A stretch of 35,408 nt of DNA from a virus, in IMG/VR virus record IMGVR_UViG_3300049617_000307, positions 1 through 35,408 of that record; one strand, 5' to 3'. The translations under genes and the position numbers were made by a program. Under the pieces are notes generated by a model. That model had not been told where the DNA came from. It searched no databases and worked only from the letters and a program-made list of their open reading frames with translations. Position 1 is the first letter of the stretch; each line of letters begins with the position of its first letter. This document shows positions 1-35,408 of this stretch, one piece after another.

Positions 1-1314
1 AAGGAGATAATGATTTTCATCAATCTGTTCAGGATTAAAACCATTTCCGACTATCTGTGCCCCACTAGGGGCTCCAACAATCAGGCTACCAGCAATGGGA
101 TTATTGGCTTGGGAAAGTGAAAGAACACCTGGCTTGTTATTGTTAAAGAGCGGGGAATAAATAGCTACCTGAGCAGCAGCATTATAGAAGAGGTTTTTTC
201 CAGCAATTCTAATATAAAAGCTTTTGATCCCTCCGCTCTGGATATATTTCTTTTCCTTTATCAGGAAAGAGACCAAAACTGATCCATAATTGACATAAGC
301 CAAATCGCCAACCTTAACTAAGGCAAATTGAGCATCAAAGGCATTATTAGAGGTGACCGAGCTTGCTGGGGTGAATTGGATGATATCATCACCCATGTTA
401 ATATCATCTACTGGAGATGATCCCGATCCTGTATCCAAAAGATAGGTTATCGCTGCTGTATAAGGAACCAGTTGCTGCCCATAACCATCGGTTGTTAGAG
501 CGGAGGAAGAGCTGCTATTGCTAATTCCATTGGAAAAGAGGTTTTGAATCCGGCTTCCAAGCAGGAAAAGACTGCTATTATCCACATAATCGGCAAATTG
601 CTGTAAATCATTGGCTGTCTGAGGGATGACACTAAATCTAGATGGATTTAGATAGATTCCGGAGGCAGTATGTCCATAATTGCTTGGATAGGTACTACCT
701 CCTACTGTAGTAACATTAGAGACTCCTGAGGCAGGAGTTCCATCTGCCCATTGATGAGCTAGCATTTCGCTATTAAGATCATTTAGGACATTGAAAGCGT
801 TGCTATTATCTCGTAAAGCATTGAATTTATTATGAAGAAAAGTGGTCGGATCGGAGGCAACATCAATCTGAGAAAGAGTATGTCGATAGATTAATCCTGC
901 CAGATGAGGTTCTAATTTAACGCCAGAAACAGCAATCCAGCCATTAGCAACTCCAACGGAGGAAGAAAGATTGACAATTTGATTGTATAAATCCTGAGTT
1001 TTATGATCTAGAGCGAGCTTACTTTCTAGAATTGCAGCATTTGTTCCTACCTGGACATTGGTAATTGGAAGAACAACCAAGCCTAATCCGCTAATTGCTG
1101 CTGGATTAATAGTTCCATTAGGATTTAGAGAAACGCTTAAAAGGGCAGCAATGGATGGCATGCTCCCCTGAGCAGAAACTCCAATGTTGGTCTCTATATT
1201 AAATACAGCATCTCTTAATGCATTGATAGCATCTTCGCCAATCTCCGTAATGTTATTATTAACCGGTGGAAGAGTTGTGTCTGTATCCAGAGATACGGGG
1301 AAAGTTGATGACAT
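1..1314 (-). CDS. Phage structural protein, partial (C-terminus beyond left edge)
   Basis: The frame is open from an ATG at 1314-1312 to the first base of the window, giving at least 438 codons with no stop. The start follows 6 bases after the stop of the upstream gene. The product begins MSSTFPVSLDTDTTLPPVNN and is rich in Asn, Ser, Thr, Ala and Gly, with short beta-prone stretches and no membrane segment or enzymatic motif that I recognise. An N-terminal helical region (about residues 20-45) leads into long low-complexity beta-like sequence, which fits a tail, baseplate or fibre-associated virion protein. Its place after the membrane protein and the tail-fibre-like gene supports a virion role, but the exact role is unknown. 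Confidence 0.75.
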   Translation of the reverse strand, partial: MSSTFPVSLDTDTTLPPVNNNITEIGEDAINALRDAVFNIETNIGVSAQGSMPSIAALLSVSLNPNGTINPAAISGLGLVVLPITNVQVGTNAAILESKLALDHKTQDLYNQIVNLSSSVGVANGWIAVSGVKLEPHLAGLIYRHTLSQIDVASDPTTFLHNKFNALRDNSNAFNVLNDLNSEMLAHQWADGTPASGVSNVTTVGGSTYPSNYGHTASGIYLNPSRFSVIPQTANDLQQFADYVDNSSLFLLGSRIQNLFSNGISNSSSSSALTTDGYGQQLVPYTAAITYLLDTGSGSSPVDDINMGDDIIQFTPASSVTSNNAFDAQFALVKVGDLAYVNYGSVLVSFLIKEKKYIQSGGIKSFYIRIAGKNLFYNAAAQVAIYSPLFNNNKPGVLSLSQANNPIAGSLIVGAPSGAQIVGNGFNPEQIDENHYLL

Positions 1315-1320
1315 TCGGGA

Positions 1321-1761
1321 TTATTGTTGCTGATTGGAGGAAACCACTGTCGTGGTTGTTGAAACTACGGTTGGCGAAACAGGAGGTGGCGGAGGGGCTC
1401 CTAGGACATTTTGGACCTGAGGAAGAAGAGCTGGAAAATTGGTAGCTACCCTGTTAAAAACCATAGCCTTAATCATTCTATATACCACTCCAGATAGAGA
1501 GCCTGCAACCAGCCCGAAGACTAGGCGAAAATCTACCGAGGATACGCCATCGGGATAGGGAAAAGTGGTTAATTTCCAACCCATCAGTGTCCCAACAATA
1601 ACGGGAAGGATAGGAAGGATAACATCTCGCCAGATGGAAGAGCTTTTATTCATTGATTTTAGAACATAATCAACGACTGTCCTGATGGGGAAAATGACAG
1701 CCGAAACTGCCAAGCAGAACAGAAGAAATTGCCAGGAGAGAAGCGTGCTTAGCGGATCCAT
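1321..1761 (-). CDS. Small three-helix membrane protein with proline-rich tail (holin-like?)
   Basis: A 146-residue protein with three predicted membrane segments at about residues 8-28, 45-62 and 78-97, followed by a soluble tail containing a run of five prolines and a Thr/Val-rich stretch ending in QQQ. Size and topology resemble class I holins, which form inner-membrane lesions at lysis, but there is no sequence signature that proves this. The gene lies between two virion-protein genes and far (over 30 kb) from the glucosaminidase, so a structural or infection-time membrane role is equally possible. The downstream gene starts 6 bases after its stop, so both are probably in one transcript. 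Confidence 0.6.
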   Translation of the reverse strand: MDPLSTLLSWQFLLFCLAVSAVIFPIRTVVDYVLKSMNKSSSIWRDVILPILPVIVGTLMGWKLTTFPYPDGVSSVDFRLVFGLVAGSLSGVVYRMIKAMVFNRVATNFPALLPQVQNVLGAPPPPPVSPTVVSTTTTVVSSNQQQ

Positions 1762-1792
1762 GCTGGTGATACCGTAATATTGTCCTTTGTTT

Positions 1793-3124
1793 TCAGGTGA
1801 CAGTAACTAGCGCAAGAGTAGCAAACCAGGTAATGGTCTGAGTTGTATTACTAGCTCCAGTATTCACCAACAAATTGTTACCAGAAATCGAGATAGAAGG
1901 TAAAGTCCAGAAAGAAGCTCCTGCTGTGCAACGACTATCCGAGGAGGTAGTAATTCCTACTGCTGTTGGTGCTCCACCGCTATGACGAACATATCCTGTC
2001 GAGAATTTGTATTGGATACTATCGGTCGAATTTGTTGATCTTCCAACAATGGTTGCCTCGACATTATTTGCTGTATTATCACCGATTGCATAGGTAATCA
2101 GTACAGCTGTTGCTGTGCTCAATGTTGTAGCATAGCCACGAGAGAGATAGGTTTGCTGACCATTTGCCCCAGAAATCTTAGGATTAGGATCTGTTCCTAC
2201 CTGAAAATTAAGTCCTGCTGCATCGCCCTGCATTAGCCAAAGCTGACCACCATTTCCATAGAGAATAACTCCATTAGTTGGGTTACTTGTTGGAGAAATG
2301 ACCGCGTTGTGAACATAGACGACCATATCTCCACAGCCAGCAGGAAGATCTGTCGTCGAAACTACGGCTGTATGCGCTAAGGAGACAACTCTCTGTCCAG
2401 AAGCAATTTTTAGTGCCTGTATTGGATATGATGGAGAGATAGAGTTACCAATTTGGCAGATGACACCTCCGCTCAATCCACCAGAGCCAGGATCACCTCC
2501 AACAAGAACTAAATTTCCACCATTAGCCGAAGCATAGGATGTGCTCTGAGCGGCAATTAGGAAGTTAGAGCCAGCAGCAGTTGAAGAAGAAGCCTGATAG
2601 ATGTAGGGAAGGGAAAGATTTGCTGCAAATGTAAAGTTGCTGGCAAGAAGGCTTACATTATTTGATGATCCTGTAATAGAGACCACATGTTGAGCTGAGC
2701 TGGTCCCTGATAGATCTCCTCCGGCGGTAAATCCATTTGGGGGATTTTCTGGTGTCCAATAGGTTCCATTCCATGTAAGAACTTGATTTAGTGATGGGAC
2801 GGCTGTGCTAACCGGCTTGCTTTGCAGGGAGATAACACGAGGAGAGGTGGCTGTTCCTCCTAAATCTCCAGCAAGTTGTATAATTCCAGGGGAAGTTGCG
2901 CTTGCTGGAGTGATTATTGGAGGGGAAACGGTTACTGCTAGAGTAGCAATAGCTGCCTGGACAGTGCTGACAGAGTATCCATCGATAGAAACCGATGGAG
3001 ATAGATCGATCATTGTCGCATTGTGCCGATCACTAGCTCCGGTGATATGTAGCTGATATTCGTAGCGATCTGTGGCTAACTTACCTACGCCAGGAATATA
3101 ATTGGGAACTGTAGGGGGAGGCAT
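1793..3124 (-). CDS. Tail-fibre-like protein
   Basis: A 443-residue Ser/Thr/Gly/Ala-rich protein. Residues about 80-150 contain two copies of a fibre motif, GDLGGTATSPRV and GDLSGTSSAQHV, of the kind repeated in phage and prophage side-tail fibres, and LTWNGTYWTPENP between them is also typical. The last ~110 residues (from about SRGYATTLSTATAVLITYAI) resemble a beta-sandwich domain often found at fibre C-termini, with paired strands around YKFSTGYVRHSGG and a closing TITWFATLALVTV. The expected role is surface attachment or fibre structure outside the cell. It starts 9 bases after the preceding gene and looks co-transcribed with it. The family is inferred from motifs; no receptor can be named. 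Confidence 0.7.
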   Translation of the reverse strand: MPPPTVPNYIPGVGKLATDRYEYQLHITGASDRHNATMIDLSPSVSIDGYSVSTVQAAIATLAVTVSPPIITPASATSPGIIQLAGDLGGTATSPRVISLQSKPVSTAVPSLNQVLTWNGTYWTPENPPNGFTAGGDLSGTSSAQHVVSITGSSNNVSLLASNFTFAANLSLPYIYQASSSTAAGSNFLIAAQSTSYASANGGNLVLVGGDPGSGGLSGGVICQIGNSISPSYPIQALKIASGQRVVSLAHTAVVSTTDLPAGCGDMVVYVHNAVISPTSNPTNGVILYGNGGQLWLMQGDAAGLNFQVGTDPNPKISGANGQQTYLSRGYATTLSTATAVLITYAIGDNTANNVEATIVGRSTNSTDSIQYKFSTGYVRHSGGAPTAVGITTSSDSRCTAGASFWTLPSISISGNNLLVNTGASNTTQTITWFATLALVTVT

Positions 3125-3133
3125 AGGATTTCC

Positions 3134-5134
3134 TTATGGCAAGATGATCTGATGATCATGCCCAAGAACAGGCATTACCACCCCATTGATAATTTGGTGA
3201 CTATGCCCCTGACTTTTGGATGTTTCCTGATTAATCTGGGAAACAGATGTCACCTTTTCATTAATCACGATATCATGTACATGAGGTCCAATATTAGGTA
3301 CAGCCATACCCATGGTTGTAGCCAATTTACTCGGAAACATAGCAGTATCATTAATAATGCGAACCTGGTAGGCAGGATCTGTCTTACGAATACGATAGGT
3401 TTTGAAGGTTTGAGCTCCATTTCCGGCTAACACAATAATATTGCGGGAGACTGCTCCCACCTCATAGCGAAACTCTTCTTGATCTGGATTATCAAGCTCA
3501 TATAGAACAATAATATCGCGTGTCTTTATTGTTGGAACTGTAAGTGTCCAAAATGTTTGAGGAAAATCGCTTTCTAATCCTGCCTCGGTCATCTTCAATA
3601 TTTCTTCTGTCGCGCTTGGACGAACCATTATTCTTCCATCGGATCTTCTAGGATTGAAATATTGGCGGTAACCTAACACAAATTTCGTGCTATGGCAGTA
3701 AGGACATCTGTCATCCTGATACTCTGAAGATGCCAAATAGCAAGAGCAAACTATCCCTGTTTGTTCTCTAATAATTAGGGTTGCTGGTCTGCCTGTCATA
3801 GACAGTTCCATCTCTTGACGCTGATTATTCTGATCCTGCAAGGATTGTCCTCGGATAATATTATAGTTCCCATAACCATCAATACATCCTTGCTCACCAA
3901 AAATATAAGAACCAACGCAAACTCCCGCTAGTAATTGCGTCGGATCTGTCCTATGCCATCCTGCATAGTCATAGGCGGGGAAATCTATATTGGCATCATA
4001 GGATGAAGATAGGTCTGTGCTCAAAATGTCAGTGGTTATTTGCTTGTATCCTCCTAAATTTGTCCTGGCAAAATTTGGATATTCAAAACGAGATTGACAG
4101 GCGAAGATCCTATCAAAAATGGAGGTCTCTCCCAGGATAAATTGCTCGACGGTTGGAGACCATTGTTGATAACCATCAAAACCAGAAATGGTATGTCCTA
4201 ACGCCGTGGTATTATCGTAGCCTCTTCCTGTAATATTAGTTCCGGTTTGACTTCCACCTACGGTAATATCAAACATATCATTTAGAGCAAATGGAATGGA
4301 TCCTTCGGAAATGGAAAAAGAAAGAACACCATTATTTCGAAGGATACCATCAGCAAGCCAAATTTGAGGATTTCCGAACTGATCGGTCGTGCCTCTGTCT
4401 CCATCTGCACCAAATGCCGCAAATCTCTCGCTTCCAGGGATAGTATTACCAAAATTGTCCTTAGCTAATCCAATACAATAAATTCTCCAAATGGTAGCTG
4501 GAGTCGCCGTTGTGAATAAAGAAATCTGATTAAATATTCCATTTCCTATATTATAGGCAGCAGCAAAATACAATGATCCGCCAGGATAAGGGACCAGATA
4601 AGCATTGCTAGGAGGAGAAGTACTAGAATAAACGATAAGCTGACTATTCTCTGTATCTACCGAGGAATATTGGATTAATTCTCCTCCGATTTTAACAATC
4701 CCAGAACTAGTAAAGGTAGAAACATCATCAAGCGTGATATTTAACTGTGTGGCATTAATATCCTGAGATAAAACGCTTTGTGGAAGGACACGAAGATTAT
4801 CGTAGGCAATAGGTAAATTGTTTAGGTTAAACTGGGTCGGATCGTATTCAACTGGACGAATGGAGAAATAGTATTCTTGTCCTGGAGTTAGATCGATGAT
4901 GTTAGCTTCCAGAGAACCATCAATTGAAACATATTTAACTCCTTCTGAGTAAATGTTGGGAATGACAGATGTAAGATAGATCCCCTTAACCTCGGCATAA
5001 TAAATGTTATACGCAATAGCATTTCCAAAGGTGGAAGGATAAGCTTGATACCATCGGATATTAATAGTGTACCCATCCCCAAGTGATGAAACACGATCTA
5101 ATCCTTCCCTTACCTGCTCAGCGTAGACCACCAT
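3134..5134 (-). CDS. Large tail/baseplate structural protein with FnIII-like domain, CxC...CxxC site and HxH tail
   Basis: A 666-residue protein. Residues about 20-105 look like a fibronectin type III-like beta-sandwich (INIRWYQAYPS, AYNIYYA, LTPGQEYYFSIRPVEYD). A likely metal site follows at C463-x-C465 and C477-x2-C480 (CPYC), as seen in several large-phage neck or baseplate proteins. The C-terminal 55 residues carry three His-x-His groups (GPHVHD, GHSHQ, GHDHQ), the type of motif that binds iron in T4 long-tail-fibre tips. These features point to an extracellular virion component, possibly adhesive. The ATG lies in a sequence with a purine-rich AAAGGGATGG about 7 bases upstream. The preceding 350 bases hold possible leader structures (see 5135-5488). 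Motif reading is direct; the assignment to tail or baseplate is inferred. Confidence 0.7.
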   Translation of the reverse strand: MVVYAEQVREGLDRVSSLGDGYTINIRWYQAYPSTFGNAIAYNIYYAEVKGIYLTSVIPNIYSEGVKYVSIDGSLEANIIDLTPGQEYYFSIRPVEYDPTQFNLNNLPIAYDNLRVLPQSVLSQDINATQLNITLDDVSTFTSSGIVKIGGELIQYSSVDTENSQLIVYSSTSPPSNAYLVPYPGGSLYFAAAYNIGNGIFNQISLFTTATPATIWRIYCIGLAKDNFGNTIPGSERFAAFGADGDRGTTDQFGNPQIWLADGILRNNGVLSFSISEGSIPFALNDMFDITVGGSQTGTNITGRGYDNTTALGHTISGFDGYQQWSPTVEQFILGETSIFDRIFACQSRFEYPNFARTNLGGYKQITTDILSTDLSSSYDANIDFPAYDYAGWHRTDPTQLLAGVCVGSYIFGEQGCIDGYGNYNIIRGQSLQDQNNQRQEMELSMTGRPATLIIREQTGIVCSCYLASSEYQDDRCPYCHSTKFVLGYRQYFNPRRSDGRIMVRPSATEEILKMTEAGLESDFPQTFWTLTVPTIKTRDIIVLYELDNPDQEEFRYEVGAVSRNIIVLAGNGAQTFKTYRIRKTDPAYQVRIINDTAMFPSKLATTMGMAVPNIGPHVHDIVINEKVTSVSQINQETSKSQGHSHQIINGVVMPVLGHDHQIILP

Positions 5135-5488
5135 ATGCTATTCCATCCCTTTTTATGCCAGATGGTTGTAGTCAAGGAGGATATCCTGTCTCTCCGTACG
5201 CTCTGTCTCCTCCATGAGAGATAAGGTATGCGTACGGAGAGAACTACTCTCCCTATGACTCTTATATATCTCATGCCTTTGTCGAGAGACACCTCGGAGG
5301 AGTTTTTGGAGGTTTTCATGAGGGAGGGGGATCTTGGGTTGCGCCCTCGCGATAGGATGCCATTTGCTGACAAGAAAAGATAGTTTAAACAAACTTTCTA
5401 CCCTTGGACGGGTATTGGCTCCTCCCCCATAACATCGACGCTTTAAAAGTGCCTTCCTGAGCCCTACGAGAAACCCATATTTGGGGGG
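5135..5488 (-). promoter_or_regulatory. Structured leader region with 13-bp perfect inverted repeat
   Basis: These 354 bases lack a convincing gene. They hold a perfect 13-bp inverted repeat (arms 5189-5201 and 5230-5242, 28-base spacer). The right arm also shares six bases with a second perfect 6-bp hairpin (5236-5241 with 5247-5252), so the two folds exclude each other. A 10-base palindrome (5178-5187) lies next to the left arm. In the minus-strand RNA these elements precede the 666-residue gene, and a GGAGGAG in the hairpin loop could pair with a downstream CCUCCUU. This looks like a possible attenuator or translation switch, by inference only. Confidence 0.4.
5153..5392 (-). CDS. Possible 79-residue ORF in the leader of the 666-residue gene (doubtful)
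   Basis: This open frame starts with TTG at 5392, contains an internal ATG about 20 codons from the end, and stops 18 bases before the next gene, a spacing usual for this compact operon. The product is hydrophilic and Arg/Ser/His-rich with no recognised motif. There is no clear ribosome-binding site before the TTG, and the frame runs through a long inverted repeat, so the stretch may instead be a structured untranslated leader. I rate coding as possible but unproven. Confidence 0.25.
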   Translation of the reverse strand: MFKLSFLVSKWHPIARAQPKIPLPHENLQKLLRGVSRQRHEIYKSHRESSSLRTHTLSLMEETERTERQDILLDYNHLA

Positions 5489-6427
5489 TCAAAAATGCTC
5501 GGAAACCTTATCCCAAAAAATGCTGCATGCTTTCCGATATTTATCCGGAGCATGCTTTTGGAGGACACGGAAAAACCCTCGTGGTTCTGCCAATCGTTCC
5601 AGTTTCTTAATCCTGAGGGCTCGATTTTCAGGAGTAAAGCTGGTGTCCCCAAGGATTTTCTGAGAAAGAAGTGAGAAAAACTCATCTGACAATCCGAGCC
5701 AGCTCTTAGCTAGCAATTGTTTATAGCGGCTGTTTTGTTTTCCCTTTTTGATTACCCGAATGAAATCTTCAATCTGATCACGAAGATTGGTAAAAAACTC
5801 TGCATCCATCAAAGCATGCTGTTCGACATGAGACAAGCCTTCGGGTGGTTTTTCTTTCTCTAATTGTCCTTTTATTTTGTCGGAAGGTAATCCATGCAAT
5901 TTGCCATTATCGATCAGGTAAAAAAGAAGCAGTTGAGAAACATGCTGTAATTCATGTTTTATAGTAGATTGGATAGAATTTAATCGTAGCTGAAAGATAG
6001 GATTAGAATTAATCTCTGGATTTAATCGTAGGGTAATCAGTCTTTTGACAAAATTAAAGCTGCCAATGTCTCCATTAACATTAGGTTCTCTGGTCAATTT
6101 ACATTGAAAATCATTAGGTAGGAGGGAGATTTTCTTAGCAAACTCTGGTTTCATAGGTTTCCAACCTGTAAGATCCAGAGGGACAGATATAAATTTATCC
6201 TCATTGAAGGAGAATTTGTGTTCATTCATTATCTTGAGCTGCAAAAGCAGCTCTTCCTGCTGTGATGTCCTATCTTTTACCCCTAAAAGATAGTTTCGCA
6301 CTGCCCCAGCATAGAAGAAAATGACCTTTTTCTCCAGCAGGGCAACCATAGCCGGAGGAGGTTCCAGCATGGAGGTTGCCAGAGAAAGCAGTAAATTGGA
6401 TTGTTTATGAAGATAAAAGATAGACAA
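5489..6427 (-). CDS. Zincin-like metallopeptidase-domain protein
   Basis: A 312-residue protein with a canonical HExxH zinc-protease motif, HELQH at residues 158-162, in a predicted helix (STIKHELQHVSQ). A second cluster of possible ligands, HVEQHALMDAEF at about 200-211, lies ~40 residues later, the spacing expected for the third zinc ligand. The N-terminal ~90 residues have no recognised domain. No signal peptide is evident. The gene begins one base after the stop of another HExxH protein, so the two are almost certainly co-transcribed and may act together. In phages such zincins occur as injected or virion-associated proteins, but the substrate here is unknown. HExxH is seen directly; activity is inferred. 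Confidence 0.65.
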   Translation of the reverse strand: MSIFYLHKQSNLLLSLATSMLEPPPAMVALLEKKVIFFYAGAVRNYLLGVKDRTSQQEELLLQLKIMNEHKFSFNEDKFISVPLDLTGWKPMKPEFAKKISLLPNDFQCKLTREPNVNGDIGSFNFVKRLITLRLNPEINSNPIFQLRLNSIQSTIKHELQHVSQLLLFYLIDNGKLHGLPSDKIKGQLEKEKPPEGLSHVEQHALMDAEFFTNLRDQIEDFIRVIKKGKQNSRYKQLLAKSWLGLSDEFFSLLSQKILGDTSFTPENRALRIKKLERLAEPRGFFRVLQKHAPDKYRKACSIFWDKVSEHF

Positions 6428-6428
6428 A

Positions 6429-8228
6429 TTACGCCTTTTCCAAAAGAATTTCTTTCAATTCAGCTTTCTCTTTAGGTTTTTTGATTTCATGATGATCGAG
6501 CAAATGATCGACATAATTTTCTGCCTCGTCTTTTCCTTTATGTAAAGATAGGTATTCTACCTGATTAGAAAACGCCTCTTGTTCAGAGGTATTGTGCAAA
6601 TATGATCCTTCATTGGAAGATTGTGTCGGTTCATCGCTAAATCCCTGCTGGAAAAAATGTGAAAACTCGTGAAGAAGATAGGAGTAATTTTCGGAAAAAT
6701 CTCCTGAAAGAAGGAGTTGCCAAGAAAGAATAACGACGCCATGATCAGTCTTTGCAGAGGTGTCAATGTCACCAAATTTAGTCGGAATAAGATTGATAAT
6801 TTCAGGAGAAACCTTCCACTCCTTGCAAATTCTCTTCCAAACCTTATCCTTGATCAAGGTCTTCTTTGCCTGATTAATCAGGCGGAGTAGAGAGCTTGGC
6901 GGGATTTTTTTAATCTCATCCAGAGCAAGCTTGGATTTCTTTGCTGCAAAAGCCAGCTTTTCTTTGTGGAGAAGAAATTTAATTCTATAAACAAATTCTA
7001 TTGGAAATAGATTTTCTTTTTCTACAATTTGCATAATCATCTGCCTTAGATGAGCATTACCAGCACTATTTCTGGTAATGGAATATAAAATTCCCTCAAT
7101 CTCAGCGGGAGAGCCGCCATCATTAATATATTCTTTAATTTTTGTCAGGACATTGACAAGAATATGTTCTGGTATAGTTCGATTGCCAGCAAGCAATCTC
7201 AATATTTCATTATCTCCAAGCTCAATCAGCTTTTGATAATAAATATCAAATTTTGTCCCCATATATATTCCCTCTGCCATCCATTTAGGATTATGATCAA
7301 TGATATAATTAGCAAATCTTTCTAAAATATTATGTGATATACGATCAGGAAAAGCTGTATCATAAAAAAAATTATCAAAATTATTCTTATTAGAAAGTAA
7401 CATGGTAAATGCATTATCTGGTAAATGCTTATTTTCCAAAAGCAAAAATGCTATTATAGGGTTATTAGCGTATTTTGTCGCAATTCTGTCTAAATGTTCA
7501 GGATCGGTTATTTTTGGTATTCTATAGCTTAACTCATATTTCCCCTTATCTTTTTGTAATAACATCTTTGTATCGGTAGGAGAAAGTAGGTTTTTATTAA
7601 CACTGGGATCGTGCATATTTGTATGAGGATTGTAAAAGGTATCATTAATCTGAATAATGGTAGGATCTAGGATGACAATTTGTGTTGGCTCGTTAGAATG
7701 AATAACACTCTGTCCTGGATCATAGACATTAGTCCGTCCCAACTTCCGAAGAAGATGATTCCATCCCCGCATACCTCCAGAAACTATTCTGGTTAAATTC
7801 CAAAATTTGGATATGGCAGAAGACGGATCATTAGCACTATTGAAAGCCTCCTGAATTTGATCATCGGTCAAAGCTGGAAATAAAGATTTAATCTTAGGCA
7901 AATCTTTATTCAAATCACCATCTGTGTATTCAGAAAGATTAAAAAGAGGGGCAGAAATAGAAAAAACATTAATAAATGGCTTTTCTCCAGCAAATGGAAG
8001 GGTATTAGAAATAATGCTATCAAACATCTCCTTGGTCAAGGGATAGGCATAAACGCCGAGAGGCGTATTAAATGAGCTCCTTGGATTGAGCCCGACCTTA
8101 TTAATATTGGTCATGGTAAAGAAAAATCGTGGATGAGCTTCATCCGAGATAAATGGCTTTAAGGCTTCCGCCAGAGTGTTTGTATCTATTCTGGCTTGCT
8201 TATTGAACGAGCTAATACTAGAGGGCAT
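6429..8228 (-). CDS. Large zincin protein with ART/polyvalent-like N-terminal region
   Basis: A 599-residue protein. Near the C-terminus HEFSH (residues 520-524, context YLLHEFSHFFQQGF) is a textbook HExxH zinc site, and EQEAFSNQVEYL at about 549-560 offers the downstream Glu ligand. The N-terminal ~200 residues contain GLNPRSSFNTPLGVYAYPL (46-64) and SNEPTQIVILDP (178-189). From memory this pair of motifs occurs in ART-like domains of phage polyvalent proteins; I cannot verify that here. The middle (about 240-460) is helical, with repeat-like units (ANNPIIAFLLLENKHLP, DHNPKWMAEG). The architecture fits a multi-enzyme protein delivered with phage DNA. The start is the ATG at 8228, with a candidate promoter element about 45 bases upstream. 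Confidence 0.65.
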   Translation of the reverse strand: MPSSISSFNKQARIDTNTLAEALKPFISDEAHPRFFFTMTNINKVGLNPRSSFNTPLGVYAYPLTKEMFDSIISNTLPFAGEKPFINVFSISAPLFNLSEYTDGDLNKDLPKIKSLFPALTDDQIQEAFNSANDPSSAISKFWNLTRIVSGGMRGWNHLLRKLGRTNVYDPGQSVIHSNEPTQIVILDPTIIQINDTFYNPHTNMHDPSVNKNLLSPTDTKMLLQKDKGKYELSYRIPKITDPEHLDRIATKYANNPIIAFLLLENKHLPDNAFTMLLSNKNNFDNFFYDTAFPDRISHNILERFANYIIDHNPKWMAEGIYMGTKFDIYYQKLIELGDNEILRLLAGNRTIPEHILVNVLTKIKEYINDGGSPAEIEGILYSITRNSAGNAHLRQMIMQIVEKENLFPIEFVYRIKFLLHKEKLAFAAKKSKLALDEIKKIPPSSLLRLINQAKKTLIKDKVWKRICKEWKVSPEIINLIPTKFGDIDTSAKTDHGVVILSWQLLLSGDFSENYSYLLHEFSHFFQQGFSDEPTQSSNEGSYLHNTSEQEAFSNQVEYLSLHKGKDEAENYVDHLLDHHEIKKPKEKAELKEILLEKA

Positions 8229-8271
8229 AGAGAAGATGCCAGATTAACGGATGGAGAAGGAATTATGGCGT

Positions 8272-8286
8272 AATGATTGCCCATCT
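8272..8286 (-). promoter_or_regulatory. Possible third copy of the late-promoter-like element
   Basis: AATGATT-GCCCATCT on the plus strand matches the 17-base element found before the major capsid and decoration-like genes, except for a 2-base gap. It lies about 45 bases upstream of the 599-residue zincin gene and in the same orientation relative to it. The gap makes this weak evidence on its own. Confidence 0.25.
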
Positions 8287-8366
8287 GACGTTGGTGCTTG
8301 TCTTCATTCATTATCTTGATTTGTTAGTCGTTAAGTATAATTTGATATAAATCATGATCAAATGGC

Positions 8367-8380
8367 GGGGCGGGAGCCCC
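8367..8380 (+). repeat. GC hairpin upstream of tnpB (candidate left-end structure)
   Basis: GGGGC and GCCCC form a perfect 5-bp stem around GGGA, 47 bases before the tnpB ATG in otherwise AT-rich sequence. IS200/IS605-type elements carry subterminal hairpins recognised by TnpA, so this may mark the element's left end. No TnpA gene is present, and the boundary itself cannot be fixed by eye. Confidence 0.4.
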
Positions 8381-8427
8381 ACTCCTTAACAGATTATAAG
8401 AGCAATCTTACAGTGTAAAAACACTTC

Positions 8428-9735
8428 ATGTCCATGACAAAGAAAGTTAAATCATCCAAACATTCCCTCTCCGAATTAAACTTCGGAAAAGAATGCAAAA
8501 TATCTTCTTTCATCTCGGATTACAGAGATGCCGTTCAATTTTACATCGATTATCTCTGGAATAACAAAATAACAATCATCGTCAAAGATCAAGAAAGAAT
8601 TCTTGATATCAAAAATGATCTTCTAGATTGTCCTCAATTCATTTCCATCAAAACTCTTGATTTTCAAGGAGATCTTTCTGCAAGAGCACGTTGCTGTGCA
8701 GCAACACAAGCTTGTGGTCCTGTCTCAGGAGCCATTGCAAAAAGAAGAAAACTTCTCTTTGTCCTCTCAAAGAGAAGAGAAAATCGTGAGAGAACTCGTA
8801 AAGTTAACAAAAAGCTGAAAGATGAAAAGCTAACAAAACCATCAGCAAAAAATGTTAGACCAGAACTAAATTCTATCTGCTGCTCTATCGAACCATCTTC
8901 TATCAAGCATTTTGATACTGTAATCACCTTAAAATCTCTTGGTAAAAAGTATGGGAAAATCATTATTCCCATTAAACATACCAAACATTCAAGAGAATTA
9001 CAAAATAAAAACAGTAAAATGCTTACCTCCATCCTCCTCTCCGAGGACAATATCAATTTGAGAAAGGAGATGCCGAAGGCATCTCCTTCACAAAATCAAA
9101 TTGATGCTGTCGGGTGTGATACAGGGATCAAGACCATCGCTCAATTCTCGTCGGGCGTCAAGACGCCCGACAAAGATATTCATGGTCATGATCTAACCTC
9201 TATCCTTCACAAAATCAAAAGAAAGAAAAGAGGATCAAAGGCATTTCATCGTGCTCTTGATCATAAAAATAACTTTATCCGATGGTCAATAAATCAGCTC
9301 AATTTATCAAATGTTAAGGAGATTAGACTTGAATTTGTGTCTAATTTTAGACACAAGAAAAATGTCGGAGAGTTCTTAAACCATTCAGGAGAAGCTCTAA
9401 TAAGGAGTAAGCTCATAGATTTTGCAGAAGAAAATGGCGTCCATATTGTTCTACAAAATTCTGCTTACAGATCTCAGAGATGTTCTTACTGTGGTTATGT
9501 AGATGAAGATAATCGTAAGGAAAAGCTGTTCAGTTGTAAAAACTGTCTCTTCAAGAGCGATGCGGATTTAAACGCCAGTTTAAATCATGAGCAGGACTTA
9601 CCTTGCGCTAATTTTCTTCGTTTTCTTCCGGGAAAGAATGAGAAATTCTTTTGGAGTTCAAAAGGATTTTTTAACCTAGTAGGTCAAGAGATTACAGTCC
9701 CTGACACATACAATAAAAGATATAAAAATATCTAA
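8428..9735 (+). CDS. tnpB: TnpB family RNA-guided nuclease (IS200/IS605-type), intact-looking
   Basis: A 435-residue protein with the split RuvC nuclease of TnpB: AVGCDTGIKT with D231 (RuvC-I), IRLEF with E302 (RuvC-II) and DADLNAS with D380 (RuvC-III). Between the last two is a four-Cys zinc finger, C352-x2-C355 and C370-x2-C373. TnpB enzymes cut DNA using a guide RNA made from the element's right end. All key residues are present and the length is normal. There is no tnpA, so movement would need a helper. It lies opposite to the structural genes and interrupts them. A short AGTGT/ACACT hairpin (8412-8425) abuts the start and no clear ribosome-binding site is seen; ATG 8434 is an alternative. 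The coding sequence is exceptionally rich in perfect inverted repeats (see findings). Confidence 0.88.
   Translation: MSMTKKVKSSKHSLSELNFGKECKISSFISDYRDAVQFYIDYLWNNKITIIVKDQERILDIKNDLLDCPQFISIKTLDFQGDLSARARCCAATQACGPVSGAIAKRRKLLFVLSKRRENRERTRKVNKKLKDEKLTKPSAKNVRPELNSICCSIEPSSIKHFDTVITLKSLGKKYGKIIIPIKHTKHSRELQNKNSKMLTSILLSEDNINLRKEMPKASPSQNQIDAVGCDTGIKTIAQFSSGVKTPDKDIHGHDLTSILHKIKRKKRGSKAFHRALDHKNNFIRWSINQLNLSNVKEIRLEFVSNFRHKKNVGEFLNHSGEALIRSKLIDFAEENGVHIVLQNSAYRSQRCSYCGYVDEDNRKEKLFSCKNCLFKSDADLNASLNHEQDLPCANFLRFLPGKNEKFFWSSKGFFNLVGQEITVPDTYNKRYKNI
9052..9105 (+). repeat. 54-base nested inverted repeat inside tnpB
   Basis: Outer arms 9052-9061 and 9096-9105 are perfect 10-bp complements. Inner arms 9066-9074 and 9078-9086 are perfect 9-bp complements around GAA, extendable to 12 bp with one bulged A. 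It codes for the linker just before RuvC-I (about residues 209-226). It is the largest of many hairpins in this gene. Confidence 0.8.
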
Positions 9736-10182
9736 CTGTTCATTGTTGAAGACCTCGACCTTCGTGGGTGCAGGGGAGCCAAAAGGTTCGCCTACAGGGC
9801 GCTCCATCACAGCCTAGAGGTCAAGGCTCCCTGTGAGGTCGTCAACCCTGCCTATTCAAGCCAGACATGTCCTTCGTGCGGTTACGTCTCGCGAAGCAAT
9901 AGGTCGGGGATCAAGTTCATCTGCCGTGCGTGCGGCAGGAAAAGTCACGCGGACGCGGTAGGAGGGATCAACTTGCTCGGACGTTCCGAGGACAAACAGG
10001 TTGGGCTCGACGATCACCCATCCGCCGTGAAGGCTTTGCTGAGAGAGCGATTTCGGGCGCGATGCCGGACGAGTTCCTCGGGAGAGTCCGTACAGAACGC
10101 GCTCGCACCGTCGAGCCGGAGGCTTACTACCGAGACACCGCAAGGGCTCGGCACAGCATCGAATCAGGTGGTTACCTCATGA
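9736..10182 (+). pseudogene. tnpB: 3' relic of a second, GC-rich tnpB
   Basis: Directly after the TAA of the intact tnpB, and in the same frame, an open stretch encodes the C-terminal third of another TnpB: FIVEDLDLRG (RuvC-II with its Glu), AYSSQTCPSCGYVS and FICRACGRKSHADAVGGINL (zinc finger and RuvC-III Asp). It ends at a TGA at 10180-10182. The 5' two thirds, including RuvC-I, is missing and no start codon is present before the RuvC-II region. GC content is visibly much higher than in the upstream tnpB and the flanking phage genes, so this piece has a separate origin. The fusion point suggests that one TnpB element replaced or inserted into another. The relic cannot make an active nuclease, but its downstream guide-RNA region may survive. 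Confidence 0.85.
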
Positions 10183-10262
10183 TCAACTTTGAGCAACTTC
10201 CCGAATACGGTAGGAAATAGCTGTGGCATGCAGCCTGGTCGCTCCGAAGCCACTGCCCACCC

Positions 10263-10291
10263 TTGACACAACCCGGTAAGAGACCTATCGT
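10263..10291 (+). promoter_or_regulatory. Sigma70-type promoter for the HTH gene
   Basis: TTGACA (10263-10268) is followed after exactly 17 bases by TATCGT (10286-10291), a near-consensus sigma70 pair, 18 bases before the ATG at 10309. GGAGAG at 10300-10305 is a good ribosome-binding site, so the leader would be very short. The stretch from 10183 to 10262 is the right-end region of the tnpB relic and may hold a guide-RNA scaffold, but I cannot fold it convincingly. Confidence 0.6.
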
Positions 10292-10308
10292 CTCGCGACG
10301 GAGAGATT

Positions 10309-10638
10309 ATGCATCCACCCACATCATCAGACATTAAAGACAAAGCAGTTGAACTTTATCTTTCTGGCAAAGGATCCGATTCTATCGGAAAAGAACTTGG
10401 TATGTCTGCTAAGAACGTTCTTAGTATTTTAAGAGAAAGAAATGTTGAAAAAAGGAAGCCGACACGGGCACTCTCTGACGCCGAAGAGCTTGATGTTGTT
10501 GCCAAATATAATGAAGGCAAATCGGAATATATTTTATTTCAAGAATATAATGTTAGCTCTCGAACCATTCACAAATGTTTACAGAAACATAATGTACAAA
10601 TGCGTCCGAGAAAAGTTAAAGGATCCAAAATGGCATAA
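10309..10638 (+). CDS. Small double helix-turn-helix DNA-binding protein
   Basis: A 109-residue basic protein with two predicted helix-turn-helix units: about residues 10-43 (KAVELYLSGKGSDSIGKELG then MSAKNVLSILRERNV) and 58-95 (DVVAKYNEGKSEYILFQEYN then VSSRTIHKCLQKHNV). The first resembles the HTH of transposases and resolvases, in which an element-spacing phrase precedes the recognition helix. No catalytic domain is present, so it is more likely a regulator, or the DNA-binding remnant of a recombinase, than an enzyme. A strong promoter and a ribosome-binding site precede it, and a strong terminator follows within 11 bases, making it a free-standing unit. Its target is unknown. Confidence 0.65.
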   Translation: MHPPTSSDIKDKAVELYLSGKGSDSIGKELGMSAKNVLSILRERNVEKRKPTRALSDAEELDVVAKYNEGKSEYILFQEYNVSSRTIHKCLQKHNVQMRPRKVKGSKMA

Positions 10639-10648
10639 ACGAAATAAC

Positions 10649-10676
10649 GAAAAAGCCGCTGTCAAGCGGCTTTTTC
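10649..10676. terminator. Intrinsic terminator between HTH gene and major capsid gene
   Basis: A perfect 12-bp stem (10649-10660 with 10665-10676) around GTCA, with A-tract and T-tract inside the arms. It can work in both directions: it ends the plus-strand HTH transcript and also lies 45 bases after the stop of the minus-strand major capsid gene. Confidence 0.85.
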
Positions 10677-10720
10677 TATGTTAGCCCAGGATGCAACTAA
10701 CTATGCGATATCATTAAGGA

Positions 10721-11734
10721 TTACGCCCCGATAACGATGGATTTCCTACCACAGGCAGTGCCGCGTGGGTTGGCTATTGCCAATCCGAGTATTTCACTTA
10801 CAACCCAACCGAGCTTTAGTTGTCTCGGTTCATCTGCGGGCAGAACTTCAATATCCTGCTGAACTGGCATTACGCCAACGAACTCAGGATCAGCGCAACC
10901 ATACACTGTCCCTGGAGGAACAATCTTGCTAACCATGATATCCGCGCCCCAGATGTGTCCATAGAGACCTGTCTGGAGTACCTCACGCATTGTAACGGGA
11001 TCGAAATCGCCGCCACCAACGCCCTGACCACCACCGCTGCCCCACTTCAAGATATCCGTAAACTCATTGATGTTGAAGAAGAACTTGGTTGTTACCAGGT
11101 CCCAGCGATCAATCTGCTGCTTAATCTCGACGAGATCACGCTTCAAAAGACCAGCGTCAGCGATATCGGTCAAGGTGTTCTCGACCGAAGCCGCAGAATC
11201 GATAGCCGCGAATACGTTAGCATCTTCCTGAGCCTGAATTTCCTGACGACCCTTCTGCACGGCACGGTCAATGACATTAAACCGACGACGCTTGACCTCG
11301 GCGATACGCACCGTGGGATTACAGATAATCTCAAAAAGGGGAACCAGGATACGATCGCCGAAGACACGGCTTTCGGGAGCCGAGCCGTTAGACGATACGA
11401 TTACTGCCGCTACATCGATATCACGGTCATAGGTAGGAATAGCACCTTGAGCAAGTGGATCAACTACCAGAGCCCGGCGGGCAATTCCATGGTAATCAAG
11501 GTTTCTACGAATGGGGCTAGCCATCGCCTGAGCCAGAGCAATCTTACCATCCTGGGTCATCATAGCACGAGCAATAAGCTCATCCCGCTTGTCATCGGAC
11601 AAGCTGGTCTGACCGGCAAGCCCGAGGTTGGCGGGCTGGTTATCTTCGAGGATCGAAGCGTATTTGTTGAGCTGAACTGCTAGGTCTTTCATCGACGAAG
11701 CGTTCATCTGCCCACGACTATCAAACATATTCAT
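10721..11734 (-). CDS. Major capsid protein (HK97-fold type)
   Basis: A 337-residue protein. After an N-terminal helical arm (about 1-75) come the features of phage major capsid proteins: SPIRRNLDYHGIARRALVVD, AIPTYDRDIDVAAVIV, a strand-rich middle, and near the C-terminus QDIEVLPADEPRQLKLGWVV and EILGLAIANPRGTACGRK, which match the usual P-domain and A-domain ending. Its GC content is higher than that of the fibre genes next to it, as expected for a highly expressed gene. A candidate late-promoter element lies about 90-105 bases upstream and a terminator follows. The placement is odd: the capsid gene is about 16 kb downstream of the protease/scaffold gene, with fibre-like genes and a restriction-modification cassette in between. 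Assignment is by sequence pattern only. Confidence 0.8.
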   Translation of the reverse strand: MNMFDSRGQMNASSMKDLAVQLNKYASILEDNQPANLGLAGQTSLSDDKRDELIARAMMTQDGKIALAQAMASPIRRNLDYHGIARRALVVDPLAQGAIPTYDRDIDVAAVIVSSNGSAPESRVFGDRILVPLFEIICNPTVRIAEVKRRRFNVIDRAVQKGRQEIQAQEDANVFAAIDSAASVENTLTDIADAGLLKRDLVEIKQQIDRWDLVTTKFFFNINEFTDILKWGSGGGQGVGGGDFDPVTMREVLQTGLYGHIWGADIMVSKIVPPGTVYGCADPEFVGVMPVQQDIEVLPADEPRQLKLGWVVSEILGLAIANPRGTACGRKSIVIGA

Positions 11735-11821
11735 TGAGAAACTCCGAATGGTTTGCCAGCCTAATGCCAGCGTTGTTGTTAGCTCGCCAAATCGGAATGA
11801 TTAGCTTGCTTACCGAGCATA

Positions 11822-11838
11822 AATGATTATGCCCATAT
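11822..11838 (-). promoter_or_regulatory. Candidate phage late-promoter element (copy before capsid gene)
   Basis: AATGATTATGCCCATAT on the plus strand (reads ATATGGGCATAATCATT toward the capsid gene). It matches 19157-19173 at 16 of 17 bases, and both copies lie roughly 90-120 bases upstream of genes for presumed abundant virion proteins. CATAAT could act as a -10 box. The rest of 11735-11857 shows no gene. Confidence 0.45.
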
Positions 11839-11857
11839 GGGTAGGGCGGGAGTAAGA

Positions 11858-14185
11858 TTATACAGATGATCTAATTGGTCCATTATTTACAACTGTAGTT
11901 GTTGTAGTAGCTACATAAGGTCCAGGTATATTTGCTTGGACCAGTTGTGCTCCCCAGGCATAAATAGTTCCTGTTCCTGCCCCAGCATAAACAATGCTAC
12001 CATTTACACTTGCAAGTCCAATTGTTGGAAGAAAACCAGAGTAATTGTTCAATGATATTGAACAACGATACCAACCATTACCTACTGATTGCATGGTTGC
12101 ATTTACGTTTGTAGATATTGTACCAATGACACCAGAAGAAATATTAAAATAAGCGCCATACCCAGTATTAGCTTCCTGTAAGTTACACCAGTTTAATGTT
12201 CCAGATTTCAAATAAGCAGAAAATGTGTAAAGCACCCCTAGTGAAGCACTTGAGGGCGATATATATGTATAATGTGAGGTTGGACTTCCGTCAGACGAGT
12301 CGGTTAACAGCGTGGCAGTGGTTGTTCCGTCTGGAGCAATTGTAGAATTTAACGTTGGCGTAATATGTACTTGTACGGTCCAAGCTATCGCTTGCGATTT
12401 AGTTAATAAATTCTGAGTTTGAGGCACAATAGAACGAATAGGTCCATTATTAACAACAGTACCTGTGGTTACTTGATAAGGTCCCATCCAATTTGCTTGA
12501 ACATATTGTGCTCCCCAGATATAAATCTGGGCAGAAGATGTGTCTGTAGCAGCATATGTATTAGCACTACTGCTTCCTGAATTAGCAGGATATATATCAA
12601 CACCCAATCCATTTGAAGTAATAAAAGAAATTGAACAACGATACCAACCATTAGATAAAGCTGTGATTGTGGTCACAGGGCTTCCTGTGGAAGTTCCAAC
12701 AGATCCAGAACCTGACAAATTAAAGAATGCGCCTACATTACCGCCTTCAGTTGAAATATAAGCAAAGGATACAGTGCCTGCCTTAATATAGCAACTAAAA
12801 GTTGCGTTTATATTTTGTTTTTGAGATAAATACTGAAATACATAATGTATTACAGTAGAAGTGGTACTAGCAACTAAAGCTTCACCAGTTAATGTTCCAT
12901 CTGGTGCTGTGGTAGCCGCTGTATTTATAGTACAGTTACCTTTTGTCCAAGTAGCGTTGTCAAATGTTTGCGATTGAAGTAATAAATTCTGAGTTTTAGG
13001 TACAATAGAACGAGTTTGACGTACAACAGAACGAATAGGTCCATTATTAACTGCTGATGTTGTGGTTGCTACGTAAGGTCCAGGCTGATTAGATTGAACA
13101 TATTGTGCTCCCCACACGTAAATCTGAGGCGTCGTCGTGTCCGCGGCGGCGTAGGTGTTACTGCCGTTCGCCGAGGCAATCTCTACATACACAGTACCAG
13201 GAACGTACTTCTTGACGATGGTTAGAGAGCACCTGTACCAACCATTTGCCACTGCTTGGATCGTTGCGGTCCCGACTCCTGTGGCTGTGCCAGTAGCGCC
13301 AGCCCCAGCCATGTTGAAGTAAACGTAGAATGACCCGCTGTCAATATAGATCAGGGCCCAGGACACAGCGCCTGCTTTAAGGTAGACCGAGAACGTGGTC
13401 GTCTGTCCTACTGAAAGCGCCGCTGGCTCAGCCGCGTTCACGTCGTGTATAACGCTCGTCGTGACCGTCGAGACCATGGCCTCACCTGTTAACGTACCAT
13501 CAGGTGCTATGGTTGCGGCAGGAGTTACGGCAACATATTGTTTTGTCCAAGTAGCACTATCAAATGTTTGCGATTGAAGTAATAAATTCTGACTTTGATA
13601 TACAATAGAACGAATGGGTCTATTATTTATAGCTGTTCCTGTAGTTATTTGATAAGGTCCAGCCCAATTTGCTTGAACATATTGTGCTCCCCACATATAT
13701 ATTTGAGTAGAAGATGTATCTGTAGCAGCATAGCTGATCGAACTACCAGTGCTAACAGGCGAAATAAAAGGTCCGCTGCTTCCTATGTGTGCTCTAATAC
13801 AAGAAACAGAGCAACGATACCAACCATTAGATAAAGCTGTGATTGTGGTGGCTGTAGGACTTCCTGTGATTGTTCCAATAGAGCCAGCACCAGAAATATT
13901 AAAATAAACGGCTATCGTTTCATTATCAATAGCCGTGTAACACCAAGAAACCGCGCCAGCTTTTACATAGAAGGAAAATGTTGCTGGTTGTCCAATAGAA
14001 ACAGAAGGTTCTAATTGGGTGGCATAATGAAAAGCGCTACTTGTTGTATTAGCAATAAATGCTTCACCAGTTAATGTTCCATCTGGGGCTATAGTGGCGG
14101 CAGTTGTAATTGTACCATTTGCTTTAGCCCAAGAAGCGTTGTCAAACGTTTGGCTTTGCAATATGAGATTTTGTATTTGTGCCAT
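11858..14185 (-). CDS. Fibre/adhesin-like protein of four ~190-residue repeats
   Basis: A 775-residue protein made of four tandem copies of one beta-rich domain, at about residues 4-193, 198-387, 398-587 and 590-773. Each copy shows QNLLLQSQTFD-x-ATW, APDGTLTGEA, TFS-x-Y-x-KAG, YFN-x-SG, NGWYRCS, Y-x-WGAQ and VNNGPIRS in order. Domains of this pattern occur in phage tail fibres and bacterial surface proteins as carbohydrate-binding-like beta-sandwiches, so a sugar-binding role on the virion surface is likely but inferred. Copy 2 (bases about 13120-13535, residues 217-355) is strikingly GC-rich while its edges and the other copies are AT-rich, which indicates a swapped-in segment. A 32-base perfect repeat, 12961-12992 and 13561-13592, marks the starts of copies 3 and 2. 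Confidence 0.75.
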   Translation of the reverse strand: MAQIQNLILQSQTFDNASWAKANGTITTAATIAPDGTLTGEAFIANTTSSAFHYATQLEPSVSIGQPATFSFYVKAGAVSWCYTAIDNETIAVYFNISGAGSIGTITGSPTATTITALSNGWYRCSVSCIRAHIGSSGPFISPVSTGSSISYAATDTSSTQIYMWGAQYVQANWAGPYQITTGTAINNRPIRSIVYQSQNLLLQSQTFDSATWTKQYVAVTPAATIAPDGTLTGEAMVSTVTTSVIHDVNAAEPAALSVGQTTTFSVYLKAGAVSWALIYIDSGSFYVYFNMAGAGATGTATGVGTATIQAVANGWYRCSLTIVKKYVPGTVYVEIASANGSNTYAAADTTTPQIYVWGAQYVQSNQPGPYVATTTSAVNNGPIRSVVRQTRSIVPKTQNLLLQSQTFDNATWTKGNCTINTAATTAPDGTLTGEALVASTTSTVIHYVFQYLSQKQNINATFSCYIKAGTVSFAYISTEGGNVGAFFNLSGSGSVGTSTGSPVTTITALSNGWYRCSISFITSNGLGVDIYPANSGSSSANTYAATDTSSAQIYIWGAQYVQANWMGPYQVTTGTVVNNGPIRSIVPQTQNLLTKSQAIAWTVQVHITPTLNSTIAPDGTTTATLLTDSSDGSPTSHYTYISPSSASLGVLYTFSAYLKSGTLNWCNLQEANTGYGAYFNISSGVIGTISTNVNATMQSVGNGWYRCSISLNNYSGFLPTIGLASVNGSIVYAGAGTGTIYAWGAQLVQANIPGPYVATTTTTVVNNGPIRSSV
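12961..12992 (-). repeat. 32-base direct repeat, copy A (start of fibre domain 3)
   Basis: Identical to 13561-13592 and exactly 600 bases away, so it keeps the reading frame. It encodes NLLLQSQTFD at the beginning of domain 3. It could support in-frame loss or exchange of a whole domain by homologous recombination. Confidence 0.85.
13561..13592 (-). repeat. 32-base direct repeat, copy B (start of fibre domain 2)
   Basis: Second copy of the 32-base repeat, encoding the start of domain 2. The GC-rich insert lies between the two copies. Confidence 0.85.
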
Positions 14186-14212
14186 ATTATTAAGCTTTAG
14201 TTTTTACAGAGC

Positions 14213-16105
14213 TCATATATACGTAACATGCAAAATGGTCATATCACTTGCAGTTCCTGCCGTATATACAGAAGAAGTTGTGCTAAATCCAAAAGCTATA
14301 CCTGTGCTTAAATAAATTCCTGCTGCACTGAAAAATTCAGTTGTTATTAACACATTTCCGCCAGATGCAGGAACAGCAAAAGACAAAATTGGAACTGTTG
14401 TTCCAGAGGTTCCTGTGGTTGCCGTATTCAAAATTTGAATATATCTAACTGCGGCATTAGCATTGACACAGTATATAGAAAACACGTTTCCTGCGCTTGC
14501 TTTTATATTTAGAGTGGTATTAGATGCAAAATTAGTAAACAAAGAGGGGGAATAGGTACTAGCTGCGATTGGTTTAATTTGTGTTGCTAACAAATTGTTA
14601 GTTAAATCCTCGCCCGCAATAGCTGTATATAAATTGCACTGTTCATTTCCAAGAGAATCGCATTGTGCGATTGAGAACTGTCCATTTGTTAAACTTGGTG
14701 CTGTAGAGTTATACTGTAAAGCATCAACTTCAACACCGATACCAGTTGGTAATATTGCAGAACCGGCAGGACCATTTATAGCATAAGAATCATATTGAAC
14801 GTTAGTACCATTGCTATGCGTATTGACTAAGGCAGATTGTAAAGGAACTGTTGTTTGTCCTGGAACATAGTTGATATCAACATAAGCAATTTCCGGTGTA
14901 CCACCTTGAAAATACAATGGGGCGCCAGGTTGTAATCCTGTCACAGCACCAAGAACAACAGAGGTGGAGGAGCTACTTGCTCCTGAAGTTATTGTGGTTG
15001 TAGTAACGCCTTTACCCTGGACATTCCTTTCTCTATCAAAAAATCCTCCTCCTGGAGAACCACCGTTATATTCATAACTAGCTGCTATTGCGGTTCCAAT
15101 ACCGCTGGCACCATCTAGCTCGCCTGCGGCATCTCTTTCTTGATTGTAAACAAATCCATTTATAATAACATTGGTCCCATGAGTCTTAGCAAAGACCGCC
15201 GTAAATGTTGTACCTGTTACCGCAGTAACAACTATTGTTTCTTGATTAGTTCCACCCAAATCATAAACAAGAATAGAGTTAACCTGAATGCCTGTCATAG
15301 AGGCGGGAGTAACAGTTTGGCTTCCAGTGCTTGATACAGCTAAAGCTACGGTTGTTTTAAATTTTTGAGCAAATTGAGCTGATCCAGAAGCAACTCCAAC
15401 TGATGTGACACCATCTACTCCAGTACTTCTTTGTCTATCAGATGTTCCTGTTGGGTTAAGAAATTGCGCTACACCAGCAGTAAGAATTGAATTACCAGAT
15501 GCTGGTAATGCCTGATTGTCTGAATTATGAAATGCAGAAACTGATACTTTATTTGCTGGTGTTGTTGGATCCGCAATATTTGTCACTACAACATTATTTG
15601 GAGATACAGCTACAACTAATGCGGTATCTGTTGCAACAGCTGCCGTACTTGCCGCCTTAACAGTTTCGGTATTTGTTCCATCGGTTATTTTAACAGAACC
15701 AATTGTATTGGATCCAGCTGGAAGAGAACCGGTTACTACTACATTTTCAGCTGGTCCAGTACTACCACCTCCACCACCTGTAATCAATAGCTCGCCATTA
15801 GCTGTTGCTTCTACTCTAATATTTGATGCACTTCCAGAAGATAACCTAAACCAAATTTGGCTATATCCCCTATGGTTAAAAACCATTTGAGCAGATGGTG
15901 TCCCTGGAACAAGATCTCCTGCTACATAACTACCATTAAATGAATATTGAATAGTTCCAGTACCTTCATTTATAAGTGATAAAGAAGGATCTCCAGTTAG
16001 TCCTAAGATAACATCTGGTTGTGTACCAAAGGTTGCGCTAGAAATTGTTAAACGGTTAAAATAATTGTGATTATATGAATTAACGATAGGACGTGGAGTT
16101 ACCAT
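14213..16105 (-). CDS. Fibre-like or surface-exposed virion protein
   Basis: A 630-residue Ser/Thr/Val/Gly/Ala-rich protein with no membrane segment. The N-terminal ~110 residues form beta-rich sequence (LTGDPSLSLINEG, IQYSFNGSYVAGDLVPG, SQIWFRLSSGSASNIRVEA), then a GGGGG linker at about 113-117. The next part has VVVTGSLPAGSNTIGSVKI, common in phage structural proteins. A C-terminal beta domain (about 505-630) carries KASAGNVFSIYCVNANAAVRYIQILNT and FAVPASGGNVLITTEFFSAAGIYL, a pattern seen in tail-associated proteins that may be trimeric. It lies directly upstream of the four-repeat fibre gene (27-base gap), so the two probably build the same surface structure. A weak TATATTAACTT precedes the start. 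Role inferred from composition and context. Confidence 0.65.
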   Translation of the reverse strand: MVTPRPIVNSYNHNYFNRLTISSATFGTQPDVILGLTGDPSLSLINEGTGTIQYSFNGSYVAGDLVPGTPSAQMVFNHRGYSQIWFRLSSGSASNIRVEATANGELLITGGGGGSTGPAENVVVTGSLPAGSNTIGSVKITDGTNTETVKAASTAAVATDTALVVAVSPNNVVVTNIADPTTPANKVSVSAFHNSDNQALPASGNSILTAGVAQFLNPTGTSDRQRSTGVDGVTSVGVASGSAQFAQKFKTTVALAVSSTGSQTVTPASMTGIQVNSILVYDLGGTNQETIVVTAVTGTTFTAVFAKTHGTNVIINGFVYNQERDAAGELDGASGIGTAIAASYEYNGGSPGGGFFDRERNVQGKGVTTTTITSGASSSSTSVVLGAVTGLQPGAPLYFQGGTPEIAYVDINYVPGQTTVPLQSALVNTHSNGTNVQYDSYAINGPAGSAILPTGIGVEVDALQYNSTAPSLTNGQFSIAQCDSLGNEQCNLYTAIAGEDLTNNLLATQIKPIAASTYSPSLFTNFASNTTLNIKASAGNVFSIYCVNANAAVRYIQILNTATTGTSGTTVPILSFAVPASGGNVLITTEFFSAAGIYLSTGIAFGFSTTSSVYTAGTASDMTILHVTYI

Positions 16106-16458
16106 AAGTTAATATAGAAATATTCTTAGTAGGAAGGCTGGCAATTTCACCGATAAGACCATGAAGTGGCTGTTGCTAACGATGATCGCCAGCTTGGTTT
16201 ATAAAGATTGACAGCTCTTGCGCGCGGACAGGCAAGGGAAAACCGCACGGAACCGTTTGGAGCCTCAAGGAATAGCCTACCGCCTATGCGCCGCACGGGT
16301 TTGCAATAACATATTTGGCTTTGCTTCCAGCAGATCATTGAGATGATAGTCGGGAGTCCCCTTGACGGACAACCGAGCGGAATGCACCATAGAGTGGCTC
16401 CCCCTGGAGAGCCCCTGGGGCCGCCGAGTCGCACAATAATTACCTGAAAAGAGATATT
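16106..16458. other. GC-rich insertion flank, no clear gene
   Basis: This 353-base stretch changes from phage-like AT-rich sequence to GC-rich sequence at about 16145 and back at about 16440. A plus-strand open piece from about 16205 to 16310 reads ALARGQARENRTEPFGASRN, which resembles the end of a transposon TnpB (compare the usual NILARG) but is too short and too broken to be sure. TTGACG at 16362-16367 could be part of a promoter for the next gene, though no good -10 box follows at normal spacing. AAGAGA before ATG 16459 may be its ribosome-binding site. I see no complete gene. Confidence 0.35.
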
Positions 16459-17141
16459 ATGATACGAAAACTATCCAAAGATAAAGTGAAAAGCCTTTCA
16501 GATAAAATTGGTTTGATGGTCGATATTTCAGCAATCGATTATATGATGACCGAAAATGGTCAATATGATCTATCAAGATCGCGATCTTTTATGGATTATG
16601 CTTTTGCAGATCGCATCTGCATAGATCCTCGCCGTCAATCTTTTGATGAAAAACTTCAAATCAAGAAACTAAATAACTTTTTCGATCAGCCTGTAACCAA
16701 GCTACCAATGGTTCTAAATATTTAATCGGTGGGCGATTTGTCCCGCTAGCAGAAATCAGTATCCCAGGCGGACCCGATCTTGATGCACTGATGTCGGACA
16801 ATGGATACGAGATTGGTATCGCCTGTAAAGGCGGACAAAAAGTAGGAGGAGGAGGTCAAAATAAGCAATTCAAAGATTTGGTAAATCTAATTGATCAGTC
16901 TCCTAGACGAGGATTTGCCGGGAAAGAGCTAGCCTGTATATATATCAGCGGAGATTTTTGGACGCGTATTCGTGATACCACGTATCTAGGATACGAGAAG
17001 CTTATATCTGGTAAATTTAACCTTATCGATTTACTACGTAAATTGGCTTCTGACAAAAAATGCATTATATTGTCTGATAATGATCTTCCAGAAACAAAAT
17101 CCTCGTTCTACAAGACCTTTATCGAAGGAAAGCTTGAGTAA
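16459..17141 (+). pseudogene. Putative restriction endonuclease, frameshifted
   Basis: Two overlapping frames join into one protein of about 227 residues. The first frame (16459-16725) ends in FFDQPVTKLP before running to a stop; the other frame continues sensibly from about 16700 with NGSKYLIGGRFVPLAEISIPGG and on to the TAA at 17139-17141. A single-base loss near 16707, in the CCAAT context, explains the break. PGGPDLDALM and YEIGIACKGG could be the two halves of a PD-(D/E)xK-type site, but the second is not canonical. The main argument for an endonuclease is the methyltransferase immediately downstream, overlapping by 8 bases. As it stands the gene should be inactive unless the ribosome shifts frame or the read has an error. 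Confidence 0.55.
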
Positions 17142-18246
17142 AGCCTCTCTAGGTCAGTTTTTCACTACCAATGCAGAATATATCCTGCAAGGATTTGAGA
17201 ACACTATAGTAGGTAAACAGGTTCTTGACCCTTTTGCTGGCAACGGAGACTTGCTTAAATGGGCGGAGAAGAATGGAGCCAGAAATGTTAGAGGCTTGGA
17301 TATCGATCCAGAGCTAACTAATGATCAAATAGGTCTAAACGATAGTTTGCTCGCCATTCCACAAGCCGACATGATTATCACCAACCCTCCTTATCTCGCT
17401 AAGAACAAGATGTCTCCTGAGAGAAAGGAGAAAATCAATCTTGGTTCACTTGAAGATCTGTATCTTCTTTCTATGGATCGGGTCCTTGCATCTGGAACCA
17501 CCGAGGGGATCATCATCGTTCCCATCAACTTCCTTTCGGCAGAAAATTCCGATGAATTACGGTGAAAATTTCTGGACACCTATCAAATTACACGAGCTAA
17601 CTACTTTAAGCAACGCGTTTTCGATGACACCAGCTACAATGTAATTGCTTTCCATTTCGTCAGAAAGACCACCTCTTCGGTGGAGTTGCCTATCACCATC
17701 TTTCCGGATGGTGAGACTAAGGAATTTGTTCTAGAGCCGGAGTATAGCTATCGGATTGCTGGAAAAGAGCTTGCTGAACTTGTCCCAAAGAAGATGCTCA
17801 AAATACTCCGTCTGACCGAGGAAATGATGAAGAGTAATTCTGGGACAGAAGATATTTTTGCCTTCTTCAACGACAAGAACACCTGTTATACCTATCCAGT
17901 TACTCGATATTTTAAGCAAAGGATCAAGAGCAACATCATTCTGCTTAACTGCATTGATACCAATGGATCAGAGGACGGCTGGTTGTCTGCGGAGGATATC
18001 CGCACATTGAATTCTGATTGTTTAGTAGGAAAAACGAGCAGTCGAAACATTGCATTCGTCCTTCTTCCATCGGAAGTATCCATTGCTGACCAAGAGAAGA
18101 TGATCACTCTGTTTAATAAGACAATTAGGGCTCTGCGATATAAATATGCTAGTCTTTTTCTGACCAATTTCCGAGACAACGACCGCAAAAGAGTTTCGTT
18201 TGACTTTTGTTATCGCTTGCTCTCCTGGTCTTACGAGCAATTATAA
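17134..18246 (+). pseudogene. N6-adenine DNA methyltransferase, interrupted by in-frame TGA
   Basis: Starting at TTG 17134 (overlapping the upstream stop), the product opens with SKASLGQFFTTNAEYIL (motif X), then VLDPFAGNGDLL (motif I, S-adenosylmethionine binding), GLDIDP (motif II) and MIITNPPYLAKNK (motif IV, catalytic NPPY). This is the gamma-class N6-adenine type found in type II restriction-modification systems. At 17563-17565 a TGA interrupts the frame after NSDELR; the same frame continues at once with KFLDTYQITRANYFKQRVFD to a TAA at 18244-18246, about 370 codons in all. The second half would carry target recognition. An ATG at 17080 is an alternative start. The truncated product keeps motifs X, I and IV but probably cannot bind its site, so modification is likely lost. 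Confidence 0.75.
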
Positions 18247-18252
18247 AAACGA

Positions 18253-18276
18253 AAGCCTCCGATTTCTCGGAGGCTT
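18253..18276. terminator. Terminator after the restriction-modification cassette
   Basis: A perfect 10-bp stem (18253-18262 with 18267-18276) around TTTC, followed by CCTTTAAAC. It lies 7 bases after the methyltransferase stop and 25 bases from the end of the convergent 250-residue gene, so it may serve both. Confidence 0.8.
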
Positions 18277-18301
18277 CCTTTAAACAATAATCAGACCAAG
18301 A

Positions 18302-19054
18302 TCAGATCATTGGGGGAGAGAACCAGAATGACGCGTATTGTAGCGAGAGTGGTCCAACCGAGGTGACAATTCCTGAGGGGCTGTTCAGAGCCGCCACGAG
18401 TTTGTTAGGTGTGGTAACGAGTGAGCCGTTTGTCTCGAAGTCGATGAAACGAGCAACTACGACGGTATTACCCGCAGCGTTGGTCGAACCGACCGGAGTA
18501 AGATAACCACCAGTGCCTGAGGTGTTGTTAGGAACCCAGGTCAGAGACTGACCAGGAACCAAGGTGCTGTTTGTTGGCTGCAAACCGTCTGTCTGGCTGG
18601 GAGCCGTAGCAACGCCCTGATCAACCGCATCAAGAGAAACTGAGTATGTCCCAGGAGCACCCCAAAGAGTAACCTTACCTGAGCCTGTCGCTGTGTGAGG
18701 TCCAAGAACAGCACCAGTAACCTGCGTGGTCAATGGTCCGTTTACCTGCTGACCAGCCGTTCCACCAACTACCGCTCCGAGAAGCGTCCCGTAGCCAGTA
18801 ATACCTTCATCGCAAAGGAAGAGAGGACGAACTGTCGAAGCAACCGTACGTGTAACCACAACACGCTTGCTAACGTTGGCTGGGTTTAGATAACCGTCAG
18901 CGAAAACATCAGCCGCAGCCTTATCTGTCGATGATGTTGCAGCTACCGAAGTAAAGGTGCAAATCTCGCCACCTTTCAGAGTCAGGACTTCCGTGTCCAG
19001 ACCGTCATACTGACCAAGAGGCTCACGCCCCGATTGAACAAGTTTTAAAGCCAT
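18302..19054 (-). CDS. Decoration- or head-type structural protein
   Basis: A 250-residue protein beginning MALKLVQSGREPLGQYDGLD, then beta-rich and Gly/Thr/Val-rich, with no membrane segment. Its relatively high GC content, like that of the major capsid gene, and the same candidate late-promoter element 105-120 bases upstream suggest an abundant virion protein, such as a capsid decoration or major tail/head component. GGATAGGA lies shortly before the ATG. No family is recognised with certainty. It is the last minus-strand gene before the inserted restriction-modification cassette. Confidence 0.65.
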   Translation of the reverse strand: MALKLVQSGREPLGQYDGLDTEVLTLKGGEICTFTSVAATSSTDKAAADVFADGYLNPANVSKRVVVTRTVASTVRPLFLCDEGITGYGTLLGAVVGGTAGQQVNGPLTTQVTGAVLGPHTATGSGKVTLWGAPGTYSVSLDAVDQGVATAPSQTDGLQPTNSTLVPGQSLTWVPNNTSGTGGYLTPVGSTNAAGNTVVVARFIDFETNGSLVTTPNKLVAALNSPSGIVTSVGPLSLQYASFWFSPPMI

Positions 19055-19156
19055 TAGAGTATCCTATCCTAGGATTTTTGTTCGGTGCCCAGGGAAACCG
19101 TTTTCTTCTTCTGCCAACTTACAAAGTTTTAGAAACCGAAGCTTCTGACATCAATT

Positions 19157-19173
19157 AATCATTATGCCCATAT
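19157..19173 (-). promoter_or_regulatory. Candidate phage late-promoter element (copy before decoration-like gene)
   Basis: AATCATTATGCCCATAT on the plus strand differs by one base from the element at 11822-11838. It lies in the 125-base gap between the 463-residue gene and the decoration-like gene. The remaining gap sequence shows no gene. Confidence 0.45.
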
Positions 19174-19179
19174 CAATGG

Positions 19180-20568
19180 TCATTCATCATCCTTCATAAA
19201 TTCCTCTAGCTGCCGAGCATGCTCCTCATCGATATCCAAAGAAGGCTTCTTCTTACCAGGAAGAGAAGAAGAGGGAGGAGGAGCTTTCTTTTCTACTGCC
19301 CTTTCTACCTTGTCTTGGACAGATTTTTGTACTACTGACGCCTGCTGCAAGATGTTCAAAATATCTTTAACTGACTTCTGATAAGCAGGAATAGCCTTGG
19401 ATACATCATCAAAATCATCGTTAATTAGACCTTTTCCGCCATGAAAAACCTGCATTTTATCAATCAGAGAGGTAATTGCCCCCTTGTTGGCAGTCTGTCG
19501 CTGCTTGTATCCTTCAGAATCAAATTCTTTTTTGATAGTATCCAGATAAGGAGACATCTGATCAAACATCTTCTTCATCATCTCAAAGGCTTTGGATGCT
19601 TCTTGGGTCTTCGGATCCTTAGCTTGGTCCATTAGCTCTTTGGCAGATTTAGGTTTTTCGTAGTTCCTGATGATCTCCGAAACATTCTTATAATTCTCGG
19701 CAAAGTCCAATAATCTGGTTCTAAAATCCAGCATGGTACGACGAAATTCGGGAGTATAATCAGAACCTACCTCATAGTTAGAATTGCTGTTAATAAGATC
19801 CTCTACCTCGGAGACCAGTTTCTGGCTGTTCTGAGTAAATCCATCATCAGCAGCATCAAGATGCTGCTGAGCCCATAAAATACCAATTCCCGCAGCTATC
19901 AAAAAAGCTATCGCGGGCACTATCGCGGGCAAAACTCCTTGCGATTGTAATTGCTGCTGGCAAACAGCCGCTAGCTTGCCTGTTTTATTCTTACCCAAGG
20001 AATTTGACAATTTTAGCAAAGAAAGAGAGAGCTGGCTCTCGGCATATCTTCGCTGTGAGTTATTACCATCTCTCAAAGGAGATTGGAGGAGGATGTTTAG
20101 GGAGATATCCTGCCGCTCATTTTCATTTTCGACTAGAGCATTTAATCGATCATATGCTGGTCCAATAATCATTGGATGTGGATGAGCTACCTCTATAATA
20201 TTGCGGGTATATTCCATCCCTTTGGGGAGATCAGGCTTGAGATTATATAGTTTTAGCAAATCCTTCATGGAAAGACTGTCAGCCCGATGAGGCTCTTGGA
20301 GAAGTATTTTCTGTGCTTTTTCAGGAGCCTTAGGATCAATTAAGTCCTTTTCCTTGGCAAGCTTAACAAAGGCATCGAGAATTTCGCTCTTATTTCTATT
20401 CATGATCTTACCGGCAATGAAACCGTCAGCCTTGTGCTGGAGGAATTGCCGCTCCTTATGATTTTTCTTAACATCAACAGATAGCGTCTTATAGTAAGAG
20501 AATTCAAACCGCAGGTTATCAAGGTGCCGGTTGATCAGGAGTTTGAGGAGATCGTTCAGCAACATCAT
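19180..20568 (-). CDS. Helical protein with one membrane segment
   Basis: About 462 residues, mostly charged helix with one hydrophobic segment near residues 212-236 (LPAIVPAIAFLIAAGIGILW). The C-terminal 60 residues include KKAPPPSSSLPGKKKPSLDIDEEH and an acidic end. No enzyme motif is seen. The start is uncertain: TTG 20571, ATG 20568 and ATG 20565 are in frame but lack a clear ribosome-binding site, and they overlap the upstream gene by about 50 bases; ATG 20401 is a later option. It belongs to a block of five long helical genes (19.2-25.4 kb) in virion context. An internal-virion or ejection role is possible, with the membrane segment inserting into the host on infection, but this is a guess. 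Confidence 0.6.
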   Translation of the reverse strand: MMLLNDLLKLLINRHLDNLRFEFSYYKTLSVDVKKNHKERQFLQHKADGFIAGKIMNRNKSEILDAFVKLAKEKDLIDPKAPEKAQKILLQEPHRADSLSMKDLLKLYNLKPDLPKGMEYTRNIIEVAHPHPMIIGPAYDRLNALVENENERQDISLNILLQSPLRDGNNSQRRYAESQLSLSLLKLSNSLGKNKTGKLAAVCQQQLQSQGVLPAIVPAIAFLIAAGIGILWAQQHLDAADDGFTQNSQKLVSEVEDLINSNSNYEVGSDYTPEFRRTMLDFRTRLLDFAENYKNVSEIIRNYEKPKSAKELMDQAKDPKTQEASKAFEMMKKMFDQMSPYLDTIKKEFDSEGYKQRQTANKGAITSLIDKMQVFHGGKGLINDDFDDVSKAIPAYQKSVKDILNILQQASVVQKSVQDKVERAVEKKAPPPSSSLPGKKKPSLDIDEEHARQLEEFMKDDE

Positions 20569-21535
20569 CAATGATATAGTCGGCGATCTGCTTTTTGGAG
20601 GTAAAATATTTAGGAAGGAAGATCATTGGAGCTCCCTCGGAAGCATGGTTATACCAGGCAATTTTATCAGCAATCATCTTCAAGGAGGTTGATCCAAGGA
20701 TTAATTGCCTATCCTTAACATCATACACTTCCTGGACAAAATCCGCAAGCATCTCCTCAATTGAGGAAAGATCATTCTGAATATTCTCCTGCCAAGGTTC
20801 TTGGGAATTCATCTTTTCATCATGATAAGATGTATTAACCTTGAATTTGGTCTGTTTGGGGGTGTAAGCAGAAGGAGCAACCTCCTTGCCATGCTGCAAA
20901 GTTCCATCAATAGCATTAGGACGTCCCACGAATTTATTAATGATATCCCCGGCAATCATTAATCCTGCCGAAGCGAAGGCAATCTTGAAAATCCAGGAAA
21001 CAATCCTGCCAAAAATGCCAATGGCTTTTCCATTTCGCTCGGTAAGCTTATCATACCATGATTGAGACCTAGGATTGGCTGCATAGGAAATAAGAGCAAT
21101 TTTGAGCAGACGAACATCACTTTCCGATGTCGCTCCTAATGAGCCGCCAACCGAGGAGACAGCCGAAGAAACCGCCTGATCAATCATTCCCGAGGAAACC
21201 TTACCATTTTTATCCAAATGAGGCATTAAATCTGCCCAAATAGAGCGAACAATCCCGGCTACATCAACATGAAAAATATTCATTAAAAGACCAACCAAAA
21301 ATCCTATTTTGGGAAAATTTAGTGCTGTGAGAAACACAGCAAAAGCTCCAGGAGCCAGAATGTTAGCTAGGGAGCCGACCTTATCATTAGGATCGATATG
21401 ACCCGAGATATAGGAAGATACTGTCGAAGATAGACCGCTAACAAAGCTGTCTGCTTGGGCAGTTTTGACTGTCCAATCGCTTTCCAATGATGCGATCAGG
21501 AGGGTATCTTTGAGAAAGATCGTTCTTTGGTTCAA
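20519..21535 (-). CDS. Membrane protein with two hydrophobic regions, TTG start
   Basis: A 338-residue protein with hydrophobic stretches at about 57-92 (ILAPGAFAVFLTALNFPKIG and the following FLVGLLMNIF) and 172-206 (IGIFGRIVSWIFKIAFASAG and LMIAGDII). The rest is soluble and helical, ending in a Pro-rich DQPAP. The start is TTG at 21535, overlapping the previous stop as TTGA, which implies coupled translation. No family is recognised. It could be an internal virion or ejection protein like its neighbours. Its own 3' end is overlapped by the next gene. Confidence 0.6.
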   Translation of the reverse strand: MNQRTIFLKDTLLIASLESDWTVKTAQADSFVSGLSSTVSSYISGHIDPNDKVGSLANILAPGAFAVFLTALNFPKIGFLVGLLMNIFHVDVAGIVRSIWADLMPHLDKNGKVSSGMIDQAVSSAVSSVGGSLGATSESDVRLLKIALISYAANPRSQSWYDKLTERNGKAIGIFGRIVSWIFKIAFASAGLMIAGDIINKFVGRPNAIDGTLQHGKEVAPSAYTPKQTKFKVNTSYHDEKMNSQEPWQENIQNDLSSIEEMLADFVQEVYDVKDRQLILGSTSLKMIADKIAWYNHASEGAPMIFLPKYFTSKKQIADYIIDDVAERSPQTPDQPAP

Positions 21536-23079
21536 TGAATTCCAGCCATTGACATAAGGCTATACTGTAGCTGTTGTAGCTCGTCCTTATTGTGTGTATA
21601 CAAACCACCGTCTTTATACTGCTCGGCGAGCAGGTCCTTTTGCTCAGGAAGAAGTTGTTTTTGATCAGGATCCGAGCTTTGACCATATTGAGCGGCAAAT
21701 TTAAAGACAACACTGACCGTATCATTGATAATCTTGCGCAAAGCTCCAAGGATAGCATTGGCTGTCTCAATTCTGCCCCCCTTAACGCTGGTCAAGAACT
21801 CCTGCCCATTTTGGGCAAGACGAAATGAGGTCTGTCCCTCTGGAGAGGTCAAACCAGAGGCAAGACGCATTTGCTCTCGGGCGTCAGAGATTAAAGAATC
21901 AACCTCTCCCTGATAGTTTCCAGAAATTTGTCTATACTGGTTAAAGAAATCATTAATCCTGCGAAAATCAATAGCATCATAAATGAAAGGCAAGGTTCCA
22001 AAGACCCGAGCCAAAGCCTGATCTTGACCAGGAGAGCTTTTACCTCTTCCACCTGGTCTACCAAACCATGCTGATGTTTCTTGAACAACGCTTTGTTCTT
22101 TACCTTTGGCAGTAGGAGCAGTGACATCACAGAATTTATTATCATTAGCTGGTGATGCAACCTTTGATCCAAAATCAATGATCGCCTGTTTATAGGCTGC
22201 TGCCAGCTTAGGGTAATTTGGACGAGCTGCTGCTCGGCTTGGTGCTTGGGCGGCAAGATAATTGGCTCTTTGATAAAGCATATGAATGACTGGACAAGGA
22301 TCTCCATTTGGAGAAAGTAAGGTATCCTCTGCCCCTTTCATCTTCATCTTATCAAGCCAAGAAGTAAATGCTCCTTGCGAGGAGATATCCTTGGCGGTCA
22401 ATTTCTGATCAGAAGCGTCAAAATTTAGGAAGGGAAAATCATTTAATCCAGCCTGCCAGGCAGCAGGATCAAGATCACCAGCTGGAAAAACATCGACAAT
22501 CTCATTAGGATTGAAAGCGGAGGTAGGCGCGGGACGAGCTCTTGTAGCTATTTTTTCCTCCTCAGGTTCCAGTTGCTGATTGACCTCCTGAATAATCTTT
22601 CCCAGCATGACCCGCAAAACGGGCTTTTTGGTAGCCTCGCCATCACGGAGATATTTTAGATAAGAGAGAAGCTCGGGTTTATTAGCATAGGCAGAAACCT
22701 GCTGTGGCTTACGATCTGCTCCTCGAGAACGATCCGATTTATAGGCATCCAGCTCCCAGACATCTGAGGGAAGCTGCTCTCCATCAGAGAAGGCAATTCT
22801 TTTACCTTGCCACGTAACCTTATTAATTGCTGCCCATTGGAGGAAGTCTCCTAATGTTCGCAAATCGGCAGCAGTTGCTGCTGGTGTACCCTCGGCAGAA
22901 ACAGGATCAGCCTGTGGAAATTGTTCGGGGTTAATTTCCCTCTGCAATTTGGTAATCAAGGAGGGAGCCAGTTGTAAAGCTACTGTTTCTCCAGGATTAG
23001 CTTGTCCTCGTTTGGAGAGAGATTTAGAACCAGCCTGAATCAGATCGGCAAGAAGCTTGGGATCATAAATAAATGACAT
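21532..23079 (-). CDS. Large virion-associated protein, unknown function
   Basis: I choose the ATG at 23079 (MSFIYDPKLLADLIQAGSKS), which overlaps the previous TGA as TGATG, over the longer frame from 23097. The 515-residue product is soluble, Ala/Gln/Pro-rich and mostly helical. TAADLRTLGDFLQWAAINKV (about residues 70-90) and the acidic stretch with QLEPEEEKIATRARP are its most distinctive features. No signal peptide or enzyme motif is seen. It is coupled on both sides to other long helical genes, which suggests a set of interacting structural or ejection proteins. Confidence 0.6.
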   Translation of the reverse strand: MSFIYDPKLLADLIQAGSKSLSKRGQANPGETVALQLAPSLITKLQREINPEQFPQADPVSAEGTPAATAADLRTLGDFLQWAAINKVTWQGKRIAFSDGEQLPSDVWELDAYKSDRSRGADRKPQQVSAYANKPELLSYLKYLRDGEATKKPVLRVMLGKIIQEVNQQLEPEEEKIATRARPAPTSAFNPNEIVDVFPAGDLDPAAWQAGLNDFPFLNFDASDQKLTAKDISSQGAFTSWLDKMKMKGAEDTLLSPNGDPCPVIHMLYQRANYLAAQAPSRAAARPNYPKLAAAYKQAIIDFGSKVASPANDNKFCDVTAPTAKGKEQSVVQETSAWFGRPGGRGKSSPGQDQALARVFGTLPFIYDAIDFRRINDFFNQYRQISGNYQGEVDSLISDAREQMRLASGLTSPEGQTSFRLAQNGQEFLTSVKGGRIETANAILGALRKIINDTVSVVFKFAAQYGQSSDPDQKQLLPEQKDLLAEQYKDGGLYTHNKDELQQLQYSLMSMAGIH

Positions 23080-24239
23080 CAGCTTTCTCCTGCCCAATCT
23101 CGATTAAATAATTCCTGCGCAGGAATTCCTCCTGTGTTCCCTTTGGTCTGATCCAAGATAGGCTTGGCTTGATTTTGCAAATGCTCTGCTCTTTCTTTGA
23201 CAAAGTTAGAGATAGCATTTAGAACAGAAGAGACCTTCTCTGATCGTGCTAAATCAGCTCTGGTATATCCTAAACCTAAATTTTTGTCCATCATTAGAGA
23301 ATAAAGGCTATTTTTATCCTGCAAACGAGATAGAGGAAGGGATGGAATATAGACAATTCCTCCTTGGGAGGTTGGCAGCGGAACATTAGATAAGAAGACT
23401 TTATCTAGTTGATCCTGATATCCTTGTAATTCTTTAGGTATAGCTGCTTGATCTGAGCTGGGGGAGACGGTGAATAACGGTTCTTTTTTCTCAATGAAGC
23501 GACGATATCCAGCATGCTGCAAGATAGCTTTCGAGTAATTATAATAGAAATTAGTTAGCTTATTGACCAAGGGAGCTATTTCCTCTGCTTTTTGATTTAG
23601 CTTTGTCCTATTCATTTTACGAACAATGCTATCTGGGCGTGGGATCAGGGAATCAAGTCTGGAGACATCGCTCTCAGAAAACCCTGAGACATTACTCTGA
23701 AAATCCTTAGCAGATTTGACCAGGGCGATGGCGAAATTGAGTACATTCTTAATCGCCATTTGGGTCCGAAAGTCCCATACACCGTCTACCATAGTTTCCT
23801 TATGTCCTGGACCAATGCGACGAAGATTATTAATTACATTATCTAGCTCAACAATCTCGGTTGGCTGTTTCTGATCTTCTCTGGTTGCTTTTTCATCGGG
23901 CGTCCATTCCTGGCTTTTGACTGGTGTTTTAGCGGAATATTGCTCGGCAAGAAAATCATTAAAATCCTTGCGTTTATCCTCTGTCGAGACGCTACCTGGA
24001 GTCATTTTGTCCATTTTGTAAGCTACAGCAACACGGGCGAATTCCTGGATGGACTTCTGCATTTCCCGAATGCCAGAAGAGACGGGAACAAGTTTGGTTG
24101 TTTTTTTGTCCACTGGAGGTGGCTCAAGCCCGGTGGGGGAACCAGGAGATTTTACTGGCGTTCCTGGAATAGGTGGTTCCCCCGGATCTGGCTCTGCCCT
24201 TTTCAACAGAGCAACTATTTCTTTTAGTGAGCGGCTCAT
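23079..24239 (-). CDS. Virion-associated protein with peptidoglycan-binding-like motif
   Basis: A 386-residue protein. After a Pro-rich linker (about residues 15-45) and a helical section, residues about 145-165 read MVDGVWDFRTQMAIKNV. This resembles the DG-x-W-G-x-x-T-x-x-AI signature of peptidoglycan-binding domain 1, although the domain around it is not typical. The rest is helical. The gene starts in an ATGA overlap with its upstream neighbour and ends in a TGATG overlap with the next, so the genes are translationally coupled. Cell-wall contact during infection would fit but rests on one short motif. Confidence 0.55.
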   Translation of the reverse strand: MSRSLKEIVALLKRAEPDPGEPPIPGTPVKSPGSPTGLEPPPVDKKTTKLVPVSSGIREMQKSIQEFARVAVAYKMDKMTPGSVSTEDKRKDFNDFLAEQYSAKTPVKSQEWTPDEKATREDQKQPTEIVELDNVINNLRRIGPGHKETMVDGVWDFRTQMAIKNVLNFAIALVKSAKDFQSNVSGFSESDVSRLDSLIPRPDSIVRKMNRTKLNQKAEEIAPLVNKLTNFYYNYSKAILQHAGYRRFIEKKEPLFTVSPSSDQAAIPKELQGYQDQLDKVFLSNVPLPTSQGGIVYIPSLPLSRLQDKNSLYSLMMDKNLGLGYTRADLARSEKVSSVLNAISNFVKERAEHLQNQAKPILDQTKGNTGGIPAQELFNRDWAGES

Positions 24240-25402
24240 TTAAGCCATCCCTTCAGTTTTTCCAAATAGCCTTGATATTTAACTACCAAAGCTTGAAGAT
24301 TAACTAGTCCATCTGCCTCCTCATTAGCCTGATAACCCTGATATGTATTAAAATCGTTAGTCATAGCTGTATAAAACTTATTAGTCCAGGCTTTCATTTG
24401 AGAATTGGCTCCAAGCTTGGGGTCTTGTAGGAGACCACTAACCTCGCTAATCATAGATTGTATTGCTTGAAGTTGAGCATTGAAAGCCGCAGTTGTACCA
24501 TTACCATTAACTGTCTGTTTTGGTACATCGGTGCTCTCAGGTGACTCCTGAGGAGTCTCCTCTTTAGTATGGATAGTTTGAAAATTTTCCTTACTCTTTT
24601 CCTCAAAATACTCAGTAATTAATTGGAGGGCTTCATTAGCTTTTGTCTTAGCTTCAGCTAGAATTGGTTCAATTAACTTAAAAGCACCTTTTTCCAATCC
24701 AAATATTCCCCATTTTGGGGTAAGTCTTTCCTCAATCTCATCTAATATATCTTTGATTTTTTCAAGGTTTTCCTCGGTTGGATTAACTGATAATTCAGAA
24801 ATCTCTTTAGCAGATTGACCGATATTATAAGAAAAAGTAATTTGGTTTTTGGTTTGCTGATATATATACGAAACTCTGGTATTAATAATACGAAGCTTAT
24901 TTTTAACTTGAAGATAAAGATTGTCAGATTTACTTGGCTGCTTAGCCTGTCCAAGAACCACCTTAACCATCTCAATAATCTTGCGTGATGAAGTCTTACC
25001 TGTTGGCTTCTTCTCCAACATTTTTAACGCTTTCATATGTTGATCAACAATGGTTTCAACCACCGCTTCCGTGCTATCCACATTTTCTAGCTTATGCGAT
25101 CCATCAGGATGAGCCTGAGAAACAACATCCTCTCCTGTTTCCCCAGAAACATCATAAACCTGAGCCTGACGAACCAAAGAGAAACCTTGCTCAATCTCCA
25201 TAGCCTGCTTGCTCATTCCCTGAGCTCTAAGAGCAGAACAAAGGATCATGATATTTTCGGTCAGATTAGATGTGGGTTCTACTTCTGAGACAGAAGCTGT
25301 TTTTACTCTCTCCTCAGGCTTAAACCATCGTTTGGAAAGAGCTATACGCTCCAATTCCCGCATAGTTTGGCTCTGATCAAAGCTGATGTTCTTAAAACTC
25401 AT
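24236..25402 (-). CDS. Helical protein with conserved HPDGSHKL motif, unknown function
   Basis: A 388-residue protein, mostly charged helix. Residues about 45-145 are the most conserved-looking part: NIMILCSALRAQGMSKQAME, then VYDVSGETGEDVVSQAHPDG with SHKLENVD, then VETIVDQHMKALKMLEKKPTGK. I recall similar strings in other phage virion proteins but cannot name a family. Helix-GM-helix (ALRAQGMSKQAMEI) resembles the motif in the three small genes at 26.3-27.5 kb. Two short tandem hairpins precede the gene. Confidence 0.6.
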   Translation of the reverse strand: MSFKNISFDQSQTMRELERIALSKRWFKPEERVKTASVSEVEPTSNLTENIMILCSALRAQGMSKQAMEIEQGFSLVRQAQVYDVSGETGEDVVSQAHPDGSHKLENVDSTEAVVETIVDQHMKALKMLEKKPTGKTSSRKIIEMVKVVLGQAKQPSKSDNLYLQVKNKLRIINTRVSYIYQQTKNQITFSYNIGQSAKEISELSVNPTEENLEKIKDILDEIEERLTPKWGIFGLEKGAFKLIEPILAEAKTKANEALQLITEYFEEKSKENFQTIHTKEETPQESPESTDVPKQTVNGNGTTAAFNAQLQAIQSMISEVSGLLQDPKLGANSQMKAWTNKFYTAMTNDFNTYQGYQANEEADGLVNLQALVVKYQGYLEKLKGWLK

Positions 25403-25425
25403 GAATATCCCTTGTAGCGAGATGA

Positions 25426-25460
25426 GAGGCTTGTGCCTCAGAAATACAGGCTTATGCCTG
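25426..25460 (-). repeat. Tandem hairpins with related loops before the 388-residue gene
   Basis: Two perfect 5-bp hairpins, 25426-25439 and 25447-25460. On the minus strand they read CAGGC-ATAA-GCCTG then GAGGC-ACAA-GCCTC, sharing GGC-A-Y-AA-GCC. They fill most of the 77-base gap after the decoration-like gene and lie just ahead of the ribosome-binding region. They lack a T-tract, so they may be an RNA-processing or protein-binding site rather than a terminator. Confidence 0.5.
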
Positions 25461-25479
25461 AGCGTAGAACCCGTTGGGA

Positions 25480-26166
25480 TCAGAACATCAGCAGTTCAAG
25501 ATAAGGAGCTACTGTATTAGGAGGAGCAGTAACCATTCCAATAGCTGGATGAATAGAGCTTGGACGGCGAGTTGTCCATAAGCCATACTCACTACAATAA
25601 AGGTTAGCACGAACAGGATAAGCCTGATTGGTCTCATACTGATCGGTCTGGAAAAATCCACGATTAAACCAAACGGTCACCCTACCCGATCCTTGAGTAC
25701 TATCATCACCAGGAATATTGGCTACATTATAGGTGTAGCTAACAATAGCCTTAATACCATTAGACGTCCCAGCTCCGGTCAGATCAATGTTCAATGGCGT
25801 ACCAGCTGGAAAGGTTATTGTACCATTGACAGGATTTAGGACAACAGAAACTGTGCTGGTAAAACTATGCCGAAGAATGTTAGGACGACGCAATTCTGCC
25901 ATAATAGCCATCGTGCTAACATATTGACCATTAACTAGACTCCCAGTAGCTGGGACAATAATGGTCTCATTCCATGAGACATTGGTAAATGCCCTGGTTT
26001 TCATGTCATCAATAATACCAATAGGAGCTGTTCCATTGGAGACAGTCGCAAGAACCTGATTCCCCATAACAGTCAATTCAGCAAGCATTCCAGCTTGGAA
26101 TTCAGCAGAAGGATCAACAAGGAAGGATGCTGGAAGAGTATTTCCGTAGTAAATTAATCTCATCAT
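25480..26166 (-). CDS. Decoration- or tail-type structural protein
   Basis: A 228-residue beta-rich protein without membrane segments. It contains GTAPIGIIDDMKTRAF, GSLVNGQYVSTMAIMAELRR and TFPAGTPLNIDLTGAG, a pattern common in phage head-decoration or major-tail-like proteins. It starts with two ATGs; no strong ribosome-binding site is visible. The 182 bases upstream (26167-26348) have no gene and probably hold a promoter, but I see no clear -35/-10 pair there. A structural role is likely from pattern and context; the exact part is not. Confidence 0.6.
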   Translation of the reverse strand: MMRLIYYGNTLPASFLVDPSAEFQAGMLAELTVMGNQVLATVSNGTAPIGIIDDMKTRAFTNVSWNETIIVPATGSLVNGQYVSTMAIMAELRRPNILRHSFTSTVSVVLNPVNGTITFPAGTPLNIDLTGAGTSNGIKAIVSYTYNVANIPGDDSTQGSGRVTVWFNRGFFQTDQYETNQAYPVRANLYCSEYGLWTTRRPSSIHPAIGMVTAPPNTVAPYLELLMF

Positions 26167-26348
26167 ACAACTAGACTATATCCTGTACTTCCAAGATAGA
26201 AAGCAAACATCAGCTCTTCTTTGGCTTATCTCCACATCATCTTCCAGACAAAAGATTAAGCAGACATCAAACCATCGGGAGAATTTTTAGAAAAAGAGCC
26301 AGCAGCCTTACCGCTGATGGTAATTGATCAAATGCAAGAAATTAGAGA

Positions 26349-26687
26349 TTAATCTTTTTCATCCTCAAAATCTTGCAATTCTTCTTGGTCAGAGACCAGC
26401 AGCTCATCATCAGCTGCATTAAAAACTGTTCCATAATCTTTCAGATTATCTGTCATCTTCGATGAAGAAAGACCAGAAACATAAGGATCACCCGCTACTT
26501 TGATCAGCAAATCAAGAACACCATCTGCCAGACTATCCATTCCTAAATCCTGAAAAATCTCGGCGGCACTATCCAGGTAGGCAACTACATCATCCAGATG
26601 AGAAACATCAATTCCTTTTTCAGAGGAAGCTAGGATTTTATCCATAGAACCAGCGATCTGGTCAGCAAATAAGGCTTTCTTAATCAA
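26349..26687 (-). CDS. Small helical protein, third of three related genes
   Basis: A 112-residue acidic protein. Residues about 26-72 contain VSHLDDVVAYLDSAAEIFQD followed by LGMDSLADGVLDLLIKVAGD, two amphipathic helices joined at LGM. The same layout appears in the two genes just upstream. The C-terminus is strongly acidic (DEEDLEEQ-like). It starts in an ATGA overlap with the 86-residue gene. Likely a head-core or internal protein given its place after the protease/scaffold gene; unproven. Confidence 0.6.
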   Translation of the reverse strand: MIKKALFADQIAGSMDKILASSEKGIDVSHLDDVVAYLDSAAEIFQDLGMDSLADGVLDLLIKVAGDPYVSGLSSSKMTDNLKDYGTVFNAADDELLVSDQEELQDFEDEKD

Positions 26688-26944
26688 GGAAGCACCTTTT
26701 GGGTCATGGATACGGCAAGCTTCTTGAGCAAGGAGAGAGTTTCCTCCATCTCCTCACTCATTCCAGCTTTGTCAAACAGCTCGGCAGCATAGGATAGATA
26801 ATTAGCAGCTCGGGAAAGCTTGGAGAAGGCAAATTTGCTCTCCAAGCTTTTTTCTTGGAGATTTTTCTCCATTGAGCTACTAATTTCATCCTCATATCCC
26901 CTCGGGGAACCATCAAAAAAGCCGCCTTGTTTAAACATGCTCAC
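26684..26944 (-). CDS. Small helical protein, second of three related genes
   Basis: An 86-residue protein whose second half, FSKLSRAANYLSYAAELFDK and AGMSEEMEETLSLLKKLAVS, matches the helix-GM-helix layout of its two neighbours. The first third is short, polar and ends in acidic residues. The gap to the preceding gene is 6 bases and the next gene overlaps by 4, so all three are made together. No known family. Confidence 0.6.
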   Translation of the reverse strand: MSMFKQGGFFDGSPRGYEDEISSSMEKNLQEKSLESKFAFSKLSRAANYLSYAAELFDKAGMSEEMEETLSLLKKLAVSMTQKVLP

Positions 26945-26950
26945 TTACGC

Positions 26951-27526
26951 TCACTTGCTTTTCTTGCTATCTGACTTGCTTTTGCTATCTGTCTTTTTAG
27001 CAAAAGGATTAGTCTTTTTCTTATCATCCTTCTTTGAAGACGATGACGCCGAAGGTTTGGACTTGCTCTTATCCGACTTGCTCTTGCTGTCAGATTTGCT
27101 CTTCTTCTTGCTATCCTTCTCTTTAGCCTTCGCCTCAACTACCATCGAAGCAAGCTTCAAGGCAACTGTGCTCGCTCTATCCATCCCCAGCTTATCCAGA
27201 GAAGCCGAAGCGGTCAGCAATCCATCAATCGAAACATCAAAAGCCGAGCTGACCATATCTGAGCTATCAGCCGCATCGCTCTCGTCCGTGCTATCATCAG
27301 CCGAAGACATATCCTCATCATCGGCAGATGCCGTATCCGAGCGTCCATCTTGGGATGTATGATCCGATGCCATCATGCTATCGCATGAACAGCTATCCTT
27401 ACCGCACTTGCTGCATTTCTCGGAAGCTGATTTATACATTGTTCCAAAAAGCTGACGATATTCGCCGCTTTTCAAGGCAGCGTCCATTGATGCCGCCACA
27501 TAATCTGATACGCTTTTGTTGCTCAT
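26951..27526 (-). CDS. Small protein with Cys-rich, acidic and Lys/Ser-rich regions, first of three related genes
   Basis: I choose the ATG at 27526 because AAGGA ends 6 bases upstream, whereas the earlier ATG at 27532 directly abuts it. The 191-residue product has a Cys cluster (KCSKCGKDSCSCDS, about residues 34-47), an acidic Asp/Ser stretch (about 60-88), a helix-GM-helix unit (IDGLLTASASLDKLGMDRAS, about 97-125) and a Lys/Ser tail of about 55 residues. The tail could bind DNA or RNA. A hairpin at 27549-27575 separates it from the protease gene. In this position phages often encode prohead core or internal proteins, so that is the most likely role. Confidence 0.6.
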   Translation of the reverse strand: MSNKSVSDYVAASMDAALKSGEYRQLFGTMYKSASEKCSKCGKDSCSCDSMMASDHTSQDGRSDTASADDEDMSSADDSTDESDAADSSDMVSSAFDVSIDGLLTASASLDKLGMDRASTVALKLASMVVEAKAKEKDSKKKSKSDSKSKSDKSKSKPSASSSSKKDDKKKTNPFAKKTDSKSKSDSKKSK

Positions 27527-27548
27527 TGTCATTCCTTAAAAGTAAAGG

Positions 27549-27575
27549 TCTCCCTCCGCCTATATCGGAGGGAGA
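27549..27575 (-). terminator. Hairpin after the protease/scaffold gene
   Basis: A perfect 10-bp stem (27549-27558 with 27566-27575) with a 7-base loop lies 7 bases beyond the protease stop and 23 bases before the next start. The minus-strand RNA continues with CCUUUACUUUU, a weak U-tract, so it may be a partial terminator or an mRNA-processing and stability element that sets protease and core-protein ratios. Confidence 0.6.
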
Positions 27576-27581
27576 GCCGTA

Positions 27582-30500
27582 TCAGAACATCCTCGACTTA
27601 AAGCTACCCGAAAGAGCAGCCGAAAGAAGGTCAAAATCATTCTCCACCGCAGCCCCATGGCTCTCCATACTATCACGAAGACCAACTGTAGGGATACGAG
27701 CAGCAGCCTGCTTCAAGATAGGAGTCTTGGCACAGACATTTTTCAATGTCTGGAAATTATCCTCCGAGAAGCTCATCAGCTCATCGACATTAGCTGCAAT
27801 CACCGCCCGGTCATGCTTGACCAGACCACGATCCACCATGTCATAGGTCAGCTCATAGGCACGAGCCATCTTAACCTTGAATGTATTTAGATCCTTCTCC
27901 ATCTGAGCCTTGACATGCTCCTTGGTTAGCTCAGCAGCGAATTCCGCACCACCATCTACCTGACCGTAGAACTTCTTGAAGTAATCTACCGCCGCCTTAT
28001 CAGCACCGTTAGCAACAAGATCATCCAGATCAGCAACATCCAGCTCGCCAGCTTTAACCAGATCAGCAATCATCTGAGCTTCTTTGCGAACCTTGGGAGG
28101 CATCTTCGCAAGCTCCATCATCGCCTTATTGGTCTCATTGACCGTCTCAAACTTGCCGTATGGAGCTGTTGGCTTAATATCAAGGTCCACCTCGCCATCA
28201 GCAAGCTTGTGTGCTGCATCAAGCATTGGGGAGAACTTCTCCTTGCTCATATCCCGCAGACCACCATCATCCTCTTTACCGGTAGCGTCATACGCCAGCT
28301 TGGCACGCAGAGCATCACGACCATTCTTGGTCTTAACCGCTTTATCAAAAGCAGCTACCGTAATTGTCGTCCCAGGCTTAACCGAAAGGTCTTTCAGCTC
28401 CTCAGGCTTAGCGGTAAGATCATTCTCATCCTCAGAACCAAGATCATGCTCATGGGAATGCCTGTCAAGATCCAGGTCTAGATCACCAAGACCATCAAGA
28501 TCGGTGTCATCACTAGTTTCATCGTCTCCGCTCTCATGGCTTTCGTCGGCATCGCCGTCGCTGTCCATTAGCTCTTTAACATGATCTAGATCGTCGTTTG
28601 TATCCTGGATGAGGGACATCAGATCATCCTCACCGCTAACATCCTCATCCTCCATAACACTCTCCTGAGCCAGAGCCGTTAATTCAGCCTGAACCTCTGC
28701 CGCCTTAACCATTTCCTGAGTCGCCTTAGCATACTTCAAGAATGTCCGCATCAGCTCAAAGCCATCCGCCAAGGCAACCTTAGCATCCTTCTCCGCCGAC
28801 GCCTGAACCTCGCTAACAAAGTCGCGATTAGAGGCAACCACCGCCCCATTCTCCCGAAGATCAGCCAAGGTACGAAGCTCACTTTCTAGATCATTCAGCT
28901 GAGCAATGGTCTGCTTCATTTCTGATATCATTGAGGAGTTAAGCTCCTTGCGAATTTGGTGCATTTGGCGATCTTCTGCCGATGCTCCCATTGGCTCACC
29001 CATCTCAGCCTGCTCACCAGTCAGCTCACGGACACTCTCCACCAAATCCGAGGAAAGATCACGCATCTGCTCTGCCTTTTCAAGGGCACTATCCTTCTTA
29101 TCCCCGTCCTTGCCCGTATCCTTAGGTCCACCTTCTGGTGGAGGAGGTGGCTCTTGTGGAGCCCCTGCATCAGGGGGAGGGGGGGCGTCCCCCGCTGGAG
29201 GCGGGGGAGGAGCAGCCTGAGCGCTCTTGAGCATAGAGCTAACCCTATCTGCTCCCTGAGCCTTAATCTTCTCAATTAGCTTCTGACCAAATTCTGCTGT
29301 GTTGATGGTATCGAACATCAGCTCGGAACGACCACCAGACAGGTCCTTGACCGAGGCTGTCAGAAGAAGCTTATCACCCAGACGAATTTCCCAGGCGGAA
29401 TTATCTAGATCACGGGTACCATTATCTTTGCTTGCCCGAACAAAACGACCATGAAGGGTTCCAGCTCGGCGAAGCATTTCCTTGCGCTTTAGCTCATCCT
29501 TATCATCAGCGCTCTCGGGAGAGGGGTGCAAACCGTCGACATCTCCAACACCAGGGAAGGGCTTCTGTCCAACCATCTGCTTATCTTCATTACGAGCCTT
29601 CTCATTGAGAGGATCTTTTGGATATTTCACCTTACCAGGGGTAGGTGTACCAGGATTAACGCCCTCACCATTATGCCAGTAAGCCTTCTTGTCCTCTAAA
29701 GCTCGGCGAGCCATATCGACAATAGCCTGACGACGGATGGCTTTTTCCTCGGCAGCAGCACGAGCCAGCAATCGCTTGCGCTCTAGCTCATCGGAGGTGT
29801 CAGCTGACATTGGCGAAGGATGCAGTCCATCTACATCACCAACACCTGGAAAAGGAGATTGTCCGTTCATTTGCTTATCATTATGATTACGGCTCTCCTC
29901 ATTGAGCGGATCTTTCGGATATTTCACCTGCCCGGGAGTAGGCTCTTCCGTTCCCTGATAATATCCCTTGCTTGTGAGTTTTTCTGAAACCGACATGTTT
30001 TCCTCTTGTTTTCCCGTGGCGAGTTTGTTTAGACTGTCCCGAAGCATCCCCAGCTTAGCTCCGATAAGATTGATAGTGTTATTCAGCTCATTAGCAAATC
30101 TGGCTACTGGGGGTGCCAGACCTTCCGTCGGTTCTCCGAGGAACTCTTCCACCGATGCCAGAGAATTAGTATCCTCTGTCTTTTTAGCCTCATCGGAGAT
30201 GAGTTTTAGCTTAGAAAAAGCTTCATCCAAATCTTTCTTGAAGCTTTCCAAGCTGTCCGATTTGATCTGAATTTGCCCGGTTTCAGAAACTTGACCATCT
30301 CCCGCGAAACTTAGATTAGCAGAATATGTCCCGGCAAGCTTTTTAAATTCCTGTTCCTTGGAAGAAACATAAGCCAGCATGGTATCTGCTGAGGCAATGA
30401 CATGCTTGATGTGAGCCTTTGGATCAGCTCCATTGACCACGATGGATAGCTCAATGGGGTTGAGACCAGTGTTAATTTCGCCGTAGCCTGATTTTGTCTT

Positions 30501-31673
30501 CATGTGGTGGCAGAAATCAGACTCAGCACGAGCGACTTTGCCACAATCAGTGCAAATAGCCGCACTGACTCCTGTACCCATCGAACAGGAGGTTTGCATA
30601 CCGGTGCTCACCTTGCGCGCCAAATCGGGGTAGTTAGCCTTGTCCAAGGCACAGAGAGCAACGACGCGTTTGAGCTTTCGATCATAGTAAGTATCAACGA
30701 TGAAGCCACGGGTATGATCCACACTGCTCGATTTGTGATCGATGCAGAGTGGCTTATGGCGCCATTTCTTGTACGCTTTAATAAGCTCATCTTCAGGAAA
30801 GATATCGCAGTTATGCGAAATAACGCCGTTGGCAATGTAGGTATGGTCTTCCTCGACCTCAAAATTATACACATCGCCAGAGAAATCGATTTCTTCAATG
30901 TTCAATATAGGATGGAGTACATAGTCTTCTTCGAACTGTCCAGAAGAACGGGGGACATAACTTTCGTTGGTAGGCTCGTAATCTACTCGCTGACGGATGA
31001 TGGGCGAAACCAGAATATCGGCATCATCAAGCTTCCCGGCTTCCGAGAACTTGTAGGTAGGAACATAGTTTGGGTCAGATTTACGCCGCCGATTAACATA
31101 TTTGAGACCGCCACGGGTTCCATAGTCGTCGAGATTAACATGAAACAGTGGATGTTCTGCCGTACAAAACAAGGTCTCGTTGTTCTTGACCTTGATTTTG
31201 AGTAGCTTTCCATCATGATGACGCTTGTTCGTGGCAAGAACCGTCCTGATACGACCTTTGTGAGTGAAGACCCGATCGCCGACTTCGATGTCCTCAATGC
31301 TCTTCGTAGAGCCATCGAACATGAGGATTTTAGTGCCTGCCTTGAAGCAGTTAGCGTTCTTGTAAGGCATCACGCTCGGATCATTTGTGACCCAGCGCAT
31401 CGTGCCGCCTGTTGTATTCCATCCCACCTGCACCGGCTCACCACGAGAGGTAAGCTTAGGAGAGCCATCGTCGTTAATGGCAGCAGCCTCTGCCGCATGC
31501 ATCATCACCGCTGAGAAATAAAGAAAATCATCCGCCTTCGGCGCGATCCGCTTCAAATTAGCAGCAGTCTTTTGGAAAGCTTCCAGAACATCTGCCGAAA
31601 CCTCGGGAATACAAGATGCGGGATTCTCAATTCCGTTAATCTCAATCATTTCTCCCAGCTTGACAAAGCTCAT
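27582..31673 (-). CDS. Prohead protease-scaffold polyprotein containing a mini-intein
   Basis: 1363 residues. An intein occupies C109-N288. The spliced protein brings NANC together with DIFPEDELIKAYKKW, then KPLCIDHKSSSVDHTRGF (H312 candidate catalytic His), CALDKANYPDLARKV, SCSMGTGVS (S362/S364 candidate nucleophile) and a metal-like C374-x2-C377...C388-H389. This pattern fits head-maturation proteases that also bear scaffold sequence. Downstream are two copies of a ~62-residue repeat (578-640, 677-738), a proline-rich linker (821-846), helices, and an acidic Asp/His region (about 1036-1086). The C-terminal ~270 residues are helical, as expected for scaffold. The gene overlaps a 49-residue gene by ATGA. 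Protease class and catalytic residues are inferred; the intein is clear. Confidence 0.8.
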   Translation of the reverse strand: MSFVKLGEMIEINGIENPASCIPEVSADVLEAFQKTAANLKRIAPKADDFLYFSAVMMHAAEAAAINDDGSPKLTSRGEPVQVGWNTTGGTMRWVTNDPSVMPYKNANCFKAGTKILMFDGSTKSIEDIEVGDRVFTHKGRIRTVLATNKRHHDGKLLKIKVKNNETLFCTAEHPLFHVNLDDYGTRGGLKYVNRRRKSDPNYVPTYKFSEAGKLDDADILVSPIIRQRVDYEPTNESYVPRSSGQFEEDYVLHPILNIEEIDFSGDVYNFEVEEDHTYIANGVISHNCDIFPEDELIKAYKKWRHKPLCIDHKSSSVDHTRGFIVDTYYDRKLKRVVALCALDKANYPDLARKVSTGMQTSCSMGTGVSAAICTDCGKVARAESDFCHHMKTKSGYGEINTGLNPIELSIVVNGADPKAHIKHVIASADTMLAYVSSKEQEFKKLAGTYSANLSFAGDGQVSETGQIQIKSDSLESFKKDLDEAFSKLKLISDEAKKTEDTNSLASVEEFLGEPTEGLAPPVARFANELNNTINLIGAKLGMLRDSLNKLATGKQEENMSVSEKLTSKGYYQGTEEPTPGQVKYPKDPLNEESRNHNDKQMNGQSPFPGVGDVDGLHPSPMSADTSDELERKRLLARAAAEEKAIRRQAIVDMARRALEDKKAYWHNGEGVNPGTPTPGKVKYPKDPLNEKARNEDKQMVGQKPFPGVGDVDGLHPSPESADDKDELKRKEMLRRAGTLHGRFVRASKDNGTRDLDNSAWEIRLGDKLLLTASVKDLSGGRSELMFDTINTAEFGQKLIEKIKAQGADRVSSMLKSAQAAPPPPPAGDAPPPPDAGAPQEPPPPPEGGPKDTGKDGDKKDSALEKAEQMRDLSSDLVESVRELTGEQAEMGEPMGASAEDRQMHQIRKELNSSMISEMKQTIAQLNDLESELRTLADLRENGAVVASNRDFVSEVQASAEKDAKVALADGFELMRTFLKYAKATQEMVKAAEVQAELTALAQESVMEDEDVSGEDDLMSLIQDTNDDLDHVKELMDSDGDADESHESGDDETSDDTDLDGLGDLDLDLDRHSHEHDLGSEDENDLTAKPEELKDLSVKPGTTITVAAFDKAVKTKNGRDALRAKLAYDATGKEDDGGLRDMSKEKFSPMLDAAHKLADGEVDLDIKPTAPYGKFETVNETNKAMMELAKMPPKVRKEAQMIADLVKAGELDVADLDDLVANGADKAAVDYFKKFYGQVDGGAEFAAELTKEHVKAQMEKDLNTFKVKMARAYELTYDMVDRGLVKHDRAVIAANVDELMSFSEDNFQTLKNVCAKTPILKQAAARIPTVGLRDSMESHGAAVENDFDLLSAALSGSFKSRMF
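29460..29645 (-). repeat. Internal ~62-residue repeat, copy 2
   Basis: Encodes PTPGKVKYPKDPLNE through GVGDVDGLHPSPESAD to KEMLRRAG (residues 677-738). It matches copy 1 closely at protein level and partly at DNA level. Such Pro/Gly segments may be protease cleavage or assembly modules. Confidence 0.85.
29754..29942 (-). repeat. Internal ~62-residue repeat, copy 1
   Basis: Encodes PTPGQVKYPKDPLNE through GVGDVDGLHPSPMSAD to RLLARAA (residues 578-640), 99 residues before copy 2. A basic helix (about 640-668) separates the copies. Confidence 0.85.
30810..31349 (-). other. Mini-intein (180 residues) within the head protease
   Basis: The intein begins at C109 with CFKAGTKILMFDGSTKSIED (block A), then TAEHPLFHV (block B, with the T-x-x-H core), and ends with DVYNFEVEEDHTYIANGV (block F) and ISHN followed by C289 (block G and +1 nucleophile). 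About 90 residues separate blocks B and F, with no LAGLIDADG or HNH endonuclease motif, so it should splice but not home on its own. All key splicing residues (C1, block B His, penultimate His, terminal Asn, +1 Cys) are present. Confidence 0.9.
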
Positions 31674-31819
31674 TTCGACACCTTATCCACCTTAGGAGCG
31701 TTCTTTTTACCTTGGGTAAGAGGTTCGACAATTTCAGCAACCGATTGCTTCTCATCCTCTGTTAATTCCTTAGGAAGAATTACACCGGTAATCTTACCAT
31801 CGCCAGTTTTAATGAACAT
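31670..31819 (-). CDS. 49-residue small protein coupled to the protease gene
   Basis: An ATG at 31819 opens a 49-codon frame reading MFIKTGDGKITGVILPKELT and ending APKVDKVSK, with TGA overlapping the protease ATG as ATGA. The product is charged, with a short beta-hairpin-like start and a Lys-rich end. The overlap and reading-frame quality argue that it is real. A perfect 7-bp hairpin (31822-31839) whose loop carries GGGG sits directly in its ribosome-binding region. Function unknown; the coupling suggests it sets the level of the protease. Confidence 0.65.
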   Translation of the reverse strand: MFIKTGDGKITGVILPKELTEDEKQSVAEIVEPLTQGKKNAPKVDKVSK

Positions 31820-31821
31820 GT

Positions 31822-31839
31822 CAATATTCCCCAATATTG
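31822..31839 (-). promoter_or_regulatory. Hairpin enclosing the ribosome-binding region of the 49-residue gene
   Basis: CAATATT and AATATTG pair perfectly around a 4-base loop that reads GGGG on the coding strand, ending 2 bases before the ATG. The likely Shine-Dalgarno GGGGA is thus in or next to the loop. Translation of this gene and the coupled protease may depend on opening this stem. Confidence 0.5.
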
Positions 31840-31846
31840 CCAAATA

Positions 31847-32500
31847 TCATGGATTTCCTTCTCCAGAACGATCTTTAATCAAATCATTCAATTGATTCTG
31901 ACGCTGATTAAACAAATCAAGAATAAGCGGTTTCTGCTTCTCAATAGATATCTGCAAATGATCAGAAACCTGATTTACCCAGCTCTTTGCTAAGATATTG
32001 GTCTGAATGTGATTCATAACTCTCTCATTAATCACCTCTTCGACCGAAGAGCATTGCTTTTGAATATTCTCAATAAAAGAAACTACTTTTGCAGGAAAAT
32101 CCTTAGCTTTTAGATCGGTAAAAAGATTAACAAAATTATTAACCTGATCTTCTAATTCTTCTACTGCCGAAATGAAAGATTTTAGCAATCTAGTAACCTG
32201 TCCATCAGAAGTAAATGCCTGCATTTTCTGCACACATTTAAATGAGACAACCTTAAATTGATTAAAATTCTCCACTGCCTTATCTCTAAAACGGCGAATA
32301 GCAGCCCGGGTCTTCTCAATCTCCTCAGGGGAGATCTCTGGATGATCCTTAAATGGTGTCTTCATCAAATCCAAATAATCTGAGGCGGTAATTAAAGCCT
32401 TGTCAGCATGCTTAAAATAAAGCAATGCAACCTCTGCCTGACGCTTTTCAGCATCAGAAACAGAATATGTCATAGCGATAGATGAGGCTCTCTTAATCAT
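31847..32500 (-). CDS. Helical protein of unknown function
   Basis: A 217-residue, almost fully helical protein with probable coiled coils at about 95-150 (SFISAVEELEDQVNNFVNLF) and 175-212. It has no membrane segment, signal peptide or enzyme motif. The gene starts 15 bases after the phosphatase stop and is followed 27 bases later by the 49-residue gene. It is probably a virion or assembly factor by context only. Confidence 0.6.
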   Translation of the reverse strand: MIKRASSIAMTYSVSDAEKRQAEVALLYFKHADKALITASDYLDLMKTPFKDHPEISPEEIEKTRAAIRRFRDKAVENFNQFKVVSFKCVQKMQAFTSDGQVTRLLKSFISAVEELEDQVNNFVNLFTDLKAKDFPAKVVSFIENIQKQCSSVEEVINERVMNHIQTNILAKSWVNQVSDHLQISIEKQKPLILDLFNQRQNQLNDLIKDRSGEGNP

Positions 32501-32515
32501 CTCTTTAATGTCTGC

Positions 32516-33325
32516 TCAATCATAGAAGAAACCCCCGGAGTTCTCTACCGGACCAAAACCTCTTCCACCAGCATCGTTATTGAATAGTCCCACCTGTATC
32601 GCTGCATCATCTGGGGGAATTTTCCCCGGATCAGCAGCAAGCTCCTTTTTCTTATCCCGCCATTCTTCGGAGTAGTTTTCTCTGGTTGGTCTTTGGTCAT
32701 TAATAGCATTGTAAATCGGATCGTATGGATACTGTCGAGTCTCTGAACTAAATGGGGCAAAAGAGCTTTGTCTTCCCTCATCTAAAAATGAGCTTCGATT
32801 ATCGCTAACATATTCTCGTTCATTTGAGACTATATCAGCGTTATTCTCATCAGAGGATTTTTCCTCTGGCTTAGATTTTAGTATGATTTTACGGTAAAGC
32901 TGAATCATACCCTTAAAATCAGGGAAAATATACTTACCAAAACCTAATTTTTCGGCTTTCTCAATGGCAGCCCGTGGATCCTTATGAAGATAGCGAACCT
33001 CAAATAAAGCGGAAAGAAATCCCGTCCTATCCTTTCCTTGGGCACAATGAATAAAGGTGCTGCCTTTATTTTTATTCTTCATCAGCAAATTCCATAAATT
33101 CTTTTTTAGAAGAGGAATTAATGAGGATCGATGGTGATCGAGGGGAAGCATTATATGCTCAATCCCCAAATGAGCACAAGCACGATCGATCATTTTACCT
33201 GTCGCCTCGTCCAGAGACACAATCTTGCTCACACCGTATTGCTTATGTAAAGCAACAACATCGGCTATATCAGGAGCCGATCCTCGATAAAGCCCTGGCA
33301 TAATCTCCTGGAAACGATGAATCAT
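32516..33325 (-). CDS. Dual-specificity/tyrosine-type protein phosphatase
   Basis: A 269-residue protein with the cysteine phosphatase signature HCAQGKDRTG at residues 93-102 (nucleophile C94, phosphate-binding R100). D63 in LPLDHHRSS is a candidate general acid. The N-terminus PGLYRGSAPDIADVVALHKQ is the usual dual-specificity start. The catalytic domain ends near residue 155. A ~110-residue hydrophilic tail follows, with no known motif and probably disordered. The gene starts in an ATGA overlap with the 237-residue gene, so it is made together with virion proteins. It may act on host or virion phosphoproteins, on phosphoinositides or on RNA ends; the substrate cannot be read from sequence. 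Confidence 0.85.
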   Translation of the reverse strand: MIHRFQEIMPGLYRGSAPDIADVVALHKQYGVSKIVSLDEATGKMIDRACAHLGIEHIMLPLDHHRSSLIPLLKKNLWNLLMKNKNKGSTFIHCAQGKDRTGFLSALFEVRYLHKDPRAAIEKAEKLGFGKYIFPDFKGMIQLYRKIILKSKPEEKSSDENNADIVSNEREYVSDNRSSFLDEGRQSSFAPFSSETRQYPYDPIYNAINDQRPTRENYSEEWRDKKKELAADPGKIPPDDAAIQVGLFNNDAGGRGFGPVENSGGFFYD

Positions 33326-34035
33326 TGCAGATTTCCAACAATTGCTCGTAAAACCTGCCGAACATACCCCGGACTCTGATTAAATAGAACATGCTTGACA
33401 AAGGTAATCCCCTGTCCAATAGCCGAATTCATGGGCATTTCTTTTGCCGCAATTTCGTTTTCATTCAATCCCCAGAGTTTTTTCTTAATCTTATCAAGAA
33501 ATGTCGGTCTTTTCTCAATGGGAATCTTATTTAGACTCCATCGAATAATATCCGCCAAATTCTTACCAACCTGATCAGCATTTCCAAGTTCGACAACAGC
33601 AGCATTTTTAACCTGCTCTTTATCTAATTTTATTTTATATTCCTTAGATAGGTCGAGAATAGCTTTTTGTAAAGCTATTTTTTCTGGCGCTTGCAATTCT
33701 TTTTTGATGGACAAATCGAATTCTTTTTTAAATGCCTGTAAAAAGCAAATCATCGCTACTTTATCACCATGAGCTTTCAATGCTCGCATAATGGCGGAAT
33801 AGGAAAGCTCCTCCTTGGAAAGGTCAATTTCCTTATTGACCCCATCATCTGCCTGATGTTTAAAGAATTCGACCTGGCGGAGACGCTTAACCGCTCCTGA
33901 TCGAGAAGGATAGGTGCCTAAATTTTTTCCTTTACGGGAGACAACACGATATTTGCCATTTGGCAATTTGCGGATAAATCCCAATTTGACCCAGGCATGC
34001 TCCTGATATTCGGCGAGAAGATCGTCCAAGCTCAT
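33322..34035 (-). CDS. Small virion-associated protein with GKYRVVSRKGKNLG motif
   Basis: A 237-residue basic protein. Residues about 25-60, GKYRVVSRKGKNLGTYPSRS and GAVKRLRQVEFFKH, form a short beta-strand/helix unit that I have seen in many phage structural or DNA-handling proteins. The rest is helical. It overlaps its neighbours by 4 bases on both sides. The motif may bind nucleic acid (many Lys/Arg), by inference. Confidence 0.6.
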   Translation of the reverse strand: MSLDDLLAEYQEHAWVKLGFIRKLPNGKYRVVSRKGKNLGTYPSRSGAVKRLRQVEFFKHQADDGVNKEIDLSKEELSYSAIMRALKAHGDKVAMICFLQAFKKEFDLSIKKELQAPEKIALQKAILDLSKEYKIKLDKEQVKNAAVVELGNADQVGKNLADIIRWSLNKIPIEKRPTFLDKIKKKLWGLNENEIAAKEMPMNSAIGQGITFVKHVLFNQSPGYVRQVLRAIVGNLQ

Positions 34036-34418
34036 TTTTTTCCAAATGCCGCTTTAACCGCCAAACTTTCCCGAGAACGCAGGAACATTTCCTCAAAAAT
34101 ACCATTACCATCAATTTCTGTCATTCCACGAATAGATCTTTCATTAACAAAAAGAATATTTCCTAATTGCAGCTTTTTATCCTGTCCAATATAAGCCGCA
34201 GAAAGAATTAATGCTTCTCGATAAGCTCCTATTACTTTGCCACAAAAAACAGCTGGATAGTTGGTGCTAATCTGTTCGGTGCTAACTTCCTCATAGCTAT
34301 CCCCGACATAAATCTCAACAAACCGCTCGTTAAATAGCTCAGCTATGAATTCAGCAAAGGTCTTACCTGACCCCTGCATCTTGGCAATCATAGCCCTTAT
34401 TTCTTCAACATGTGCCAT
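34032..34418 (-). CDS. 128-residue protein of unknown function
   Basis: An alpha/beta protein without membrane segments or known motif. The first 35 residues are helical (VEEIRAMIAKMQGSGKTFAE); GSGKT here is not in a P-loop setting, because no preceding beta strand or GxxxxGK pattern is seen. The remainder alternates strands and helices (FVEIYVGDSYEEV, VIGAYREALILSAAYIGQDK). It lies 6 bases after the glucosaminidase and overlaps the next gene. Confidence 0.55.
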   Translation of the reverse strand: MAHVEEIRAMIAKMQGSGKTFAEFIAELFNERFVEIYVGDSYEEVSTEQISTNYPAVFCGKVIGAYREALILSAAYIGQDKKLQLGNILFVNERSIRGMTEIDGNGIFEEMFLRSRESLAVKAAFGKK

Positions 34419-34424
34419 TTTCCC

Positions 34425-35372
34425 TCAGATCATTTTTAACAAAAAGCGGTGATACATCTTTTCTGCCTGCTCTGGGTCAACCGTCGCTAAAACCGAACTC
34501 CTCCCAGGAAGAATGTCGGAAGAGACCTTGATCCCTCCCAATCGGGAGGTAGCACAACAAAAAGCCTCGGCAATAGCTGAGGATACTCCCTTGACTGCTG
34601 CCAAAACCTCTTTCTCCATTCCAGGGAGAGAGCAAGATATTTCCACAGCATTTCCTTCGGCATGAATTGAGCTTTTGGCTTGTAATTCCTCATCCAAAGC
34701 TAAGGAGAGAACTCGAGCAAATTCGGTGGAATGTAAGGGATTATCCGAGGCAATTCGCAGGAGCACCTTTTGCTTAGGAAGCTTCTTCCACTCCTTTTTA
34801 GAGGCAGAAATCATGCGAAGGATATTATCCAGAAATGAGTATAAACCTTGTTCAGGAGCTTGTGTGGCTTCCTGAGGAATGGTGGTGTTTTCTTGCTGTT
34901 GCTGAAAAATCTTATTTAATGAGGCAGTATATTTATCTTCATCTGCTGTATAATATCCGCCTTTCTTCAAAGCTTTGGAGAATTGTACTGGATCTGGATG
35001 AAGAATGTGCTCAAAAGCTGATGGTTGTTTTCTCTGTAAATAAGCAAGATAATCTTCCACTCCTGCCTGTAAGGAAGGGTAGGCACGATATTTTAGGTTC
35101 ATCTTTTTCCAAGAGCCAGGAGAAACCTGCTCATTGGTTTGCGATGTATCAAAATAATCGTAATTTCCCTTACCAGAGGTGGTAATATTGCCTACATTGT
35201 AGTTCCAACAAGCTTTACCATGACCCGTTTCCAACGAAACCTGGGCTTTGAGTAAGGCAATTTGCTGTCCCGTTGGAACAGTTTTCAATTGATTTTTCCA
35301 AGCAGCAACCATAGCCTGGGTTAGCTCTTGATCGGAAATAACGGTTTTTTGACGAGGAACTCTTTCCCCCAT
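34425..35372 (-). CDS. Glucosaminidase-type lysozyme with conserved C-terminal domain
   Basis: A 315-residue protein. Residues about 12-155 match the endo-beta-N-acetylglucosaminidase family (FlgJ-like), which cuts peptidoglycan glycan chains: ALLKAQVSLETGHGKACWNY with likely catalytic E48, then NVGNI, YRAYPSLQAGVEDYLAYL and GGYYTADEDKYTASL. After a Gln/Pro linker (158-175), a second domain (about 197-315) has EFARVLSLALDEELQAKSSI, AEGNAVEISCSLPG and GGIKVSSDIL. I recall this domain from other phage proteins but do not know its function. No signal peptide is present and the gene is in the virion operon, so a virion-bound lysin acting at entry is likelier than a lysis enzyme. The ATG directly follows the stop of the previous gene. 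Confidence 0.8.
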   Translation of the reverse strand: MGERVPRQKTVISDQELTQAMVAAWKNQLKTVPTGQQIALLKAQVSLETGHGKACWNYNVGNITTSGKGNYDYFDTSQTNEQVSPGSWKKMNLKYRAYPSLQAGVEDYLAYLQRKQPSAFEHILHPDPVQFSKALKKGGYYTADEDKYTASLNKIFQQQQENTTIPQEATQAPEQGLYSFLDNILRMISASKKEWKKLPKQKVLLRIASDNPLHSTEFARVLSLALDEELQAKSSIHAEGNAVEISCSLPGMEKEVLAAVKGVSSAIAEAFCCATSRLGGIKVSSDILPGRSSVLATVDPEQAEKMYHRFLLKMI

Positions 35373-35408
35373 TCATCCCTCGATGGTCTTGATTAGATGT
35401 AATAGCTT
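35373..35408 (-). CDS. C-terminal end of an upstream gene (partial)
   Basis: The frame reads KLLHLIKTIEG and ends with TGA at 35375-35373, immediately before the glucosaminidase ATG. Only 11 residues are in the window, so nothing can be said about function. The tight junction suggests the operon extends to the right. Confidence 0.5.
   Translation of the reverse strand, partial: KLLHLIKTIEG

What the first reader, a model, noticed from the sequence alone, without database searches (positions are those of the whole stretch)
8412..9733. TnpB coding sequence packed with long perfect inverted repeats
Reading tnpB shows at least a dozen local perfect hairpins: 8588-8607 (8 bp), 8690-8705 (7), 8752-8777 (10), 8951-8972 (7), 9052-9105 (10 plus 9-12 nested), 9150-9171 (10), 9335-9356 (10), 9565-9586 (9), 9633-9651 (7), 9718-9733 (6) and smaller nested ones near 8461-8530. 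Chance predicts far fewer than one stem of 9 bp or more with a short loop in 1.3 kb, yet five or six exist inside a gene whose catalytic residues are intact. Possible causes: selection for folding of single-stranded DNA or RNA (IS200/IS605 elements move as ssDNA), hairpin-templated mutation that perfects imperfect palindromes, or a structured mRNA tied to guide-RNA production.
Basis: partly seen in the sequence, partly recalled or inferred. Interest (0 to 1): 0.72.

Follow-up and report, generated by a model that had tools for sequence, protein, structure and literature searches.

The report
Phage tnpB gene full of hairpins
A gene for an RNA-guided DNA-cutting enzyme (TnpB) in a large phage really does carry about thirty times more long perfect hairpins than its protein and codon usage predict; the best-supported cause is a known copying error (template switching at near-palindromes), although a role for the folded messenger RNA is not excluded.

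Summary
The tnpB gene (8428-9735, +) holds 10/6/5/4 perfect stems of >=7/8/9/10 bp with loops of 2-10. Synonymous-codon shuffles average 1.6/0.62/0.15/0.07, and 0 of 3000 reach the observed counts. It is the most extreme gene of the window; the other genes hold 8 stems >=9 bp against about 1.7 expected.

Among 113 viral tnpB genes from two searches, stems >=8 bp are 2.7x expectation, against 1.3x in other ORFs. The window gene and one unrelated IS607 tnpB family (L199) are the outliers. A third set of 45 tnpB genes from another clade showed no excess, and homing endonucleases none. It is therefore not a property of tnpB as such.

Most of the excess is strand-symmetric Watson-Crick pairing. Stems are not shared with the nearest relative and turn over between tnpB pairs like chance stems. 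In the L199 family stems stay perfect while loops change, one by exact inversion: the footprint of template switching.

I favour template-switch creation and perfecting of quasi-palindromes (0.5). Selection on mRNA folding is the main rival. For the window gene itself the mechanism is inferred, since no close homologue was found.

The parts
8428..9735 (+). tnpB coding sequence, 435 aa, 36% GC, RNA-guided nuclease family (PF07282 at its C-terminal part)
8470..8530 (.). three 6-bp perfect stems (8470-8487, 8488-8510, 8511-8530)
8588..8607 (.). perfect stem 8 bp, loop 4
8690..8705 (.). perfect stem 7 bp, loop 2, in the RCCAAT codons
8752..8777 (.). perfect stem 10 bp, loop 6
8951..8972 (.). perfect stem 7 bp, loop 8
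9046..9111 (.). outer imperfect stem, 16-nt arms 88% complementary, enclosing the 9064-9088 stem
9064..9088 (.). perfect stem 11 bp, GAA loop, just upstream of the first catalytic Asp codon (9118-9120)
9126..9193 (.). outer imperfect stem, 12-nt arms 92% complementary, enclosing the 9150-9171 stem
9150..9171 (.). perfect GC-rich stem 10 bp, loop 2; encodes SSGVKTPD, a place where the protein is longer than its relatives
9335..9356 (.). perfect stem 10 bp, loop 2, starting 2 nt after the catalytic Glu codon (9331-9333)
9565..9586 (.). perfect stem 9 bp, loop 4, over the DLNASLN motif with the third catalytic Asp
9633..9664 (.). two overlapping stems, 7 bp (9633-9651) and 6 bp (9648-9664)
9718..9733 (.). 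6-bp stem reaching into the stop codon
9738..10005 (+). 3' remnant of a second, GC-rich (58%) TnpB fused directly behind the stop codon; not part of the hairpin excess

Best explanation
The hairpins are mostly products of DNA-level template switching. During replication or repair of the phage DNA, the polymerase copies one arm of a chance quasi-palindrome from the other (or from the nascent strand), creating or perfecting an inverted repeat, flipping loops, and later repairing arm mismatches. The TnpB protein tolerates many of the resulting codon changes, so the perfect stems accumulate while the catalytic residues are kept. Shown here: the excess, its near-symmetry between strands, its milder presence in the rest of the phage and its kin, its lack of positional conservation, and template-switch-like footprints in another hairpin-rich tnpB family. 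Inferred: that the window gene itself got its stems this way, and that its rate of switching (or tolerance of the products) is unusually high.
For: Window gene: 5 stems >=9 bp vs 0.15 expected. Other genes of the same phage 8 vs 1.7. ORFs at capsid-gene loci of kin phages: >=8 bp 145 vs 94, >=10 bp 27 vs 8.3; this is a genome-wide tendency rather than a gene-specific signal. Fold excess is strong on both strands (sense z -7.4, antisense -5.3). One-mismatch stems in tnpB are not biased to G-T over A-C (7 vs 7). Broken pairs between related tnpB are G-T 30, A-C 33. Stems do not sit at the same places in the nearest relative L005. Over 24 independent tnpB pairs, stems are no better kept than stems of other genes (third-position rate ratio 0.75 vs 0.76). 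In the L199 family (94-96% identical tnpB), stem third positions vary 4/80 vs 52/308 outside (P=0.007); one loop is exactly inverted (GAA to TTC between intact 8-bp arms); 3 of 15 multinucleotide changes fall in loops that make up 4% of the columns. Arm homogenisation, loop inversion and greater conservation of the repeats are the described marks of template switching (PMC8604942, PMC8794818). An excess of short coding inverted repeats in prokaryotes has been ascribed to it (Ladoukakis and Eyre-Walker 2008, as cited in PMC4060949).
Against: It does not explain why certain tnpB clades exceed their neighbours 2.5-fold while homing endonucleases, also selfish and copied by break repair, do not. 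Only one exact loop inversion was found, and a scan of 886 other related gene pairs found none. Residues encoded by stem arms in the window gene are not less family-like than the rest (0.81 vs 0.89 bits), as plain overwriting would predict. GNRA, UNCG and GNA loops are over-represented in the sense strand, and sense folding is somewhat stronger than antisense. No close homologue of the window gene was found, so no event in it was seen directly.
Confidence: 0.5

Rival explanations
1. Selection for a folded tnpB mRNA: the stems damp translation, stabilise the message, protect it from cutting, or take part in TnpB processing its own mRNA into omegaRNA.
For: Sense fold z -7.4 (window), -7.3 (L199), -4.4 (L005), each stronger than antisense by 1.2-1.8 SD. 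Sense-strand stable loops in tnpB: GNRA 8 vs 1.8, UNCG 5 vs 0.6, GNA 14 vs 5.1, while their reverse complements rise less. Stem third positions conserved in the L199 family. TnpB cutting its own mRNA into omegaRNA is published (PMC10278001).
Against: Ordinary genes show the same sense-minus-antisense bias (-0.72 vs -0.54 in random tnpB). No excess of G-T over A-C pairs. Stems of tnpB pairs turn over like chance stems. Stem positions not shared with L005. One tnpB clade has no excess.
Confidence: 0.25
2. The stems near the 3' end are omegaRNA scaffold; the rest is background.
For: Last 200 nt of viral tnpB: stems >=8 bp 21 vs 4.6; interior 36 vs 17.3. L005 has stacked hairpins around its stop codon.
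Against: In the window gene the longest stems lie at 8752-9586, mostly far from the 3' end. No known RNA family was found there. The element's own 3' end is replaced by a remnant of another TnpB.
Confidence: 0.1
3. Selection for folding of single-stranded DNA during transposition.
For: IS200/IS605 elements move as ssDNA (PMC6006769, abstract). The excess is seen on both strands.
Against: The nearest relative and the other extreme case carry an IS607 serine recombinase, which works on double-stranded DNA (the last point is general knowledge). No TnpA beside the window gene. Known ssDNA recognition uses the element ends, not the gene interior (PMC6006769, abstract).
Confidence: 0.07
4. Insertion of a family of small palindromic elements into the gene (as in Rickettsia).
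For: At 9150-9171 the protein is longer than its relatives.
Against: The stems share no common sequence, several lie in conserved motifs, and most are not accompanied by extra residues.
Confidence: 0.03
5. Chance or assembly artefact.
For: A single metagenomic contig, chosen by a reader for its striking look.
Against: 0/3000 codon shuffles. The comparable L199 family recurs in several metagenomes with the same stems.
Confidence: 0.03

Closest known systems
[quoted passage not shown] discussed in PMC4060949)
   Same: Short perfect inverted repeats above expectation in coding sequences, ascribed to sequence-directed mutagenesis
   Different: There a small genome-wide excess; here about 33-fold for stems >=9 bp in one gene
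Coding palindromes in mitochondrial genes of Nematomorpha (PMC6649704)
   Same: Perfect inverted repeats inside functional coding genes, scattered, gained and lost, template switching proposed
   Different: Those reach 284 bp in mitochondrial genes; here 7-11 bp stems in a phage nuclease gene
Template switching between inverted-repeat arms in yeast genes (PMC8604942) and in rRNA genes (PMC8794818)
   Same: Arm homogenisation, loop inversion, clustered changes
   Different: Those were seen as events on trees; in the window gene only the end state is seen
TnpB / omegaRNA systems of IS200/IS605 and IS607 elements
   Same: The protein is a TnpB by profile and catalytic residues; 3'-end hairpins occur in many relatives
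   Different: No TnpA, no identified omegaRNA, 3' end joined to another TnpB remnant; interior hairpin density is not part of the described system

Membership tests
TnpB RNA-guided nuclease | RuvC D, E, D residues | tested here: met
   D231, E302, D380 invariant with L003 and L004
TnpB RNA-guided nuclease | C-terminal zinc-ribbon / TNB domain | tested here: met
   PF07282 49.2 bits, cut-off 26.3; four Cys present
TnpB RNA-guided nuclease | curated full-length TnpB model NF040570 | tested here: inconclusive
   59.7 bits, below the curated cut-off of 100
TnpB RNA-guided nuclease | omegaRNA at the 3' end | tested here: inconclusive
   no Rfam match of note in 8000-10800; the 3' end is fused to another TnpB remnant
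IS607 or IS200/IS605 element | adjacent TnpA gene | tested here: not met
   no recombinase ORF in the listing beside the gene; the relative L005 has an IS607 TnpA
Template-switch (sequence-directed mutagenesis) hairpins | excess of perfect short inverted repeats over codon-preserving controls | tested here: met
Template-switch (sequence-directed mutagenesis) hairpins | strand-symmetric Watson-Crick pairing | tested here: met
   with a weak sense bias left over
Template-switch (sequence-directed mutagenesis) hairpins | arm homogenisation or loop inversion between close relatives | tested here: inconclusive
   seen once in the L199 family; none in 886 other pairs; no close relative of the window gene
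Functional RNA structure | compensatory changes keeping pairs above controls | tested here: not met
   19 double changes at 105 tnpB stems vs 21 at 99 stems of other genes
Functional RNA structure | positional conservation in relatives | tested here: not met
   three of the nine L005 stem centres fall within window stems, about as expected from the share of the gene that stems cover (my count)

The most novel reading that the evidence does not exclude
In some phage tnpB lineages the whole message is a selected, structured RNA: the hairpins limit or time production of the nuclease, or steer its cutting of its own mRNA, with template switching only supplying the raw stems.
Probability: 0.15. Interest if true: 0.75.

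Novelty: new variant of a known kind. Interest (0 to 1): 0.45.

Why it matters
If template switching is the cause, certain phage-borne tnpB genes record this mutation process at unusually high density, and they let one ask why it runs faster (or is better tolerated) there than in neighbouring genes or homing endonucleases. If selection is the cause, tnpB messages have an undescribed regulatory layer. Either way, hairpins in a tnpB gene should not be read as guide-RNA scaffold without a codon-shuffled control.

Tried and rejected
1. General tnpB property: suggested by the first two sets (O/E 2.77 and 2.58) but not replicated in a third clade (12 vs 10.6). Even in the first sets the share of genes with an interior stem >=8 is 28/113 vs 45/217 in controls, so the interior excess rests on outliers.

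2. Copying by break repair as the common cause: not supported, because HNH homing endonucleases show no excess (10 vs 7.8).

3. Compensatory evolution: no surplus over other genes.

4. Overwritten arms visible as odd residues: no overall effect. A few arms fit (F-V after the catalytic Glu at 9335; T-P at 9150).

5. Close homologues of the window gene: none in viral contigs by single-protein search; two loci of one distant relative by alignment; two genome-contig scans found none.

6. Empty insertion site in kin phages: 41 capsid-gene relatives do not share the gene order and carry no match to this TnpB nearby.

7. RNA families: nothing at the locus, only tRNAs in related loci.

8. The first-200-nt excess in control genes is probably a start-codon artefact of mechanical ORFs; the first 100 nt were left out in later tests.

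Full report
What was checked. The gene is an open reading frame of 435 codons at 8428-9735 on the + strand. It matches PF07282 and phage transposase families and aligns with other phage TnpB proteins with the D, E and D residues and the zinc-ribbon cysteines in place. It scores below the curated cut-off of the general TnpB model, so it is a divergent member. The window is a 35.4 kb virus record whose capsid gene is 51% identical to that of Bacillus phage G.

The hairpins. All the listed stems exist. The four longest are 8752-8777, 9064-9088, 9150-9171 and 9335-9356; two of them sit inside larger imperfect stems (9046-9111 and 9126-9193). Against shuffles that keep protein and codon usage, the gene has 16/10/6/5/4 stems of >=6/7/8/9/10 bp where 5.8/1.6/0.62/0.15/0.07 are expected; none of 3000 shuffles, nor of 400 that also keep the codon-junction dinucleotides, reaches these numbers. 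Folding energy against synonymous shuffles gives z -7.4 for the sense and -5.3 for the antisense strand.

How special is it? In the same window the other genes hold 8 stems >=9 bp where about 1.7 are expected (summed), and the region 6001-7351 shows a similar fold excess. The gene is the extreme of a milder tendency of this phage. Kin phages found by the capsid gene show the same mild tendency (>=8 bp 145 vs 94). In 113 distinct viral tnpB genes from two searches, stems >=8 bp are 77 vs 28.6 expected (O/E 2.69, bootstrap 1.99-3.48), against 259 vs 194 (1.33) in other ORFs. Both searches agree (2.77 and 2.58). Part of this lies in the last 200 nt, where omegaRNA scaffolds overlap the gene (21 vs 4.6; the overlap is general knowledge). 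A third search with a different, GC-richer clade gave no excess (45 genes, 12 vs 10.6). Homing endonucleases gave none. The window gene and the L199 family stand far above all other tnpB genes. These two are not close relatives; L199 and the window's nearest relative L005 carry an IS607-type recombinase.

DNA or RNA level? Selection on the message should favour G-U pairs, act on one strand, and keep stems by compensatory change. One-mismatch stems show no G-T preference (7 vs 7), and broken pairs between relatives are G-T 30, A-C 33. Stems in tnpB pairs are kept no better than chance stems in other genes, and stem positions are not shared with L005 beyond chance. On the other side, the sense strand folds somewhat better than the antisense in the window gene, L199 and L005, and loops of known high RNA stability are over-represented. 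Ordinary genes also show a sense bias, so I count this as weak support for an RNA role.

Footprints of template switching. The L199 family gave four distinct full-length sequences of 94-96% identity, in six contigs. Its 14 stems are nearly all kept; stem third positions vary at 4 of 80 against 52 of 308 outside (P=0.007). One loop is exactly inverted (CAAAATGG-GAA-CCATTTTG to CAAAATGG-TTC-CCATTTTG). In L212 three stems are one or two pairs longer than in the other sequences. Of 15 clustered changes, 3 lie in loops that make up 4% of the columns. Published work names arm homogenisation, loop inversion and raised conservation of the repeats as marks of template switching (PMC8604942, PMC8794818). 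Against this, a scan of 886 other related gene pairs found no further exact inversion, so such events are rare or soon blurred. The raised conservation could also be selection, and the test shares the weakness that stems were defined on the same sequences.

Mechanism. I take the stems of the window gene to be products of template switching at quasi-palindromes, filtered by tolerance of the protein. Shown: the excess, its strand symmetry and turnover, the tendency in the rest of the phage. Inferred: the events in this gene and the reason for the high density. Why some tnpB lineages collect more than their neighbours is unexplained; a high rate of copying, weak constraint, or a mild benefit of mRNA structure would all do.

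Limits. Expected counts are small. Surveyed genes are mechanical ORFs from metagenomic contigs, and the first stretch of such ORFs may be non-coding. The sets were drawn by similarity, not at random. No close homologue of the window gene was available, and no experiment was possible.

Noticed in passing
window 9738-10005: Remnant of a second, GC-rich TnpB (from the RuvC Glu motif to the zinc ribbon) joined within a few bases behind the stop codon of the hairpin-rich tnpB; part of it (9781-10005) matches the huge phage LR745208 at 70.7% nucleotide identity, which has 3 such places.
   Followed up: partly
window 27582-31673 (-): The 1363-aa protein combines a head-maturation-protease match with an intein (Hint and intein-splicing domains).
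   Followed up: no
L116-L121 and L124: The major capsid gene of several kin phages is split by insertions of roughly 1-2.8 kb after about residue 71-94, probably introns or inteins.
   Followed up: no
window 11858-14185 (-): The 775-aa protein contains four similar internal repeats (NLLLQSQTFDNATWTK-like).
   Followed up: no
L095 2713-6347: Three tandem partial homologues of the window's 599-aa gene (6429-8228) lie side by side upstream of the capsid gene.
   Followed up: no
window 16791-18246 (+): Three short + strand ORFs, one with a weak DNA methylase match, look like pieces of one broken methyltransferase gene.
   Followed up: no
L208 and L212 (contig IMGVR_UViG_3300028364_000020): One phage contig carries two copies (94% identical) of the hairpin-rich L199-type tnpB.
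   Followed up: partly
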